From: Actinomycetota bacterium
GTDB taxonomy: Bacteria; Actinomycetota; Thermoleophilia; Miltoncostaeales; Miltoncostaeaceae
Length of the DNA stretch: 64,000 bases
Assembly: GCA_963169235.1 (NCBI GenBank)
Contig: CAUJCX010000055.1
Coordinates: 1 to 64,000, forward strand
Direction of reading: 5' to 3'
Part shown: positions 1 to 64,000 of the stretch, in pieces
Layout of the letters: every line of letters begins with the position of its first letter
Numbering within the stretch: position 1 is the stretch's first letter
Position numbers and translations under genes: made by a program
Notes under the pieces: model-generated
What the model was told of the DNA's origin: nothing
Seen by the model: only the letters and a program-made list of their open reading frames with translations
Databases searched by the model: none

Positions 1-375
1 CCCCACCGCGCCGTGCTCGCCGGCCAGACCCGCCGCGCCGGGGCCGGCCGCGCCCGCCCCCGGGCCGGCCAGCTCGAGCAGCGGCGGCAGGTCGCACGCG
101 TCGTCGATGGCGCCCAGCGCACTGATCAGCACGGCGCCCAGCAACAGTCCGCGGGCCTCGGAGTCGACCGGCAGGAAGTAGAGCATCGGCAGCGCGGCGC
201 CGACGGCGATCGCGAGGCCCCCCATGCGCGGGGTGGCCTCGGTGTGGATGCGCCGCCCCGACGGCTGGTCGACCGCTCCCAGGCGGCGGGCGAGGCGCCC
301 GGCGACCGGCGTGAGGCCCAGCGTGACGAGGGCCGCGACGACGGCGCACAGCACCGGTATGAACGTGGTGATCAC
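1..375 (-). CDS. WecA/MraY-like undecaprenyl-phosphate phospho-sugar transferase, N-terminal part (cut by window edge)
   Basis: Membrane enzyme family (glycosyltransferase 4) that moves a phospho-amino sugar from a UDP-sugar to undecaprenyl phosphate, the first lipid-linked step of wall polymer or O-antigen synthesis. 125 codons are visible from a GTG start with an AAGGA about 11 nt upstream. The first 20 residues form a membrane helix. The family block RRIHTEATPRMGGLAI lies near residues 41-56, and the Mg-binding IDDACDLPP near residues 90-98. After this the helix is very Gly/Ala/Pro-rich, which is unusual, but the other two frames read worse. It sits downstream of upp, matching the actinobacterial order upp/glyA - wecA-like - atp genes. 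Whether it is WecA, TagO or another paralogue cannot be decided from half a protein. Confidence 0.8.
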   Translation of the reverse strand, partial: MITTFIPVLCAVVAALVTLGLTPVAGRLARRLGAVDQPSGRRIHTEATPRMGGLAIAVGAALPMLYFLPVDSEARGLLLGAVLISALGAIDDACDLPPLLELAGPGAGAAGPGAAGLAGEHGAVG

Positions 376-475
376 GCCGCGGTCACGTCCTTGCGGGGGC
401 GGGTCCGGGCCGCCTGCGCGGCCCTCTGGGCCGATTCTAGGCCAGCCGTCCGGCGCCGCCCGTTGCGCCGGTGCG

Positions 476-1123
476 TCAGGGCTCGGGGGGTCGCGCCGGC
501 GCGTACAGGCGGTCGCCCGCATCGCCGAGGCCCGGCATGATGAAGCCGCGCTCGTTGAGGCGCTCGTCCACCGCCGCCACCGTGATCTGCACGTCCGGGT
601 ACGCCGCGGTCACCCTCTCGAGGCCCTCCGGCGCCGCGATGAGGCCCGCCAGGCGCAGCGACGCCGGCCGCAGTTTCGCGATCTCGTCGAGGGCGGCCAC
701 GCACGACCCGCCGGTCGCCACCATCACGTCGAGCGCCACGACGTCGTCGGCGCTGAGGTCGTCGGGGATGCTCTCCAGGTACACGCGCGGCTTCAGCGTG
801 GCCTCGTCGCGCGCCATGCCCAGGAAGCCGACGCGGGCCCGCTCGGGCATCAGCGCCAGCGCGGGGTCGAGCATCGCCAGCCCGGCGCGCAGGATGGGGA
901 TGACGGTGATGCGGCGGGCGGCGCGGCGCACGTGGGCGACGGCCATGGGCGTGGTCACCGTGCTCTCGCGCGCCTCGAGGTCGCGCAGCGCCTCGGCGAT
1001 CACCAGCGTGGTGAGGCAGCCCACGGCGCGCCGGAACGCGGGCGACGGGGTGTCGCGGTCGCGCAGGAGGGCCAGGTGCTCATCGGCGAGCGTGCTGTCG
1101 AGCACGCGGACGGAGTCGGACAC
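476..1123 (-). CDS. upp: Uracil phosphoribosyltransferase
   Basis: Cytosolic pyrimidine salvage enzyme that makes UMP from uracil and PRPP. The 215-residue length fits the family. Diagnostic blocks are ILRAGLAM (residues 77-84), the PRPP loop LDVMVATGGS (131-140; most homologues read LDPMLATGG) and the uracil-binding C-terminal GFIMPGLGDAGDRL (193-206). The start is GTG. The 100-nt gap to the phospho-sugar transferase gene suggests the two may be co-transcribed. Upp next to a WecA-like gene and near glyA is a familiar Gram-positive arrangement. Nothing odd was seen apart from the Pro to Val change in the PRPP loop. Confidence 0.95.
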   Translation of the reverse strand: MSDSVRVLDSTLADEHLALLRDRDTPSPAFRRAVGCLTTLVIAEALRDLEARESTVTTPMAVAHVRRAARRITVIPILRAGLAMLDPALALMPERARVGFLGMARDEATLKPRVYLESIPDDLSADDVVALDVMVATGGSCVAALDEIAKLRPASLRLAGLIAAPEGLERVTAAYPDVQITVAAVDERLNERGFIMPGLGDAGDRLYAPARPPEP

Positions 1124-1163
1124 CGCGCCACTCTACGGCACCCGGCCGCCGGCGACGGGACGG

Positions 1164-2180
1164 TCACGCCCCCCGGCGCGCGAACCCCCACTCCAGCAGC
1201 GCGCGCACCGCCCGGTCGCGCTCCGCCCGTGATGGCGCCCCGAGCACCACGGCGAACACCCGGTGGCCGCCGCGGGACGCCGACGCGACCATGCACCAGC
1301 CCGCGCCGCGCGTGTGGCCGGTCTTGACCCCGTCCATCCCGTCCACGGCGCCCAGCAGCGTGTTGGTCGCCGGTATCGGCACGCCGTGCAGGCGGGCCGA
1401 CGGTCGCACCGCGGCGTCCCGGAACTGCGCGTACCGCATCACGTCCCGGGCCAGCCGGGCGGTGTCGGCCGCGGTCGAGTACTGGCCGGCGGCGTCGAGG
1501 CCCACCGGGTTGGCGTAGCGCGTCGACGTCATGCCCAGGCGCTGGGCCTCGGCGTTCATGCGGGCCACGAACGCGTCGCGGGAGCCCGCCTCGTCAACCG
1601 CCAGCGCGTCGGCCGCGTCGCCCGCGCTGACGATCACCATGGCGCGGAAAAGCACGTCACGTTGCTGCACCTCACCCGCCCGCAGGCCGATCACCGACTC
1701 GTCGGCGGCGGCCGGGTACGCGGGCGCCGTCACCGGGTGGTCGGGACGACCCGCGGCCAGCACCACCTTCGCCGTCATGAGCTTGGTGATGCTGCCGATG
1801 GGAACCCGCACGTCGGCGCGGCTGCCACCCAACCGGCCGCCCGTGGCGCCGTCCACGACGACCCACGCCCGCACGTCCGGCGACGGCGCCGTGGCCGCTT
1901 CGACGACGGGCGAGGCGGGGCGTGCGCCGCCGAGCGCGGTCGATCCTCCGGCACCGTCGCGGATCACCGCGACGCCCACCGACGCGGTGCAGATCACCAG
2001 CGCGGCGACGGCCACCCGCCCGCGGCGACGCGATGCCCGGGCCGCGCGCCCCCGGTGGACGCTGCGCGGCCGGCGCCGGTCGCCCCGTCGCGCCGTCGTG
2101 CTGCGGGGGGCCGGGCGGGGCCCGCCGTTCGTGCGTCGTGCGTTCATGCCTGCGAGGGTCCCATCGCCGGGCGGGCGCAA
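1164..2180 (-). CDS. D-alanyl-D-alanine carboxypeptidase (peptidase S11, PBP5/DacB type)
   Basis: Periplasmic or extracytoplasmic serine enzyme that trims the terminal D-Ala from peptidoglycan stem peptides. The SxxK motif is SITK (residues 130-133) and the KTG triad is GVKTGHT (286-288). The middle SxN motif reads SAG (185-187), so the usual Asn is Gly. A very Arg-rich cytoplasmic stretch of about 50 residues precedes one membrane anchor (55-73). The TTG start at 2180 has AGGAGGG 10 nt upstream; an in-frame ATG at 2147 (residue 12) has no good ribosome site but is a possible alternative. It lies alone between upp and pdxH. Family assignment is firm; the activity with the altered SxN motif is not. 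Confidence 0.88.
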   Translation of the reverse strand: MRPPGDGTLAGMNARRTNGGPRPAPRSTTARRGDRRRPRSVHRGRAARASRRRGRVAVAALVICTASVGVAVIRDGAGGSTALGGARPASPVVEAATAPSPDVRAWVVVDGATGGRLGGSRADVRVPIGSITKLMTAKVVLAAGRPDHPVTAPAYPAAADESVIGLRAGEVQQRDVLFRAMVIVSAGDAADALAVDEAGSRDAFVARMNAEAQRLGMTSTRYANPVGLDAAGQYSTAADTARLARDVMRYAQFRDAAVRPSARLHGVPIPATNTLLGAVDGMDGVKTGHTRGAGWCMVASASRGGHRVFAVVLGAPSRAERDRAVRALLEWGFARRGA

Positions 2181-2231
2181 CCATCGGGAACCCTCCTGGC
2201 CCGCATCCGGAATGTCCCGGATGAGCCGCTG

Positions 2232-2840
2232 CTACGGCGACAGCCGCGAACGCGTCCAGCCGTCGCCATCCCGCAGGTACATCACGCGGTCGTGCAGGCG
2301 GTCGGTGCGCGCCTCCCAGAACTCCATGACGCGCGGCCGCACCACGTAGCCGCCCCAATACCCGGGCAGCGCCACGGGGCCGCCCTGAAAGCGGGCCGCC
2401 GCGTCGGCGTACGCCTGCTCCAGCGGCGCGCGCCCGGCGATCACCTGCCCCTGAGCCGACGCCCACGCCCCTACCTGATGCCCGCGGGGACGCGACGCGA
2501 AGTACGCCTCGGACTCGTCGCGGGGAAGCTCGCCGGCGTCGCCCTCCACCCGCACCTGGCGCCCCGGCGGGTACCAGTAGAACGTCAGCGCGGCGCGTGC
2601 GTCGCCCGCCAGATCGCGGCCCTTGCGGCTGGAGCGGTTGGTGAAGAAGCGGAACCCGCGGGCGTCCGCGCCGCGCAGGAGCACCATGCGTGCCGACGGC
2701 GCCCCGTCGGCGCCCGTGGTGGCCAGCGTCATCGCCTCGGGCTCGTGGCAGCCCGCGGCGCGGGCCTCGGCCAGCCAGCGCGCGAACAGCTCCATCGGGT
2801 CGGCCGGGACGTTGCCGGGATCCAGGTGACCAGTGTCCAT
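2232..2840 (-). CDS. pdxH: Pyridoxamine 5'-phosphate oxidase
   Basis: FMN enzyme that oxidises pyridoxamine or pyridoxine 5'-phosphate to pyridoxal 5'-phosphate, the cofactor used by GlyA and HisC also in this window. 202 residues, typical length. Visible family features are SARMVLLRG (FMN-contacting), RGFRFFTNRSSRKG, the ALTFYWYPPGRQVRVEG block, SRPRGHQVGAWAS and the C-terminal W-x-R-x-R-L-x-P ending. The ATG at 2840 lies 52 nt from the divergently transcribed membrane-protein gene, so the two probably share a small promoter region. The next gene downstream, the carboxypeptidase, starts 51 nt after the pdxH stop. Confidence 0.95.
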   Translation of the reverse strand: MDTGHLDPGNVPADPMELFARWLAEARAAGCHEPEAMTLATTGADGAPSARMVLLRGADARGFRFFTNRSSRKGRDLAGDARAALTFYWYPPGRQVRVEGDAGELPRDESEAYFASRPRGHQVGAWASAQGQVIAGRAPLEQAYADAAARFQGGPVALPGYWGGYVVRPRVMEFWEARTDRLHDRVMYLRDGDGWTRSRLSP

Positions 2841-2892
2841 ACCTGCACGTTACGCCCGGCGCCCCGGGCGGGGGGTCCCTAGCATCGACGGC

Positions 2893-3369
2893 ATGGACAT
2901 GTGGACCCTGGTGCGCTTCCTTCATCTGCTGGCCGTCGCCGCGTGGCTGGGAGGCATGCTGTTCCTGGGCCTCATCGTGGTGCCGTCCGTGCGGGCGCAC
3001 GGGGGCCTGCAGGCCTCACGCGCGCTCATCACCACCGTCGGCCGCCGCTACGGCCTGATGGGCGGCATCGCGTGGGTGGTGCTGATCGCGACAGGCCTCG
3101 CGATGTTCCACCACCGCACCGGCGGCTTCGGCACGCTGGGCGACGGCGAGTACGGCCGCAAGGTGATGGAGAAGCTGGCGCTCGTGACGCTCATGGGCAT
3201 CGCGGTCGTGTTCCACAGCGTGGTGCAGGCGCCCCGCATCCGCCGCGCCGAGGCCGACGGCGACGAGGCGGCCCGCACGCGGTGGCGCAAGGTCGGCGCG
3301 ACCATCGACGCGGGCGTGCTGCTGGCGACCCTCCTGGCCCTGTGGCTGGGGGTCTCGCTGGTGTCGTAG
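2893..3369 (+). CDS. Small integral membrane protein, CopD/DUF2269-like
   Basis: 158 residues with four predicted membrane helices. The first carries the RFLHLLAVAAWLGGMLFL pattern of CopD-like and related haem or copper-associated membrane proteins, with a conserved-looking His in helix 1 and two further His residues after helix 2 (MFHHRTGG). I chose ATG at 2893; upstream in-frame codons back to 2833 give a polar, Arg-rich stretch with no family character. It is divergent from pdxH and convergent with the signalling gene below. Its function is unknown: copper uptake, haem binding or an electron-transfer partner are all possible, and the name records only the fold type. Confidence 0.7.
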   Translation: MDMWTLVRFLHLLAVAAWLGGMLFLGLIVVPSVRAHGGLQASRALITTVGRRYGLMGGIAWVVLIATGLAMFHHRTGGFGTLGDGEYGRKVMEKLALVTLMGIAVVFHSVVQAPRIRRAEADGDEAARTRWRKVGATIDAGVLLATLLALWLGVSLVS

Positions 3370-3373
3370 GGCG

Positions 3374-3390
3374 GCCCGGCCCCGCCGGGC
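3374..3390. terminator. Small GC hairpin between convergent genes
   Basis: A perfect 6-bp stem GCCCGG/CCGGGC with a 5-nt loop sits in the 29-nt gap between the convergent membrane-protein gene and the GGDEF gene. No T-run is seen on either strand, so termination by this hairpin is inferred from position only. Confidence 0.4.
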
Positions 3391-3398
3391 GGACCGGC

Positions 3399-5394
3399 TC
3401 AGGCCGGGACCGCGTCCCGCAGGTGCGGCACGACGACGGGCGACAAGAGGCCCCCCGCGTGCGAGCTGACCACCAGGAACGCGTCGTCGTGCGACGTGCC
3501 CGGGTCGCCGTCGCGGCCGTTGACCAGCGTGTCCCACATGTCGGCCACCGCGATGATGCAGGCCCCCGTCGGCCGGCCGTTGACCTCTCCCGCCTCGGCG
3601 CGCTCCGACCAGCGGCGGTGGCGATCACGCACCCAGCGGGACTGCTCCTCGTCGAGCACGCCGGACGCGGCCGCGAGCCCCGCGCTGAGGTGTGCGCCGG
3701 TCCACGCGGTGGCCGTGCCCGCGGCGCCGCCACCCGGCAGGCCAGGCACGCCGACGGCCGCGAGATCGTGCAGAAGCGCGGCCTCCTGCAACCGCCGCTG
3801 GTCGCCGGGCGACCACATCAGGCGGCCGGCCAGCGTGAGGGACAGCTCCCCGACCCGGGCCGCGTGGTCGGCGTGGCCGCCGCCCATGGTCGTGCCGACG
3901 CGCTCCAGCAGCTCGCGCGCGCTGCGGGCCCGCGTCTCGCGCGATCCCACGGCCTCGATGACGGCCTGGAGCTGAACGGTGTAGGGGAACACCGAGTCGC
4001 GGCCGAAGCGCTTGGCCCAGTAGAGCGCGGCGTCGGCGCGCTCGAGCAGCTCCTTGCGGCCGATGCCGGGCTCGAGCCCGCACGCGCCGAAGCTGGCGGT
4101 GACGGTGCCGACGACGGGGAACGGCGTTGCCCGCACGGCGGCGCGGGTGCGCTCAGCGGCCTCCACGGCCGCGATGAGGTCGGTGCCGGGCATCAGCCAG
4201 GCGAACTCCTCCCCGCCGATGCGCCCGAGGAAGTCCCCCACCCGGGCCGTGCGCGACAGACGCCGCGCGAGCTGCTCGAGCACCTGATCGCCCACGGGGT
4301 GGCCGTGCACGTCGTTGACCTGCTTGAAATGGTCGATGTCGAGCACCACCAACGTGAGGTGGTGCCCGTACCGGCCCGCGTCCTCCACCGCCTCGGCCAG
4401 GCGCTCGTGGAACGCGCGGGCGTTGTTGAGCCCGGTCAGCGAGTCGGTGGTCGCCAGCGCCACCAGCGACCGGTGGGCCTCGTCGTTGGTCACCGCCAGC
4501 GCGACGATCTCGGCGAAGCGGGTGAGGCTGTGGCGCGCCGCCTCGTCGGCCTCGAACACCGGCACGTCGACGACGACCCGGCCCCAGGACCTACCGGCCA
4601 CGTCCACCCTGGCGTCCGCCAGCGGTGCCCCCGGGGACGTCACCCACCCCTCCACCGTGCCGCCGTCGGCGGCGACGACGGCGGCACGCGCGCCCAGCAG
4701 CTGAGGCCAGCTCGGCCGCGACCTGCTGCTGCAGCTCGGCCAGCGGGGCCCGCCGGGCCACGGCGCGGCTGAGCCGCTCCAGCGCCTCGCGCTCGCGTCC
4801 GGCCCGCCACGCCTCGGTGATGTCGCGCAGCACCATCACGACGGCCTGGTGATCGTCGGCGCCGCCCAGCGCGCGGGTGGCGAGGTCGGCGATGAACGAT
4901 CCGCCACGGCCGTTGGCGACGCGCACGGCGCCCGTGTGGCCGTCGGTGCCCGAGGCGACGAGGTCGGTGGCGTCCTGGCGGCCCCACTCGTCCGGCGCGT
5001 CCTCCACCGACGACACGCGCACGGCGGTGCGCATCGGGCGGCCCGGCAGGGCCCCGTCGACGTAGCCCAACAGCTCGTGGGCCTCCGGGTTGGCCGACTC
5101 GATCACCCCGTCGGGGCCGATCACCAGCACGCCGTCGCCGAGGCTCCCCAGCACGGCCGCCAGCCGATCACGCTCGGCCGCCACCAGCTCGGACGTGGCC
5201 GTGACGCGGGCCGCCATCTCCTCCATCTCGCGCGACGCGATGGTCATGGAGCGCTCGTAGACGTACCGCTCGCGATCGATGTCGGCGTACGTCGCGGAGA
5301 TGCGCTCGAGGAACCCGCTCCACGTCGTGGCATCGGGCGGCGCGGCGCCGTCGATGCGAAGGCGACGCAGCTGGCGGGCGAGGAGCTGGTGCAT
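3399..5394 (-). pseudogene. PAS-GAF-GGDEF-HD signalling protein split by a single-base insertion
   Basis: Reads as a cytosolic diguanylate cyclase sensor. From ATG 5394: coiled coil (about 30-80), PAS domain (78-195, with VLGSLGDGVLVIGPDG), then the start of a GAF-like domain. At 4704 one extra A shifts the frame; beyond it the first frame turns into an Arg run and soon stops. Removing that base gives 665 whole codons (664 residues) continuing with GAF, a GGDEF domain (DSLTGLNNARAF, active site RIGGEEF near 393-397) and a degenerate HD domain (HADHAARV, LLHDLAAVGVP) with no GYP. The start lies 8 nt past the FIST gene stop, so the two form an operon. It may be a real pseudogene, a sequencing error, or two cooperating halves; the second half has no clear ribosome site of its own. 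Confidence 0.8.
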
Positions 5395-5402
5395 GACCCG
5401 GG

Positions 5403-6578
5403 TCAGGCGACCTCGCGCTCCGACACCGCCATCACCGTCATCGTCTGGTTGTGCAGGCAGCACACGCCGGCGACGCCGGGGCCGATCTCGCCGTACGAGT
5501 AGAAACCCACCTGCACGCTGCCGGCGGGAAGGCAGTCCTGCGCCGCGGCCAGCTCGTCGTCGATGCGCTGGCCCATCGCGAGGCGACGACCGACGCAGCT
5601 GACGGCCACCACGGCGACCTGGCCGGCCTGGGGCGACAGCCCGGCGACGGCCTGGGTCGCGGCGGCGCCGGCGGCCTCCGAGAGCTGGTCCAGCGTCGAG
5701 GTCATCAGGTGGGCGACGCCGCCGGCCACCACGTCGCCGGCGAACGTCATGGAGCCCTCCTCGTCGTCGATCGCGAGGATCGTCCGCACCACCGCGCCGT
5801 CGCCGTGGTCGGACGTGACCGACAGCGGGAACAGCAGCGCCGAGCCCGGCAGATCGGCGGCGAAGTCACCGAGGTACGCCCGGTAGAGCGGCACGGCGGG
5901 CTCACCGTCGAGCTCGTACAGCACGTTGCCCTCGGAGCGCGTCACCGCGCGGCCCGGCCCGAACGACGACCACCCGCCGGCGGATCCCACCCCGACCTCG
6001 ACGCCGTCGCCGTACATGCCGACGGCCGCGACCACCCCGGGCTGGGCGGCGCCGCCCGCGGCGACCCACGTGTGGCCGAAGCGCTCACCGTCGCCGGCCA
6101 GGCCACCCGCGACGCGGACGCCGTCCGGCAGGCCCTCCACCAGGCCGCGCGTGAGCTCGGACCCGTTGACGGCCAGGCCGTCGCTCACCAGGAAGACGCC
6201 CTTGAGGTCGTCGCCGGCCAGCGCGGCGGCCAGCTCGAGGCCGACGGCGTGCACCGGACGCTCGGCCACGTCGGCGCGGGCCCAGCGCAGGGCGCCGTGC
6301 CGGAAGCGCATGATCACGCCGCTGAGCGTGCCCAGCTCCACCAGGTCCTCGCTGATCTCCCCCGCGCTCGAGCACGCCAGCACGATGGACGCCGGAAACG
6401 CGCGCTGCAACGCGGCCACGGGCCCGTCGGGGCCGCCGAGGTCGGCGTCGGCGAACGCCAGCACCAAGGTGCGGTCCCCGTCGAGGTGGACCGGCAGCGG
6501 GGCCTCGAAGCCGGTGTCCGAGCGCCACAGGCAACGGTGGGCCTCGAACGCGCCGGGAGATGCGGAGGTCGCGGTCAC
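5403..6578 (-). CDS. FIST-domain sensory protein
   Basis: About 391 residues with FIST_N (LVLAFADADLGG, ACSSAGEISEDLVELGTLSG, LFLVSDG-type segments, AGGLAGDGERFG) and a FIST_C domain (GNVLYELDGEPAVPLYRAYL ... SCVGRRLAMGQ ... GFYSYGEIGPG ... CCLHNQTMTVMAV). FIST domains are cytosolic small-ligand sensors, often coupled to signalling enzymes; amino acids have been suggested as ligands. Here the gene lies 8 nt upstream of the PAS-GGDEF gene, so it probably feeds a signal into c-di-GMP synthesis. The start is uncertain: GTG 6578 has only a closely spaced GGAG, and the open frame extends further upstream without homology. No membrane segment is visible. Confidence 0.85.
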   Translation of the reverse strand: MTATSASPGAFEAHRCLWRSDTGFEAPLPVHLDGDRTLVLAFADADLGGPDGPVAALQRAFPASIVLACSSAGEISEDLVELGTLSGVIMRFRHGALRWARADVAERPVHAVGLELAAALAGDDLKGVFLVSDGLAVNGSELTRGLVEGLPDGVRVAGGLAGDGERFGHTWVAAGGAAQPGVVAAVGMYGDGVEVGVGSAGGWSSFGPGRAVTRSEGNVLYELDGEPAVPLYRAYLGDFAADLPGSALLFPLSVTSDHGDGAVVRTILAIDDEEGSMTFAGDVVAGGVAHLMTSTLDQLSEAAGAAATQAVAGLSPQAGQVAVVAVSCVGRRLAMGQRIDDELAAAQDCLPAGSVQVGFYSYGEIGPGVAGVCCLHNQTMTVMAVSEREVA

Positions 6579-6685
6579 CTCCAGTTCATCGGTCAGGCCC
6601 GCCGGTAAATGATGGGAATGGGCAAAATCTCGCCGCACCGCCGGGTTTTTCCCCAGGGCCCGCGGCCGATCCCGCGCCCCGGCGA

Positions 6686-7984
6686 TCAGCCGACCGGCGT
6701 GCCCGACTCGACGCCCGCGTACAGCGGGAAACGATCGCCGATGGCCCGCGAACGCACGCGCAGGGCCGCCAGATCGTCGGCGGAGGCCTGGGGCGCCAGC
6801 GCCGCGGCGATGATGGCCCCGATCTCGCGCATCTCGTCCTCGCGCAGTCCCCGCGTGGTCAGCGCGGCCGTGCCCACGCGCAAGCCCGACGTGACGGTGG
6901 GCGGACGCTCGTCGAACGGGATGCCGTTCTTGTTGACGGTGATGCCGGCGTCGTCGAGGCGCGTCTCCCCGTCCGCACCCGTCAGCTCGGTGGCCGACAG
7001 GTCGATCAGCAGCAGGTGGTTGTCGGTGCCGCCGCTCACCAGCGACACGCCGGCGTCGGTCAGCGCCTCGGCCAAGGCGGCGCAGTTGGCCACCACCTGG
7101 TGCTGGCGCTGGCGGTACTCGGGCGTGAGCGCGTGGCCCAGCGCCACGGCCTTCCCGGCGATGACGTGCATCAGCGGGCCGCCCTGGAGCCCGGGGAACA
7201 CCGCGCGGTCGACGGCGGACGCCAGCTCCTCGGTGCACATCACCATGCCGCCGCGGGGGCCGCCCAGCGTCTTGTGGATGGTGGTGGTGGTGATGTCGGC
7301 GATGCCGACGGGCGACGGGTGCGCGCCGGCCGCCACCAGCCCCGCGATGTGGGCCATGTCCACCATCAGGCGGGCGCCCACCTCGTCGGCGATGGCACGG
7401 AACGCGGGGAAGTCGATCACCCGCGGATAGGCCGACGCGCCGGCGACGATGAGGGCGGGACGCGTCTGACGCGCCAGCTCGCGCACCTCGTCCATGTCGA
7501 TGCGGCAGTCCTCGCGCCGCACGTGGTACTGGTGAAACTCGTACAGGCGCCCCGAGAAGTTCACCTTCAGGCCGTGGGTGAGGTGCCCGCCGTGCGCCAG
7601 CGCCATCGCCAGCACGCGGTCGCCGGGCTTCAGCACGGCCATGTACGCCGCCTCGTTGGCGGTGGCGCCCGAGTGAGGCTGCACGTTGACGTGCGCGCAG
7701 CCGAACAGCTCGGTGGCCCGGTCGATGGCCAGTTGCTCCACCTGGTCGACCACCTCGCAGCCGCCGTAGTAGCGGCGGCCGGGCAGACCCTCCGCGTACT
7801 TGTTGGTGAGCACCGATCCGACGGCCTGCAGCACCGCGTTGCTGGTGAAGTTCTCGCTGGCGATCATCTCCAGCGTCTCACCCTGACGCCGGGCCTCCGC
7901 GGCCAGCAGTGCGGCGACGTCGGGGTCGACGTCCGCGATGTCCTTGCTCAGGTAGCTCTGGTCGTCGGCGAAGCTCACGCGCAT
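6686..7984 (-). CDS. glyA: Serine hydroxymethyltransferase
   Basis: PLP enzyme interconverting serine and glycine and charging tetrahydrofolate with one-carbon units. 432 residues; family blocks are [10 protein letters not shown] (near 39-48), [23 protein letters not shown] and the PLP-lysine motif [15 protein letters not shown] (Lys238). An AGGGGG lies directly before the ATG at 7984, which is too close. The in-frame GTG two codons later (7978) has a 6-nt spacing to it, so the true start may be that GTG. The gene stands between a small Cys-rich gene and the FIST operon, in the conserved prmC-glyA-upp neighbourhood. No glycine riboswitch was recognised in the 76-nt upstream gap. Confidence 0.97.
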
Positions 7985-8060
7985 CCCCCTGCCCGGTACG
8001 GATCGACACGGACACGGTACACGCGCCCCGGGGTGGGTCGCCTGAGCGCCTGGCGGCGTG

Positions 8061-8336
8061 CTAGCGGCGCACCACGCCGGTGCCGGCGCACGTGGGGCAC
8101 GGGCGCGGCACGAGGCCCTCCCCGTTGCGGGCGGGCGACAGGATGCGTGCCTGTCCCCAGCAGTGTGCGCAGAACACCACGTCGCACGCGCACAGCGGTG
8201 CGGGCTCCTGCGTGGCGGCGGCCCGGCACTCGTCCCGCCATTCGTCCCAGGAGTCGTAGGCGACGAGGAGACCGGTGCGATCGAGGACGGCGAACATGGC
8301 GAACTTCCATGTCGGTGGGCTGATTACGTACGCCAT
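8061..8336 (-). CDS. Small Cys-rich (zinc-ribbon-like) protein of unknown function
   Basis: 91 residues. The first half is polar with [12 protein letters not shown]; the second half has [15 protein letters not shown] and ends [13 protein letters not shown]. This gives seven Cys in C, CxC, CxxC and CxxC patterns; the last, CxxCxGxG-like, resembles a single DnaJ zinc-finger half-repeat. A zinc-binding fold is inferred. ATG 8336 is used; a second in-frame ATG at residue 14 is possible. It lies between prmC and glyA, where many Gram-positive genomes carry tsaC, and is not related to TsaC. The 67 bases upstream are noticeably more AT-rich than the surroundings. Confidence 0.6.
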
Positions 8337-8403
8337 CGACCGCGCCCGACGTCACGTGACATCTGTGACGCACTTTCTTTGCCATCGTCGGCGATTTTGG
8401 CGT

Positions 8404-9285
8404 TTATTGCTTGACAGCCGACACCGCGCGGGGTTTCCCCGCCAGATCGCGGTGTACCCGGATGCCGGTGAGGCCCGCCTGTGCCATCAGCTGTGACACC
8501 GCCGCCGCCTGGGTCTCGCCGATCTCGGTGATCACCGCACCGCCCGGCGCGAGGTGGGCGGGGACGTCGGCGCACAACCGCGCCAGGGCCTCGTCGCCCC
8601 GGGGGCCCGCGGTGAGCGCTCCCGCCGGCTCGAACGCGAGCTCCGGCGGTGCGGCAGCCAGCTCGGCGTCGGACAGGTAGGGCGGGTTCGCCACCACCAG
8701 GTCGAACGTCGTCCCCGCCAGCGCGGCGAACCCGTCGGAGCGGACGAAGTCCACGTCGGCGGCCCCGTCGCGCCGGCGGGCGGCGTTGGCCCGGGCCACG
8801 CTCAGCGCGGCCTCCGACACGTCGACGGCGGTCACGGCCAGATCGGGGCGCTCGTCCGCGAGCGCCAGCGCGATCGCGCCGCTGCCGGTGCCCCAGTCGA
8901 GCACGCGCGCGCCGGGCGGGGCGTGCGCCACCACCCACTCCACCACGAGCTCGGTTTCGGGGCGCGGCACCAGCACGTCGGGCGTCACCGCCAGCTCGAG
9001 GCGCCGGAAGCCCTTGCGCCCCAGGATGTACGCCATGGGCTCGTGGCGTGCCCGCCGCGCCAGCAGCGCCCGCACCGCGTCGCGCTCGGCCGGGGTGACG
9101 GGCCGCTCGGGGCCCGTGTACAGGTCGAGGCGCCCCAGGCCGAGGCCCTCGGCCACGACGAGCTCGGCGTCGAGGCGCGGCGACGCCACCCCGCGGGCGG
9201 TCAGGTGCTGCGTGCTGAGCGCGACCAGGTCGCCGACGGTGTGACGCGGCGCCGCAGGTGGGGGCTCAGCGCCGGGCGCGGGCAC
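8404..9285 (-). CDS. prmC: Release factor glutamine methyltransferase
   Basis: SAM-dependent N5-glutamine methyltransferase acting on the GGQ glutamine of release factors RF1 and RF2. 293 residues; N-terminal helical domain, then VLVPRPETE, SAM motif I VLDWGTGSGAIA (128-139) and catalytic NPPY (200-203). GTG start at 9285 overlaps the preceding unknown gene by 20 nt, so translation is coupled. It is the last gene of rpmE - prfA - unknown - prmC, and its substrate RF1 is made from the same operon. The usual length and intact motifs leave little doubt. Confidence 0.95.
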   Translation of the reverse strand: MPAPGAEPPPAAPRHTVGDLVALSTQHLTARGVASPRLDAELVVAEGLGLGRLDLYTGPERPVTPAERDAVRALLARRARHEPMAYILGRKGFRRLELAVTPDVLVPRPETELVVEWVVAHAPPGARVLDWGTGSGAIALALADERPDLAVTAVDVSEAALSVARANAARRRDGAADVDFVRSDGFAALAGTTFDLVVANPPYLSDAELAAAPPELAFEPAGALTAGPRGDEALARLCADVPAHLAPGGAVITEIGETQAAAVSQLMAQAGLTGIRVHRDLAGKPRAVSAVKQ

Positions 9286-9931
9286 GGACGAACGCCACCA
9301 GCGGGCCGTGGAGATACTCGTTGACGGCCTCGGCCGACTCGATCACCGCGTCGGCGCCGTCGGCGACGTCGTCGTCGCTGTAGACCAGCCGCACGTAGAT
9401 CTTGCTGGTGTCGGTGTGCATCGGCTCGACGGCCACGTCGAGCGTGCCGTTGCCCAGGCGGCGCCACACCCGCAGGCCGTGGGACGCCTCGTCGTCGTCA
9501 CCCGCCAGCAGCTCCTGGGACTCGTCGCCGAGGCCCAGCACGTCGTCGCTGAGGTAGCGGCGCGCGCCGTCCTCGGTCTCGCAGTCCCACACCGCCACCA
9601 GCGTGACGTCGTCGATCCACAGGCGATCGCGCGTCTCGACCCGCGCCAGCGCGTCGCGCAGCATGCCGGACACGCGGTCGAGGCCCTCGCGGAAGCCCAG
9701 CCCCGTCACGCCGGCCGACGCCGTCTGGTCGGGGCGCAAGACCACCTCGGAGCCGGACGCTCCGGCCAGCGTGGCGCCGCCGTCCACGAACTCCATGCGG
9801 TTCAGCTCGTAGCGCGTGCTCATATCGGCGAACAGCGCCGCCAGGTCGGCCCGCGACGTGTCGGCCGCCTCGTGACGCACCGTGATGCCGAGGAACTCGG
9901 CGCGCAGCAGCTCGGGGTCGGGGCCGGTCAT
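9266..9931 (-). CDS. Unknown acidic protein encoded between prfA and prmC
   Basis: 221 residues, rich in Asp and Glu, with no membrane segment, signal peptide or catalytic motif I recognise. Its ATG overlaps the prfA stop by 4 nt (ATGA), and its own end overlaps the prmC start by 20 nt, so it is locked into the release-factor operon. The two aromatic-containing blocks RLWIDDVTLVAVWDCETED and VEPMHTDTSKIYVRLVYSDD look like beta strands of a compact domain. A role in termination, release-factor methylation or ribosome biology is only guilt by association. Confidence 0.75.
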   Translation of the reverse strand: MTGPDPELLRAEFLGITVRHEAADTSRADLAALFADMSTRYELNRMEFVDGGATLAGASGSEVVLRPDQTASAGVTGLGFREGLDRVSGMLRDALARVETRDRLWIDDVTLVAVWDCETEDGARRYLSDDVLGLGDESQELLAGDDDEASHGLRVWRRLGNGTLDVAVEPMHTDTSKIYVRLVYSDDDVADGADAVIESAEAVNEYLHGPLVAFVRARARR

Positions 9932-11013
9932 CCAAGTCCTCCCTCGTCGGCCTGGGCGGCCAGCAGCACGCGCCGCTCCTCAGCGGCCAGCGCCGACGTC
10001 AACTCACCCAGCGCTCCTTGCAGCACCTGTTCGCGCAGCGGCACCGTCAGGTTGACACGGTGGTCCGTGACGCGGTTCTGCGGGTAGTTGTACGTGCGCA
10101 CCTTCTCGCTGCGCTCGCCCGAGCCCAGCTGCGCGCGCCGGGCCGCGGTGATCTCGGCGTTCTGCTCCTCGAGCGCCCGGTCGTACAGCCGGGCGCGCAG
10201 CACCCGCATCGCGCGCTCCTTGTTCTGAAGCTGGCTCTTCTCGTCCTGCATCGACACCACGATGCCGGTGGGCACGTGCGTGATGCGCACCGCCGAGTCG
10301 GTGGTGTTGACGCTCTGGCCACCGGGTCCGCTGGAGCGGTACACGTCGATCTTCAGGTCCTTGTCCTCCACCTTCACGTCCACGTCCTCCACTTCCGGCA
10401 GCACCGCCACCGTCGCGGTGGACGTGTGGATGCGGCCTTGACTCTCGGTCTCGGGGACCCGCTGCACGCGGTGCACTCCCGCCTCGTGCTTGAAGACGGC
10501 GAACGCCCCCTTGCCTTTGATCGACAGCGTCGCCTCTTTCACCCCCCCTGCGTCGGCCGCGCTGAGCGCCAGCGTCTCCACCTGGAAGCGCTGCCCCTGG
10601 GCGTAGCGCGTGTAGACGTCCAGCAGATCGCGGGCGAACAGCGCGGCCTCCTCGCCGCCCGCCGCCGCGCGCACCTCGACGATGGTGTCGCGATCGTCGT
10701 TGGGGTCGGGCTCGATCATGGCCTCGCGGATGGGCGCCTCCAGGGACTCCATCTCGTCGACGGCCTCGCGCTGGATGGCACGCACGTCGTCGTCGTCGCC
10801 CTCGGCCAAGAGCTCGGCGGCCTCGGTGGAGCGTGCCTGGGCGTCGCGCCAGCGGTCGGCCAGCACGAACGCGTCCTGCAGCTGTGACCAGCGGCGGTTG
10901 ACGTCGGCGTAGCGCGCGCGGTCGGACACGAGGCCCGGGTCGGCGAGCGCGCGCGACAGCTCGTCGCGCGATCGCTCGATCTGCTCGACGAGGCGCTCGG
11001 TACCGGAGATCAC
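9928..11013 (-). CDS. prfA: Peptide chain release factor 1
   Basis: Terminates translation at UAA and UAG. 361 residues, usual length. The catalytic GGQ is in [17 protein letters not shown] (231-233), followed by the class-I factor block [10 protein letters not shown] and [11 protein letters not shown]. The anticodon-like PxT of RF1 reads PET (187-189) in [18 protein letters not shown], instead of the common PAT or PVT. It lies 62 nt after rpmE and overlaps the next gene by 4 nt. The order rpmE-prfA-...-prmC is conserved widely in Gram-positives and supports the call over RF2. Confidence 0.96.
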
Positions 11014-11075
11014 CCGATCACCCTACCCCCCGTCGCGGGCCGTTGACGGTGGCCCGCCACGGGTGGGCGACGACC

Positions 11076-11282
11076 CTATTTCTTGGCGCGGGCCAGCTTG
11101 CGCTGGAAGCGCTCGACGCGGCCGCCGGTGTCGACCAGCTTCTGCTTGCCCGTGTAGAACGGGTGGCACTGGTTGCAGACGTCGAGGTGGATCTCCGACT
11201 TGACGGAGCGGGTCTCGAACGCGTTGCCGCACGAGCACGTCACCTTGGAGACGACGTAGTCGGGATGGATCTCACTCTTCAC
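11076..11282 (-). CDS. rpmE: 50S ribosomal protein L31 (zinc-binding type)
   Basis: 68 residues beginning [10 protein letters not shown]. Four Cys in TCSCGN (two) and [14 protein letters not shown] (two) make the zinc-site form of L31; a zinc-free paralogue, if present, is elsewhere. First gene of the rpmE-prfA-unknown-prmC operon. The 78-nt upstream gap carries a GC hairpin (11306-11323) that likely ends the preceding enoyl-CoA hydratase transcript. The first 18 residues contain [11 protein letters not shown] and residues 28-34 repeat SEIHLD, a short internal similarity that is usual in L31. Confidence 0.97.
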
Positions 11283-11305
11283 GGTGGCTACCCCTTCATG
11301 ACGAC

Positions 11306-11323
11306 GGCCGGAGTTTCCCGGCC
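11306..11323 (-). terminator. Hairpin downstream of enoyl-CoA hydratase
   Basis: Perfect 6-bp stem GGCCGG/CCGGCC with a 6-nt loop, 38 nt past the enoyl-CoA hydratase stop and 24 nt before rpmE. There is no T-run. Position suggests a terminator or an attenuator in the rpmE leader. Confidence 0.4.
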
Positions 11324-11360
11324 TCGACCAATCAGCGTAGCACCACGCCGGTCACGCGCG

Positions 11361-12131
11361 TCAATGGCCCGCGAAGCGCGGTGGCCGCTTCTCGAAGAAC
11401 GCGTCCATGCCCTCGCGCTGGTCGGGCGTCGTGAACGCCAGCGCGAACGCGTCGATCTCGGCCGCGAGCCCGGCGGCCGCGTCACCCCCGGCGCGGTCGA
11501 TGAGGCGCTTCGCCGTGGCGACCTGCCAGGCGGGCCGCGACGCGATCTGGCCCGCCAGCTCGAGCGCCTGGGCCATCAGCGCGTCGGCGGGCACCACGCG
11601 GTTCACCAACCCGGCCGCGAGGGCCTCGTCGGCCATCAGGTGGCGGCCGCTGAGGATCATCTCCTTCGCCATGCCGGGCCCCACCAGGCGCGGCAGCCGC
11701 TGGGTGCCGCCCCATCCGGGCAGCACGCCGATGGTCACCTCGGGCAGCCCGATGCGGGCCCCCTCGGCGGCGATACGGACGTCGCACGCCAGCGCCAGCT
11801 CGCAGCCGCCTCCCAGCGCGTAGCCGTTGACGGCCGCCAGCACGGGCGTGCCGGACCCCTCGATGAGGTTCATCAGACGGTGCCCGCGACGGGCGAACGC
11901 CTGGGCCTCGGCCGGGGTCGCCGTGCGCATGTGGGCGATGTCGGCACCCGCGCTGAACGCCTTGGGGCCGGCCCCGGTGATGACGACGGCCCGCACGGAC
12001 GGGTCGGCGACGGCGTCGGTCAGCGCGTCCTCCAGCGCGTCCAGCAGGTCGGGCGACAGGGCGTTGAGCGCCTCGGGACGATCGAGGCGGGCGAGCGTGA
12101 CGGCGCCGTGGCGTTCCACATCGACGGGCAC
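11361..12131 (-). CDS. Enoyl-CoA hydratase/isomerase family protein
   Basis: 256 residues of the crotonase superfamily, which hydrates trans-2-enoyl-CoA in fatty-acid or amino-acid breakdown. Oxyanion-hole segments are KAFSAGADIAHM (near 57-68) and YALGGGCELALACD (104-117). The two catalytic-type Glu are E111 and E131 in LPEVTIGVLPGWGGTQRL, as in true hydratases. The C-terminal FEKRPPRF ending is typical. Single-gene unit, divergent from pepA with a 92-nt gap. The exact substrate cannot be read from sequence. Confidence 0.92.
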   Translation of the reverse strand: MPVDVERHGAVTLARLDRPEALNALSPDLLDALEDALTDAVADPSVRAVVITGAGPKAFSAGADIAHMRTATPAEAQAFARRGHRLMNLIEGSGTPVLAAVNGYALGGGCELALACDVRIAAEGARIGLPEVTIGVLPGWGGTQRLPRLVGPGMAKEMILSGRHLMADEALAAGLVNRVVPADALMAQALELAGQIASRPAWQVATAKRLIDRAGGDAAAGLAAEIDAFALAFTTPDQREGMDAFFEKRPPRFAGH

Positions 12132-12223
12132 GTGGGGTCCTTTCGTGTACGGGACCGGACGGGCAGTATAGGTGCCCCATCATGCGGCCCGGCAGCGGGT
12201 GCGCACCGCTCGGAAGGGACCCC

Positions 12224-13687
12224 ATGAAGATCTCCGCGAAGAAGGCGTCCGCCGCTTCTGCCATCAAGGCCGACGTGCTGGTGATACCCGTGCCGTCCAC
12301 CCCGGACGCGTCCGCAGGTGTGCTGGCCGACGTCGACGCCGCCATGGACGGGCGCGTGGCGCGCCTGGTGGAGCGGGGCGACGCGAAGGGCCGGGTCGGG
12401 TACGCGACCCTGCTGGACGCGGGCGGGGGCGTGAAGGCCGCCCACGTGCTGATGGTGGGCGTGGGCGACGGCGACGCGGGCAGCTGGCGCGAGGCGGGCG
12501 TGGCGGCCGGCAGCCGCGCGCGCGACGTGGGGGCCCGCGTCGCGGCCGTCGTCACCGACGAGGACGACGCCGCCCTGGTGACGGCGTTCGCGGAGGGCTT
12601 CGCGTACGGCAACTACCGGTTCGGCCGCTACAAGACGGCGGCCGACGCGCAGACGCCCGCGGCGACGTCGCTGAACGTGGTGGGAGGCCCGCTGAGCGCC
12701 GCCGACGCCCGTCGCGCGACGGCCGTCTCGGCCGCCGTGGCAGCGGCCCGGGACCTGGTCAACACGCCGGCCAACGACCTCACCCCCACGGCCATGGCCG
12801 CGCGGGCCAAGGAGCTGGCGGCCGAGCACGCCGATCTGTCGGTGAAGGTGCTGGGCGTGGCCGAGCTGACGCGGCTGAAGGCCGGCGCCATGCTGTCGGT
12901 GGCCCGCGGATCGGCCGAGCCGCCCGCGCTCATCGTGATGACGTACGCGCCCGCGGGCGCCGCCAAGGACGGGGACGTGCTGGGCCTGGTGGGCAAGGGC
13001 GTGACGTTCGACTCCGGTGGCATCTCCATCAAGCCCTCCGGGGGCATGGAGGAGATGAAGATGGACATGGGCGGCGGGGCCGCCGTGCTGGAGGCCATGG
13101 GCGCCATCGCCACGCTGGGCGTGAAGCAGCGGGTGGTGGGCGTCATCGGCGCCACCGAGAACATGCCCAGCGGCACGGCCACGCGCCCGGGCGACGTGGT
13201 GACGGCCATGAACGGCACCACCATCGAGGTCACCAACACGGATGCCGAGGGGCGCCTGGTGCTGGCCGACGCCCTGTACTACACCGCCACGAAGGCGAAG
13301 GCGACGCACATGGTCGACTTCGCGACGCTCACGGGGGCCATGGTGATCGCGCTGGGCGAGGTCTACGCGGGGCTGTGGGGAAGCGACGACGCGTTCACCG
13401 CCCGCGTGCGGGCCGCGGCCGACGAGGCCGGCGACATGGTGTGGCCGATGCCGCTGCACCGCCTGTACGACCCGCTCATCCGCAGCAAGGTGGCCGACCT
13501 CACGAACTCGGCGGCGACGCGCATGGCGCCGGGCGCGGTGTACGCGGCCCAGTTCCTGGGGCAGTTCACCGACGACGTGCCGTGGTGCCACGTGGACGTG
13601 GCCGGCACGGCCATGGTGAAGGGCGCGGGCACGGGGTTCGGCGTGGGCCTGTGCGTGGCGCTCGCCGAGTCGATGGCCGACGGCTGA
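12224..13687 (+). CDS. pepA: Leucyl aminopeptidase (peptidase M17)
   Basis: Cytosolic dimetal aminopeptidase that removes N-terminal residues from peptides. 487 residues from ATG 12224, which has GGAAGGGA about 5 nt upstream; an in-frame ATG 42 nt earlier lacks this. Metal and catalytic blocks are present: GKGVTFDSGGISIKPSGGM with the metal-binding Lys and Asp, MKMDMGGGAAV, and the M17 signature NTDAEGRLVLADAL. The N-terminal macro-like domain spans about residues 1-160. Followed by a large nested hairpin (13697-13761). A stand-alone gene. Confidence 0.96.
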   Translation: MKISAKKASAASAIKADVLVIPVPSTPDASAGVLADVDAAMDGRVARLVERGDAKGRVGYATLLDAGGGVKAAHVLMVGVGDGDAGSWREAGVAAGSRARDVGARVAAVVTDEDDAALVTAFAEGFAYGNYRFGRYKTAADAQTPAATSLNVVGGPLSAADARRATAVSAAVAAARDLVNTPANDLTPTAMAARAKELAAEHADLSVKVLGVAELTRLKAGAMLSVARGSAEPPALIVMTYAPAGAAKDGDVLGLVGKGVTFDSGGISIKPSGGMEEMKMDMGGGAAVLEAMGAIATLGVKQRVVGVIGATENMPSGTATRPGDVVTAMNGTTIEVTNTDAEGRLVLADALYYTATKAKATHMVDFATLTGAMVIALGEVYAGLWGSDDAFTARVRAAADEAGDMVWPMPLHRLYDPLIRSKVADLTNSAATRMAPGAVYAAQFLGQFTDDVPWCHVDVAGTAMVKGAGTGFGVGLCVALAESMADG

Positions 13688-13696
13688 CCGCCCTGC

Positions 13697-13761
13697 GGCG
13701 GGCAGGTGTGCCGACCGCGTGACGCCTCCGTGCCGGGGGCGTCACGGGCCTGCTGCCCGCC
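13697..13761 (+). terminator. Nested stem-loop after pepA
   Basis: Outer arms GGCGGGCAG (13697-13705) and CTGCCCGCC (13753-13761) are perfect complements. Inside them lies a second perfect 8-bp stem GTGACGCC/GGCGTCAC (13719-13726 with 13738-13745). No U-tract follows. It separates pepA from the HEPN gene pair and most likely ends pepA transcription. Confidence 0.6.
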
Positions 13762-13796
13762 TTGGGACCCCATGTGGGCGGAGGTATCGTGTGGGC

Positions 13797-14111
13797 ATGT
13801 CACGCCCCGACGCACTCGATCCCGCCGCCGCCTCACTCGCCGCGTGGCTGGCGAGTCAACGCATCGGTGGGCTCTCCCCGGGGGATGTGCGCGTGCAACG
13901 GCGGGAGGACTCGTTCGACGAGCTGTCGTGGTTCTTCGAGGTGGTGCTTCCGGTTCCGCCGGACGATGGCGCGTGGGATGTGCCGTCGATCAACCGCGTG
14001 AAGCACGAGTTCCGCGACCGGGCGCTCGCCGCGGGTTTGGAATGGCCCTGGTACATCGTGCTCGCACCCGACCACGACGAACGCCGGGACGACGAAGCGG
14101 CCGCCGCCTAG
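13797..14111 (+). CDS. Small partner protein of a HEPN gene, unknown function
   Basis: 104 residues. The core reads as alternating strands and helices: GGLSPGDVRVQRRED, LSWFFEVVLPVP, a helix NRVKHEFRDRALAAG and LEWPWYIVLAPD, ending in an acidic, Ala-rich tail. No recognised catalytic motif. ATG 13797 is used; GTG 13791, two codons upstream, has a better spaced GGAGG (6 nt) and may be the real start. Its stop codon overlaps the next start (TAGTG), so the two products are made together, as in toxin-antitoxin or regulator-effector pairs. It is not an MNT nucleotidyltransferase, the usual HEPN partner. Confidence 0.7.
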   Translation: MSRPDALDPAAASLAAWLASQRIGGLSPGDVRVQRREDSFDELSWFFEVVLPVPPDDGAWDVPSINRVKHEFRDRALAAGLEWPWYIVLAPDHDERRDDEAAAA

Positions 14112-14620
14112 TGCCACGGTCGATCACGCCGGGTGCCCTGCTGCACCAGGCGGACGAGCTGGCGGCCGACCGCGCCGGACGCGCGCATCCACGCGACTGC
14201 GATCTGCGCAGGGCCGTATCGGCCGCCTACTACGCGGTGTTCCACGCCGTTGCCGTCGCGGCCGCCCGCCAGGCGGTCCCCAGGGCACCCGAGCGCGAGC
14301 AGCTCACGTACGCGCGCTATGTCGGGCACGCGGCTGTCAAGGCCGCATGCCGGTGGATCGGCGGGGATCACGTGCCGATGCACGTGCGACCGTGCGTCGA
14401 GCGGCTGCGCGCGATCACGCCGGTCACGTCCATCGCCGCCGCGTTCGTCGACCTGCAGGAGGCACGCGAGCAGGCCGACTATGACCATATGGCCGATTTC
14501 TCTCGGGCGTCCACCCGAACGCTGGTGGGAAGCGCGCGACAGGCGTGCCGTGACGTCGATCGCGATCCAGACGGGTTCTCCGAGTTTCTCGGCCTGGTGC
14601 TGCTGAAGACCCGGGCCTAG
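14111..14620 (+). CDS. HEPN-domain protein (UPF0332-like)
   Basis: 169 residues from GTG 14111, which shares one base with the upstream stop. All helical. The HEPN signature is clear: CDLRRAVSAAYYAVFHAVAVAA near residues 35-55 and LQEAREQADYDHM near 115-127, both typical of this group. HEPN proteins are often RNases in toxin-antitoxin or abortive-infection modules, using an R-x4-6-H motif; I cannot point to a convincing one here, so it may be non-catalytic. The stop overlaps hisC on the other strand by 4 nt. Codons such as tat, cat and tct cluster in the last third, unlike the neighbours, a mild hint of transfer. Confidence 0.78.
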   Translation: MPRSITPGALLHQADELAADRAGRAHPRDCDLRRAVSAAYYAVFHAVAVAAARQAVPRAPEREQLTYARYVGHAAVKAACRWIGGDHVPMHVRPCVERLRAITPVTSIAAAFVDLQEAREQADYDHMADFSRASTRTLVGSARQACRDVDRDPDGFSEFLGLVLLKTRA

Positions 14621-15729
14621 CCGGAGTAGGCGCGCAGAGCGGCCAGCAGCGCGTCGTTCTCGTGCGGCGCACCGACGGTGATGCGGATACCGTCCGGCGC
14701 ACCGAACGGACCGGTCGGTCTGATGATGATGCCCTGGCGCGTGAGGTAGTCGTTCAGCGCCCCCGCCGCGTCGGGCGACGCCATGCGCACGAACACGAAG
14801 TTGGCGGCCGACGGCAGCGGCGCGTACCCCAGCCCGCGCAGCGCGACGTCCACCCGCGCCCGCTCGCTGATGACCTCGGCGATGCGGTGGGGAAGCTCGT
14901 GCGGCGCGTCGGCGAGGCTGGCGAGCGCGGCGGCCTGCGCGACGGCGTTGACGTCGAACGCGTTGCGCACCCGGCCGAGCGCCTCCACCACGTCCGGCGG
15001 CGCCATCATGTAGCCCACCCGCAGCCCCGCCAGGCCGTACGCCTTCGAGAACGTGCGCATCACCACCAGGCGGCGCCCTGCGGCCACCAGCGCGGCCCCG
15101 TCGTGCGCGCCCGGCGGCAGGTACTCGAAGTACGCCTCGTCCAGCACCGGCAGCACGTGATCGGGAAGCCGGTCGAGGAACGCCTCCAGCGCCGCGGGCG
15201 TGACGGCCTGGCCGGTGGGGTTGTTGGGGCTCACCACCACGGCCAGCTTGGTGTCGTCGCCGACGGCCCCGGCCAGCGCGTCCAGGTCGTAGCCGCCATC
15301 CGCGCGCAGCTCGACGGGGCGCCACGTGGCCCCCTGGATGCCGGCGCCTTGGCGCCACGACAGAAACGACGGCCACCCCATCACCAGCGCGTCGCCCGGG
15401 TCGAGCGTGGCCAGGCACAGAAGCTTGATGAGGCTGTCGACGCCGTTGCCCACCAGGATGCCGTCGGCGCCGACCCCGGTGGCGGCCGACAGCGCGTCGC
15501 GCAGCGCCCAGGCCCCGGGGTCGGGGTACAGGCGCTGGGTCGCGGCCGCGGCCGCGATGGCCTCACACGCCGCGGGGAACGGCGGGTACGGCCCCTCGTT
15601 GGAGCCCAGCTTCACCACCTGCCCGACGCCCGTCTCGCGCTGCACGTCCTCGATGGGCCGGCCCGGCACGTACGGGGCCACGTCCGCCAGGGCGGGGCGG
15701 AACAGGGGGCGGGATCCGGGGTCGGGCAT
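14617..15729 (-). CDS. hisC: Histidinol-phosphate aminotransferase
   Basis: PLP fold-type I aminotransferase converting imidazole-acetol phosphate to histidinol phosphate in histidine synthesis; some relatives use aromatic amino acids. 370 residues from ATG 15729; a TTG at 15747 is an alternative. Seen: KLGSNEGPYPP near the N-terminus, VSPNNPTG, LDEAYFEY and the PLP-lysine block RTFSKAYGLAGLRVGY. No other his gene is nearby, so it is isolated from its pathway, common in Actinobacteria-like genomes. Convergent with, and overlapping, the HEPN gene by 4 nt. Confidence 0.88.
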   Translation of the reverse strand: MPDPGSRPLFRPALADVAPYVPGRPIEDVQRETGVGQVVKLGSNEGPYPPFPAACEAIAAAAATQRLYPDPGAWALRDALSAATGVGADGILVGNGVDSLIKLLCLATLDPGDALVMGWPSFLSWRQGAGIQGATWRPVELRADGGYDLDALAGAVGDDTKLAVVVSPNNPTGQAVTPAALEAFLDRLPDHVLPVLDEAYFEYLPPGAHDGAALVAAGRRLVVMRTFSKAYGLAGLRVGYMMAPPDVVEALGRVRNAFDVNAVAQAAALASLADAPHELPHRIAEVISERARVDVALRGLGYAPLPSAANFVFVRMASPDAAGALNDYLTRQGIIIRPTGPFGAPDGIRITVGAPHENDALLAALRAYSG

Positions 15730-15777
15730 GGGCAGCGATGCTAGCAACCGCCACCCACGTCGCCGACCCGCGCGCCG

Positions 15778-16179
15778 CTACGCCAGCGCGCCGTTGACCT
15801 TCTCGATGGCGGCCCGCTCGCTGTCGGAGATGCCGTCCGCGGCCTCCCCCACCCGCGTCGCGCTCTCGCGCACGGCGGACTTGAACGGCTCGAGCAGCTC
15901 GGGCGCCTTGGCCTGCAGCACGGTGACGGCCTCGTGCAGCAGCTCGAGCGTGCGCGCCTCGTTCTCGGCCTTGTCGCCCTTCGGCATCTCGGGGAAGCCG
16001 AAGCCGCCGACGATGTCCTTCAGCGCCGGGTCGGCCCCGGAGACGGCCTTGGATGCGGCGAACGCCTCCTTGAACGTGTCGAAGAAGCCGCCCTCGGCCC
16101 CCGACACCATCACGCCCGCCCGCATCACGGCCGATCGCACCAGCTTGCGGTCGTCGTCGCTCAGGTCGCTCACGCTCAT
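15778..16179 (-). CDS. Small helical protein, paralogue of the gene at 62484-62879
   Basis: 133 residues, helical, no signal peptide or membrane segment. The C-terminal half (LQAKAPELLEPFKSAVRES ... GISDSERAAIEKVNGAL) lines up with the protein at 62484-62879 (LAAGAPELIEPFATGV ... GVSQKEQVALDEVRAAL). Both start with an EVQKEAVR or DDRKLVRSAVMRA-type helix, so the two are paralogues of one family I cannot name. ATG 16179 has AAAGGAG about 5 nt upstream. It stands alone between hisC and the Lon-domain gene. Confidence 0.75.
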   Translation of the reverse strand: MSVSDLSDDDRKLVRSAVMRAGVMVSGAEGGFFDTFKEAFAASKAVSGADPALKDIVGGFGFPEMPKGDKAENEARTLELLHEAVTVLQAKAPELLEPFKSAVRESATRVGEAADGISDSERAAIEKVNGALA

Positions 16180-16320
16180 GTGCGCTCCTTTGTCCCGGGT
16201 TCTGAGCGCTCAGCCTAGTCGCAGGCCGCGGGTGCGTGCACGCATCCCGGGGCGGTTGCGCGGCGGTCGCAGGCCCCCGGGCGGCGGCCCGCCCGCGCGT
16301 CGCGGCCTATGCTGGTCGGC

Positions 16321-16941
16321 ATGGACGACGCGCGCGTACGCGGGCTGTTCCCGCTCGACCTCGTGCTGATGCCGGGCGAGTCGCGGGCGCTCCACATCTT
16401 CGAGCCGCGCTACCGCAGCCTCTACGCCGACTGCGTACTGGAGGGGCAGCCGTTCGTGCTGGTGCGCGAGCACGAGGGGCAGACCGCCGCGGTGGGCTGC
16501 GAGGCCGATTTCACCCGCCTGGTGCAGCGGGCAGAGGACGGCCGGCTGATGGTGCTGGTGGAGGGCCGCGACGTCGTGGCCATCGGCGAACCGGTGGGCG
16601 GGCGCCTGTACCGCGCCGCGCACGTCACCGGGCTGGTCGACGACGACGAGACCGCCGACGGCGCCCTGGTGACCGAGGTGGGCGAGCGCTACCGCGCCCT
16701 CGCCGCGCGCGCCGGCGCCGACCGGGACACGCCCCACGACGGGGACGCGCCGCTGTCGTACCGCGTCGCCGGGGGCGTGGAGATGCCGGACGACGTGCTG
16801 CAGCAGCTGCTCGAGACGCGGTCCGAGCCGACGCGCCTGCGGATGGTGGCCGACGCGCTGGAGCGCGTGCTCGAGCACGTCGAGGCCACCCAGGAGGCCC
16901 GCGATCGGGCGCCCACCAACGGCGCGGGGCCGCACCCGTGA
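16321..16941 (+). CDS. Lon-substrate-binding-domain protein (peptidase S16 N-domain, no protease)
   Basis: 206 residues from ATG 16321. It begins GLFPLDLVLMPGESRALHIFEPRYRSLYADC (in parts), the hallmark of the Lon N-terminal (LAN/PUA-like) domain, followed by a helical tail. There is no AAA or protease domain, so this is one of the stand-alone LON proteins of unknown role, perhaps substrate binding. The end overlaps the YgfZ start by 4 nt (GTGA), indicating coupling. The last 20 residues are charged and disordered. Confidence 0.88.
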   Translation: MDDARVRGLFPLDLVLMPGESRALHIFEPRYRSLYADCVLEGQPFVLVREHEGQTAAVGCEADFTRLVQRAEDGRLMVLVEGRDVVAIGEPVGGRLYRAAHVTGLVDDDETADGALVTEVGERYRALAARAGADRDTPHDGDAPLSYRVAGGVEMPDDVLQQLLETRSEPTRLRMVADALERVLEHVEATQEARDRAPTNGAGPHP

Positions 16942-17765
16942 CCGGGGGGTCCCTCACCGCGCCCAGCCGCGTGGCCATGCTGTGGGTGGAGGGTCCCGAT
17001 GCCGCCACGTTCCTGCACGGCCTGCTGTCGCACGACATCGCGGGCATGGCGCCCGGCGACACCCGCCCCGCGCTGCTTCTGGACGAGCGCGGCCGGATCC
17101 AGGCGGACATGCGGGTGGTGCGGGACGCCGCCGACGCGTTCACGCTGCTGATGGACCCCGCCCGCGCCGACGACGTCGCCGCGACGTTCGCGCGCCTTCA
17201 CTTCTCGGAGGACCTCGACGTGCTGGGGCCTGACGAGGCCGCCGGCGTCATCGTGGACGACCGGGGCCGCGTAGCGGGTGCCGACCTGGTGGTGCCGGGC
17301 CTCGTGCCGGGCACGTGGGAGGCCGTGGGCGACGCGGTCACGGTGGCGGACGCGTCCGGCGACGCCGGCCCGGACGCGTGGAACGCCCGGCGCGTGGCCG
17401 CCGGGGTGCCCCTGGTGGGCACCGACACCGGCGACCGGACGCTGGTGCAGGAGGCGGGCCTCGAGGGCTCGCACGTCAGCTTCACGAAGGGCTGCTACCT
17501 GGGGCAGGAGACCGTGTCGCGGGCCCAGCACCGCGGCGGCGTGCGCAAGGTGCTGCGCGCCGTGGTGGGCGACGGTCCGATCGAGGCGGGCGCGGCCGTG
17601 ACGCACGATGGCAAGGACGTCGGCAGCGTGACGTCGGTGGCCGACGTGCCCGGCCACGGGTGGGTGGGCCTGGCCATCATCCGCACCGACGCCGCTCCCG
17701 GCACGCGCGTGCGCGCGGGCGACGTGGACGCCGTCGTCCGCGCGGTCCCCCTCACCGCCGCATAG
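16938..17765 (+). CDS. ygfZ: YgfZ/GcvT-family folate-binding iron-sulfur protein
   Basis: 275 residues. The aminomethyltransferase-like fold is shown by AMLWVEGPDAATFLHGLLSHDI and LLLDERGRIQADMRV; the diagnostic YgfZ motif is KGCYLGQETVSR near residues 188-199, which holds the conserved Cys. YgfZ proteins use folate to support assembly or repair of some iron-sulfur enzymes. The GTG start overlaps the upstream LON gene stop by 4 nt. Convergent with the 100-residue gene below. Confidence 0.93.
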   Translation: MTGGSLTAPSRVAMLWVEGPDAATFLHGLLSHDIAGMAPGDTRPALLLDERGRIQADMRVVRDAADAFTLLMDPARADDVAATFARLHFSEDLDVLGPDEAAGVIVDDRGRVAGADLVVPGLVPGTWEAVGDAVTVADASGDAGPDAWNARRVAAGVPLVGTDTGDRTLVQEAGLEGSHVSFTKGCYLGQETVSRAQHRGGVRKVLRAVVGDGPIEAGAAVTHDGKDVGSVTSVADVPGHGWVGLAIIRTDAAPGTRVRAGDVDAVVRAVPLTAA

Positions 17766-17797
17766 GTGCCGGAGCGATCCGGGACCCGCCGGCGGCC

Positions 17798-18100
17798 TCA
17801 GGCGAAGACGATCTCGTTCTCGAACTCCTGCGCCTCGATGCGCTTGACGATGCGCTCGAACGCCAGCTCGTGCAGCACCGGCTCCAGCACGTCGTACGGC
17901 GCGTCGGGCGCCTCGGGGTTGCGGGCCGCCACCGAGATGCGCCCCACGAAGCACGTCTTGCGGCTGACCACCTCGCCGTCGCGCCGCACGTTGACCGGGA
18001 ACCCCCACAGCATCGGGGCGCCCTCGCCGATGAGCGACGTGCGCGCCGGCTCGGCGTCCAGCTCGTAGTCCACCCCGTCCACGTTCACCGTCTCGCTCAC
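17798..18100 (-). CDS. Unknown 100-residue protein after gamma-glutamyltransferase
   Basis: Starts at GTG 18100, overlapping the gamma-glutamyltransferase stop by 4 nt. No family recognised. The sequence has a strand-rich first half (VNVDGVDYELDAE, LWGFPVNVRRDGEVV, KTCFVGRISVAAR) and a helical, acidic end. No signal, membrane segment or metal motif. As the last gene of parA - ftsZ - ggt - this, it may be expressed with the division genes, but nothing ties it to them functionally. Confidence 0.7.
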   Translation of the reverse strand: MSETVNVDGVDYELDAEPARTSLIGEGAPMLWGFPVNVRRDGEVVSRKTCFVGRISVAARNPEAPDAPYDVLEPVLHELAFERIVKRIEAQEFENEIVFA

Positions 18101-19650
18101 AGCTCGACGACCTCCCCGGATCGCGTTGTGCCGAACGCCCCGCCACCACGGCGGGGATCGCCGGCGCCCGACAGCTCGTCGCCGTGGCGGGCCACGACGC
18201 TGACGCCGCCGAAGAACAGGTTCATCCCGTCCCAGCGCCGCAGTGCATGCCCCGCGCGCCCGAGCTCGGCGCAGAGATCGGAGGATATGCCACCCTCGAC
18301 GTCGAGGCCCCCGCCCTCCGGGTGCACGCGGGCCCGGCGCACCGCGGCGCCCGCGTCGAGGCCCTGGTCGACGAGCGACACGACGGTCTGCGTGATGGCC
18401 GACCGCAGCCGGTTGGACCCCGCCGCCCCCACCGCGATGGCGGGCACGCCGTCGCGCTCGACGATGGTGGGCGCCATCATCGACGTCAGCCGCGATCCCG
18501 GCCGGCCCGTGCCGAACCCGTCCGGGTTGAGGTCCTCCTCGCCCAGCATGTTGTTCAGCAGCACGCCGGTGCCCGGCACCATGACGCCCGACCCGGCGCC
18601 GTTGCTGCTGGACAGGCTCACCATCGCGCCCGCGGCGTCCACCACGCTGATGTGCGTGGTCGACCCGGCGGGCTTGCGGGTCTCGGGCAACGCGGCCTGC
18701 GCGGTGCGGCGCAGCGCACGCCAGTGGTCGCGCGGCAGGTCGCGGTGCAGGTCGTGGAAGAACGCGTCGTCGCGCATGCCGTTGGCCACCTCCCCCGCCC
18801 ACGCGACGGCGCGGTAGTACTGGGCATCGGTGTGCGGCGGCGGATGCTCGTCCAGCGCGGCCAGGGCCGCCGCGATCAGCAGGCCGCCGGCCGACGGGGG
18901 CGGGTTGCTGACCAGCGACCGGCCGCGGAAGCGCGTCTCGAGCGGCCGCCGCCGCTCCACCCGGTACGCCTCCAGATCGGCGTGGCGCACCCGGCCGCCG
19001 GTGGCGGCCTGGTGGGCCACGATGGCCTCGGCCAGCCATCCGCCGGGGTGCATGCACGTCGCCCCGTCGGCCCCGATGCGCTCGAGCGTGGCCGCCAGGT
19101 CGGCGAAGACCAGCCGCTCCCCGGCGCCCACGAGGGTCCCGCCGGGCCCGTAGACGGCGGCCGCGGCCGGCGTGTGCATCAGCATCTCGCCCAGGATCTC
19201 GTGCAGGTACGCCACGGGCGCCGACACCTCCACGCCGGCGCGGGCCAGCGCGACGGCGGGCTCCACCAGCCGGGTGAGCGGCAGTGCTCCGTGGGCGGCG
19301 GCCGCGGCGCTGAGGCCCTGGACCATGCCGGGCACCGCGACGGACGCCGGCCCGATGTGGAACACCTGGTCGGCTCCCCCGAACGGCACGGTGAACGCGT
19401 GCAGCATGTCGGGGCGCAGCGGGGGCGTGGCCGGGTCGAGGCCGGGCACCGCCACGAAGAAGTCCCACAGCTCGGGGGCGCCCGCGGGGGGCGCGTACAG
19501 CAGGAAGCCGCCGGCACCCGGTCCGGTCAGCGCGCTCTCCGCGACGGCGGCGGCGAACGCGGCGGCGACGGCGGCGTCCACGGCGTTGCCTCCGTCCGCC
19601 AGCACCTCGGCCCCCGCCCGCGCGGTTGCGGGGTGGCCGGCCGCGACCAC
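18097..19650 (-). CDS. ggt: Gamma-glutamyltransferase (Ntn hydrolase)
   Basis: About 517 residues. Seen: AGGHP-like start, EVLADGGNAVDAAVAAAF, LTGPGAGGFLLY, NPPPSAGGLLIAAAL, and the autocleavage and catalytic Thr in GSTTHISVVDAAGAMVSL, then SLSSSNGAGSGVMV. The family cleaves gamma-glutamyl bonds of glutathione or similar compounds and self-processes into two chains. No signal peptide is visible with the GTG start at 19650, so a cytosolic form is possible. The start is uncertain because the open frame runs into ftsZ; the ftsZ stop is 24 nt downstream of this GTG on the coding strand, so the genes overlap. Confidence 0.88.
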   Translation of the reverse strand: MVAAGHPATARAGAEVLADGGNAVDAAVAAAFAAAVAESALTGPGAGGFLLYAPPAGAPELWDFFVAVPGLDPATPPLRPDMLHAFTVPFGGADQVFHIGPASVAVPGMVQGLSAAAAAHGALPLTRLVEPAVALARAGVEVSAPVAYLHEILGEMLMHTPAAAAVYGPGGTLVGAGERLVFADLAATLERIGADGATCMHPGGWLAEAIVAHQAATGGRVRHADLEAYRVERRRPLETRFRGRSLVSNPPPSAGGLLIAAALAALDEHPPPHTDAQYYRAVAWAGEVANGMRDDAFFHDLHRDLPRDHWRALRRTAQAALPETRKPAGSTTHISVVDAAGAMVSLSSSNGAGSGVMVPGTGVLLNNMLGEEDLNPDGFGTGRPGSRLTSMMAPTIVERDGVPAIAVGAAGSNRLRSAITQTVVSLVDQGLDAGAAVRRARVHPEGGGLDVEGGISSDLCAELGRAGHALRRWDGMNLFFGGVSVVARHGDELSGAGDPRRGGGAFGTTRSGEVVEL

Positions 19651-19673
19651 CCCGGCCAGGTCACGCCGCGTGG

Positions 19674-20933
19674 CTAGCTCCGCCCGCCCGGGTGCGACGC
19701 GACGTCGCCCTGCGTGAACACGTTGGGGCCCGTCACCGGTGCCGCGCCGCGCGGCCCGTGCGCCGACGACGGCGGCGCCGACGCCAGCCGCGGCACCTGG
19801 CGCACGCCTCGGGACGTGGGGATCTCCTGCGCCTGCGGCGCCTCGGCGGGCTGCGCGCGCGTGCCCGTGAAGTTGGCCGCCACCACGGTGACCCACACCT
19901 GCCCGGTGAGCTCCGGGTCGATGCTGGCGCCGAAGATGATGTTGGCGTCCGCGTCGGCGGCCTCCGCCACCACGTTCGCGGCCTCCGACACCTCCATCAG
20001 CGACAGGTCGGGACCGCCGGTGATGCCGATCAACACGCCCTTGGCGCCGTCGATGGGGGTCTCGAGCAGCGGGGACGAGATGGCGCCGCGCGCCGCGTCG
20101 ACCGCGCGGTTGCCGCCCCCCGAGTAGCCGATGCCCAGCAGCGCCGTGCCCGCCCCGCGGATGACGGTGCGCACGTCCGCGAAGTCCAGGTTGATGAGCC
20201 CGGGAAGCGTGATGATGTCGCAGATGCCCTGCACGCCCTGGCGCAGCAGGTCGTCGCAGACGCGAAACGCGTCCACCATGCTGGTGCCGCGCTCGAGCAC
20301 CGCCATCAGGCGGTCGTTGGGGACCACGATGACGGTGTCGGCCGCGTCGTGGAGCTTCTTCAGGCCCTCGTCGGCGACGCGGGTGCGCTTGCCGCCCTCG
20401 AACGCGAACGGGCGGGTGACCACGGCCACGGTGAGGGCGCCCAGCTCACGCGCGATCTTGGCGACGCCCGGCGCGCCGCCGGTGCCCATGCCACCGCCCT
20501 CGCCTGCCGCGATGAACACCAGGTCGCTGCCGCGCAGGGCCTGGCGCAGGGCGTCCTCGCTCTCGCGCACGGCCTGCTCGCCCTTGGCGGGGTCGCCGCC
20601 CGTGCCGAGGCCGCGGGTGAGCTCGCGCCCCACCGGCACCCGTACGGCGGCCTCGCTGGCGTCGAGCGCCTGCTGGTCGGTGTTGACGGCCACGAAGTCG
20701 ACGCCGCGGATGCCGGCCTCCACCATGCGGTCGACGGCGTTGCAGCCGGCCCCGCCCACCCCCACCACGCGGATGGTGGCCGCGTAGTCGGGCTGCGCGC
20801 GGGGATGACGCGGGTCCTCGATGAGCTCCTGCGGGGGGCGCGGGGCCGACGAGATGGCCTCGGTGTTGCGGAAGAGCTCCGACAGGGGCCCCTCGCGGAG
20901 GCTCGCGCGGGTGGGTCGCTGGGGCGACGTCAT
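19674..20933 (-). CDS. ftsZ: FtsZ-family tubulin-like GTPase (divergent)
   Basis: 419 residues. GTP-binding N-domain with GVGGAGCNAVDRMV, the tubulin signature (near 144-154) reading AGEGGGMGTGGAP where canonical FtsZ has AGMGGGTGTGAAP, and an intact T7 synergy loop NLDFADVRTVI. So polymer GTPase activity is expected, with altered nucleotide contacts. A 50-residue N-extension precedes the fold. The C-terminus ends in a Pro/Ala linker and lacks the usual D-[IV]-P-x-F-L-R-type peptide that binds FtsA, SepF or ZipA. No dcw gene is near; instead it overlaps parA by 4 nt. It may be the cell's FtsZ or a second paralogue. Confidence 0.88.
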   Translation of the reverse strand: MTSPQRPTRASLREGPLSELFRNTEAISSAPRPPQELIEDPRHPRAQPDYAATIRVVGVGGAGCNAVDRMVEAGIRGVDFVAVNTDQQALDASEAAVRVPVGRELTRGLGTGGDPAKGEQAVRESEDALRQALRGSDLVFIAAGEGGGMGTGGAPGVAKIARELGALTVAVVTRPFAFEGGKRTRVADEGLKKLHDAADTVIVVPNDRLMAVLERGTSMVDAFRVCDDLLRQGVQGICDIITLPGLINLDFADVRTVIRGAGTALLGIGYSGGGNRAVDAARGAISSPLLETPIDGAKGVLIGITGGPDLSLMEVSEAANVVAEAADADANIIFGASIDPELTGQVWVTVVAANFTGTRAQPAEAPQAQEIPTSRGVRQVPRLASAPPSSAHGPRGAAPVTGPNVFTQGDVASHPGGRS

Positions 20934-21721
20934 GCGGCCACCTCGCTGGCGAGGGGGAGCCCCTCGCGCGCCGCCACCTCGCGGGCCAGCGCCCGGTACC
21001 AGCGCGCCGCCTGGCCGGTGGGGTCGTAGGACATCACGCTCTGGCCCCGCACGGGGGCCTCCGCGAACCTGATGGTCTTGCCGATGCGCACGTCGTACAC
21101 CACGTCTCCGAAGCTCTGCACCAGTAGGTCCACGGCCTCCCGCCCGTGGACGGTGCGGCCGTCGTACATGGTGGGGATGATCCCCCGGATGGTGATGTCC
21201 GGGTTGAGGTTCTCCCGCACCTGCTCGATCGTGCCCTGCAGCTGGGCGAGCCCGCGCAGCGACAGGTATTCACACTGCACGGGAACGATGACACCGTGCG
21301 CGGCTGTCATCGCGTTGATCGTCAGCAGCCCCAGCGACGGGGGCGTGTCGAGCAGGATGAGGTCGTACTCGTCGCGCAGGGGGCGGAGCGCGCGGTCGAG
21401 CGCCCGCTCGCGGCCGATGGTGGCCGACAGCGCCAGCTCGGCACCGGCCAGCTCGATGCCCGCCGGCGCGACGTCGATCTCGCATGGATGGATGATGTCG
21501 CGCATCGCGGCCCGGCCCACCAGCACGTCGTACATGGTGCCCTCGAGGCGTTCCACGTCGATGCCCTGGCTCATGGCGAGGTTGCTCTGCGGGTCGAGGT
21601 CGACCGCGAGCACGCGCAGGCCCTTGGCGGCCAGGGCGACCCCCAGGTTGACGGTCGTCGTGGTCTTCGCGACGCCACCCTTCTGGTTGGCGAGCGCGAG
21701 CACGCGGGCCTCACGGGACAT
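20930..21721 (-). CDS. ParA/Soj-type ATPase
   Basis: 263 residues with deviant Walker A KGGVAKTTTT (near 13-22), DLDPQSNLAMSQG, and Walker B LILLDTPPSLGLLT. Soj-type ParA proteins position DNA or protein cargo through ATP-dependent surface binding. No ParB or parS partner is adjacent; the gene instead overlaps the FtsZ-family gene by 4 nt, so the pair probably acts together, perhaps in placing the Z-ring or segregating DNA during division. It lacks the MinD membrane-targeting tail. The C-terminal residues are Ala-rich without an amphipathic helix. Confidence 0.88.
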   Translation of the reverse strand: MSREARVLALANQKGGVAKTTTTVNLGVALAAKGLRVLAVDLDPQSNLAMSQGIDVERLEGTMYDVLVGRAAMRDIIHPCEIDVAPAGIELAGAELALSATIGRERALDRALRPLRDEYDLILLDTPPSLGLLTINAMTAAHGVIVPVQCEYLSLRGLAQLQGTIEQVRENLNPDITIRGIIPTMYDGRTVHGREAVDLLVQSFGDVVYDVRIGKTIRFAEAPVRGQSVMSYDPTGQAARWYRALAREVAAREGLPLASEVAA

Positions 21722-21793
21722 GTTCTCTCGCAGACGTCGTGCGATGGACGGGTTCGGGACGAGGTTCGCCGCCCGGGGCCCGAGTCCTGCCCG

Positions 21794-22762
21794 TCAGCGC
21801 GCCGGGGCCGGCAGCACGTCCCGCAGCCGCACGGGCGTGGGCAGGTAGCCCGCGTCGCGGGCCGCGTCGATGAGCTTCTGCGTGCCCGCCGCGTTGACCT
21901 CGGTGGTGGGCACGTTGGCGGCGATGCCGGTGCGCAGCACCGAGTCGGGCAGCGACGACTTGACGGCGGCGTTGAACGCGGTGGCCACCGCCGCGGGGTC
22001 GCGCGAGGCCGCCACGGCCTGCTCGTTGGCCCTGATCAACTGCTTCACCACGTCCGGGTGGCGACGGGCGTACTCGGTGCGCACCACCAGCACGGTGGAG
22101 GGGTAGCGGCCGTCGCCCATCACCTTGTCGGCGGGCATCACGACGGTCGCGAGCCCCTTGGAGACCAGGGCCGAGCACCACGGTTCGGGGCACAGCGCGG
22201 CGTCCAGCGCCCCCCGCTCGAACGCGGTGCGCAGGTCGGCGTTGCGCACCCGCACGGTGGGCACCTGCGCGTCGCGGCCGCCGCGCAGGCCGGCACGCGC
22301 GAGCTCCCACTGCAGCGACATGTCCTGGGTGTTGCCGTAGCCGGGGAACGCGACGCGATGCCCGGCCAGGTCGTTCACGCTGCGGATGCCCGACCCCGTG
22401 CGCGCCACCAGCAGCGCCCCGCCCTCGTTGGCCCCGGCGATCACGGTGATCTGGCCGGGGGCGCGGCTGGCTGCGGTGATCACCGGCCCCATGCCCAGGT
22501 AGCCCGCGTCGAGAGAGCCCGACAGCAGGGCGCTGACCTCCTCGGTGCCGGTGGTGAACTTGGTGGGCGTCACCCGCATGCCCGGGATGTCGCGCTCGAA
22601 GATGCCCTGGTCGATGCCCACCAGCGCGGCGGCGTTGGTGATGTTGGCCAGGTAGCCGATGCGCAGCTCGTGCGCGTCGCCGTCGCCGCCCCCGCACCCC
22701 GCCAACGACAGCGCGGCCACGACGGCGGCCACGGCACCGGCGACGCTACTGCGGAACCGCAA
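21794..22762 (-). CDS. ABC transporter substrate-binding lipoprotein (NitT/TauT, SsuA-like)
   Basis: 322 residues. Type II lipoprotein signal with LSLAGC, then the LRIGYLANITNAAALVGID start, LSGSLDAGYLGMGPV, and PGYGNTQDMSLQWEL block of the SsuA/TauA/NrtA group that captures sulfonates, taurine, nitrate or thiamine precursors. The TTG start overlaps the permease stop by 17 nt. Last gene of the ATPase - permease - binding-protein operon. The true substrate cannot be read; no monooxygenase or assimilation gene is adjacent. Confidence 0.9.
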   Translation of the reverse strand: MRFRSSVAGAVAAVVAALSLAGCGGGDGDAHELRIGYLANITNAAALVGIDQGIFERDIPGMRVTPTKFTTGTEEVSALLSGSLDAGYLGMGPVITAASRAPGQITVIAGANEGGALLVARTGSGIRSVNDLAGHRVAFPGYGNTQDMSLQWELARAGLRGGRDAQVPTVRVRNADLRTAFERGALDAALCPEPWCSALVSKGLATVVMPADKVMGDGRYPSTVLVVRTEYARRHPDVVKQLIRANEQAVAASRDPAAVATAFNAAVKSSLPDSVLRTGIAANVPTTEVNAAGTQKLIDAARDAGYLPTPVRLRDVLPAPAR

Positions 22763-23576
22763 GGCCCCACCGGGTGCGCACCATGCGCTCGAGGCGCGCG
22801 AACGCCACCTGCTCGATCACCACGCCGATCGCGGCGATCACCACGATCACGGCGATCACCAGCTGGATGTTGTTGAGCTCGCGGCCCTCCTCGAGCACCT
22901 GCCCGAGGCCCGGCGTGCCGCCCACGATCAGCTCGGCGGCCATCAGCGAGCGCCACGCGAACGCCCACGACAGCCGCAGGCCCGTGACCAGCGCGGGCAC
23001 GGTGGCGGGAAACACCAGCGTGCGGTGGAAGAACAGCCCGTGCGCGCCCAGCGCCCGGCCCGCCATGCGCAGCGTCGGCGATACCTGGTGCACGGCGCCG
23101 TACGTGGCCAGCAGCATGGGCTTGAACGTGCCGAACGCCGTGATGGCCAGCACCGCGGACGGCCCGAAGCCGAACCACAGGATGGCCAGCGGCAGGAACG
23201 CGATGGTGGGCACCGCCTGCAGGCCCGCCGCCAGCGGGCGTACGCCGTCCTCGAGGAACGGCCGCGCGGCGGTGGCGACGCCCAGCCCGACGGCCAGCAC
23301 GACGCCGATGAACCAGCCCTCCAGCAGGCGCACGAACGTGCTGACGATGGCGCCGGTGAGGTCGATGCGCTCGTCGCCGAACGCGGCGCGCAGCTCCTGC
23401 AGCACCGAGCCCGGGCTGGGCAGGCGGTACGGCGCCACCCACCCCATCTGCGCCACCAGCCACCAGATGAACGCCAGCGCGACGATGAGCCAGCTGCGCC
23501 GCACCAGCCACATCACGGTGGTGAGCGCGGCGTTGCCCGCGGCCTGGGACGCCGACGCCGGGGTGAGGTCGCTCAC
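22746..23576 (-). CDS. ABC transporter permease (NitT/TauT type)
   Basis: 276 residues with six predicted membrane helices and the EAA-type loop LRMAGRALGAHGLFFHRTLVFPATVPALVTGLR (in parts) typical of SsuC/TauC. Starts with ATG 23576, overlapping the ATPase gene by 4 nt. A 20-residue polar N-terminus precedes helix 1. Works with the two flanking genes. Confidence 0.92.
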   Translation of the reverse strand: MSDLTPASASQAAGNAALTTVMWLVRRSWLIVALAFIWWLVAQMGWVAPYRLPSPGSVLQELRAAFGDERIDLTGAIVSTFVRLLEGWFIGVVLAVGLGVATAARPFLEDGVRPLAAGLQAVPTIAFLPLAILWFGFGPSAVLAITAFGTFKPMLLATYGAVHQVSPTLRMAGRALGAHGLFFHRTLVFPATVPALVTGLRLSWAFAWRSLMAAELIVGGTPGLGQVLEEGRELNNIQLVIAVIVVIAAIGVVIEQVAFARLERMVRTRWGLAVPQ

Positions 23577-24415
23577 GCCACGCCGTCCATCGACGCCTCG
23601 CGCGCCGCGGCGCCGGTGTCGCGGGTGGCGGCCCGCATGCGCTCGAGCATGTCGTTGCGGATGGCGACCAGCCGGGGGTCGGACTCGGCCCGCGGGCGCT
23701 CCACGTCGATGTCGTAGCGCTGCACCACCCGCCCCGGGCTGGGCGACAGCAGGTAGACGGTGTCGGCCAGGAACGCCGCCTCCATCAGGTTGTGCGTCAC
23801 GAACACCACGGCGGGACGGGTCTCGAGGTAGATGCGCTGAAGCTCCTCGTGCAGCACCGTGCGCGTGCCCACGTCGAGCGCCGAGAACGGCTCGTCCATC
23901 AACAGCACGCGCGGATGCAGCACCAGCGCCCGGGCGATGGCGGCCCGCTGCCGCATGCCGCCCGACAGCTCGTGGGGCTGCTGACCGGCCACGGCCTCCA
24001 GACCCACCATGGCGAGGGCCTCCAGCGCCCGCCGGCGGCGCTCGTCACGCGGCACCCCGCGGGCCCGCAGTCCGTACTCCACGTTCTTGCCGACGCTCAG
24101 CCACGGCATCAGCGCGGGCTCCTGGAACACCATCGCGCGCCCGCCCGCGGCCCGGCGCCCGGCGGGACGGCCGGCGATGTCCTCACCGTCCAGCACGATG
24201 GTGCCGGTGTCGGGCGTCAGGAGGCCCGCGATCATCGACAACAGGGTGGACTTGCCGCATCCCGACGGCCCCACCAGCGAGACGAACTCCCCGGGTGCGA
24301 TGGCGAGGTCGGTGGTGTCGAGGGCCTTGCCGCCAGGGTAGGTCTTACTCACGCCGCGAATCTCGAGCGCGGGCGCGACCTCGGCGCTGGGGACGGGATC
24401 CGGCGGGTGATTCAT
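23573..24415 (-). CDS. ABC transporter ATPase (NitT/TauT type)
   Basis: 280 residues. Walker A GPSGCGKST (near 49-57), Q-loop VFQEPALMPWLSV, signature LSGGMRQRAAIARAL, Walker B VLLMDEPFSALD and H-loop VFVTHNL, all intact. The PWLSV after the Q-loop is typical of SsuB/TauB. First gene of the three-gene importer operon; the 85-nt gap upstream contains no operator I can name. Confidence 0.95.
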   Translation of the reverse strand: MNHPPDPVPSAEVAPALEIRGVSKTYPGGKALDTTDLAIAPGEFVSLVGPSGCGKSTLLSMIAGLLTPDTGTIVLDGEDIAGRPAGRRAAGGRAMVFQEPALMPWLSVGKNVEYGLRARGVPRDERRRRALEALAMVGLEAVAGQQPHELSGGMRQRAAIARALVLHPRVLLMDEPFSALDVGTRTVLHEELQRIYLETRPAVVFVTHNLMEAAFLADTVYLLSPSPGRVVQRYDIDVERPRAESDPRLVAIRNDMLERMRAATRDTGAAAREASMDGVA

Positions 24416-24500
24416 CGGCGGAGATGATAACAGCGATTAGCTGTGCTTAGGGCAGAGGGCCGGGGTACGGCCCCCTGCCAGGCGGGTGAGCGGGGTGCGG

Positions 24501-25313
24501 CTACCGGCTGTCCTTCACCCACGACGCCGACGGGTCGGTGACGAACGCCATGATCAGGAGCCCGATGAACGCCAGCGCGGCGATGACCGCCACGATGTTG
24601 ATGAGCACGTTCTTGCGCTTGAGACCCGAGCCGACGGTGGCCATGGTGATGCCCACGATCGCGATGATCGCCGACACCGCCAGGATCCACCAGCCGGGCT
24701 TGATCTCGATCTTGGAGTCCACGGGGAACAGGTCGCCGCCGCGCGCCCCGATGAGGAAGAACAGGTTCATCAGCAGCACCAGCGAGGCGCCCACGACGGC
24801 CACCACGCGGGCCCACGTCTGCGCGACGAAGAGGGCCAGCACCGCCGCCACCACGAAGCCGATGCCCACGATGAACGGACCGCTGCCCACGTCGTAGCCG
24901 GGCGGCGTGCCGCCCGCCATGCGGGTGGCGGCCTGCCCGATGGAGAACAGGGCGACGACGCCGGCCACGCCGATGATCGCGAAGCCCAGGCGCTGGATCG
25001 GCGTCGGCCCCGCGGACGCGGGCGCACCCGCCGACGCCGGCGCGGCGGTGGGGGGCGTGTCGGCCCACTGCGGCGCGGGCTGCACGCCCGCGTACGGGGC
25101 GTCGGCCGCGGGCGCGGGCTGCGGCGTCGCGGCTGCCTGCGCGGGGGCCGCGTCGGCCTGCTGCGCCGCCTGGCCCGCGGGCGGAGGGGCGCCCAGCGGC
25201 TCGCTGCGCGTCTCGTCGTTCTCGTTCACCCACTCGGTCCAGTCGCTGCCGTCCCAGTAGCGCAACCGGCCGGGGGCCGAGGGATCGTCGTACCAGCCTT
25301 CCGCAGTGCTCAT
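24501..25313 (-). CDS. DUF2510-domain multi-pass membrane protein
   Basis: 270 residues. Residues 6-28 are a DUF2510 motif (GWYDDPSAPGRLRYWDGSDW, then TEW), a short WW-like domain common in Actinobacteria. A long Ala/Pro linker (about 35-105) follows, then four predicted membrane helices to residue 262. The DUF2510 plus Pro-linker layout suggests an adaptor or scaffold at the membrane; no enzyme domain. Single gene between the importer and the two-component system. Supports an actinobacterial origin. Confidence 0.85.
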   Translation of the reverse strand: MSTAEGWYDDPSAPGRLRYWDGSDWTEWVNENDETRSEPLGAPPPAGQAAQQADAAPAQAAATPQPAPAADAPYAGVQPAPQWADTPPTAAPASAGAPASAGPTPIQRLGFAIIGVAGVVALFSIGQAATRMAGGTPPGYDVGSGPFIVGIGFVVAAVLALFVAQTWARVVAVVGASLVLLMNLFFLIGARGGDLFPVDSKIEIKPGWWILAVSAIIAIVGITMATVGSGLKRKNVLINIVAVIAALAFIGLLIMAFVTDPSASWVKDSR

Positions 25314-25396
25314 CGCCGTCTCGTCTTTCTCCGGTTGCGTGGTGTGACCGCGTCGACCGCCAGCCTACCCGGCCAACCGGACCGGCACCCGGCGCG

Positions 25397-26068
25397 TTAC
25401 GCCGGCGGCAGCTCGAGGCGGCGCTGCCCGGCCCATGCGGCAGCCTGCGAGCGGCGCTGGAAGCCGAGCTTGCGCAGCAGCTGGCTGACGTGGTTGCGGA
25501 CGGTCTTCTCGGACAGATGCAGCACCTCGCCGATGGCCCGGTTGGTGTAGCCCTCGGCGATCAGCGCCAGCATGCGGCGCTCGCGGTCGGTCAGCCCGGC
25601 CAGCTCGGCCTCGGCCTGCCGCGCCGACAGCTCGCGGAACTGGTTGAGGAGGGCGCCGGCGGCCCGCGGGTCGAGCGACGACTCGCCGGCGGCGGCGTCG
25701 CGGATGGCCTGGGTGAGGCGGTCGGAGTCGGCCTGCTTGAGCAGGTAGCCGCTGGCCCCCGCCATGACGGCGCCCACGATGGCCTCCTCGTCCTGGTACG
25801 AGGTCAGCATCACGACGCGCACCTCGGGGTGGTCGGCCTTGATGCGGCGGCACGCTTCGACGCCGCTGCCGTCGGGCAGGCGCACGTCCATCAGCACGAC
25901 GTCCGGCCGGGCCTGCCCCACCAGCGCAACGGCGTCGGCCACGGTGCCGGCCTCACCCACGACCCGGAAGCCCATCTGGCCCGCCAGGAGCGTCTTCAGG
26001 CCGATGCGGACCACGGCGTGGTCGTCGACCACGACGATGCGGATGGGATCGGCACTGGGACTCGTCAT
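25397..26068 (-). CDS. NarL/FixJ-type response regulator
   Basis: 223 residues. Receiver domain (9-125) with VVVDD, phospho-acceptor D61 in VVLMDVRLPDGSG, T/S89 and Lys in GYLLKQ. C-terminal LuxR-type helix-turn-helix LTDRERRMLALIAEGYTNRAIGEVLHLSEKTVRNHVS. DNA-binding partner of the kinase encoded directly upstream (4-nt overlap). Targets unknown. Confidence 0.95.
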   Translation of the reverse strand: MTSPSADPIRIVVVDDHAVVRIGLKTLLAGQMGFRVVGEAGTVADAVALVGQARPDVVLMDVRLPDGSGVEACRRIKADHPEVRVVMLTSYQDEEAIVGAVMAGASGYLLKQADSDRLTQAIRDAAAGESSLDPRAAGALLNQFRELSARQAEAELAGLTDRERRMLALIAEGYTNRAIGEVLHLSEKTVRNHVSQLLRKLGFQRRSQAAAWAGQRRLELPPA

Positions 26069-27519
26069 GAAGTGATCACCTCGGAGGCTTGGCGGTGGGT
26101 AGCAGGCACGGGCGCGGGGGCGGGCACCTCGATGTCGAGGGGCACAGACACCACCAGCCGCGTACCGGACGGGCCGGAGTCGACGTCGAGTCTGCCCCCC
26201 AGCCTACGCGCTCGCTCGCGCATGTTGCGCATTCCCTGGGATTCATGTTCGCTGATGACCGCGGGGTCGATGCCGGCGCCGTCGTCCTTGATGACGAGCA
26301 CCAGCTCGTCCTCACCGAAGGACAGGGTGATGTCGACGGCACACGGGCCGGCGTGACGGGCGGCGTTGGAGATGCCCTCGCGGGTGATCTGCTTGAGGTG
26401 ACGGCCCGCGCCCTCCGGGATGGGTCCCGCGACGTCCTCGCCCTCCACCTTCACGCGGATCGGCGTGTGGGCCTCGACGGCCAGCTCGGCCGCCAGCTTG
26501 CGCAGCCGGGTGGCGACGCCCGCGGGCGTGTCGGGCGTCTCGGACAGGTCGGTGATGTAGCGGCGGATGTCGTCGATGGCCGCGTTGAGGTCGCGCACCA
26601 CGCTGCGCACGTCGGCGCGCAGCTCGTCGGTGGGGCACCGCTGCGCCGTGGCCTCCAGGTGCAGCGCGGCGGCGTAGATGGTCTGGATGGTGCCGTCGTG
26701 CAGGTCGCGGCGGAAGCGCGCCCGCTCGTCCGACACGGCCCGCGCGCGCTCCAGCGCGTCGAGGCGCTGTTTGGCCTCCACCTCGAAGATGTCGAGCAGC
26801 TTCACCGACACCACGCACAGCACCAGCCCCGCCAGGCCGCGCACGACCGCCAGCGGCACCCCGGTGTTGCGGAACCAGCCGGCCTCGTCGACGCCCAGGA
26901 GCCACGGGGCGGGATCGAGCACCAGGCCACCCAGGAGCGCGTACACCAGCAGCACGCCGGCGGCGACGGCGGCGTACGGCTTGATGGCCACCATGCCCGC
27001 CGCGGCCAGCTCGCCGCGCTGGCGCCACAGCCCGACGGCCGACAGCACGGCGCCTGGCAGAAGCAGCGCGAGGCGCGACACGGCGACGGCCGACCACTCC
27101 CACTCGTGGATGCCCCAGCCGCGCGACTGGGCGATGACGGCCGACCCCGACAGCGCGGCCGCCCACACCACCACGCTCAGCACCGACGCGGCGTAGCGCG
27201 TGCGCGGCGACACGGCCAGCAGGCGCAGGCCGAACTGCACCAGGAACAGGAACGCCGCCGTCTGCAGCACGCCGCGGGTGACCACCAGCGCGTCGGCCAG
27301 GTGCGGCCGCAGGTAGCCCTCCTGGATGGGCACGAACGCCCGCCCCCACACGGCGAACGCCTCGATGAACGCGAACGCCGCCAGCCAGATGAGTGCGTGG
27401 GTGAGAAGCAGGCGGCTGGCGCGGCGGCGCTGCAGCCACACGGCGAAGCCCAGCGTGAAGAACATCAGCCCGTGCCCGAACAGGATGATGGTCTCGTTCT
27501 GTTCGAAGAACTGACGCAC
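26065..27519 (-). CDS. Membrane sensor histidine kinase (HisKA_3, NarX-like class)
   Basis: 484 residues. Seven or so predicted membrane helices (10-235) form the sensor, with no large outside loop, so it may sense a membrane or intramembrane signal. Then a coiled segment and the DHp motif RFRRDLHDGTIQTIYA (phospho-His 275), followed by an HATPase with ITREGISNAARHAG (N-box), IKDDGAGID (G1) and SQGMRNMRERARRLGG (G2). Its end overlaps the response-regulator gene by 4 nt. Resembles the DegS/NarX class rather than the HisKA class. Confidence 0.94.
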   Translation of the reverse strand: MRQFFEQNETIILFGHGLMFFTLGFAVWLQRRRASRLLLTHALIWLAAFAFIEAFAVWGRAFVPIQEGYLRPHLADALVVTRGVLQTAAFLFLVQFGLRLLAVSPRTRYAASVLSVVVWAAALSGSAVIAQSRGWGIHEWEWSAVAVSRLALLLPGAVLSAVGLWRQRGELAAAGMVAIKPYAAVAAGVLLVYALLGGLVLDPAPWLLGVDEAGWFRNTGVPLAVVRGLAGLVLCVVSVKLLDIFEVEAKQRLDALERARAVSDERARFRRDLHDGTIQTIYAAALHLEATAQRCPTDELRADVRSVVRDLNAAIDDIRRYITDLSETPDTPAGVATRLRKLAAELAVEAHTPIRVKVEGEDVAGPIPEGAGRHLKQITREGISNAARHAGPCAVDITLSFGEDELVLVIKDDGAGIDPAVISEHESQGMRNMRERARRLGGRLDVDSGPSGTRLVVSVPLDIEVPAPAPVPATHRQASEVITS

Positions 27520-27642
27520 GGGCCTCCCCGGGGCGCTCGCCGGCGGCGCGCTTCACGCGCTTACCGGGGATTTTAGCGCGGCAGGCCCGCGGCGCCCTCG
27601 CGGGGGCCGCGGGCGCACGGGTGGCTCACGCGGGCGGGTCGG

Positions 27643-27900
27643 TCAGCCGCGCCGAAGCTCGTCCTCCAGGCGGGTGCGCATGGAGCTGAGCACCTCTTCG
27701 CCCGCCGCGGCCACCACCTCGGGCTCCTCCAGCAGCGCGTAGCGCCCCAGCGTGGCCGCACGATTGATCACGTACGGGTCCTCCAGGACCTCCGTGATCG
27801 ACCGGCCGTCACCCACCTCGCGGGCGATGTACTCCACCAGGCGCCGGTGGACGGCGGTCTCGTCGCTCAAGAGCCGCTCGAACTCTTCCCGGATTCCCAT
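27643..27900 (-). CDS. Unknown small acidic protein
   Basis: 85 residues, mostly helical (FERLLSDETAVHRRLVEYIARE ... RSITEVLEDPYVINRAATLGRY) and acidic. No motif recognised. Starts with ATG 27900, GGGAGGCACC upstream. Stands alone between htpX and the histidine kinase gene, on the same strand as both. A regulatory or small-adaptor role is only a guess. Confidence 0.65.
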   Translation of the reverse strand: MGIREEFERLLSDETAVHRRLVEYIAREVGDGRSITEVLEDPYVINRAATLGRYALLEEPEVVAAAGEEVLSSMRTRLEDELRRG

Positions 27901-28013
27901 GGTGCCTCCCCGGCATCGTCGTCTGGGACGAAGCTCTCGCCCCTCTGCGAGTCTAGCGCCGCGCCCCCGGACGAACCGTCCCGTCCGCGCGCCCAGGGAC
28001 GAACGCCCGGGCC

Positions 28014-28919
28014 CTACGACATCGCGCGGGCCGCATAGCCGGAGCCGGCCATCTGGCGCAGGCGGCGCACGCGCTCCTCGGTCGGCGGGTGCGTGGAGAA
28101 CCAGCCCGCCATGGTGCGGCCCATCCCGCCGAACGGGTTGACGATGTAGAGCGATGCGGTGGCCTGGTTGACCTCCATCGGCATCATGCGCGAGCCGTGC
28201 TGCAACCGGATCAGCGCGTCGGCCAGCGGGATGGGATCGCGCAGGAGCTCGGCGCCGGTGGCGTCGGCCCGGTACTCACGCTGGCGCGAGATGGCGAGCT
28301 GGATCACGGTGGCCGCCAGCGACGCGAACACCACGGCGATGAGCGCCCCGAACGCCCCCAGGGGACCGTTGTCGCGGTTGTCGCCGCCGCCGAAGATCAT
28401 GGAGAACTGCAGCACGTTGACGACCGCGCCGATGGCGCCGGCGATCATCGCCGCGACGCTCGAGATGAGGATGTCGCGGTTCTTGATGTGGGCCATCTCG
28501 TGCGCCAGCACGCCGGCCAGCTCGGCCGGCGGCAGGGAGCGCTGGATGCCGGCGGTCACCGCGATGGCGGCGTGTGCCGGGTTACGCCCCGTCGCGAACG
28601 CATTGGGCTGTTCGTCGGGCGTGACGTACACGCGGGGCATCGGCACCTCGGCGCGGCGGGCCAGGTCGGCGATGACGCGGTGGAGCTCCGGCTCCTCGGC
28701 CGACGTCACCTCCCGGGCCTTGCTCATGCGCAGCGCCATCGGGCCGCTGAACCAGTACATCGCGAAGTTCATCGCGATGGCGATGGCGACGAACGCCACC
28801 ATGCCGGCGTTGCCGCCCAGGAACCAGCCGACGCCGACCAAGAGGCCGGTGAGGCCGGCCATCAGCACGAACGTGCGCAGCGAATTACTCAGGCGCTGTG
28901 TCGTCGAGTACATCCCCAC
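28014..28919 (-). CDS. htpX: HtpX-type membrane zinc metalloprotease
   Basis: 301 residues of peptidase family M48B, a membrane quality-control protease. Two N-terminal helices, the zinc motif LAHEMAHIKNRD (HEMAH 140-144) with the third ligand Glu in REYRADATGA, and two further helices between. Ends with THPPTEERVRRL, a family hallmark. A -10-like TATACT is at 28972-28977 about 53 nt upstream of the ATG. Divergent from the reductase gene. Confidence 0.95.
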   Translation of the reverse strand: MGMYSTTQRLSNSLRTFVLMAGLTGLLVGVGWFLGGNAGMVAFVAIAIAMNFAMYWFSGPMALRMSKAREVTSAEEPELHRVIADLARRAEVPMPRVYVTPDEQPNAFATGRNPAHAAIAVTAGIQRSLPPAELAGVLAHEMAHIKNRDILISSVAAMIAGAIGAVVNVLQFSMIFGGGDNRDNGPLGAFGALIAVVFASLAATVIQLAISRQREYRADATGAELLRDPIPLADALIRLQHGSRMMPMEVNQATASLYIVNPFGGMGRTMAGWFSTHPPTEERVRRLRQMAGSGYAARAMS

Positions 28920-28971
28920 TGCTCTCCTCCACCATCCTCCGGCCCGCGCCGGTGGTTACGAACGTGTCACG

Positions 28972-28977
28972 AGTATA
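28972..28977 (-). promoter_or_regulatory. Possible -10 box for htpX
   Basis: TATACT matches the sigma-70 -10 consensus in an otherwise GC-rich gap, 53 nt before the htpX start. The hexamer 17 nt further upstream (CGGGTC) does not resemble a -35 box, so this is a one-sided call. Confidence 0.35.
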
Positions 28978-29088
28978 GGAACGGCGCTGTGCGGACCCGG
29001 GTAACCGCTTCTTGTCACCGGGTAAAGGGCGGCGCGCGCCGACGGGCGTACAGTGGGTTGTCCACACCGGCTCGGGAAGGAGCGCGAC

Positions 29089-30297
29089 GTGAACTTTGCG
29101 ATCGTCGGAGGTGGGCTGGCGGGCGTCAACGCGGCGAGCGAGCTGCGCCGCCGCGGTTACGACGGCGACATCACGCTGATCGGCGCCGAACCGCATCCCC
29201 CCTACGACCGGCCACCGCTGTCCAAGGGGCTCCTGCTGGGCAAGGAGACGCCGGAGTCGACCACGGTGTACTCGGAGGAGTGGTTCGCCGAGCACGACGT
29301 CGACCTGCGCACGGGCGCACCGGTGACCGGGCTCGACACCAGGGCGCGCACGCTGGTGACGGGCGGCGAGACGGTGCGGTACGACGAGCTGCTGATCGCG
29401 ACCGGCTCGCAGCCGCGCCACCTGGCCATGGCCGACGAGTCGGGGGCGGACGTGGTCTACCTGCGCACGCTCGAGGACTCGGCGCGCGTCGCGCGTCACC
29501 TCACCGGCAGCGTCGTCATCGTCGGGGCGGGATGGATCGGCCTGGAGGTGGCCGCCGCCGTGCGGGAGGCGGGTGGTCGGGTGACCGTGGTCGAGATGCT
29601 GCCGTGGCCGCTGCACAACGTGCTCGGCGACGAGGTGGCGCCCATGTTCGCCGCCCTCCACCGCGCGCACGGCGTCGACCTGCGCCTGGGGGCGTCGGTC
29701 GCGGCGATCTCCCACGAGGGCGGACGCACCTCCGTACGCCTCGGCGACGGCGACGTGCTGCACCCCGACATGGTGCTGGTCGGCATCGGCGCCGCGGCCG
29801 ACGACGCGCTGGCCGCGCAGGCCGGGGTGCCCACCGACCGCGGCGTGCTGGCCGACGCGCGCCTGGCCACCGCGGTGCCGCACGTGTTCGCGGCGGGCGA
29901 CGTGGCCGTGCACGACCACCCCGTGTACGGCCGCCTGCGCGTGGAGCACTGGGACACGGCCATCAAGCAGGGCCGCCACGCCGCGCGCAGCATGATGGGC
30001 GGCGTGGAGCCCTACGCCGAGCATCCCTACTTCTTCAGCGACCAGTACGACGTGGGCATGGAGTACGTCGGCCACGTGGCGGCCGCCGACGCCGAGGCGG
30101 TGGTGGTGCGGGGCGACCCGGACGCGTTCCGCATGACGGCGCTGTGGATCGCCGGCGGCGTGGTGGCGGCGGGGATGCACGCCAACGACTGGGACGCCAC
30201 CGCCCTCATCCGTCCGCTGCTGGGGCGACCCGCCACCGATGCGGTGCGCGACCCGGGCGTGCCGCTGGCCGACCTGGTGACGGCCGGCGACGCCTGA
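29089..30297 (+). CDS. FAD-dependent NAD(P)H reductase (ferredoxin/rubredoxin reductase-like)
   Basis: 402 residues from GTG 29089, which has GGAAGGAG 5 nt upstream. FAD site FAIVGGGLAGVNAASELR at the start, NAD(P)H site VVIVGAGWIGLEVAAAV near 146-160, and AAGDVAVHDHP for the second FAD contact. The C-terminal reductase-C domain has WDTAIKQGRHAARSM. This family passes electrons from NAD(P)H to ferredoxin, rubredoxin or disulfide partners; no ferredoxin or oxygenase gene is adjacent. Monocistronic, with the lipoprotein gene 64 nt downstream. Confidence 0.9.
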   Translation: MNFAIVGGGLAGVNAASELRRRGYDGDITLIGAEPHPPYDRPPLSKGLLLGKETPESTTVYSEEWFAEHDVDLRTGAPVTGLDTRARTLVTGGETVRYDELLIATGSQPRHLAMADESGADVVYLRTLEDSARVARHLTGSVVIVGAGWIGLEVAAAVREAGGRVTVVEMLPWPLHNVLGDEVAPMFAALHRAHGVDLRLGASVAAISHEGGRTSVRLGDGDVLHPDMVLVGIGAAADDALAAQAGVPTDRGVLADARLATAVPHVFAAGDVAVHDHPVYGRLRVEHWDTAIKQGRHAARSMMGGVEPYAEHPYFFSDQYDVGMEYVGHVAAADAEAVVVRGDPDAFRMTALWIAGGVVAAGMHANDWDATALIRPLLGRPATDAVRDPGVPLADLVTAGDA

Positions 30298-30361
30298 CAG
30301 GCGACCCCGCCCCGCCTGCACGGACGCGCCGGGCGGGCGGGGGCCGCTATCGTCGCCGACG

Positions 30362-30943
30362 ATGCCCCGTGCCCTCCTCGCCGCCGTCGCCGCGGCCCTT
30401 CTGGCGCTCGCCGCCTCGGCGTGCGGCCCCGCCGGTCCCAACGAGACGAAGGGCAGCCCGGCCGACCCGGTCGCGCTTTTGCACGTGCTGCCGGTGCCCC
30501 AGGGCATGCGCGACGGTGGTCCCGAGCGCTCCGCGACGTCCATGGACGTGCTTGAGGCGACGCTGGAGCGCCCACCCACCGAGGCCGAGGCCACGCGCGC
30601 GCACGGCGCCGGCCTGGGCGCAAGCGCCATCCGCACGTTCACCGATGCCCGGGGCGGCGAGGTGACGGCGGTGGTCAGCGTGTGGCCCAGCAACCTCACG
30701 GCCGAGAACTTCGCGCTGCAGCTGGTGCAGCGCCGCGTGGGCAAGGACGGACGCAAGGCGTGGACCCCGTCGAGCCTGCCGGGCAGCCAGGGCACGCGCA
30801 CCGACCAGGGTGACCGGGAGTCCATCCTGGTGCGGGCCGTCGGCCCCAACGCGCTGATCGTGCGCAGCACGGGCGACGTGCCCGCCACGGCCGTCGAGCG
30901 CACGATGGAGCTGATGGTGGCGGCACAGGAGGCGAAGGGCTGA
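30362..30943 (+). CDS. Secreted lipoprotein of unknown function
   Basis: 193 residues. Signal peptide with lipobox ASAC (Cys 21). The body is polar and Ala/Gly-rich; no named domain. The gene lies between the reductase and hflX on the same strand. Possibly a cell-surface protein with an alpha/beta fold (ASAIRTFTDARGGEVTAVVSVWP). Function unknown. Confidence 0.75.
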   Translation: MPRALLAAVAAALLALAASACGPAGPNETKGSPADPVALLHVLPVPQGMRDGGPERSATSMDVLEATLERPPTEAEATRAHGAGLGASAIRTFTDARGGEVTAVVSVWPSNLTAENFALQLVQRRVGKDGRKAWTPSSLPGSQGTRTDQGDRESILVRAVGPNALIVRSTGDVPATAVERTMELMVAAQEAKG

Positions 30944-30974
30944 CCGACCGCCGGGGCGCGATATCCTGGCCTCA

Positions 30975-32333
30975 ATGGGCAAGGACCGCTACCTCGACCA
31001 CGGTAAGGACCGGGAGCTTCAGCGCACGTACCGCGGACGCGCCGCCGGCGACGACGAGCGCGACGACGGTGGTGTGCGCGAGGGGCCCGAGCAGGCGATC
31101 GTGGTGGGCTCGTATCCGCGCGCGGCGGAGGGCGCCGACTCGATGGACGAGATGGTGGAGTTGCTGCGCACCGCCCGGGCGGACGTGGTGGAGCGCATGG
31201 TGCAGCAGCGCGCCATGCCCGACCCCCGGCTGTTTCTGGGCAAGGGCAAGCTGGACGAGCTGCGGGAGCGCGTCGAGGCGCTGCGGCCCGACGTGGTGGC
31301 CGTCGACCACGAGCTGACGCCGGGCCAGCAGCGGCAGCTGGAGGACCGCCTGAAGGTGCGGGTGGTCGACCGCACCGCGGTGATCCTCGACATCTTCGCG
31401 CTGCACGCCACGTCGGCGGAGGGCAAGCTGCAGGTGGAGCTGGCCCAGCTGGAGTACTCGTACCAGCGCCAGGAGGGGCTGTGGCAGCACCTCGAGCGCC
31501 TCGGCGGCGGCGTCGGCACGCGCGGTCCCGGTGAGTCGCAGCTGGAAAGCGACCGGCGCCTGGTGCGCAACCGCATGGGCGTCCTGCGCCGGCGCCTCCG
31601 CGACGTGGCGCGCTCGCGCGACGTCATGCGCAAGGGCCGCAACGAATCCGGTATCCCTCGCATCGCGCTGGCGGGCTACACCAACGCGGGCAAGTCGAGC
31701 CTGATGAATGCGCTGGCCGACGCCGGGGTGTCGGTGAACGACGCCCTGTTCGAGACGCTCGACGCCACCACCCGGGCCGTCGAGCACCGCGGGTACCGCC
31801 TGCTGGTGTCCGACACCGTCGGCTTCGTGCGGGGCCTGCCCCACCAGCTGGTCGACGCGTTCCGCTCGACGCTGGACGAGGCCCGCGAGGCCGACCTGAT
31901 CCTGCACGTGGCCGACGCGTCCGAGCCGGAGGCGCGCCGCCTGGCGCAGGCCGCCACCGTGGACGACGTGCTGGAGGAGATCGGCGCGGGGGCCATCCCC
32001 CGCGTGTCGGTGCTGAACAAGATCGACCTGGTGGACGATCACGAGCGCCGCGAGCTGGCGGCGCGCCACCCGGACGCCCTGCAGGTGTCGGCCGCGACCG
32101 GGGTGGGCGTCGACGTGCTGCGCGACCGCCTGGCCGACGTCGCCCGCGACCGCATGACGGCGATCGACCTCACGCTCCCCTGGTCGCAGGGCGACGTGCT
32201 GTCGGCCGTGTACGCGCACGGGCACGAGGTGCAGCAGACCGAGACCGACGACGGCGTGAGGGTGACGGCGCTGATGCCGCCGCCGGCCGCGGCCCGCGTC
32301 GTGGCCGCCGCGCGCAACGGGAGCGCCGCGTGA
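30975..32333 (+). CDS. hflX: HflX family GTPase
   Basis: 452 residues. Translation-associated GTPase that splits or rescues stalled ribosomes. N-domain with DPRLFLGKGKLDEL and VAVDHELTPGQQRQLED, the GGGVGTRGPGESQLE linker, and G-domain blocks ALAGYTNAGKSSLMNAL (P-loop), DATTR, SDTVGFVRGLPHQLVDAF and NKID. All intact. The end overlaps the TfoX-C gene start by 4 nt. Confidence 0.96.
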   Translation: MGKDRYLDHGKDRELQRTYRGRAAGDDERDDGGVREGPEQAIVVGSYPRAAEGADSMDEMVELLRTARADVVERMVQQRAMPDPRLFLGKGKLDELRERVEALRPDVVAVDHELTPGQQRQLEDRLKVRVVDRTAVILDIFALHATSAEGKLQVELAQLEYSYQRQEGLWQHLERLGGGVGTRGPGESQLESDRRLVRNRMGVLRRRLRDVARSRDVMRKGRNESGIPRIALAGYTNAGKSSLMNALADAGVSVNDALFETLDATTRAVEHRGYRLLVSDTVGFVRGLPHQLVDAFRSTLDEAREADLILHVADASEPEARRLAQAATVDDVLEEIGAGAIPRVSVLNKIDLVDDHERRELAARHPDALQVSAATGVGVDVLRDRLADVARDRMTAIDLTLPWSQGDVLSAVYAHGHEVQQTETDDGVRVTALMPPPAAARVVAAARNGSAA

Positions 32334-32584
32334 GCGTGCGCACGGAGGACATGCGCAACATCGGCCCGGTGACGGCCGCGTGGCTGCACGAGGTGGGCAT
32401 CGACACGCCGGCCGACCTGCGGCGCCTGGGCTCGGCCGAGGCCTACCGGCGCGTGAAGGCGTGGCGCCCGTGGGACGTCACGCTGATGCTGCTGTGGGCC
32501 CTGGAGGGCGCGCTGATCGAGGAGGACTGGATGGACGTCCCTCCCGGCCGCCGCCTGGAACTGCGCCGCGAGGTGGGCGCGTAG
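32330..32584 (+). CDS. TfoX C-terminal domain protein
   Basis: 84 residues beginning with NIGPVTAAWLHEVGIDTPADLRRLGSAEAYRRVK in parts, the TfoX-C helix-hairpin-helix-like domain, and ending WALEGALIEEDWMDVP. TfoX-C is found in competence regulators and as stand-alone proteins; stand-alone forms may bind nucleic acid. GTG start overlaps hflX by 4 nt. No TfoX N-domain is encoded here. Confidence 0.85.
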   Translation: MSVRTEDMRNIGPVTAAWLHEVGIDTPADLRRLGSAEAYRRVKAWRPWDVTLMLLWALEGALIEEDWMDVPPGRRLELRREVGA

Positions 32585-32685
32585 CCGCATCGCGAGCGAG
32601 GGTCTGCCCACGCTGCGCCACATACGCGGTGCCGATAACGGGAGCACCGTGACCACCCGTGCATCCTCCGAGACCGGCTGACGCG

Positions 32686-33225
32686 ATGGATCGCCGGCAG
32701 TGGTACGCGGACGAGCCCGACGGGCGGCGGCCGGTCAGCTGGTACTGGTGGGTCGTCACCGGTGCGGCGCTGCTGGTGTTCACGTCCCCCCTCACCCTGG
32801 TGTGGGCGGTGGACGCCGGGGTGATCGACCTGTGCCCGCCGCGCGCGTCGACCGACGAGGTGGAGGCGTCGCTCACCGCGCTGGGCGTTCCGTTCGTCAG
32901 CGCGCCGGCACCGGTGACCGGCGTCCCGGCCGGCGTGTCGGCGGGACCCGTCGAGACCGAGGAGGGCCGTTGCCAGACGTTCGCCCGCCGCCGGCTCGTG
33001 GTACCAGCCGACCGCGTGGATGCGGTCGGGCACTTCTACGCCGGTCGCGTGAAGGGTCTCGACGGCACGCTGCGCATACCGGCGTGGACGCGGGAGCTGT
33101 CCGGCGAGGTGCCTCTGGCCGACGGCCGCCCGCTCACGTTCACCGCGTACTACGCGGGCAGGCAGCGCGACGGCGTGGCCACGCTGGTGATCTCACTCGA
33201 GTCGGAGTGGTACGACCCGTTCTGA
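32686..33225 (+). CDS. Unknown membrane-anchored protein
   Basis: 179 residues from ATG 32686; a GTG at 32659 with GGGAG upstream is an alternative start. One membrane segment (about 18-42, rich in Trp), then an outside domain of about 130 residues with two Cys (DLCPPR and GRCQTF) that could bond. No recognised family. Convergent with the L,D-transpeptidase gene, 6 nt apart. Function unknown. Confidence 0.65.
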   Translation: MDRRQWYADEPDGRRPVSWYWWVVTGAALLVFTSPLTLVWAVDAGVIDLCPPRASTDEVEASLTALGVPFVSAPAPVTGVPAGVSAGPVETEEGRCQTFARRRLVVPADRVDAVGHFYAGRVKGLDGTLRIPAWTRELSGEVPLADGRPLTFTAYYAGRQRDGVATLVISLESEWYDPF

Positions 33226-33231
33226 GGGCGA

Positions 33232-34254
33232 CTAGCGGATGTAGACCGGCGTCCCCACCGACGTGAGCTCGAACAGGCGCTCCGCGTCGCCGATGTACAT
33301 GCGGATGCAGCCGTGCGAGGCGCGCGTGCCGATGGAGTACGACGACGGCGTGCCATGCATGCCGATGCCCGGGGCCGACGTGCCGATCCAGCGCGTGCCC
33401 AGCGGGTTGCCCGCACCCGGCGGCACCGGGCCCAGGCCCGCGGCCCAGCGCGAGTCGGGCGGGTACCACGTGGGGTTGCGCTGCATGTCGGTGACCGTGA
33501 AGTTGCCGTACGGCGTGGGGTACGCGGGCTGGCCCACCGCGACCGGGAACGCGCGCAGGCGCCCGTTGTGCGCGACGGTCAGGCGGAAACTGGAGCGCAC
33601 GATGAGGATGGCGTCCGGCGGCGTGGCCACGGCGGCGCGCACCCGGCGGGTGGGCAGCGGCACGGTGGACGTGCGCCGGTTGAGCATCTGCGCGCGCACG
33701 CGCGTGACGGCACCCGGGACGTCGATGGCGATGCCCGCGCGGGCCTTGGTCATCACCAGCCGGTTGCTCTTCACCACGGTGGACGCGTCGCGCGCGGGCA
33801 CGTCGCGGCCTTTGGTGCGGTAGCGGATCACCGCTGCCAGGCGCCCGTTGTTCACGCGCTCGGTCACCGGGATGTCGGTGGGCACGTTGGGCTTGGAGCG
33901 CCCCACCATCATCGCGGCCTTGACGGCCCGCGGGATGTCGGCGGTGTAGCCGGACGTGCGCGGCGACAGCGTGATGCGCTTGCCGCGGGCCACCACCACG
34001 AATGCGGCCATGCGGGGCGCGAACGCGGTGGTCACGGTGGCGCGCGCCTGCGCCGCGGTCTGCCCACCCACCGGCACGCCGGCGATGGTGACGCCGGGAG
34101 CGATGATGCCGGGCGGCAGCGGGGCGGCGGGCGTCGTGGGCGCGACGGGCGCCGTGGCGGCGGGTGGCGATTGCGCGAGGGCACCGGATACCGGCGCCAG
34201 GGCGGCTGCCGCCGCGACGACGCCCACAACACTCACCCTCGACTTGAGGCTCAC
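33232..34254 (-). CDS. L,D-transpeptidase (YkuD) with N-terminal peptidoglycan-binding-like domain
   Basis: 340 residues from GTG 34254, with GGGAG about 5 nt upstream. Sec signal peptide (about 5-30, ending GALAQ), Pro-rich linker, a VanW-like/PG_binding_4 domain (about 45-200), then the YkuD domain with HGTPSSYSIGTRASHGCIRM, the catalytic His and Cys. Makes 3-3 peptidoglycan cross-links or attaches proteins to the wall, outside the cytoplasmic membrane. Last gene before the flagellar block. Confidence 0.92.
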   Translation of the reverse strand: MSLKSRVSVVGVVAAAAALAPVSGALAQSPPAATAPVAPTTPAAPLPPGIIAPGVTIAGVPVGGQTAAQARATVTTAFAPRMAAFVVVARGKRITLSPRTSGYTADIPRAVKAAMMVGRSKPNVPTDIPVTERVNNGRLAAVIRYRTKGRDVPARDASTVVKSNRLVMTKARAGIAIDVPGAVTRVRAQMLNRRTSTVPLPTRRVRAAVATPPDAILIVRSSFRLTVAHNGRLRAFPVAVGQPAYPTPYGNFTVTDMQRNPTWYPPDSRWAAGLGPVPPGAGNPLGTRWIGTSAPGIGMHGTPSSYSIGTRASHGCIRMYIGDAERLFELTSVGTPVYIR

Positions 34255-34333
34255 ATGCACTCCCGCACGACAACACACCGCCGTGTGGGCGGCTCACGGC
34301 AGCGAGATTACCGCAGCCCGGCGGGGCGACGTC

Positions 34334-35176
34334 TCAGCGCGGGTACATGCTGCGCAGGAGCTTGCCGGTGGGCGTGTGGACCGCCAGCAGGATGTCGCCC
34401 AGCTTGCCCTTCACCACCTTGCGGCGCATCTCCACGATGATGCGGGCGTCGGGCCCCACCCGGGCCCCGACCACGAGATCCATCGGGAACGGGCCGTACA
34501 CGCCGACGAACGCCACCTCCTCGGGCGGCAGGGGGTGCTCGCGCAGGAGCGTGGCCCACATGGTGGCCAGCCGCTTCTTGGGCAGCGACGCGGCCGGCGT
34601 GCGCGACCGGCGCACCAGGTGGCAGGCGCGCGGCAGCGTGCGGTACTTGCGGGCGCCCGGGCGCGCCAGCACCGGCACCGCGTGGCCCACGGCCTCGTCG
34701 TCGAGGTCGCGCGGGCGCTGCACGTCGCCCGCGTCCACGTCGAGCGTGGTGGTGGCGTGGGTGGGCCCGGGCACGCTCACCCGTTCGCCGCGGGCGGCGG
34801 GCGCCCCCAGCTCCTCGGCGGGGCGGCCGCCCCGCGCCGCAGGCGCCGACAGCGCGGGCACCCGCTGCACGGGCGGCGCGACCGACACCGCGTCGCTCAG
34901 CGCCGCGCGGGTGCTGAGCGGGCGCTCGATCGCGCTCACCTCGGCCATGGGCGGGGCCTCGGGGTGGAGTGCGGCGACGCCGCCCAGGCCCCCCGGGTCG
35001 AGGAAGCCCCGCTCGCGGCCCGACTGGCTGGCGACCACGCCCTCGAAGCCGGGCCGGTGCGTGACCGGCGCGTCATCCCCCGGGGCGTGGGCCGCGGGGG
35101 TGCCGCCGATGGACGCGACGACCCGCTTGAGGTCCTCGGTGAGGGTCCGGCGCGCCTGCCGCCGGGAGCGCAGCAC
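34334..35176 (-). CDS. Unknown protein, last gene of the flhB operon
   Basis: 280 residues from GTG 35176, which shares a base with the previous stop (TAGTG) and has GGAGAG 8 nt upstream. The N-half is Ala/Pro/Arg-rich and likely disordered. The C-half is a compact domain with HPLPPEEVAFVGVYGPFPM, DLVVGARVGPDARIIVEMRRK and VKGKLGDILLAVHTPTGKLLR, strand-rich. No family recognised. Its place at the end of flhB-flhA-flhF-ycgR suggests a motility or surface role. Confidence 0.7.
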   Translation of the reverse strand: MLRSRRQARRTLTEDLKRVVASIGGTPAAHAPGDDAPVTHRPGFEGVVASQSGRERGFLDPGGLGGVAALHPEAPPMAEVSAIERPLSTRAALSDAVSVAPPVQRVPALSAPAARGGRPAEELGAPAARGERVSVPGPTHATTTLDVDAGDVQRPRDLDDEAVGHAVPVLARPGARKYRTLPRACHLVRRSRTPAASLPKKRLATMWATLLREHPLPPEEVAFVGVYGPFPMDLVVGARVGPDARIIVEMRRKVVKGKLGDILLAVHTPTGKLLRSMYPR

Positions 35177-35712
35177 TACGACATCTCTCCGCTGGAGATG
35201 AGCCCCAGCGCCCTGCGCACCCGGTCGAGGGGCTCCACGGCGTCCATGCGGGCGCCGACCGCCACCAGGCTGGGCGTCACGGCGGCGACGGTGGCGTCGT
35301 CGACGGCCGTCACCCGTACGGGCGCGACGTCGTCGGCGGGCTGCACCAGCGCGTGGCCGTGCTCGCCCTTCACGGTGCCCGCGGGCCCCAGGGGCGGGAG
35401 GCGCGTGGTCTGCACCATGCCCACCGGGCACTCCGCCTTGGGCGGGTCGAGCAGCGCCTCGTCGTCGACGAACAGCACCGTCGGCAGCACCTCGATGCTC
35501 GACAGCAGCGTGCCGGCCACCACGTCGGCCCGCAGGTAGCGCTCGAGCGCGCCGCCGTACAGCACGCGCTGAAGACGGGTGGGCGTGATGGGATCGGTGA
35601 ACCGGAAGTCCAGCGGCAGGCCGTTCTCGTCGGTCACCATCAGGCCACCGACGCAGACCCCCTCGGGCGACAGGTCGACCACCAGGTATCCGGGCGTGAC
35701 GTCGTCGGCCAT
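35176..35712 (-). CDS. Unknown protein of the flhB operon
   Basis: 178 residues. Strand-rich N-half beginning GYLVVDLSPEGVCVGGLMVTDENG, then FRFTDPITPTRLQRVLYGGALERYLRADV and later VAVGARMDAVEPLDRVRRAL. No motif recognised, but the ordered look and the tight packing (one-base overlaps on both sides) argue for a real gene. Unknown function, likely linked to motility. Confidence 0.72.
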   Translation of the reverse strand: MADDVTPGYLVVDLSPEGVCVGGLMVTDENGLPLDFRFTDPITPTRLQRVLYGGALERYLRADVVAGTLLSSIEVLPTVLFVDDEALLDPPKAECPVGMVQTTRLPPLGPAGTVKGEHGHALVQPADDVAPVRVTAVDDATVAAVTPSLVAVGARMDAVEPLDRVRRALGLISSGEMS

Positions 35713-35942
35713 CAGGCGAACAGGTCCAGGCGCGAGCCCGCGGTGCCGGTGGGGTCGCTGGCGGCCGGGGCGTGGGCGCCCGAGAACGGGCGCGGGGTCT
35801 GGGACCCGGGCGCGCCGTCGCCGGCGGTGCCCTCGTCGTCCCCGGCGGCGGGTGCGAAGCGTCCGCGCCGCACCGGCGCCAGGTAGGCGTCGGTGGTGGA
35901 CGGCCGGTACGTGCCGCCGATGGACGTGGCGAACGAACTCAT
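35712..35942 (-). CDS. Small disordered protein of the flhB operon
   Basis: 76 residues, rich in Gly, Ala, Pro and Thr, no hydrophobic core; ends SRLDLFA. AAAGGACACCGC lies upstream of ATG 35942, a fair ribosome site. Its stop overlaps the next start (TGATG). The short LDLF tail could be a protein-binding peptide. Possibly only a linker-like gene product. Confidence 0.55.
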   Translation of the reverse strand: MSSFATSIGGTYRPSTTDAYLAPVRRGRFAPAAGDDEGTAGDGAPGSQTPRPFSGAHAPAASDPTGTAGSRLDLFA

Positions 35943-35979
35943 GCGGTGTCCTTTGCCTGATGGTGGACGGCGGGTGTCA

Positions 35980-36393
35980 TCACGTCAGCCCCAGCGGGTC
36001 GTCGTTCTCGCGGCTGCGCGCCGCGGCGGCCTCCTGGGCGGCGAGCTGCGCGGCATGGGCCGCGGCGTAGCGCTCCTCGTTGCGCTTCACCAGCGCGGTG
36101 CGCAGAAGGCTCTGAATCACCAGGAGGGTGCACCACCAGGCCACGACCGACATGATGAACGCGCCGATGACGCCCCGGATCGTGGCGTCGGCCCACGGCA
36201 GGCCCGCCTGCCGGGCGGCGAGGAACGCGAACGCGAAGCCCAGCAGCAGGCCGACGCCGCGGGCGCGCTGCGTCCACAGGGCGATCATGCCGGGGGCCTC
36301 GGCCTCCTTGCCCTTGCCCTTCTTGCCCTTGTCCTTGGCGCCCTTGTCCTTCTTGGCGTCGGCGTCGCTTTTCTTGGCGTCCTTGGCGGCCAT
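35980..36393 (-). CDS. Two-helix membrane protein with Lys-rich N-terminus
   Basis: 137 residues. Residues 1-32 are a Lys/Gly/Asp-rich basic tail (about 15 Lys), residues 42-95 carry two membrane helices, and the C-terminus is an Ala/Glu-rich helix. Starts right after the ycgR stop (TAG then ATG). It may anchor something basic, such as a nucleic acid or acidic partner, to the membrane near the flagellar export gate. Unknown family. Confidence 0.72.
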   Translation of the reverse strand: MAAKDAKKSDADAKKDKGAKDKGKKGKGKEAEAPGMIALWTQRARGVGLLLGFAFAFLAARQAGLPWADATIRGVIGAFIMSVVAWWCTLLVIQSLLRTALVKRNEERYAAAHAAQLAAQEAAAARSRENDDPLGLT

Positions 36394-37065
36394 CTACTCC
36401 CTGCCCGTCGCGCGCTTGCGTAGTTCCCGCTGGCGTTCGAACACCAGCCGCGTCACCCGCTCCTCGTCCACCCGCTCGAGCCCGGAGAAGCACATCCCCA
36501 CCTGCCATGGGCGCGTGCCGCCGTGCGGCGAGCGCAGCACCCGGGCGACCTCGGCGAGGCACGCGAAGTCGTCCTCCCCGTCCCCCAGGTGGATCGTGAG
36601 GCTCATCGGCACGCCGCGCGCGTCGATCGGCTTCGTGGTGCGCAAGAGCACGCCCGTGGACGAGATGTCCTCGGTGGCCGCCACCTCGTCGACGCACGGG
36701 TCGTCGCAGCGCACGTGGGCCATCACGGCCAGCGGCACGCGCACGGCCTCGCGGCGCTGCATGCGCTCGACCGAGTCGACCACCAACCAGAGCCCGTCCG
36801 GGCGTCCGGCGGGGGTGGCGACCGCCCGCGCGCGCGCAACGCACGGCACGGACGCCGCGGTGTAGTGCAGCTCGAGCGACGTGCGCGCGCGCACGGGGAT
36901 GACGACGCCGCCCACGCGGGGGAGGTCGGTACGCACGATGGCGGCGTCCACCTGCTCCACGCAGACCTCCAGCGGCCCGGCGGGGATGCCTTCGATCCAG
37001 GCGGCCTGACCCGGCGCCGGCAGGGGGCCGACGCGGGTGGCGTCGTTGCGGGCCGCGAGGCTCAC
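36394..37065 (-). CDS. YcgR-like PilZ-domain protein (c-di-GMP receptor)
   Basis: 223 residues. An N-terminal YcgR-type beta domain (about 15-105), then a PilZ domain beginning MQRREAVRVPLAV (RxxxR) and containing DISSTGVLLRT (the [DN]xSxxG motif), both of which bind c-di-GMP. It presumably adjusts motor speed or bias in response to c-di-GMP, which the broken GGDEF gene at 3.4-5.4 kb would have made. ATGA overlap with flhF. Confidence 0.9.
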   Translation of the reverse strand: MSLAARNDATRVGPLPAPGQAAWIEGIPAGPLEVCVEQVDAAIVRTDLPRVGGVVIPVRARTSLELHYTAASVPCVARARAVATPAGRPDGLWLVVDSVERMQRREAVRVPLAVMAHVRCDDPCVDEVAATEDISSTGVLLRTTKPIDARGVPMSLTIHLGDGEDDFACLAEVARVLRSPHGGTRPWQVGMCFSGLERVDEERVTRLVFERQRELRKRATGRE

Positions 37066-38936
37066 GGCAGCAACACGTCCGCGACGCCCGCGGGGTCCAC
37101 GGGGTTCAGGTGGGCGGTGGTCGCCGTGCCGTCGGCCAGGAACGCCAGCGGCTTGGCCAGGCGCAGCGGCACGTTGAGGAGGTTGCCGTGCACGCGGGTC
37201 TCGTCCAGCTTCGTCAGCGTCAGGCGGTTGACGCCCGCGATGCGGAAGCGCCGCGACAGGTCACCCAGGTCGGCGGTCGGGATGGCGACGGGCAGCACCA
37301 GGTGCACCTCCTCGACGCGGGTGAGGCTCAGCAGGCGGCCCAGCTCCTCCATCTCGTCGAGGTTCATGTGGGAGCACCCGGGCGTGTCGATCAGCAGGAT
37401 GTCCACGTCGGACATGTCCCGGCGGGCGGCCGCGAGGGCCTCGGCGTCGGGGGCGTGGGTGAACGTCAGGTCGAGACGCTCGGCCAGCGACGCCACCTGC
37501 GAGTCGACCTCGGCGCCGGCGCAGATGATGCCCACGGTCATGCCCGCCTGGTGCATGCGCCACGTCAGCTTGCGCACCACGGTGCTCTTGCCCACGCCCG
37601 ACTGCCCCACGAACGCCAGGGCCTGCCCGGTGGGGCGCCCCTTCCAGTCGCGGGCCACCGGGACGCGGGACGACAGCGCGCGCCGCACGGCGTCGCGCAC
37701 GTCGGAGTCGTCGGCGATGAACGGCAGGTTGTTGCGACGGAAACCCTCGATGAACGGGTCGAGGTAGCGGGGCTCCACCCCGGCCTCGGCCAGCTCGTCG
37801 CGCACGGCCCGCAGGGCCGGGTACGGGTCGTCCACGACCTCGTCCTCGGCGGGGGCGACGTCCGGCTCGGCCACGGCGGTGGCCGCCGGGGACGAGGGGG
37901 CGGACGCGGCCGGCGCCTCGGCGGCGGGGTCGGCGGGCGACGGCAACGCCAGCATGGCCTCGAGCTGCTCGGTGGTCACGGGGCCGACCTGAGCGGGCGC
38001 GGGCATGAACGCCGGCGGGGCCGGCGGGGAGGCCGTCATGGCGGCCTCGGCGACCAGCGGCGCCGCGGACGGGCCCGCGACCACCTCGGGAAGCGGCGTC
38101 GGCATGGCGGGCGCCGCGGTCTGCGCGAGGGCGGCGGTCTGCGCCATCAGGCGGGCCTTGGCGGCGGCGACGGCCGCGGCCAGGTCGGCGCCGGACGGAG
38201 CCGTGGACGGCGCGGCGGCCGGCACGGGCTCCTCCACCAGGGGGGACGGGGCGGGAGCCGCCTCGGCCACCGGGGACGGGACGTCGGCCGGCGCGGGGGC
38301 GGCCTGCGGGGCGGACGCGCCGGGCGTGACGCGCTCCCACACCGGGTCGGTGATCGCGGGGCCCTGCGCGGGCGCGCCGCCCGCGGGCATGAACGACGGC
38401 GGGGCGGGCACCGCGCTTCCGGCAGGGACGGCGTCCGCGGCGTCGGCGCCGGTCACCCCCATGGCCGCGCGGGCGGCCGCGATGATGGCCTGCGTGCGGT
38501 CCTGGGCGTCGGCCGGGAACGGGCGGGCGGCGGCCGGGTCGGCGTCGTCCTCGACGACCGGTCGGGCCGCGGCGGACGGCACGGCGGTGCGGGAGGCGGC
38601 CCGGGCGTACGCGCTGGCGGCCGACGCCGGGGCGGGCGCCACGGGGGCCTCGCCGGGCGTGTCCAGGCGGCCCTCGAGCTGGCGGGCGAACCCGGCCGAG
38701 GCGGGGGCGGGCTCCTCGTCCACCACGTCGATCACCGACGCGGTCGCGGGGGCCTGCTCGCCCTCCTCCAGCGAGTCCGTGGCGGTGACCTCGATCATCT
38801 CCTTGCCAAAGAAGCCCCCGAGGCCGCCCTTGACCACCTTGCGGGTGTGCAGGATGACGGCGTCGTCACCCAGTTCCGCGCGGATGTCGCGAAGCACCTC
38901 GTCGATGGACGCTCCCACGAATTGCTTGGTGTTCAT
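37062..38936 (-). CDS. flhF: Flagellar GTPase FlhF
   Basis: 624 residues, much longer than the usual 370-480. Standard N-terminus (MNTKQFVGASIDEVLRDIR), then an Ala/Pro/Glu linker of about 300 residues (60-365), then the SRP-type GTPase with P-loop FVGQSGVGKST (443-452), LLIDTPGCSH and LTKLDETRVHGN. FlhF places and numbers flagella with FlhG; no flhG gene follows here. Stop 4 nt into ycgR. Confidence 0.93.
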   Translation of the reverse strand: MNTKQFVGASIDEVLRDIRAELGDDAVILHTRKVVKGGLGGFFGKEMIEVTATDSLEEGEQAPATASVIDVVDEEPAPASAGFARQLEGRLDTPGEAPVAPAPASAASAYARAASRTAVPSAAARPVVEDDADPAAARPFPADAQDRTQAIIAAARAAMGVTGADAADAVPAGSAVPAPPSFMPAGGAPAQGPAITDPVWERVTPGASAPQAAPAPADVPSPVAEAAPAPSPLVEEPVPAAAPSTAPSGADLAAAVAAAKARLMAQTAALAQTAAPAMPTPLPEVVAGPSAAPLVAEAAMTASPPAPPAFMPAPAQVGPVTTEQLEAMLALPSPADPAAEAPAASAPSSPAATAVAEPDVAPAEDEVVDDPYPALRAVRDELAEAGVEPRYLDPFIEGFRRNNLPFIADDSDVRDAVRRALSSRVPVARDWKGRPTGQALAFVGQSGVGKSTVVRKLTWRMHQAGMTVGIICAGAEVDSQVASLAERLDLTFTHAPDAEALAAARRDMSDVDILLIDTPGCSHMNLDEMEELGRLLSLTRVEEVHLVLPVAIPTADLGDLSRRFRIAGVNRLTLTKLDETRVHGNLLNVPLRLAKPLAFLADGTATTAHLNPVDPAGVADVLLP

Positions 38937-38953
38937 CGCTTGCGTGCTCCTTG

Positions 38954-41050
38954 TCAGTCGACGCGGACCATGCCGACGGGCTCAACGCGCACCGTGGGCA
39001 GGATCTCGTGGTACGACAGTACGGTCAGGTTGGGGATGGCGTGAATGGTCATGGACTTGACGTGACGCCGCGTGGCGCCGGAGGTCAGCACGACGGGGGG
39101 CGCGCCGATGGCCTGCGCGGCGTCCACCTGCTGGCTGATGGCGTCGATGATGTGCGAGGCCCGGGCGGGGTCCATCGCGACCACCGAGCCGTCCTCGGTG
39201 CGGGCCACCGACTCGGCGACCTCGCGGTCGATCTCCGGGTCGATCGTGATGGCGCGCAACGTCCCCCCCTCGTCGACGTACCGGCCGCAGATGACGCGCG
39301 AGAGCGCCTGACGGCAGTATTCGGCGAGGATCGCGACGTCCTTCGTGAGCTTGGCCTTGTCGCCCAGCGTCTCCAGCACGGTGACGAGGTCGCGGATGGA
39401 CACGCCCTCGGCCAGCAGGTGCTGCAGCACGCGCTGCACCTCACCGACCGACATGAGGTCGGGCACCAGCTCGTCGACGGCGGTGGCGTTGCGCTCGCGC
39501 ACCGTGTCGAGCAGCACGCGCGTGTCCTGACGGCCCAGGAGCTCGTCGGCGTGGTTGCGGATGACCTCGGACAGGTGGGTGACCAGCAGCGACGTGGCGT
39601 CCACGACGGTGTAGCCGGCGATCTCGGCCTGCTCGCGCTGGGCCTCGCCGATCCACACGGCCGGCAGGCCGAACGCGGGCTCGTGCGTGGGCACGCCGTC
39701 GAGGTGCGTGTCGGCCATGCCGGGGTTCATCGCGAGGATCTGGCCCGGCATCAGCATCCAGCGGGCCACCTCGACGCCCTTGATCTTCACGGCGTACTCG
39801 TGGGAGCCCAGCTGGATGTTGTCGCGGATGCGGATGGGCGCCAGCGACAGGCCCAGCTCGGTGGCGGTCTGACGGCGCACCATCGCGACGCGGCCCAGCA
39901 GGTCGCCGCCCTCCTCCTTGTCCACCAGCGGGATGAGGCCGTAGCCGATCTCCAGCTCGAGGGTGTCGAGCGGCAGCAGCGCGGCGACGTTCTCGGGCTC
40001 GGACGGCGCGGCGGCGAGCGCGTTGGCCTCCTCCGCCACGGCGGCCGCGCTGGCCTGGCGGCGACGGTTGCGCAGCATCAGGCCACCGCCCAGCACGCCG
40101 CCGCCCATCATCAGGAACGGAAGCGGGGGCAGGCCCGGGATGAGCCCCAGGAGGGCGACGACGCCGCCCGTGATCATGAGCGCGCGCGGCTGGGCCGTCA
40201 GCTGGGCCGTCAGGTCGCGGCCCAGGTCGGACTCGCCGGCGGCGCGGGTGACGATGATGCCGGTGGCCGTCGAGATGAGCAGCGCCGGGATCTGGTTCAC
40301 CAGGCCCTCACCGACGGTCAGCAGCGAGTAGTGCTGGACGGCGTCGCCGATGGAGTAGCCCTGCTGCAGCATGCCGACGGCGATGCCGCCCACCAGGTTG
40401 ATCGCGACGATCAGCACGGCGGCGATGGCGTCGCCCTTCACGAACTTGGACGCACCGTCCATGGCACCGTAGAAGTCGGCCTCCTTGGAGACCGACTGGC
40501 GGCGGGCGCGCGCCTCCTCGTCGGTGATGACCCCGGCGTTCAGGTCGGCGTCGATGGCCATCTGCTTGCCGGGCATGGCGTCGAGGGTGAAGCGGGCGGC
40601 CACCTCGGCCACGCGTCCGGCACCGTTCGTGATCACGACGAACTGGATCACGATGAGGATGACGAACACGATGATGCCGACGACGATGTTGCCGCCGATG
40701 ACGAACTGACCGAACGAGTGGATCACCGCGCCGGCGTCGCCATGCAGCAGGATCAGGCGCGTGCTCGAGATGTTCAGCGCCAGGCGGAACAGGGTCGCCA
40801 TCAGCAGCAGGCTGGGGAAGATGGAGAACTGGAGCGGCTCGGTGGTGTAGATGGTCGCCAGCACGACGGACAGGGCCATCGAGATGTTGGCCACCAGCAG
40901 CACGTCCAAGAGCGCCTTGGGCATCGGGATGATCATCATCACGACGATGCCGATGATGAGTCCGGCGACCATCACGTCGCCGTACTGGCCGATGCGGTCG
41001 AGGACGCCTCCGCCCGAGCCGCGCTCGACGGGTGCCGCGGCGGTGCTCAT
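38954..41050 (-). CDS. flhA: Flagellar export gate protein FlhA
   Basis: 698 residues. Eight membrane helices in the N-half with the FHIPEP-type block VLLVANISMALSVVLATIYT (in parts) and the EGEARARRQSV-like loop, and a soluble C-domain that docks substrate and chaperones. Proton-driven core of the flagellar type III export apparatus. ATGA overlap with flhB; flhF starts 17 nt further on. Confidence 0.97.
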   Translation of the reverse strand: MSTAAAPVERGSGGGVLDRIGQYGDVMVAGLIIGIVVMMIIPMPKALLDVLLVANISMALSVVLATIYTTEPLQFSIFPSLLLMATLFRLALNISSTRLILLHGDAGAVIHSFGQFVIGGNIVVGIIVFVILIVIQFVVITNGAGRVAEVAARFTLDAMPGKQMAIDADLNAGVITDEEARARRQSVSKEADFYGAMDGASKFVKGDAIAAVLIVAINLVGGIAVGMLQQGYSIGDAVQHYSLLTVGEGLVNQIPALLISTATGIIVTRAAGESDLGRDLTAQLTAQPRALMITGGVVALLGLIPGLPPLPFLMMGGGVLGGGLMLRNRRRQASAAAVAEEANALAAAPSEPENVAALLPLDTLELEIGYGLIPLVDKEEGGDLLGRVAMVRRQTATELGLSLAPIRIRDNIQLGSHEYAVKIKGVEVARWMLMPGQILAMNPGMADTHLDGVPTHEPAFGLPAVWIGEAQREQAEIAGYTVVDATSLLVTHLSEVIRNHADELLGRQDTRVLLDTVRERNATAVDELVPDLMSVGEVQRVLQHLLAEGVSIRDLVTVLETLGDKAKLTKDVAILAEYCRQALSRVICGRYVDEGGTLRAITIDPEIDREVAESVARTEDGSVVAMDPARASHIIDAISQQVDAAQAIGAPPVVLTSGATRRHVKSMTIHAIPNLTVLSYHEILPTVRVEPVGMVRVD

Positions 41051-42126
41051 CGGGCCACCGCCGCGGTCTCAGCGGGGGCGCGGTGGCCGGCCCGGTACAC
41101 CATGGCCAGGATCTCGGCGACGGCGGCGAACGCCTCGGCGGGGATGAACTCGCCCACCTCGGCCGCCGCGTACAGGCTGCGGGCGAGGGGCGGGTCCTCC
41201 ACGATCTGGATGCCGTGCTCGTTGGCGGCCGTGCGGATGCGGAAGGCCTGGCGGTCGGCGCCCTTGGCCACCACCTGGGGGGCGGGCAGGTCGCGCGCGT
41301 ACCGCAGGGCGACGGCGAAGTGGGTGGGGTTGGTGATGACCACGTCCGCGTCGGGCACGGCGGACATCATGCGCGCCATCGCCATCTCGCGCTGACGGCG
41401 CTTCATCTGGCCCTTCACCTCGGGGCTGAGGTCGCCCTCCTTCATCTCGCGCTTGACCTCGTCTTTGGTCATGCGCAGGTCCTTCTCGTGCTGCCAGCGC
41501 TGGTAGATGACGTCGGCCACCGCCAGCAGCATGTACGCGCCGCCGACGAACAGGCCGAGCTTCAGCACCAGCCCGCCGACCATGGCGACGGACGTGCGCG
41601 GCTCGGCGCCCGTCATGTGGACCAGGTCGTCGAAGCTACTGCGCAGCACCATCCACGTCACGGCGCCGACGATCGTCAGCTTGAGGAGGTCCTTCACCAG
41701 GTTGACCAGCGAGCGGATCGACACGAGGCGCTTGAGGCCCTTGCCGGGGTTCAGCACGCTGAACTTCGGCTTCATCGACTCGGTGCTGAGCATGGGCTTC
41801 ACCTGGATCACCGACGCGGTGATGCCCAGCACCACCGCGCCGGCGGCGAACGGGGTGACCAGGCGGATGCACTGCGTGATGAGGTCCACGCCGAGCCCCC
41901 ACGCCGCGTTGGGCGTCATCGTGCGCTGCTCGCCGGCGCCCGTGAACGTGCGCACCATCAGGTTCGACAGCGACTGGTAGGTCGCGGCACCGAAGACGCC
42001 GAGCAGCACGAAGGCCCCCAGCAGGCTCATGCCCGTGTTGACCTCCTGCGAGCGCGCCACCTGACCCCGTTTGCGCGCCTCTTCACGGCGCTTGGGTGTG
42101 GCCTTCTCTGTGCGGTCTTCGGACAT
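41047..42126 (-). CDS. flhB: Flagellar export protein FlhB
   Basis: 359 residues from ATG 42126 (MSEDRTEKATPKRREEARKRGQV). Four membrane helices and the self-cleaving NPTH motif (266-269, in VVITNPTHFAVALRY). Switches the export gate from rod/hook to filament substrates. First gene of flhB-flhA-flhF-ycgR-plus-four; a sigma-28-type promoter lies 112 nt upstream. Confidence 0.96.
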   Translation of the reverse strand: MSEDRTEKATPKRREEARKRGQVARSQEVNTGMSLLGAFVLLGVFGAATYQSLSNLMVRTFTGAGEQRTMTPNAAWGLGVDLITQCIRLVTPFAAGAVVLGITASVIQVKPMLSTESMKPKFSVLNPGKGLKRLVSIRSLVNLVKDLLKLTIVGAVTWMVLRSSFDDLVHMTGAEPRTSVAMVGGLVLKLGLFVGGAYMLLAVADVIYQRWQHEKDLRMTKDEVKREMKEGDLSPEVKGQMKRRQREMAMARMMSAVPDADVVITNPTHFAVALRYARDLPAPQVVAKGADRQAFRIRTAANEHGIQIVEDPPLARSLYAAAEVGEFIPAEAFAAVAEILAMVYRAGHRAPAETAAVAR

Positions 42127-42237
42127 GGAACGGCGGATCCACTTCCTGTGGAGGGCGCCGTCCATGGCGGGGGTTCTCGGGGGCCGCCCGTCCGAGGCGG
42201 CTGGGGTGTCCGCGCCGGTTCGGTGCGGTCACACGGC

Positions 42238-42264
42238 TCATCGGCCGTTCGCGCGAAAAGTTGA
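42238..42264 (-). promoter_or_regulatory. Sigma-28-type promoter of flhB
   Basis: On the minus strand: TCAA, 15 bp, GCCGATGA. The -10 ends 112 nt before the flhB start. Same element as seven others in this window (see findings). Confidence 0.75.
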
Positions 42265-42335
42265 GGCCTTCTGCACACGACCTCACGCGCATGGGAGGCC
42301 CGGCCCGGTACGTGACCGGGGGGCCTCGCCGGCGT

Positions 42336-42360
42336 TCACCGGGGGCCTCGCCCCCGGTGA
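42336..42360 (-). terminator. Hairpin after cheD
   Basis: Perfect 11-bp stem TCACCGGGGGC/GCCCCCGGTGA with a 3-nt loop, 14 nt past the cheD stop. No T-run. It ends the cheA-cheC-cheD transcript by position. Confidence 0.65.
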
Positions 42361-42373
42361 GCCCGGGGGCGTC

Positions 42374-42913
42374 CTACAGCGGCTGCGCGGCGCCGCCGAC
42401 GGCGCGGACGGTCACCACGCCGGTGCCGACCGTGACGTCGAGGGTGCGACCGACGCTGCCGCCGGTCTGGGCGGCCTGCAGCTTCAGGCCGGCCTTGGAG
42501 AGCGATTCGCGCACGGCGACGGCGTTGCGGGTGCCGATGTTCAGCACCCCCGCGCCGCTGCCGCTCGAGAACATCTGCGACCCGCCGGCCATCTTGATGA
42601 CCAGCCGGTTGCGATCGGCTCCCAGGCGCAGCACGGCATCCAGCAACGCCGGGATGGCCGTGTCGGCGTACTTGCCGTGCAGCATCTGCCCCGAGGTGTG
42701 AAGCGCCGAGTCCGGCAGCATCACATGCACCATGCCCGCCACCTTCCTGGACGTGTCGGCCATCACGAGGCCGATGCACGAGCCGAGCCCGACGGCGACG
42801 AGCACGTCGGTGGGGTCGGACGAGACCACGAGCTGGCCGAGGCCCACCTTCAGGCTGTCGGCGAGTGAGCGCGAGCGCGTGTTGGCGTTAGTGGTCACGG
42901 TGCTGGTCGTCAC
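42374..42913 (-). CDS. cheD: Chemoreceptor glutamine deamidase CheD
   Basis: 179 residues from GTG 42913, overlapping the cheC stop (GTGA). Catalytic block VAVGLGSCIGLVMAD (Cys), GMVHVMLPDS (His), KMAGGSQMF. Deamidates methyl-accepting chemoreceptors and partners with CheC. A later GTG at 42898 is possible. Last gene of the cheA-cheC-cheD operon, followed by a strong hairpin. Confidence 0.93.
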   Translation of the reverse strand: MTTSTVTTNANTRSRSLADSLKVGLGQLVVSSDPTDVLVAVGLGSCIGLVMADTSRKVAGMVHVMLPDSALHTSGQMLHGKYADTAIPALLDAVLRLGADRNRLVIKMAGGSQMFSSGSGAGVLNIGTRNAVAVRESLSKAGLKLQAAQTGGSVGRTLDVTVGTGVVTVRAVGGAAQPL

Positions 42914-43575
42914 GAGATCAAGCCGAGGCCGCGCAGCACAGTGCCGAGGGCCTCCGGTTCCGGGATGAACGCGAAGTAACCGATCGAGGGGTTCTGCTCG
43001 TCCTCGAACTGCGTCTCGATGATGAGCGCCAGGTCCACCGTGCGCGCCACCTCGGCGACGACGCTCGAGATGAGCGCGGCGGCCATGTCGATGCCGAGCG
43101 CCGGCGGGTTGGGCTCGAGGTGCAGCCGGGTGAGGTCGGCGAGGGCCCGCAGGTACGAGCCGGTCATGATGTTGCCGATCTCCTGCAGCGCCGAGATCTG
43201 CATCTCGCTGAAGCCGGCCGGACCGAGTTCGCCCGGATCCATGCCGCCCATCAGCGTGTCGCACAGCTCGCGGGCCGTGTCGGCCTCGAGGATGAAGATG
43301 ATGTGCCCGGGGGCGTCGCCGATCACCTGCATGTAGACGGCGACCACGATGGACTCGCCACCGCCCACGTCGTCCGGCACTTCCTCGATCGGCACGACCT
43401 TCACCGACGGCACGCCCATGGCGACCGGCTGGCCGGTCATGGTGGACAGCGACGCGGCGGCGGTGCCCGCACCGATGTTGCCCACCTCGCGCAGAGCGTC
43501 GAGCTGAAGCGCGCTCAGGTCATCGAACTTCAGCGGAGCGGACGTCGCGGCCGCCTCGTCGTGTGCCTGGCTCAT
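42910..43575 (-). CDS. cheC: CheY-P phosphatase CheC
   Basis: 221 residues with two [DS]xxxExxN-type phosphatase motifs, ALREVGNIGAG and ALQEIGNIMTG, and two conserved-looking Cys-x-x-Leu regions. Dephosphorylates CheY in systems that lack CheZ, as here. ATGA overlap with cheA. Confidence 0.94.
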   Translation of the reverse strand: MSQAHDEAAATSAPLKFDDLSALQLDALREVGNIGAGTAAASLSTMTGQPVAMGVPSVKVVPIEEVPDDVGGGESIVVAVYMQVIGDAPGHIIFILEADTARELCDTLMGGMDPGELGPAGFSEMQISALQEIGNIMTGSYLRALADLTRLHLEPNPPALGIDMAAALISSVVAEVARTVDLALIIETQFEDEQNPSIGYFAFIPEPEALGTVLRGLGLIS

Positions 43576-45785
43576 GCCGCAACCCTCCCACGGTGACCGA
43601 GGGCACCGACGTCGACGATCAGGGCGACGGAACCGTCTCCCAGGATGGTGGCACCGGCCACCGCGATCACCTCGCCGAGGTACTCGGGCAGATGTTTGAT
43701 GACGATGTCCTGCTGGCCCACGAGGTCGTCGACGACGACGCCGAGGCGGGTGTTTCCGTTGCGCACCACCACGACCGACATGACGCCCTCGTCGTCCTCG
43801 CCGCCGGCGATGCGCAGCCGGTCACGCAGCGAGACGAGCGGGACGATGTGGTCGCGCAGCACCATGCACGGGCTGCCGTCCACCGGGCGGGTGTCCTCCC
43901 GCTGCACCACGACCGTCTCCTCGATGGCCTCCAGCGGCAGCGCGTAGACGTCGCCGGCGGCGCGCACGAGCAGCGCCTGGATGATGGCCAGCGTGAGCGG
44001 CAGGCGGATGGTGAACGTGCTTCCGGAGCCCAGCACCGACTTGATCTCGACGGTGCCGTTGAGGCCCGAGATCTTGGCGCGCACCGCGTCCATGCCGACG
44101 CCGCGGCCGCTGATGTCGGTCGCGACCTTGGCGGTGGACAGGCCCGGCAGGAAGATCAGCTCGACGGCCTCCTGGTCGCTGAGCATCTCCACCTCGGCGC
44201 GGGTCATGAGACCCTTCTCGACCACCAGGTCGCGCAGGCGGTTCGGGTCGATGCCGCGTCCGTCCTCGGACACCTCGATCACGACGCTGTTGCCCTCGTG
44301 GCGGGCCGACAGCCGCACGGTGCCCGTGGGCTCCTTGCCGGCGGCGACGCGCTCGTCGGGGGTCTCGAGGCCGTGGTCGACGGCGTTGCGCAGCATGTGC
44401 ACGAGCGGGTCGCCCAGCTCGTCGATGACCGTGCGGTCGAGCTCGGTGTCCTCACCGGTGATGACCAGCTCGAGCTGCTTGCCGAGCGAGTTGGCGAGGT
44501 CGCGGACCATGCGGGGGAAGCGCATGAAGACGGCCTCGACGGCCATCATGCGCACCTGCATGATGAGGCTCTGGAGATCGTTGGTGACGCGCGTCATCTC
44601 CTCCACGGCCTGGCGCAGATCGCCCAGCTCGTGGTCGGACGACAGCTGCTGAAGGCGCGTGCGGTGGATCACCATCTCGCCCATCAGGTTCATCAGCGAG
44701 TCGAGGCGGTCGGTGCCGACGCGGACGGTGGTCGCGGCCTTGTTGCGGCCGGTGCCGGCCTCGGCGGCCTTGGCGGGTGCCTTCGCGGCCGGGGCCGTGG
44801 GGGCCTCGGCGGCAGCGGGTGCGGCGGGGGCGGCGGGGGCGGCGGGGGCGGGCTCGGCCACGACGGTGGCGGCGGCCTCGGCCAGGACGCGCTCCTCAGC
44901 CTTGTCCTCGGCGGGCGCGTCGTCGTCGGCCTCCGCGGCCTCGTCGTCGTCGGCCTCGGCGGCGGCGTCGAGCTCGAGCCGGTCGCACGACGCGACCTCG
45001 CTGACGTTCAGGATCGCGTCGCGCACCTCGTCCTCGCTCTTGTCGGACGCGATCCAGAGCACGAACGACATGTCGAACGCCTCGCGCTCGAGGTCCTCGG
45101 TGCTGGGGTCCGACTTGATGAGCTCGCCGATGTTCTCGACGTTCTGCACCACCATGTACGAGCGCGCCGCCTTGAGCATGCACGCCTCTTCGAGCGTCAC
45201 GCGCATCGCGTAGACGGTGAGCCCGCGCGACGCGGCCTCGGTCATCATCATGCGCTCGTAGTCGCTCAGGCCGTCCGCGCCGGTGGCGCCGTCGGCGGCG
45301 GGGTCGTCTGCGGCGGCGGCCGGTGCGGCCTCCTCGGCGACGGCTTCCTCGGCCACGGCCTCGGCGGGCGCGGCGGCGACGGGGGCGGCAGCGGGGGCCT
45401 CGCCGGTCTCGCCGTTCAGGATCGCGCTCAGGCGCTCCAAGAGCTGCGAGGTGTCGGCGGCGCCGTCGCCACCCTCACTGACGTTCTCCACCATGCCCTC
45501 GAGCGTGTCGAGACAGGCGAACAGCACGTCGGTGACGTGGGTGGTGATGGGCGCGTTGCCGTCACGCAGCGACGACAGCACCTCTTCCATGCGGTGGGTC
45601 AGACCGGCCATGCGGTCGAAGCCCATGGTGGCGCTCATGCCCTTCAGAGAGTGCGCCACGCGGAAGATGGTGTTGAGGGCCTCGCTGGGGTCCTCAGGCG
45701 CCCGCTCGAGGTCGAGCAAGGAGGCGTTGAGGGACTGGAGGTTCTCCCGGCTCTCGTCGAGGAATAGGCCGAGGTATTCCTGCAT
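43572..45785 (-). CDS. cheA: Chemotaxis histidine kinase CheA
   Basis: 737 residues. HPt domain with phospho-His 45 in FRVAHSLKGMSATMGF, a long acidic Ala-rich stretch with a P2-like segment, dimerisation helix LMNLMGEMVIHRTRLQQL, HATPase (LRNAVDHGLE, SEDGRGIDPNRL, SGRGVGMDAVRAKI) and a C-terminal CheW-like domain. ATG 45785 is used; TTG 45791 has GGAGGG at 7 nt and may be the real start. cheC follows with a 4-nt overlap. No cheW or receptor gene is in the window. Confidence 0.96.
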   Translation of the reverse strand: MQEYLGLFLDESRENLQSLNASLLDLERAPEDPSEALNTIFRVAHSLKGMSATMGFDRMAGLTHRMEEVLSSLRDGNAPITTHVTDVLFACLDTLEGMVENVSEGGDGAADTSQLLERLSAILNGETGEAPAAAPVAAAPAEAVAEEAVAEEAAPAAAADDPAADGATGADGLSDYERMMMTEAASRGLTVYAMRVTLEEACMLKAARSYMVVQNVENIGELIKSDPSTEDLEREAFDMSFVLWIASDKSEDEVRDAILNVSEVASCDRLELDAAAEADDDEAAEADDDAPAEDKAEERVLAEAAATVVAEPAPAAPAAPAAPAAAEAPTAPAAKAPAKAAEAGTGRNKAATTVRVGTDRLDSLMNLMGEMVIHRTRLQQLSSDHELGDLRQAVEEMTRVTNDLQSLIMQVRMMAVEAVFMRFPRMVRDLANSLGKQLELVITGEDTELDRTVIDELGDPLVHMLRNAVDHGLETPDERVAAGKEPTGTVRLSARHEGNSVVIEVSEDGRGIDPNRLRDLVVEKGLMTRAEVEMLSDQEAVELIFLPGLSTAKVATDISGRGVGMDAVRAKISGLNGTVEIKSVLGSGSTFTIRLPLTLAIIQALLVRAAGDVYALPLEAIEETVVVQREDTRPVDGSPCMVLRDHIVPLVSLRDRLRIAGGEDDEGVMSVVVVRNGNTRLGVVVDDLVGQQDIVIKHLPEYLGEVIAVAGATILGDGSVALIVDVGALGHRGRVAA

Positions 45786-45910
45786 CTCCAAGGTGGTTCC
45801 CTCCATTAGGACGCTTCGGGGCGTGGCTTTGTCCGTACCGCAGGTCGCCGGTTCCTATCCGTCCGGGTGGTAGCACTCGTCCGATGGGATCCTTACCCTG
45901 CTCGCATCCC

Positions 45911-45937
45911 TCATCGGCCCAGGAAGGACAGGCTTTA
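45911..45937 (-). promoter_or_regulatory. Sigma-28-type promoter of cheA
   Basis: TAAA, 15 bp, GCCGATGA on the minus strand. The -10 ends 125 nt before cheA ATG 45785. It overlaps the ribosome site of the divergent yyaC gene. The canonical TAAA -35 here is the one exception to TCAA/TCAC. Confidence 0.75.
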
Positions 45938-45940
45938 GTC

Positions 45941-46537
45941 ATGGACTCGACTCTTACGATCGCGAGCGACGATCCCGTTGCCGTGGTGAGCCTGTCGTCC
46001 GCGCTTGAACGGGCGTTCCTCACCTCGCACGCGGGCATGCGTCCGATCGTCTTCGCATGTATCGGCACGGATCGCTGTACAGGTGATGCCCTCGGCCCAC
46101 TGGTCGGCCAGAAGCTGCGGCGCCTGGGCTGCGGCGCCGAGCAGGTCATCGGCACGCTGGAGGAACCGCTGCACGCGCTCAACCTGCACGAGCGCACCGA
46201 CCCGCTGCACGAGATGACGCCCGCGCCGTTCATCGTCGCCATCGACGCCGCGCTGGGAGCCGTGTCGCAGGTGGGCTCCATCACCGTGCGCGACGGCGGC
46301 CTCCTGCCCGGACAGGGCGTCGGGAAGGACCTGCCGTGCCTGGGCGACGTGTCCGTCACCGCCACGGTCAACGTGTCCGCGGGCGGGCTGGACGCGCAGA
46401 TCCTTCAGAGCACGCGGCTGTTCCTGGTGCAGGAGCTGGCCGAGACCATCGGCACGGGCTGCTGGTGGGCGCTGCGATCGCTGGCCCGGCGCGCCGAGGG
46501 GCGGCGCGGCGAGGCCGAGCTCATCCGCGCGGCGTAG
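45941..46537 (+). CDS. YyaC/DUF1256-family protein (sporulation type)
   Basis: 198 residues from ATG 45941 (AGGAAGGACAGG upstream). The block VFACIGTDRCTGDALGPLVG followed by VIGTLEEPLHALNLHE and IVAIDAALGAV is the DUF1256/YyaC pattern, known from endospore formers and related to the germination protease fold. Here it sits inside a chemotaxis cluster, with the cheA promoter in its 5' region. Whether this organism sporulates is not shown by the window; an unrelated use is possible. Confidence 0.85.
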   Translation: MDSTLTIASDDPVAVVSLSSALERAFLTSHAGMRPIVFACIGTDRCTGDALGPLVGQKLRRLGCGAEQVIGTLEEPLHALNLHERTDPLHEMTPAPFIVAIDAALGAVSQVGSITVRDGGLLPGQGVGKDLPCLGDVSVTATVNVSAGGLDAQILQSTRLFLVQELAETIGTGCWWALRSLARRAEGRRGEAELIRAA

Positions 46538-46553
46538 CTCACGCCGCGGGCGG

Positions 46554-46581
46554 GGTGGGGCGGGCGTCGCCGCACCCCACC
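46554..46581. terminator. Hairpin between yyaC and cheR
   Basis: 7-bp stem GGTGGGG/CCCCACC in the 60-nt gap between the convergent yyaC and cheR genes. No T-run. Likely bidirectional. Confidence 0.5.
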
Positions 46582-46597
46582 GTCGCCGCGGGGGCGG

Positions 46598-47590
46598 CTA
46601 GGCCGGCTTGCGGTAGAAGAACGTGCCGGACTTCTCCCAGCCCGAGGTCTCGGCGTTGTTGACCCGCTCCGTGGAGCCGATGAACAGGATGCCGCCGGGA
46701 CGCAGGGCGTCGTAGAAGCGCTTGTACAGCACGTCCTTTACGTCGTCGTTGAAGTAGATGACGACGTTGCGGCACGCGATCAGGTCGAAGCCCGACGTGA
46801 ACGAGTCGCGCAAGAGGTCCATCTGACGGAACGTGACGGCCTTGCGCAGCTCGGGCGACACCTGCCACGTCACGCCGTCCCCGGGGGCGGCCGACTCGGT
46901 GAACCACTTCTGCCGCCGCGGCGCGGTGACGTTGCGCATGTCGGACGCCGAGAACTTCCCCTCCTTGGCGCGCGCCAGGATGCGGTTGTCGATGTCGGCG
47001 GCCTGCACGTCGTGGCGCCCGTTCGGGGCCAGCTCGCGCAGCAGGATCAGCAGCGAGTACACCTCGGCGCCGTACGAGCACCCGGCGCTCCACACCTTCA
47101 GGTTGCCGCCCCCCTGCTTCAGCAGGGTGGGGAGGATCTGCTTCTCGACGTCGGCGAAGCGCTCCGGGTTGCGGAACAGCTCGGACACGTTGATGGTCAT
47201 GCGGTCGAGGAACGCGTCCATCGCGGCCGGGTCCTTGCGCAGCCACGCCAGGTACGCGTCGAGGTCCTTCTGCCCCTGCCGCTGGGCGAACGAGCGCAGG
47301 CGGCGCTCCATCTGGCCCGGGCGGTACTGGCCCAGGTCGATGCCCGTCGCCGCGCGCACGCCGTCGCAGAAGCGGACGTACTCGGGCGATCCGTTGCCCG
47401 AGCCGGACGCCGCAGGCGCCGCCGACGCGCGGGGCGCAGCAGTGGTGCCGGCGCTCGCCGACGCGCGGGGCGTGGCGGAGGCGGACGCGGAGCGGGCCGG
47501 AACCGCCGGGCGCGAAGCCGAGGCGGGACGGGCCGGGGTGCGCCGGGTGCTGGGCACGCCGCGACCAGGGGTGCGGGGAGAAAGGGTCAT
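46598..47590 (-). CDS. cheR: Chemoreceptor methyltransferase CheR with disordered N-terminus
   Basis: 330 residues. The first 60 or so are Ser/Ala/Pro/Arg-rich and disordered, absent from ordinary CheR. Then the CheR helical domain and SAM domain: TINVSELFRNPERF, VWSAGCSYGAEVYSL (usually SAGCSTGEE), DIDNRILARA, CRNVVIYFN. Methylates receptor Glu residues. A sigma-28-type -10 ends 7 nt before the ATG, predicting a leaderless mRNA. Confidence 0.94.
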   Translation of the reverse strand: MTLSPRTPGRGVPSTRRTPARPASASRPAVPARSASASATPRASASAGTTAAPRASAAPAASGSGNGSPEYVRFCDGVRAATGIDLGQYRPGQMERRLRSFAQRQGQKDLDAYLAWLRKDPAAMDAFLDRMTINVSELFRNPERFADVEKQILPTLLKQGGGNLKVWSAGCSYGAEVYSLLILLRELAPNGRHDVQAADIDNRILARAKEGKFSASDMRNVTAPRRQKWFTESAAPGDGVTWQVSPELRKAVTFRQMDLLRDSFTSGFDLIACRNVVIYFNDDVKDVLYKRFYDALRPGGILFIGSTERVNNAETSGWEKSGTFFYRKPA

Positions 47591-47597
47591 GCAGATG

Positions 47598-47624
47598 CTA
47601 TCGGCGTCTGCGCGCCGGGCTTGA
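47598..47624 (-). promoter_or_regulatory. Sigma-28-type promoter of cheR
   Basis: TCAA, 15 bp, GCCGATAG. Seven nt separate the -10 from the cheR ATG, so transcription is expected to start at or within 1-2 nt of the start codon. Confidence 0.8.
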
Positions 47625-47648
47625 CCGTGGGCGCCCCGGCAGTTGTCG

Positions 47649-48719
47649 CTACGAGCGGCGTACTCCGCGGCTGACCGCCTCCACCAGCGCCATGTGCATG
47701 GCGTCCAGCGGGAACACCCCGTCAGAGAGGCCCGCCTCCACGATGGCGCGTGGCATGCCGTAGATCACGCACGTGCGCTCGTCCTCGGTGAGGATCGTCC
47801 CCCCCGCCTTGCGCAGGTCCTTCGCGCCTTCCAGGCCGTCGGCGCCCATGCCCGTCAGCACCGCCAGCGCCACGGGGCGGCCGGCGTTCTGGGCGGCGGT
47901 CGAGATGGTGATGTCGGCGCGGGGGCGCAGCCCGCCGATGGCGGGGGCGTCCGACAGCCGCACCATGCCGGGGCCGGTGACCTCCAGGTGGCTGCCGGCG
48001 GGGGCCACCAGCGCGACGCCCGGGCGGATGGTGTCCTGGCGCTTGGCCTCGCGCACCGTCAGCGCGCTGTCGCGGTCGAGTCGCTCGGCCAGCGACTTGG
48101 TGAAGCCGACGGGCATGTGCTGCACGATCAGCACGCCCGCGCCCAGCTGGGCGGGCAGGCGCGGCACCAGGTCGTGCAGCGCGCGCGGGCCGCCCGTGGA
48201 CGTGGCGATGATGACCAAGGGCGCACCTGCGCCCACCGCCCGCGACGCCAGGTCGCCGCTGATCGCGGGCCGCGCGGCGGTCGCGGGCCGCGGCGCCGAG
48301 GTGCGGGTCACGTGGGCGCGGCATGCGGTGATGACCTTCGCCACCAGCTCGTCGCGGGTGATGCCCCACGCCTGCGGGGTCAGCCGCAGCGCGGGCTTCT
48401 GCACCACGTCCACCGCGCCGATCGACAGCGCCCGCACCGACTCGCTCGTGCCGTGCCCGGTCAGCGTCGACACCATCACCACGGGGGTGGGCTGCTTCTC
48501 CATCAGCTCGGCCAGCGCGCTGATGCCGTCCTTGCGCGGCATCTCGACGTCCAGCGTCACGACGTCGGGCCGGTGCTCGCGCACGGCGTCCAGCAGCAGG
48601 GCGCCGTCGGGCACCTCGGCCACCACGTCGAGGCCGCCGTCCGTGAACATGTCGCGCAGCACCTGACGCATCAGCGGCGAGTCGTCGCAGATGAGGACCT
48701 TGTGGCGGGACGATTGCAC
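47649..48719 (-). CDS. cheB: Protein-glutamate methylesterase CheB
   Basis: 356 residues. Receiver domain with phospho-Asp 57 in VVTLDVEMPRKDG, then the methylesterase domain with Ser in IATSTGGPRAL, His in IVQHMPVGFT and Asp in TGMGADGLEG. Removes receptor methyl groups. GTG 48719 lies 1 nt past the fliR stop, so it is the last gene of the cheY-fliO-P-Q-R-cheB unit, an unusual place for cheB. Confidence 0.95.
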   Translation of the reverse strand: MQSSRHKVLICDDSPLMRQVLRDMFTDGGLDVVAEVPDGALLLDAVREHRPDVVTLDVEMPRKDGISALAELMEKQPTPVVMVSTLTGHGTSESVRALSIGAVDVVQKPALRLTPQAWGITRDELVAKVITACRAHVTRTSAPRPATAARPAISGDLASRAVGAGAPLVIIATSTGGPRALHDLVPRLPAQLGAGVLIVQHMPVGFTKSLAERLDRDSALTVREAKRQDTIRPGVALVAPAGSHLEVTGPGMVRLSDAPAIGGLRPRADITISTAAQNAGRPVALAVLTGMGADGLEGAKDLRKAGGTILTEDERTCVIYGMPRAIVEAGLSDGVFPLDAMHMALVEAVSRGVRRS

Positions 48720-48720
48720 G

Positions 48721-49503
48721 CTAACGGGCTCCGGTGAGGACGGCGGACAGCGTCTCGATCATGATGTCGGCCTGGTGGGTGAAGTACGCGACAAACGCAG
48801 ACATCAGGAAAGCAGATCCGACGAGACCGATCCCGATCTTGATCGGCAGGCCCGTCGCGAACACGTTCATCTGCGGCGCCGCACGGGACATGATGCCAAG
48901 CGCGACGTCGGTGATGAGCAACGCAGCCATCAGGGGCGCCGCCAGTTGCAGCGCGATGACGAACACCCCCGCCGACGTCGACGCCACGCCCTGCACGAAC
49001 ACCTCGAACCTCGGCATCGCGGTGGGCGAGATCAGGGTGAAGCTGGCGAGCAGGCCTTTCAGCAGCATCAGGTGGCCGCCGATGGTGACGAACACCGTGG
49101 TGGCGATGAGGTTGTACGTGCGGCCCAGCACGGTCATGTTGGTGCTGTTCACCGGGTCGAGGGCCGAGGCCATCGCGAAGCCCGCGCTGAGGTCGATGAA
49201 CGCGCCCGCCATCTGCACGGCGGCGAACAGCATCTGCGCGATCAGGCCGATGGTGGCGCCGACGATCACCTCCTTGCCGGCCAGCAGCAGGTACTGGAAG
49301 CCGTCGGCGGGCACCGCCGTCGTCTGCGCCGAGGTCATCGGCAGCACCGAGAGCACCAGGGCGATGCCGATGGCGGCCTTGACGCGCATGGGGATGGAGC
49401 GCGACGACAGCACCGGCGCGGTCACGACCATCGCGGACACGCGGATCAGCATCAGCCCCAGCAGCAGGGCGTCGCCCTGCAGCGAGCCGAACAGGGGGTC
49501 CAC
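48721..49503 (-). CDS. fliR: Flagellar export protein FliR
   Basis: 260 residues from GTG 49503. Six membrane helices; family blocks LMLIRVSAMVVTAPVL, QMAGAFIDLSAGFAM, LGRTYNLIATTVFV and ALQLAAPLMAALLI. Part of the FliPQR export channel. 8 nt after fliQ. Confidence 0.95.
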   Translation of the reverse strand: MDPLFGSLQGDALLLGLMLIRVSAMVVTAPVLSSRSIPMRVKAAIGIALVLSVLPMTSAQTTAVPADGFQYLLLAGKEVIVGATIGLIAQMLFAAVQMAGAFIDLSAGFAMASALDPVNSTNMTVLGRTYNLIATTVFVTIGGHLMLLKGLLASFTLISPTAMPRFEVFVQGVASTSAGVFVIALQLAAPLMAALLITDVALGIMSRAAPQMNVFATGLPIKIGIGLVGSAFLMSAFVAYFTHQADIMIETLSAVLTGAR

Positions 49504-49511
49504 GGGTCGGC

Positions 49512-49799
49512 CTAGCGGGTGGAGCGGGTCGAGGAACCGACCTGCTGAATGGTCTGGAACGTGTCGCGCGTGTAATCCACGAACGTGTTCATCATCCACG
49601 GCCCGGTCAGCACCACCACGACCACGACGGCCAGCACCTTCGGGATGAACGTGAGGGAGGCTTCCTGCAGCTGCGTGACGGCCTGGAAGACCGACACCAA
49701 GAGGCCCACCACCAGGCTCACCACCAGGATGGGTGCGGAGAGCTGGATGGTCATCCAGATGGCGCGGGAGCCGAACGCGACGATGTCTTGCTGGGTCAT
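49512..49799 (-). CDS. fliQ: Flagellar export protein FliQ
   Basis: 95 residues, two helices, SAPILVVSLVVGLLVSVFQA and EASLTFIPKVLAVVVVVVL. FliPQR channel subunit. Starts 10 nt past the fliP stop. Confidence 0.96.
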   Translation of the reverse strand: MTQQDIVAFGSRAIWMTIQLSAPILVVSLVVGLLVSVFQAVTQLQEASLTFIPKVLAVVVVVVLTGPWMMNTFVDYTRDTFQTIQQVGSSTRSTR

Positions 49800-49809
49800 C
49801 CGTCGCCTC

Positions 49810-50691
49810 CTAGACGTTGAAGCCGCGCACGACGGACTCCGCCACCAGCGTCCAGCCGTCCACCAGCACGAACAGCAGGATCTTGAACGGCAGTGAGATC
49901 ACCACCGGAGGCAGCATCACCATGCCCATGCTCATCGTGATCGACGCGATCACGATGTCGATGATCAGGAACGGCACGAAGATGAGGAAGCCGATCTGGA
50001 AGGCCTTCTTCAGCTCCGACAGCACGAACGCGGGGATCAGGGTCGTCGTGGGGACGTCCTGACGCGTCTCGGGCTGCGGCTTGCCGGACATGTCCATGAA
50101 CAGCTCGATCTCGGTCGAGTCGTCGGCCATCTGGGCGAACATGAAGTTGCGGATGGGCTGCTCGGCACGCTTCAGCGCCACTTCCTCGGTGATGCGCTTG
50201 TTCATCAGCGGCACCAGCGCGTCGTCCTTGATCTGCGTGAACGTCGGCGCCATCACGAACATGGTGAGGAACAGCGCGACGCCCGTCAGCACCTGGTTGG
50301 GCGGCGTGCTCTGCGTGCCCATGGCGGTGCGCACGAACCCCAGCACGATGATGATGCGCGTGAACGACGTCATCAGGATGATGATCGACGGCGCCAGCGT
50401 CAGGATGGTCATCATCGCGATGAGCTGCAGCGTGGTGCTCAGGCCGCCGTCCTGGTTGTCCAGGTTCAGCGTGATGCCGGGCGCCGCCGTGGTCTGCGCA
50501 AAGCCGACCTGCGGCGCGATGAGACAGAACGCCACCACCACCAGCGGCCACGCGATGATGGCGCGCAGCGCCCACCGCAGCGAGCGGCGCTTGGGCTCCT
50601 TGGGCAGCGCGTCGATGATGCGCCGGCGCAGATCGCGCGGGTCATCGGGCGCGGCCACGGCCGGCGGGTCGGTCACGGGTATCCGGCGCAT
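49810..50691 (-). CDS. fliP: Flagellar export protein FliP
   Basis: 293 residues from ATG 50691, which shares a base with the fliO stop (TGATG). A 45-residue polar start and a signal-type helix (ending GFAQ) precede the mature part: TLQLIAMMTILTLAPSIIILMTSFTRIIIV and later IPAFVLSELKKAFQIGF and PFLIIDIVIASITMSMGM, the FliP hallmarks. Confidence 0.96.
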   Translation of the reverse strand: MRRIPVTDPPAVAAPDDPRDLRRRIIDALPKEPKRRSLRWALRAIIAWPLVVVAFCLIAPQVGFAQTTAAPGITLNLDNQDGGLSTTLQLIAMMTILTLAPSIIILMTSFTRIIIVLGFVRTAMGTQSTPPNQVLTGVALFLTMFVMAPTFTQIKDDALVPLMNKRITEEVALKRAEQPIRNFMFAQMADDSTEIELFMDMSGKPQPETRQDVPTTTLIPAFVLSELKKAFQIGFLIFVPFLIIDIVIASITMSMGMVMLPPVVISLPFKILLFVLVDGWTLVAESVVRGFNV

Positions 50692-51380
50692 CAGCGTCGA
50701 GCAGTCAGCGAACGCAGGCGGTCGACCAGCGCGTGGTCGCCGTCGGCGGGCGGCCGGACGGGGTCGGGTTCGGGGTCGCGTCCGCGGCCGGTGCCCCGGT
50801 TGAACGCCGCCTGCAGGTCGTCGACCCGCACGTCGTCGTCGCCGAGGATCTCGGCCGCGTCGTCGCCGGTGAGGCGGGCGACCGCGGTGATCGTGTGCTC
50901 GGTGGCCCCCACCAGGATCAGCTCGCCGCCCACCCGCACCAGGTGCAGGAAGCGCGCGGGGCCGAGCGCGGTGGTGGAGATGACGTCCACGAGCCCGTTG
51001 CCCGCGGGGCCCATGCCGGGCATCCCGCGCCGCTGGGCGCGCTTCACGAACCACCAGATGGCCAGTGCCAGACCGACGACCAGGACGAGGCCGACGATCA
51101 TCCGCAGGACGCTCCCCCCCATTCCCCCGCTGGCAGCCGCCGCGTCCCCCTTGGGTGCGGGGGTGAGCGGCGTCTTCTCGATCGCGGGGACCTTGGGCTC
51201 CTTCGCAGCCGCCCCGAACGCGACGGACGGGCCGATGAAGGCCGCCGTCACCGCCGCGTACGTCAGCCGGCGCGCGCGGCCAAGGGCCGACGCACCGCGC
51301 GTCGTGATGCGGCGGGTGTCAGGGCGCGTCCTGCGCCGAAGTGTGGGGCATCCGTGCCGTGCCGGGTGAGTAAGTGGCAA
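50691..51380 (-). CDS. fliO: Flagellar biosynthesis protein FliO
   Basis: 229 residues from TTG 51380. N-terminal signal-like segment (about 40-56), helix 89-110 (SVLRMIVGLVLVVGLALAIWW), then the soluble FliO domain LVDVISTTALGPARFLHLVRVGGELILVGATEH. Chaperone for FliP assembly. The start is weakly supported. Confidence 0.88.
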   Translation of the reverse strand: MPLTHPARHGCPTLRRRTRPDTRRITTRGASALGRARRLTYAAVTAAFIGPSVAFGAAAKEPKVPAIEKTPLTPAPKGDAAAASGGMGGSVLRMIVGLVLVVGLALAIWWFVKRAQRRGMPGMGPAGNGLVDVISTTALGPARFLHLVRVGGELILVGATEHTITAVARLTGDDAAEILGDDDVRVDDLQAAFNRGTGRGRDPEPDPVRPPADGDHALVDRLRSLTARR

Positions 51381-51417
51381 CGGCGTGGTATCCGGGCGAG
51401 CCCGGAGGTCACTGGGG

Positions 51418-51777
51418 CTACGCGAGCGCCTTGGAGATGGCCTCGAGGACGCGCTCCGGCTGGAAGGGCTTCACGATGAAGTCCTTGGCACCAGCCTGGA
51501 TGCTCTCGATCACCATGGACTGCTGGCCCATGGCCGAGCACATGACCACGCGCGCGGCGGGGTTGTGCGAGCGGATCTCCTTGAGCGCCTGGAGTCCGTC
51601 CATCTCGGGCATGGTGATGTCCATCGTGGTCAGATCGGGGTTGAGCTCCTTGTACTTGGCCACGGCAACAGCGCCGTTCTCGGCCTCGCCCAGGATTTCG
51701 TACCCGGCCTCCGAGAGGATGTTCTTGATCATCATGCGCATGAACGCCGCATCATCTGCGATCAGCACAGAAGGCAT
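51418..51777 (-). CDS. cheY: Chemotaxis response regulator CheY
   Basis: 119 residues, receiver only. IADDAAFMRMM start, phospho-Asp in TTMDITMPEMDG, Thr/Ser in VMCSAMGQ and Lys in FIVKPFQ. Binds FliM to change motor direction; dephosphorylated by CheC and FliY. Own sigma-28-type promoter 37 nt upstream. Confidence 0.96.
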   Translation of the reverse strand: MPSVLIADDAAFMRMMIKNILSEAGYEILGEAENGAVAVAKYKELNPDLTTMDITMPEMDGLQALKEIRSHNPAARVVMCSAMGQQSMVIESIQAGAKDFIVKPFQPERVLEAISKALA

Positions 51778-51814
51778 TTACCGCACCTCATGGTCGGGAT
51801 TGATTCCACAAGCC

Positions 51815-51841
51815 CTATCGGCATTTGCTCGCGCGGGTTGA
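51815..51841 (-). promoter_or_regulatory. Sigma-28-type promoter of cheY-fliO-P-Q-R-cheB
   Basis: TCAA, 15 bp, GCCGATAG; -10 ends 37 nt before the cheY ATG and lies in the 101-nt gap after fliY. Confidence 0.8.
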
Positions 51842-51878
51842 CCCGCGCGCACCGAATCGGGGTCCAAATTCCGGCCGA

Positions 51879-53111
51879 TTAGTCGGCCAGGCCCTGCAGT
51901 CGGCTTGCCTGCGAGGCGATCTCGGTGATGCGGATGCCGAACTCCTCATCGATCACCACCACCTCCCCGCGGGCGATGTGCTTGCCATTGACCAGCACAT
52001 CGATCGGCTCGCCCGCCAAGCGGTCGAGTTCGATGATCGAGCCGGGAACCAGCTCGAGAACGTTGCGAATGCGCAGCTCGGTGCGCCCCAGCTCGACGCT
52101 CACGTTGAGCGGCACGTCGAGTAGCAGCCCGATGTCGCCGGCCACGGCGGCGGGCGCCGGGTCGGACAGGGCCGGGAACGACACCGACTGGGCGACGGGC
52201 GGGGGGCCCGCGGCGACCGGCGGCGGGGCCGCGGCGGGCGGCGGGGCCGCAGCCGGCGGCGGGGCCGCGGCGGGCGCGGCAGCAGGAGCAGCGGCCGGGG
52301 CCGGGGCCGGCTCGGGCGCGGGGGCCGCGGCGGGCGGCGGCGCCGAGTTCATCAGGCCGTCGATGAGCTCCTTGGCGAAGTCCACCGGCATCAGCTGCAT
52401 CAGCGTCGTCGACAGCAGGTCGCCGACGTCCAGGCGGAACGAGGCGGCGACGGCCGGCTGGCCGCTCCCCACCACGTCCAGCTGCGCGTCGTCGGCGGTC
52501 AGGTCGAGTGCCGACACCTCGGGGGCCGAGATGTCCACGCGCCGGCCGAACATGCCGGCCATCGCGGTGGCGGCGGCGCCCATCATCTGGTTCATCGACT
52601 CGCCCAGAGCCGACAGCTGGATCTCGTCCAGCGGGCCGTCCGACGGGGTGCCGGAGCCGCCCATCATCAGGTCGGCGACCACGGACGCGTCGGACGTGGA
52701 GATCACGAACACGTTGGCGCCGTGGAGGCCCTCGGTGTAGCTGATCCGCACCAGCGCCGCGGGGCGGTCGTAGGCGGCGATGATCTGCTCTTCGGTCACC
52801 ACGCTGACCGTGGGCGTGCTGATGACGGCCTGGTGGCCCAGCAGCATGCTCAGCGTCGTCGCGGCACTCGCCATGGAGATGTTGCCGATCTCGCCCAGCG
52901 CATCGCGCTCGTCGGCGGTCAGCAGGTCCTGAAGCCCGGGGTCGCCCACGAGCTCGGGCAGCGACTCGGCCACCACGTGGCCGGAACCGGACGCGGCGTC
53001 CGCCTCGTCCACGGCGACGGGCTCGGGCGGCGCAGCGGCTGCGGCCTGCTCGTCTCCCCCACCGTTGAGGAGGGCGTCGATCTCTTCCTGCGACAGGCTG
53101 CCGTCGCTCAT
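51879..53111 (-). CDS. fliY: Flagellar switch protein FliY (CheC-like phosphatase plus FliN)
   Basis: 410 residues. N-terminal peptide SQEEIDALLNGG, CheC-like domain (about 60-250) with ALGEIGNISMASAA and ALGESMNQMMGAA motifs, a 65-residue Ala/Pro linker, and a C-terminal FliN/SpoA domain with LLLDVPLNVSVELGRT and NGKHIARGEVVVIDEEFGIRI (in parts). Both a CheY-P phosphatase and part of the C-ring. ATGA overlap with fliM. Confidence 0.94.
   Translation of the reverse strand: MSDGSLSQEEIDALLNGGGDEQAAAAAPPEPVAVDEADAASGSGHVVAESLPELVGDPGLQDLLTADERDALGEIGNISMASAATTLSMLLGHQAVISTPTVSVVTEEQIIAAYDRPAALVRISYTEGLHGANVFVISTSDASVVADLMMGGSGTPSDGPLDEIQLSALGESMNQMMGAAATAMAGMFGRRVDISAPEVSALDLTADDAQLDVVGSGQPAVAASFRLDVGDLLSTTLMQLMPVDFAKELIDGLMNSAPPPAAAPAPEPAPAPAAAPAAAPAAAPPPAAAPPPAAAPPPVAAGPPPVAQSVSFPALSDPAPAAVAGDIGLLLDVPLNVSVELGRTELRIRNVLELVPGSIIELDRLAGEPIDVLVNGKHIARGEVVVIDEEFGIRITEIASQASRLQGLAD
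52180..52350 (-). repeat. Low-complexity Ala/Pro linker repeat in fliY
   Basis: GC-only, near-repeating units of about 15-21 bp encode Ala/Pro runs (APPPAAAPPPAAAPPPVAA and similar). Such repeats change length easily by slippage. Confidence 0.7.
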
Positions 53112-54106
53112 GCGGGGACTCCTTGGGGGTACTCGTCAAGGGGACGGGTGATCTGGACGGCGAGGCGGCGCCCGCGGGTGCCCGGCTGCGCCAGGAACGC
53201 GTCGAGCTCGCCGACGCGCACATGCACGTCCTGGCCGGGCGTCCGGTCGAGGGGGATCACGTCGCCGGGCGTCAACGCCATCAGGTCGGCGACGCTGAGC
53301 GTAGTGCCGCCGAGCGCCACGGAGACGGGCACGGACGCGGACGACAGGCTGTGCACGAGGCTCTCGCGCATCCCGGGGCCGGACGACTCCGCCTCACGGG
53401 AGTAGTAGCTCTGGGCGTTGAGGCCGCCCAGGACGGGCTCGAGGACCAGGTGCGGGATGCACAGGTTCACCATCCCGGTCACCGTCCCGATCTTCATCTC
53501 GAAGCTGATCAGCACCGCCATGTCACCGGGAGCGGCGACCTGGGCGAACTGTGGGTTCATCTCCACGTGCTCGTCGTGGAAGTCGATCTCGGCCACCTGG
53601 GACCACGCCTCGCGCAGACCGCGCAGGAGGGTCTCGATGAGGTTGCGCGTCAGCGCCACCTCGATCTCGGTGAGCTCGCGCATCTTGCCGCGGTACGCGC
53701 CCGGGCCACCCACCATGCGGTCGATCACCGACAGCGCCAGCGGCAGGTTCATCTCCATCAGGGCGTTGCCCTTGAGCGGGCTCATCGACAGCACGTTGAT
53801 GAGCGTCGGGAACGGCATCGAGCGCACGAACTCCCCGTAGCTCACCTGGTCGGCGCTGGTCACGGTGATCTCCACCAGCGTCCGCAGCTGCGCCGCCAGC
53901 GTCGTCTGCACGACGCGGCAGAACGTCTCGTGCAGCATCTCGAGCGTCCGCAGCTGGTCCTTGTTGAACTTGCTGGGGCGTTCGAAGTCGAACGGCCGCA
54001 CCTGGGCCGCCTCCGACTCCTCCTGGATCGTCGAGGCGTCCAGGTCACCGGTCGAGATGGCGCTGAGCAGCGCATCGATCTCCGCTTGTGAAAGTACCTC
54101 GGACAC
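53108..54106 (-). CDS. fliM: Flagellar motor switch protein FliM
   Basis: 332 residues from GTG 54106. N-terminal CheY-P-binding peptide VLSQAEIDALLSAI, middle CheC-like domain (GPGAYRGKMRELTEIE) and C-terminal SpoA domain. Rotor C-ring subunit. A sigma-28-type -10 ends 7 nt before the GTG, so the mRNA is probably leaderless. Confidence 0.96.
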   Translation of the reverse strand: MSEVLSQAEIDALLSAISTGDLDASTIQEESEAAQVRPFDFERPSKFNKDQLRTLEMLHETFCRVVQTTLAAQLRTLVEITVTSADQVSYGEFVRSMPFPTLINVLSMSPLKGNALMEMNLPLALSVIDRMVGGPGAYRGKMRELTEIEVALTRNLIETLLRGLREAWSQVAEIDFHDEHVEMNPQFAQVAAPGDMAVLISFEMKIGTVTGMVNLCIPHLVLEPVLGGLNAQSYYSREAESSGPGMRESLVHSLSSASVPVSVALGGTTLSVADLMALTPGDVIPLDRTPGQDVHVRVGELDAFLAQPGTRGRRLAVQITRPLDEYPQGVPA

Positions 54107-54113
54107 GCCGTTT

Positions 54114-54140
54114 CCATCGACCGGTGGCGAGCAAAGTTGA
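54114..54140 (-). promoter_or_regulatory. Sigma-28-type promoter of fliM-fliY
   Basis: TCAA, 15 bp, GTCGATGG (two mismatches to the -10 of the others). Seven nt to the fliM GTG. Confidence 0.65.
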
Positions 54141-54212
54141 GCGTCCGGTACGCGTCGGGTACCTGCTCTATCCTGCGTGACACCCCGTTCATCAGCGTGA
54201 GGCAGGCGGACC

Positions 54213-54644
54213 GTGCCGGATATGGACGCGCCGACGTCGCTGAACTTCACGTTTTCGCAGCGTGACGAGGCCGCCGCCCTGCGGGCGCGCGACGCCCTGC
54301 GCGAAATGGCGCTGGAGGCGGGCCTGGGCGAACGGGCCACCGACCTGGCCGTGGCCGTCACCGAGCTGGTGGCGAACGCGTTCGAGCACGGCCGCCTGCC
54401 GGTGTCGGTGGCGGCCCGGTGGAACGGCCGCATGTCGGTGGACGTCACCGACGCCGGCCGGCCCGGCGGCGACCCGGCGCAATGGGGTCGCGTCCCCCCC
54501 GCCACGGACGCGGTGCGCGGGCGGGGCCTGTGGATCGTGCGCCAGCTCATGGACGACGTCCACGCGTCCACGGGCCCGGGCGGCACGGTGGTGGCGCGGG
54601 CGCTGGGGCCGGGTGGAGAGGGCGGCGGCGAGCGCCCCGCCTGA
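54213..54644 (+). CDS. RsbW-like ATP-binding protein (HATPase_c_2)
   Basis: 143 residues from GTG 54213 (ATG 54222 possible). GHKL motifs LAVAVTELVANAFEHG (N-box), VDVTDAG (G1) and GRGLWIVRQLMDDVH (G2). This group contains anti-sigma factors such as RsbW and SpoIIAB and other serine kinases. Divergent from fliM, with no anti-anti-sigma or sigma gene adjacent. It could control a motility or stress sigma factor. Confidence 0.88.
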   Translation: MPDMDAPTSLNFTFSQRDEAAALRARDALREMALEAGLGERATDLAVAVTELVANAFEHGRLPVSVAARWNGRMSVDVTDAGRPGGDPAQWGRVPPATDAVRGRGLWIVRQLMDDVHASTGPGGTVVARALGPGGEGGGERPA

Positions 54645-54652
54645 GACGACGC

Positions 54653-54680
54653 GTGGCCGGGCGATCGCTCACCCGGCCAC
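54653..54680. terminator. Hairpin between the RsbW-like gene and fliL
   Basis: Perfect 9-bp stem GTGGCCGGG/CCCGGCCAC, 10-nt loop, between convergent genes. No T-run. Confidence 0.6.
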
Positions 54681-54709
54681 CGGCACCTCCTCGACCTCGC
54701 CCTCCGGTG

Positions 54710-55153
54710 CTACTGGACCGCGAACTCCGTGTAGTACACGTCCACGATCTTCACCTCGGTCTTCTTGTTGACCATGGTGACGATGGCCTTCTTCACCGAG
54801 TCGCGTCCCGCGGGCGTACGCAGCTCGGCCGCGCTCTTCTCCTGCAGGGCCGAGATCACGATGTCGCGGATGGCCGCGTCCTCCTCGATCTTCGGCGGCT
54901 CCTTGGAGTGGCCCGCGGGCAGCAGGCCGGCGCTCAGCTTGGACAGGTGCAGCGCGACCCCCACCTTGGCCAGGTGCGGCTCCTTGTCTGCCAGGTTGAC
55001 CACGAACGGGTCCGTCAGCGTGTAGACGGGTCCGGGCTCCTTGGCCAGGGCCTTCTCGTCCGGCGGTGCGGGCGACGGCTTCAGGAACATCATGTAGGCG
55101 ACGAGCAGCAGCACGAGAGCCGCGGGCCCGACGATCATCAGTTTCTTCTTCAC
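54710..55153 (-). CDS. fliL: Flagellar basal-body protein FliL
   Basis: 147 residues: short basic N-terminus, one membrane helix (about 6-23), Pro linker, then the FliL domain (YTLTDPFVVNLADKE, KVGVALHLSK, AAIRDIVISALQEKSAAEL, VDVYYTEFAVQ). Ring around the stator. Last gene of flbD-motA-motB-fliL. Confidence 0.93.
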   Translation of the reverse strand: MKKKLMIVGPAALVLLLVAYMMFLKPSPAPPDEKALAKEPGPVYTLTDPFVVNLADKEPHLAKVGVALHLSKLSAGLLPAGHSKEPPKIEEDAAIRDIVISALQEKSAAELRTPAGRDSVKKAIVTMVNKKTEVKIVDVYYTEFAVQ

Positions 55154-55187
55154 GGTGTTGTGCGTCCTTGTGGAGTGAGGCAGAGCC

Positions 55188-55988
55188 TCAGGGGGTCGAG
55201 GGTCGGGTGTCGTTGATGCGCAGCACGAGGATCTCGACGCGGCGGTTCTGAGCCTTGTGCTCGGCCGTGTCGTTGTTGGCCACCGGCTGGCTGTCGCCGC
55301 GCGTGACGCACTGGCGGGCGCGCGACACGCCGCGGGAAGCCAGGGCCTGACGCACCGCGCACGCGCGGCTGGCGCCGAGGAACCAGTTGTCGGGGAACTG
55401 CGCGGTGCGGATGGGGTCCGAGTCGGTGTGCCCTTCGACCACCACGGGGTTCACCAGGCCGCGCACGGCCTTCGAGACGGGTGCCAGGAGCAGCTGCGCG
55501 TGGGGGTCGAGGGCCGCGGAGCCCGATGCGAACAGGAACGGCTCGGTGCGCAGGCGGATGGTAAGGCCGCGCTCGTCGATCGACGTCCTCACCGATGAGC
55601 TGACGTGGGCCTGCTTGGTGGCCTTGTCGATGGCCTTCTTGGCCTCTTTGAGCTGCTCCGACTCGAGCGCCGCCTCGGGGCTGGAGTTCGCCAGGTTCAC
55701 GCCGAACGCCGGCGTGATGTTGGCGTCGATCGCCATCGACATGTTGTCGGCGGCCGGCGAGGCCGCGGCGTCGGCGCCGCCCTGGTCGATGGGGCTCGAG
55801 CTGCCCTCCATGATGCCGCCCGAGAACGACTTCGACAGCGATTCCTTGAGCTTGTCGAACTTGCCCTGGTTCACCACCGACATGGAGAACATCACCATGA
55901 ACAGCACGAACAGCAGGGTGAGCACGTCCGCGTAGGTGATGAGCCAGCGTTCGTCCGCGTGCTCCTCGTGTTTCTTCTTGCGCGCCAT
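55188..55988 (-). CDS. motB: Flagellar stator protein MotB
   Basis: 266 residues. Basic start, one helix with the proton-carrying Asp 21 in WLITYADVLTLLFVLF, a linker, and an OmpA-like peptidoglycan-binding domain (VVEGHTDSDPIRT, LGASRACAVRQAL, NRRVEILVL). Anchors the stator to the wall. 9 nt after motA. Confidence 0.96.
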   Translation of the reverse strand: MARKKKHEEHADERWLITYADVLTLLFVLFMVMFSMSVVNQGKFDKLKESLSKSFSGGIMEGSSSPIDQGGADAAASPAADNMSMAIDANITPAFGVNLANSSPEAALESEQLKEAKKAIDKATKQAHVSSSVRTSIDERGLTIRLRTEPFLFASGSAALDPHAQLLLAPVSKAVRGLVNPVVVEGHTDSDPIRTAQFPDNWFLGASRACAVRQALASRGVSRARQCVTRGDSQPVANNDTAEHKAQNRRVEILVLRINDTRPSTP

Positions 55989-55997
55989 GCGTCCGGC

Positions 55998-56798
55998 CTA
56001 CGCCGCTGCCCGCTCGCCCGCGGGCTCGCTGTCGCCGGCGTCGTCACCCTCACGCTGGTCGGGCGGCAGGAAGCTCCACAGCTTGTCGGCCAGCACGCGC
56101 GGGTTGTCGCCCGACTGGATCGAGAGGATGCCCTCGATGATGAGGATGCGCTTGGAGACCTCGGCGGTCGTGTGCCGCTTCAGGTGGTTCCCCATCGGGT
56201 AGTAGAAGATGTTGGCGACGGCCACGCCGTAGAACGTGGCCAGGAAGGCCGCGGAGATCTTGGGGCCCAGCGTCTCGGGCTGGTCGAGGTGCTGAAGCAC
56301 GCTCACCAGCGACAGCACGGTGGCCAGGATGCCGATGGTCGGGGCGAAGCCACCGCCGTTCTTGAAGATGCTCTGGCCGGCCTCGTGGCGGGCCTCCGAC
56401 TCCTCCATCTCGGTCTCGAGCACGTCCTTGACCAGCTCGGGGTCGGTGCCGTCCACGATCAGGCGCACGCCCTTCTTGAGGAACGGGTCGTCCACGTCCT
56501 TGGCGTCCTCCTCAAGGGCCAGGAGGCCCTCGCGGCGGGCCTTCTCGGCGAACCCGACCAGCAGGCGGATGGTCTCGGCCCGCTCCTCGGGCGGGTCCTT
56601 CATGCCCGGCCCCAGGCACAGCTTGATGGAGTGGGCCACCGAGCTGATGCCCGACGACGCGATGAGGCAGCCCATCGTGCCACCGATCACCATCACGAAA
56701 GCCGGGATGTTGATGATGCCGCCGATGGTGCCACCCTTGAGGATCATCCCGACGAGGATGAGGATGGTGGCGCCAAGGATGCCGACGAGTGCGCTCAC
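55998..56798 (-). CDS. motA: Flagellar stator protein MotA
   Basis: 266 residues, four membrane helices, large cytosolic loop with charged residues touching FliG, and the GGGFAPTIGILATVLSLVSVL and FLATFYGVAVANIFYYPM blocks. Proton channel with MotB. The conserved Pro residues are present. Confidence 0.96.
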   Translation of the reverse strand: MSALVGILGATILILVGMILKGGTIGGIINIPAFVMVIGGTMGCLIASSGISSVAHSIKLCLGPGMKDPPEERAETIRLLVGFAEKARREGLLALEEDAKDVDDPFLKKGVRLIVDGTDPELVKDVLETEMEESEARHEAGQSIFKNGGGFAPTIGILATVLSLVSVLQHLDQPETLGPKISAAFLATFYGVAVANIFYYPMGNHLKRHTTAEVSKRILIIEGILSIQSGDNPRVLADKLWSFLPPDQREGDDAGDSEPAGERAAA

Positions 56799-56834
56799 TG
56801 AGGGGTTCCGTCCTTGGGGTTCGTGGTCGGGGTG

Positions 56835-57053
56835 CTACTCGGGCTGCGCCAGCGCGACCGCGCTGATCGGGACGCCCGCGGTGGTCTTGCGGTACGCGAT
56901 CACCTTCGCGACGACCTCGTCGACCGACTCGGTCACCAGCATGCGGCGCCGGTCGATCAGGGCGATCGTGGTGTCGGGCGTGGCCTCGAGGGTCTCGATG
57001 AGCTCGGCGTTCAGCACGAACTCGCCGCCGCCCAGCTTGTGAAGGGTGATCAC
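56835..57053 (-). CDS. flbD: FlbD/SwrD-type flagellar protein
   Basis: 72 residues, starting MITLHKLGGGEFVLNAELIETLEATPDTT, the FlbD/SwrD signature. In Bacillus, SwrD helps motor power by raising stator levels, in keeping with its place just before motA and motB. Starts after its own promoter; the stop is 36 nt before motA. Confidence 0.93.
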   Translation of the reverse strand: MITLHKLGGGEFVLNAELIETLEATPDTTIALIDRRRMLVTESVDEVVAKVIAYRKTTAGVPISAVALAQPE

Positions 57054-57112
57054 GGTGTGCAGGTCCTCCGGGGTGGTTCGACGCCCGACCGGGACGTCAT
57101 GTCACTGCCTGT

Positions 57113-57140
57113 CTATCGGCGTCGCGGCGGCCCGGATTGA
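57113..57140 (-). promoter_or_regulatory. Sigma-28-type promoter of flbD-motA-motB-fliL
   Basis: TCAA, 16 bp, GCCGATAG; -10 ends 59 nt before flbD. It lies 14 nt after the flgE terminator. Confidence 0.8.
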
Positions 57141-57154
57141 GCCGACGGGTCACG

Positions 57155-57189
57155 AAAAAGGGGCCGCGACGAACGTCGCGACCCCCTTT
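57155..57189 (-). terminator. Rho-independent terminator after flgE
   Basis: Stem of 11 bp with one mismatch (GGGGCCGCGAC/GTCGCGACCCC), tetraloop GAAC, and T5 on the minus strand right after the stem. It starts about 22 nt past the flgE stop. A short T3 also follows on the plus strand. Confidence 0.85.
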
Positions 57190-57211
57190 GTCACGCCTGT
57201 GACGAGGCGGA

Positions 57212-58060
57212 TCAGCGCTTCAGGCTGACCAGCTCCTGCAGCATCTCGTCGGACGTGGTGATGGCACGGGAGTTCGCCTGGAAACCGCGCTGGGCGATGA
57301 TCATGTTGGTGAACTCGAGGGCCAGGTCGACGTTGCTCATCTCGAGCGCGCCGGCCGTCACCGACCCATGGCCGGCGGCACCGCCGGGGTTGCCCACCAC
57401 CGGGGCGCCGGAGTTGTTGGAGACGCGGTACATGTTGCCGCCGATGCGCTCCAGGCCGCCCTGGTTGGCGAACTTGGCCAGGCTCAGCGTGCCGACCTGG
57501 GTGGGCACGCCCGCCGTGCTGATGGACGTCAGCACGCCCGCGGCGTCGATGGTGATGGCCGCGGTGGTGGCCGGGTCCACCTTCAGGCGCCCGACACCGC
57601 CGGCCGCGAGGTCGCCCAGCACGTACTGGCCGTTGGTGGTGACCAGGTAGCCCTGCGCGTCGAACGAGAAGTTGCCCGCGCGGGTGTACGTCTCGCCGCT
57701 GCCGGCGTTGACGGTGTCGCCCGTCCACGTGGCGGTGGCACCGGCGACCCGGAAGAAGCCGTCGCCGTTGATCATCACGTCGGTCACCTGACCGGTGTTC
57801 TGGGTGGTGCCCTGCGAGAACATCTGGTCGATCGAGTTGAGGCCCATGCCGAGGCCGACCTGGCGGGCGTTGGCACCGCCGACGCCGCCGGTGACGGGAG
57901 CCGAGGCACCCTGCAGCGTCTGGTAGAGCGCGTCCTTGAACGTCACGCGCTGGCCCTTGAACCCGAACGTGTTCACGTTCGAGATGTTCGAGGCGATGGT
58001 GTCCATCATCGTCTGGTGGTTGCGAAGGCCAGACACGGCGGAGAACATCGATCGCATCAT
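57212..58060 (-). CDS. flgE: Flagellar hook protein FlgE (short form)
   Basis: 282 residues, shorter than the usual 400. N-terminal MRSMFSAVSGLRNHQTMMDTIASNISNVNTFGFKG (in parts), TGQVTDVMINGDGFFRV, and C-terminal EMSNVDLALEFTNMIIAQRGFQANSRAI, the FlgE/FlgG ends. The FSAVSGL start and the flgD-TIGR02530-flgE order favour hook over rod protein. It lacks most of the variable outer domain. Confidence 0.9.
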   Translation of the reverse strand: MMRSMFSAVSGLRNHQTMMDTIASNISNVNTFGFKGQRVTFKDALYQTLQGASAPVTGGVGGANARQVGLGMGLNSIDQMFSQGTTQNTGQVTDVMINGDGFFRVAGATATWTGDTVNAGSGETYTRAGNFSFDAQGYLVTTNGQYVLGDLAAGGVGRLKVDPATTAAITIDAAGVLTSISTAGVPTQVGTLSLAKFANQGGLERIGGNMYRVSNNSGAPVVGNPGGAAGHGSVTAGALEMSNVDLALEFTNMIIAQRGFQANSRAITTSDEMLQELVSLKR

Positions 58061-58171
58061 GAGAGGTGGTCCTTTCCTCGTGTGGGGCCGACCCTCCGTG
58101 AGTGGTCCAGACCGGCGCCCATTGTCATCCGTGGGTGAGTGAAGTGCGTGGTGGTGCTGACGTGCGGGTGA

Positions 58172-58576
58172 CTAGCGCGCGAGCACGGCGCTGTCGATGT
58201 TGGTGAAGACCTGCTCCTTCATGTTGGCCTGGTCGACCGCGGTGATCACGACCCGGTTTCGCACCGAGACGACGAACGCCAGGTCGTCGACCATCACGAG
58301 GCTGTCCTTCGAGCCCTTCGCGGCCGCCGACTGCACGGCGTTCTCGAGGCGCTGGGCGATCTCGGGCGTCACCTGGATGCCGCGCTGGGCCAGCCGGTCG
58401 CGCGCGTGACCGCTCCAGCGCAGCGGCTCGGCCGCGGTCTGCGGGCCCATCTGCTGGGCCAGCATGCGGTCGAATCCGGGGGCCGCGGCCTGCCCGGGAC
58501 GCGTGCGGCCGGCGGGTGCGGCCTGCCCGGTGCGCTCGGCGCCCCGGACCGCGTCGATCCTGACGGGATCCGTCAT
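58172..58576 (-). CDS. TIGR02530-family flagellar operon protein
   Basis: 134 residues. Core RWSGHARDRLAQRGIQVTPEIAQRLENAV, AAKGSKDSLVMVDDLAFVVSVRNRVVITAVD and MKEQVFTNIDSAVL (in parts). Always found between flgD and flgE; role not settled. Starts one base into the flgD stop (TGATG). Confidence 0.88.
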   Translation of the reverse strand: MTDPVRIDAVRGAERTGQAAPAGRTRPGQAAAPGFDRMLAQQMGPQTAAEPLRWSGHARDRLAQRGIQVTPEIAQRLENAVQSAAAKGSKDSLVMVDDLAFVVSVRNRVVITAVDQANMKEQVFTNIDSAVLAR

Positions 58577-59007
58577 CAGTGGACCTCGGACACCAGGTTG
58601 ATGCCGACGCGGACGCCGTTGACGATGAGGGCCGACGACGTGCCGCCGTTCTCGAGCACCATCTTGTCCACCCGGCCGGTGACCGGGGTGATGGAGCCCT
58701 CGGGGACGTACGTGACCTCACGGCCGATCAGGGCGGCGCCCTGGCTGATCTGCGAGCTCATGTTCAGCGCCTTCATGTTGCTGGTGAGGCTCGTGATCTG
58801 CTCCAGCTGCGAGAACTGCGCCATCTGGGCGACGAACTCGGTGTCCTTCATCGGCTCCAGCGGGTTCTGGTTCTTCATCTGCGAGCCCAGCAGCCGCAGG
58901 AACGACGCGCTCGAGAAGATGTCGTCGTTCTTGGCGGGCTTCTTCGTCGCAGAGGCGAGGAAGTCCTGGGCGGAGAACTGCCCGGTCACGCTCGGAATGT
59001 CTGCCAT
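58576..59007 (-). CDS. flgD: Flagellar hook-cap protein FlgD
   Basis: 143 residues, N-terminal domain SSASFLRLLGSQMKNQNPLEPMKDTEFVAQMAQFSQLEQ (in parts), plus a short C-terminal beta part; shorter than classic FlgD (about 220). Scaffolds hook growth. 15 nt after fliK. Confidence 0.92.
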   Translation of the reverse strand: MADIPSVTGQFSAQDFLASATKKPAKNDDIFSSASFLRLLGSQMKNQNPLEPMKDTEFVAQMAQFSQLEQITSLTSNMKALNMSSQISQGAALIGREVTYVPEGSITPVTGRVDKMVLENGGTSSALIVNGVRVGINLVSEVH

Positions 59008-59022
59008 CGGGTGTCCTTTCTC

Positions 59023-60429
59023 TCAGACCAGCAGATCGAGGGGGACGGATCCGTCGGCGCGCGGCGCCGCCGTGGCGACGGGTGCGACGGAGGAGGTGCC
59101 GGAGGCGGCCTCGCCGCGACCGTCGCCGTGGGCGGTGCCCCGGCGCTGGTCGCCTGCGGCGAACTGCTCGCGGGCCTCCTGGTGGTGGGCGATGTCCATG
59201 CCGGCCAGGTCGTAGCCCTGGGACTCCAGCGCGTCGGTGAGGTGCGGCATCGCCTGCTGCAGCATCTTCGCCGCCTCAGGCTTGTCGGCGATGATCTGCG
59301 CCTGCAGCACGCCGTCGTTCATCACCATGCGGATCACGACGTGACCCAGCTCCGGCGGACGCATGCTCAGCACGATCTCCTTGCCGCCCTGACCGACCGA
59401 CATCTTCACGTGGTCGGCGATCTCGTGGGCGAGGCGCACGTGCAGGTGCTCGCCGGGAGTGGCGAGGCCCGTGCGGGACGCGGCCTCGGAGCGCTGCCCG
59501 GCCATGCCGACGCCGGCGCCCGCGAGCGCCGCCTGACCGGGGTCGGCCGACGCGGCGGCCTGGGCCGGCGTCGCGCCCTGGGACGGCGTGGCGGGCGTGG
59601 CCGCGGTGGCCTTCGCCTGCGTGCCGACGGCCGCGTCGTCCGCGACGTCGCCGGCGGGCGCCTGGTTCTGAGCCCCGGGCTGGGGCAGCTGCGCCGCCAC
59701 CGCGACGGCGTCGTCGGCGGCGCTGGGCGCCTGCGCGATGGACAGGGTCAGCGTGGCCGCGCCCTTCGGCGCCGGCGGCGCGTCGTTGACGTCCACGATG
59801 CCGTCGGCGTTCAGGGCCGCGGCCGCGTCGTCGGCCACCGTCGCGTCCGCCACGGGGGCGGGCGCCGGGGCGGTGACCACGGCGGGGGCCTGCGTCGACT
59901 CCGTCGCGGCGGCGACGGTGACCTGGGCGGCCACCACCGGCGCGGCGACCGCGACGGCGGCCGTGGCGGCGGCGGCGGTCTCGGCGGGGACGACGGCCTC
60001 GGTGGGCGCGTCGGTCACGGCCGGGACGGCGACGTCGGCCACCACCACGGGGGCGACGACCACGGCGTCCGCGTCGGCGGGCGTCGTTTCGGCGTCGGCC
60101 TCGTCGGCGGACCGCTTCACCGCAGAGTTGTCCGACGCGCGCTCGGTGGCGCGGTCCGACGCCTGCGGGTCGACCTTCGGGTTCTTGCTGTCCGTGCCCC
60201 CGGCGGCTTCGGCGTCGGGGTGGTTCTGCAGCTTCCCGTTCGTGGGTCCGGCTGCTTTGTGGCGGGCGTTCGCCTTGTTCGCAGGTGCCTGGCGGCGGGG
60301 TTCGGCGTCACGCAGTGCGTCCGCGAACCCGTCCCGGTCCGGCGACGACGGTGCCCTCGTGACACCCGCATCGTCCGATCCCCTGGCGCCCACGACCGCC
60401 GGCGGCGGCCCGAGCGTTGCGATGACCAT
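59023..60429 (-). CDS. fliK: Flagellar hook-length control protein FliK
   Basis: 468 residues. A long Ala/Val/Asp-rich ruler region (about 90-330) and a folded C-domain with MRPPELGHVVIRMVMNDG and IIADKPEAAKMLQQAMPHL, which binds FlhB. Own sigma-28-type promoter between fliJ and fliK. Confidence 0.9.
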   Translation of the reverse strand: MVIATLGPPPAVVGARGSDDAGVTRAPSSPDRDGFADALRDAEPRRQAPANKANARHKAAGPTNGKLQNHPDAEAAGGTDSKNPKVDPQASDRATERASDNSAVKRSADEADAETTPADADAVVVAPVVVADVAVPAVTDAPTEAVVPAETAAAATAAVAVAAPVVAAQVTVAAATESTQAPAVVTAPAPAPVADATVADDAAAALNADGIVDVNDAPPAPKGAATLTLSIAQAPSAADDAVAVAAQLPQPGAQNQAPAGDVADDAAVGTQAKATAATPATPSQGATPAQAAASADPGQAALAGAGVGMAGQRSEAASRTGLATPGEHLHVRLAHEIADHVKMSVGQGGKEIVLSMRPPELGHVVIRMVMNDGVLQAQIIADKPEAAKMLQQAMPHLTDALESQGYDLAGMDIAHHQEAREQFAAGDQRRGTAHGDGRGEAASGTSSVAPVATAAPRADGSVPLDLLV

Positions 60430-60509
60430 CGTGTGTGCACACCCTCCATGTCGTGCGGTGCGAACGGGGAGCGGCGCGCCATGCGTGCCCGGACTCCCCT
60501 GCCTTCCTG

Positions 60510-60537
60510 CTATCGGCAGGTCGTGCCGATTCCGTGA
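60510..60537 (-). promoter_or_regulatory. Sigma-28-type promoter of fliK-flgD-TIGR02530-flgE
   Basis: TCAC, 16 bp, GCCGATAG; -10 ends 80 nt before fliK. The -35 differs in its last base. Confidence 0.65.
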
Positions 60538-60561
60538 TACCCGGTGCGGAAGTTTTTTCGG

Positions 60562-61047
60562 CTACGCCGCGGCGCCGGCGGGCGAGGGCCCGCGACGGGA
60601 GCCGCCCGTGCGCATCGCGCGGCGGGTCGCCAGCTCGTCGAGGACCTCCTGCTCGCGCCGGTTCTCCTCGTGGCGGAACGCCTCCTCGGCGCGGCGGCGC
60701 AGCCCGTCGAGCGCCTCGCGGTCACGGCTCGCCTGGATCAGTTCGCCGCGACGGTCCTCGGCGATCTCCTCCATGCGCAGCACCATCTCGCGCTCGTGCT
60801 CGGCGACCCGGCGCAGGCGGCCGATCTCGTCGTTCATCGCGCGCAGCTCGAGGATCTGCATCGCCTGGCCGCCCGCCATGCGGGTGGACTCCACGGCGGC
60901 CTCCACGGCCTGCCGTGCGGCCTCGGCGCGCTCCTGCTGCTCGGCGGCGGCGCGGATGGCCTGGGCCAGCTCGCCCTGCACGGTCTCCTCGCGCCGGCGA
61001 CGGATCTCCAGCACGGGATCGAGGCGGAATGTGAACAGTCGTCCCAC
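60562..61047 (-). CDS. fliJ: Flagellar export chaperone FliJ
   Basis: 161 residues from GTG 61047, almost all coiled coil, starting RLFTFRLDPVLEIRRRREE. Binds the FliI ATPase and FlhA; fliI is not next to it, which is unusual. A sigma-28-type -10 ends 7 nt before the start, so the mRNA should be leaderless. Confidence 0.9.
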   Translation of the reverse strand: MGRLFTFRLDPVLEIRRRREETVQGELAQAIRAAAEQQERAEAARQAVEAAVESTRMAGGQAMQILELRAMNDEIGRLRRVAEHEREMVLRMEEIAEDRRGELIQASRDREALDGLRRRAEEAFRHEENRREQEVLDELATRRAMRTGGSRRGPSPAGAAA

Positions 61048-61054
61048 GTGGCCG

Positions 61055-61082
61055 GTATCGGCGGTTGACGCGTGGTTCTTGA
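61055..61082 (-). promoter_or_regulatory. Sigma-28-type promoter of fliJ
   Basis: TCAA, 16 bp, GCCGATAC; 7 nt to the fliJ GTG. Confidence 0.75.
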
Positions 61083-61136
61083 GGCCGCCGCGCCGTCGGC
61101 ATGGACGCGCCGGACCGCGCGCGTTACGGTCGCCCC

Positions 61137-61469
61137 ATGATCGCGGCCCTGCACACGCTGTCGGTGCTCGCCTACCTGGCGATCGTGGCGGCGTGGATGG
61201 CCCGCAGCATCCTCGTCAACCGGCGCCCCGGCGACGCGGACGGCGACGGTGGAGGCGGCGACGGGCCGCCCCCACCGGGTGACGATCCTCCGGTCAGGCC
61301 TTGGTCGCCGACACCGGGCTCAGCCCGCTCACGCGCACGACGTCCCGCATCGACAGCACACCCACGAGGGCCTCTTGGTCGAACACCAGGACGTGCCGCA
61401 CGCCGTGGCGCACCATCAGGGACGCGGCCTTCGACATGGGCCACGACTGGTCGGCCGCCACCAGGTTGA
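61137..61469 (+). CDS. Possible small membrane protein (doubtful end)
   Basis: ATG 61137 opens a protein with one clear membrane helix (ALHTLSVLAYLAIVAAWMA), a short basic stretch and an acidic Gly/Pro linker. From 61294 it runs antisense to the CBS gene and turns Arg/Pro-rich, as shadow frames do. Real N-terminus possible; the rest may be an artefact or frameshift. Confidence 0.35.
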   Translation: MIAALHTLSVLAYLAIVAAWMARSILVNRRPGDADGDGGGGDGPPPPGDDPPVRPWSPTPGSARSRARRPASTAHPRGPLGRTPGRAARRGAPSGTRPSTWATTGRPPPG

Positions 61470-61704
61470 CCTTCATGTGATCGTCGACGCGCTCGTGGTC
61501 GACGTCGAGCCCGGCCGCGATGGCCTTGAGGATGTCGCGCTCGGAGATGACCGCGGGACCGGGCATCGACACGTCGAGTACGACGGCGGCGCCGGTGTTG
61601 TTCTGGGTCATGCGCACGGAGGCCTGCCGCAGCGTGTGCTCGGGCCCCACGATGGCGGTCACCGGGATCATTGCGTCGCCGACGCGCGTTTCGGTCTCAC
61701 GCAT
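61294..61704 (-). CDS. CBS-domain-pair protein
   Basis: 136 residues, two CBS domains: VGDAMIPVTAIVGPEHTLRQASVRM (first) and VNLVAADQSWPMSKAASLMVRHGVRHVLV (second), with VISERDILKAIAAG between. Binds adenine nucleotides as an energy sensor in many proteins; the partner is unknown. ATG 61704 with AGGAGG 7 nt upstream. Confidence 0.9.
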   Translation of the reverse strand: MRETETRVGDAMIPVTAIVGPEHTLRQASVRMTQNNTGAAVVLDVSMPGPAVISERDILKAIAAGLDVDHERVDDHMKVNLVAADQSWPMSKAASLMVRHGVRHVLVFDQEALVGVLSMRDVVRVSGLSPVSATKA

Positions 61705-61815
61705 GTCAGGCCTCCTTGTGACAATCGTTGCGTGTCCGCGAATAGTAGCGAAGCCGGGCCGTAAGTCGACCCCCCAAATCGGATGGTGCGACCGCGACGG
61801 TCGAACGTCCCTGAC

Positions 61816-61844
61816 TTGACCGTCAGCCCCGCCCGGGGTACCGT
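61816..61844 (+). promoter_or_regulatory. Sigma-70-type promoter of the VOC gene
   Basis: TTGACC, 17 bp, TACCGT (TANNNT-type -10), about 46 nt before the GTG start of the VOC gene. Good fit for a high-GC genome. Confidence 0.55.
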
Positions 61845-61890
61845 CCGTGACGGAACATACGTTCGTCTCCACGACCCCGGGGGAGCCACC

Positions 61891-62361
61891 GTGACCGTCG
61901 CACCCATCCCGCCCGACTACCCGCGCGTGACGCCGTACCTGTCGGTGGATGGCGCGGCCGACGCCATCGACTTCTACGTGTCCGCGCTGGGTGCCACGCA
62001 GCGCGGCGACCGCATGACCATGCCCGACGGGCGCATCGGGCACGCCGAGCTGCAGTTCGGCGACGCCGTGGTGATGCTGGCCGACGCGTTCCCCGACCAG
62101 GATTTCATCGATCCGCGCGCGCTGGGCGGCAGCCCCGTGACGCTGCACCTGTACGTCGAGGACGTCGACGCGGTGTTCGCCGCCGCCGTGGCGGCCGGGG
62201 CCGAGCAGCTGAAGCCCGTGTCCACCGAGTTCTACGGCGATCGTTCGGGCAAGTTCCGCGACCCGTGGGGCCACATCTGGAACGTCGCCACGCACGTGGA
62301 GGACGTCGCCCCCGACGAGATGGAGCGGCGCGCCCGCGAGGCGATGGGCGGTGCCGGCTGA
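61891..62361 (+). CDS. VOC/glyoxalase superfamily protein (PhnB-like)
   Basis: 156 residues from GTG 61891 with GGGGGAG upstream. PYLSVDGAADAIDFYVSALGA at the start, then IGHAELQFGDAVVMLAD, SPVTLHLYVEDVDAVFAAAV and DRSGKFRDPWGHIWNVATH, the PhnB-type VOC pattern. May bind metal or act as a small-molecule isomerase or resistance protein. Function unknown. Confidence 0.9.
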   Translation: MTVAPIPPDYPRVTPYLSVDGAADAIDFYVSALGATQRGDRMTMPDGRIGHAELQFGDAVVMLADAFPDQDFIDPRALGGSPVTLHLYVEDVDAVFAAAVAAGAEQLKPVSTEFYGDRSGKFRDPWGHIWNVATHVEDVAPDEMERRAREAMGGAG

Positions 62362-62389
62362 GCGCTCCCCGAGCGCGTTCGCGTACTCG

Positions 62390-62408
62390 CCGCGGGGGGA
62401 CCCCGCGG
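62390..62408. terminator. First hairpin between convergent genes
   Basis: Perfect 8-bp stem CCGCGGGG/CCCCGCGG, loop GGA, 28 nt past the VOC stop. One of two tandem hairpins. Confidence 0.55.
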
Positions 62409-62419
62409 CCGCCCCAGCG

Positions 62420-62443
62420 CCGGGCCCACGGGCGTGGGCCCGG
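62420..62443. terminator. Second hairpin between convergent genes
   Basis: Inverted repeat of 11 bp each side (CCGGGCCCACG/CGTGGGCCCGG) with 2 nt between. No T-run. 40 nt past the end of the small helical gene on the minus strand. Confidence 0.6.
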
Positions 62444-62483
62444 GCGGGCTGCCCCGGCGGCAACCGCGGAGGCACCGCGCGCG

Positions 62484-62879
62484 TCAGCGCTGCAGCGCGG
62501 CGCGCACCTCGTCGAGCGCGACCTGCTCCTTCTGCGAGACGCCCTTCACGGTGGCGGCGACCGCCTCGCACGCGTGCATCACGCCGGTGGCGAACGGTTC
62601 GATGAGTTCCGGCGCCCCGGCGGCCAAGGCGTCGAGCGCGGCGGCGACGTAGTCCTGCATCGTGTCGCCCGCCGGGTGCTCGTACCCCTCCGGCTCGATG
62701 GCGTCGCCGGTGATCATCTCGCGCAGGGGCTCCGGCAGCGACGCCAGCGCCTTCGTGCCCGAACGGGCCTCACGCATCGACGCGATGAAGCCATCGGTCT
62801 CGGCTTCGCTGACGTGGGCGAGGGCGTTCATCGCGCCGTTGCGCACGGCCTCTTTTTGGACTTCGGTGAGTTGGGTCAT
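62484..62879 (-). CDS. Small helical protein, paralogue of the gene at 15778-16179
   Basis: 131 residues from ATG 62879. Helical, no membrane part. C-terminal half shares ALxAxAPELxEPF and GxSxxExxAxxxVxxAL with the 15.8-kb gene. Family unknown. Stands alone next to the methyltransferase. Confidence 0.72.
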   Translation of the reverse strand: MTQLTEVQKEAVRNGAMNALAHVSEAETDGFIASMREARSGTKALASLPEPLREMITGDAIEPEGYEHPAGDTMQDYVAAALDALAAGAPELIEPFATGVMHACEAVAATVKGVSQKEQVALDEVRAALQR

Positions 62880-63061
62880 GCCCCCATTGTCCCCGGCGCG
62901 GGTCACGGATACGTGACGGCGCTGTCACGCGTGCGCGACGCTTCCCGGCGACGTCCCGATGGCCGCCGGCGGGCGGGGCGCCACCCCCGGTGTGCAACCC
63001 GGTGGATGCCGTCGCCACCGGCGACCACGGGCCGCCCGGGGCCGCCGCTAGGGTGGGCCCG

Positions 63062-64000
63062 GTGAGCGACGTGACGCAACCGCGCGACGGCGGACGAGCC
63101 CGCAAGGCCCGCGGCGCCTTCTTCACGCCCCCGGAGCTCTGCGACCACCTCACCCGCTGGGCCGTCCGAGGCCCCGGCGACGCGGTGCTCGAGCCCTCGT
63201 GCGGCGACGCCGAGTTCGCCGTGTCCGCCGCCCGGCGGCTGCGCAGCCTGGGCGCGGCAGACCCCCACGTGGTGGGCGTCGAGCTGCACGCCGACAGCGC
63301 CCGCCAGGCCGCCGACCGCCTGCGGGCCGGCGGGTTCACGCCCCGCATCGACGTGGGGGACTTCTTCGCCCGCCCGCCCGTGCCCGAGTTCGACGCCGTC
63401 GTGGGCAACCCGCCGTACGTGCGCTACCAGGGGTTCACCGGCGACGCGCGCACCGCCGCCCGCCAGGCCGCGCTGGCGGCCGGGGTGCGGCTGAGCGCCC
63501 TCGCGTCGTCGTGGGCCGCGTTCACCGTCCACGCCGCGCTGTTCCTGCGCCCCCACGGCCGGCTGGCGCTGGTGCTGCCCGCCGAGCTGCTCAGCGTGAA
63601 CTACGCCGCCGAGGTGCGGGCGTTCCTCATGCGGCGGTTCGCGCGTGTGCGGCTGGTGCTGTTCACGCAGCGCGTGTTCCCCGGCGTGATGGAGGAGGTC
63701 GTGCTCGTCCAGGCCGAGGGGCAGGGCCCCACCGACCACTGCGAGCTGCACCAGGTGCGCGACCTCGACGACCTGGTCGCCGACGACCAGGTGGTGTCGC
63801 GCTGGAGCCCGCGCGCACCGGGCGACAAGTGGACCGAGTCGCTGGTCGACCCCGCGGCCCGCGACGCGTACGAGCGGGCCACGTCGCACGCCGCCACGTC
63901 GTGCCTGCTCGACTGGGGCGAGACCAGTCTGGGCACGGTCACGGGCAACAACCGCTACTTCACGCTGACGGCCGCCGACGTCGACCGCCTGGCACTGGCG
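63062..64000 (+). CDS. N6-adenine DNA methyltransferase, N-terminal part (cut by window edge)
   Basis: 313 codons visible from GTG 63062. ARGAFFTPPELCDHLTRW (target for TPPEL-type motif X), AVLEPSCGDAEFAVSAARR (motif I; usually EPSAGDG), DVGDFF and catalytic NPPYVRYQG (motif IV), then the LALVLPAELLSVNYAAEVR and LFTQRVFPGVMEEVVLVQ blocks seen in type I/IIG methylases. Part of a restriction-modification or BREX-like system, or a solitary methylase; what follows is outside the window. Confidence 0.85.
   Translation, partial: MSDVTQPRDGGRARKARGAFFTPPELCDHLTRWAVRGPGDAVLEPSCGDAEFAVSAARRLRSLGAADPHVVGVELHADSARQAADRLRAGGFTPRIDVGDFFARPPVPEFDAVVGNPPYVRYQGFTGDARTAARQAALAAGVRLSALASSWAAFTVHAALFLRPHGRLALVLPAELLSVNYAAEVRAFLMRRFARVRLVLFTQRVFPGVMEEVVLVQAEGQGPTDHCELHQVRDLDDLVADDQVVSRWSPRAPGDKWTESLVDPAARDAYERATSHAATSCLLDWGETSLGTVTGNNRYFTLTAADVDRLALA

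Follow-up and report, generated by a model that had tools for sequence, protein, structure and literature searches.

At the chemotaxis gene cheR and the flagellar genes fliM and fliJ, all located in the 64,000-nucleotide stretch of DNA from a Thermoleophilia bacterium analyzed here (the window), 7 nt separate the start codon from the -10 octamer of a sigma-28 type promoter. Judging from the sequence, these genes are in all likelihood read by a FliA/WhiG-type sigma factor from start-adjacent promoters into leaderless mRNAs. For fliM and fliJ there is good support for leaderless transcription, which is likely for cheR too, with predicted 5' ends in each case.

Start codons and promoter boxes of cheR, fliM and fliJ

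All three genes are on the minus strand. The cheR gene (46598..47590) encodes a 330 aa protein from an ATG start, with matches to Pfam CheR (2e-49) and CheR_N. The fliM gene (53108..54106; 332 aa) and the fliJ gene (60562..61047; 161 aa; Pfam FliJ 8e-13) start with GTG, and their products begin VSEVLSQAEIDALL and VGRLFTFRLDPVL, respectively. The surrounding cluster also encodes FliP, FliR, FlhA, FlhB, FlhF, MotA, MotB and FliL, as well as FliK, CheA, CheB, CheC, CheD and CheY. These domain matches and the flagellar and chemotaxis neighborhood agree with the gene identities given in an initial annotation of the window. Since the N-terminus of FliM aligns with those of relatives from residue 1, and the FliJ starts of relatives align likewise, this comparison makes the predicted starts of both proteins (SEVLSQAEIDALL in FliM, FTFRLDPVL in FliJ) secure. 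The FliM N-terminus, VSEVLSQAEIDALL, is the canonical CheY-binding one.

The cheR promoter (47598..47624, minus strand) consists of TCAA at 47624-47621, a 16-nt spacer and a YCGATR element within the octamer GCCGATAG (47605-47598), which is followed by 7 nt, CATCTGC, and the ATG at 47590. In the fliM promoter (54114..54140, minus strand), TCAA is at 54140-54137 and the octamer GTCGATGG at 54121-54114, followed by AAACGGC and the GTG at 54106. The fliJ promoter (61055..61082, minus strand) has TCAA at 61082-61079 and the octamer GCCGATAC at 61062-61055, followed by CGGCCAC and the GTG at 61047. The TCAA is thus 16-17 nt 5' to YCGATR in the three promoters (TCAA-N16/17-YCGATR), and the start codon is 7 nt from the end of the octamer, or 8 nt from the end of YCGATR, as the initial annotation had described for all three genes. 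The window contains 4 matches to the strict form TCAA-N14-17-GCCGATA, where 0.01 would be expected, and each of them lies 5' to flagellar or chemotaxis genes. A -35 element and a GCCGATAA-type -10 at the proper spacing are what characterizes a sigma-28 (FliA/WhiG) regulon, and the genome encodes a cognate sigma factor: one FliA_WhiG gene, on contig C8, scores above the curated cut-off (TIGR02479, 281 bits vs 189.6). A weak sigma-28-like site, ACCGATGA, with TCAT as its -35, was seen at window positions 6586-6615 (minus strand), 7 nt 5' to the GTG of a 391-aa frame; it may be a chance match.

The distance of 6-8 nt from the -10 to the transcription start, on which the initial annotation relied, agrees with published sigma-28 sites. 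In Campylobacter, CGATwt is 6-8 nt 5' to the mapped transcription start (PMC3847290), and E. coli aer transcription starts 6 bp past the octamer (PMC2859248). The 7 nt that follow the octamer in cheR, fliM and fliJ fall within this range, so that the predicted 5' end coincides with the start codon to within about 1 nt. The term leaderless is still applied to a message with a 1-nt leader, that of Actinoplanes atsA (PMC11064477).

For cheR the choice of start codon needs closer scrutiny. Its product has a low-complexity N-terminal extension of about 62 residues, rich in Ala, Ser, Pro and Arg (window 47404-47590), before CheR_N, and in-frame starts before the CheR domain are limited to ATG1 and a GTG at codon 12. 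Translation from GTG12 would give the cheR mRNA a leader of about 33 nt. The low complexity of the extension is compatible with this, and the codon-usage score mildly prefers GTG12 (122 vs 118 for ATG1), which makes cheR the weakest of the three cases. However, no Shine-Dalgarno site was found before GTG12, nor before ATG1, and in two relatives (G006 and G015) the cheR ATG is 8 nt after GCCGATC, matching the window distance, and opens a protein beginning MSL..SPRR, which resembles the MTL.SPRT of the window. The -35 of these two promoters is TTGA, not TCAA. A start at GTG12 is therefore unlikely, and the ATG, backed by these two relatives only, is the probable cheR start. A similar N-terminal extension, of about 46 residues, is seen in the CheR of G010. 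A search with the CheR domain alone did not find CheR in G001, the nearest relative.

Ribosome binding and the genome-wide start signature

Judged by the energy of duplex formation with the anti-Shine-Dalgarno sequence at positions -20 to -5, the window's cheR, fliM and fliJ have no usable Shine-Dalgarno site: the values are +0.3, -3.3 and -1.1 kcal/mol, respectively, whereas those of the leadered controls range from -4.9 to -11.3 kcal/mol. A C at position -1 was considered as an initiator signature and rejected, as genes with Shine-Dalgarno sites show an equal C bias.

The three messages might instead have short leaders, with transcription starting 3-6 nt 5' to the start codon, right after the -10, and a G-rich discriminator aiding ribosome binding. 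Some relatives do have a G-rich 7-nt discriminator (AGGGGC, AAGGAGGC), which could resemble a Shine-Dalgarno site 1 nt from the start, as in AAGGAGGC-GTG (G041 fliJ); several relatives with a box-proximal start have anti-Shine-Dalgarno energies of -5 to -9.8, which derive in part from promoter bases outside the predicted transcript. But the discriminators of the window (CATCTGC, AAACGGC and CGGCCAC) are not Shine-Dalgarno-like, and such a site would need more than 0-1 nt between itself and the start codon. Short leaders would also require initiation 1-4 nt past the octamer rather than at the published 6-8 nt, and we consider them very unlikely.

Leaderless initiation also has a signature in the genome at large. 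In a sample of 475 kb, 400 kb of it taken as stretches, 441 genes were called with a home-made codon model. The housekeeping -10 motif TANNNT preceded candidate ATG or GTG starts 28, 26, 14, 8 and 8 times at distances of 6, 7, 8, 9 and 10 nt, respectively, compared with about 2 times at other distances. It occurs at 6-10 nt in 82 of the 441 genes (about 19%), and a Shine-Dalgarno site is present in 5 of these, compared with 126 of the 359 others (p = 1.7e-8). The sigma-28 -10 and the housekeeping -10 of the TANNNT genes are equally far from the start, and the flagellar loci of relatives show the same TANNNT peak at 6-8 nt, in small counts. By this signature the organism appears to use leaderless initiation for about a fifth of its genes. 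The GTG starts, which the initial annotation had pointed out in two of the three leaderless candidates, turn out to be unremarkable, since GTG (44) and ATG (38) are equally common among the 82 TANNNT genes.

We propose that a FliA/WhiG-type sigma factor recognizes the cheR, fliM and fliJ promoters and that, given the 7 nt between octamer and start codon, RNA polymerase would initiate at, or about 1-2 nt from, the A or G of that codon to produce a leaderless mRNA. Ribosomes would then initiate on the RTG codons at the 5' ends with no Shine-Dalgarno site, which they seemingly do for about a fifth of the genome, and other genes of the regulon would be leadered. Everything that this predicts at the level of sequence (starts, spacing, lack of Shine-Dalgarno sites, genome signature and start-site distance) was found, and the support for leaderless messages is strong but indirect.

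Leadered genes and conservation in the family

Three further sigma-28 type promoters of the window's cluster are on the minus strand as well; the leader lengths given for them begin after YCGATR. The cheY promoter (51816..51841) gives a leader of 38 nt with a GAGG Shine-Dalgarno site before the start at 51777, and the promoter at 57114..57140 a leader of 60 nt with GGAGG before the start at 57053 (VITLH); both served as leadered controls. The latter gene is called flbD on the strength of N-terminal resemblance. The flhB promoter (42239..42264) would give a leader of 73 nt or 112 nt, the latter being likelier, since the conserved flhB start is probably 42126 (MSEDRTEKATPKRR) and not 42165. A GTG follows this box after 6 nt but is not in the flhB frame, and flhB was rejected as a fourth leaderless unit. 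The initial annotation had counted five other units with longer leaders; these three are the ones that could be identified with confidence. The leadered sigma-28 members include cheY, flbD, flhB and cheW, with Shine-Dalgarno sites at cheY, flbD and cheW. Orthologs that have the same box and Shine-Dalgarno sites vary in leader length, from 36 to 47 nt for cheY and from 56 to 60 nt for flbD.

Comparison of the -10-to-start distance among orthologs, which the initial annotation had proposed as a check, bears out the fixed spacing. FliM is encoded in 9 of the 42 family genomes examined, and in 8 of these 9 the arrangement CTCAAC-N14-GYCGATRN-N7-GTG precedes fliM with unchanged length. In the gap 5' to fliM the invariant columns are mostly promoter elements: pairwise identity is 100% in the -35 and 83% in the -10 octamer, compared with 52% in the spacer and 37-44% upstream. 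In the ninth genome (G010), the box is about 55 nt 5' to a TTG start, which is preceded by GGAG. The fliJ start is 7-9 nt after YCGATR in all 9 genomes, that is, within +/-1 nt. The distance is 9 nt where the start is an ATG preceded by A, so that transcription beginning 9 nt after YCGATR would have its first base at -1 or 0 even there. Outside the family, the fliM genes of four Thermoleophilia MAGs (RYN), the named relatives all being MAGs of that class, have the box, a leader tens of nucleotides long and a G-rich Shine-Dalgarno site. For cheR, the operonic copy of G019 has a GAGGAG Shine-Dalgarno site. These fliM and cheR comparisons indicate that, for the same gene, a Shine-Dalgarno site is found where there is a leader and, in the window's genome, none where there is no leader.

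It is conceivable that the proximal boxes are secondary and that longer transcripts from upstream (fliL to fliM, cheB to cheR) dominate, so that most mRNA is leadered; fliL and cheB do lie upstream on the same strand, and cheR overlaps or closely follows the upstream gene in G012, G041 and G019, but this is highly improbable, given that the conserved blocks 5' to fliM are promoter elements, that the Shine-Dalgarno site needed by an internal gene, and present at the operonic cheR of G019, is lacking, and that no same-strand flagellar gene is directly upstream of fliJ.

The start-adjacent arrangement recurs elsewhere in the genome. On contig C42 (L012:286-2633), two divergent sigma-28 units, a methyltransferase gene (ATG) and a family 2 glycosyltransferase gene (GTG), each start 8 nt past the box. 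The methyltransferase gene of G001, which shares a contig with fliJ, keeps this spacing, with GTG in place of ATG; the two C42 enzymes possibly serve flagellar glycosylation. Two more genes with this spacing occur in the relatives G012 and G041. One encodes a response regulator that has a LuxR-type domain; the other is glucosaminidase-like (below the Pfam cut-off) and starts with GTG or ATG depending on the genome. Because the spacing recurs at the two further units and in the family orthologs, a chance origin appears unlikely. On the same comparative grounds, since it recurs at other units and in the genomes of relatives, we interpret the leaderless and leadered classes as an ordered feature of the family and not an accident of one genome. 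Of the initial proposal that one sigma factor yields two translation classes in one regulon, the promoter anatomy is real and conserved gene by gene, while the mode of translation is what the anatomy leads us to infer.

Sigma-28 type boxes also precede GGDEF (diguanylate cyclase) genes at three loci of the same genome (L112, L113 and L114), and a gene that starts 66 nt after such a box (L002:1-1434, minus strand) encodes a type IV pilin-like N-terminus (SGFSFIEVLIGIVIL). Some matches to the sigma-28 pattern fall within genes or before non-coding frames; these were left out of the counts.

Relation to known leaderless genes and sigma-28 regulons

Leaderless initiation as such is ordinary for Actinobacteria, for which a signature of leaderless (TA-led) genes has been published (Zheng 2011 PMC3160421). 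In M. tuberculosis, the mapped share of leaderless genes is similar to the TANNNT share found here, and GTG and ATG are used alike (Cortes 2013 PMC3898074). The genes described here share with the TA-led genes a -10 at 6-8 nt, the lack of a Shine-Dalgarno site, the use of both ATG and GTG and a frequency of about a fifth of genes. However, TA-led genes have housekeeping TANNNT promoters, whereas here the -10 is of the sigma-28 type and the class is conserved within a flagellar regulon. As in FliA/SigD promoters (TAAA-N15-GCCGATAA), a GCCGAT -10 is 16-17 nt from a TCAA-type -35, 5' to flagellar and chemotaxis genes; unlike in those promoters, the -35 is TCAA and a subset directly adjoins the start codon.

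The WhiG regulon of Rubrobacter radiotolerans, from a related actinobacterial class, has a flagellar-type consensus, with 12 promoters confirmed by Cappable-seq (PMC8325347). Diguanylate cyclase genes are among its targets, as they are here, but R. radiotolerans WhiG is inferred to control type IV pili rather than flagella; leaderless messages are not mentioned in the parts of that paper's text that were consulted. No report of a leaderless class of sigma-28, FliA or WhiG messages was found in the open-licence papers searched, and the family-conserved split between leaderless and leadered genes within one sigma-28 regulon seems to be unreported.

The split might itself be selected, such that one sigma factor would serve two sets of flagellar genes whose different routes of translation initiation respond differently to growth state. 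This is a rather doubtful proposal; if it holds, the supply of FliM, FliJ and CheR would be set apart from that of CheY, FlbD and FlhB. For gene callers, the findings advise caution against shifting such GTG starts downstream to find a Shine-Dalgarno site. Genes that are leaderless in one genome and have a leader and a Shine-Dalgarno site in another form a natural comparison set for testing how leaderless starts function. With the predicted messages, leaderless expression would reach beyond housekeeping promoters into a conserved flagellar regulon under an alternative sigma factor, in a class of Actinobacteria that has been little studied.
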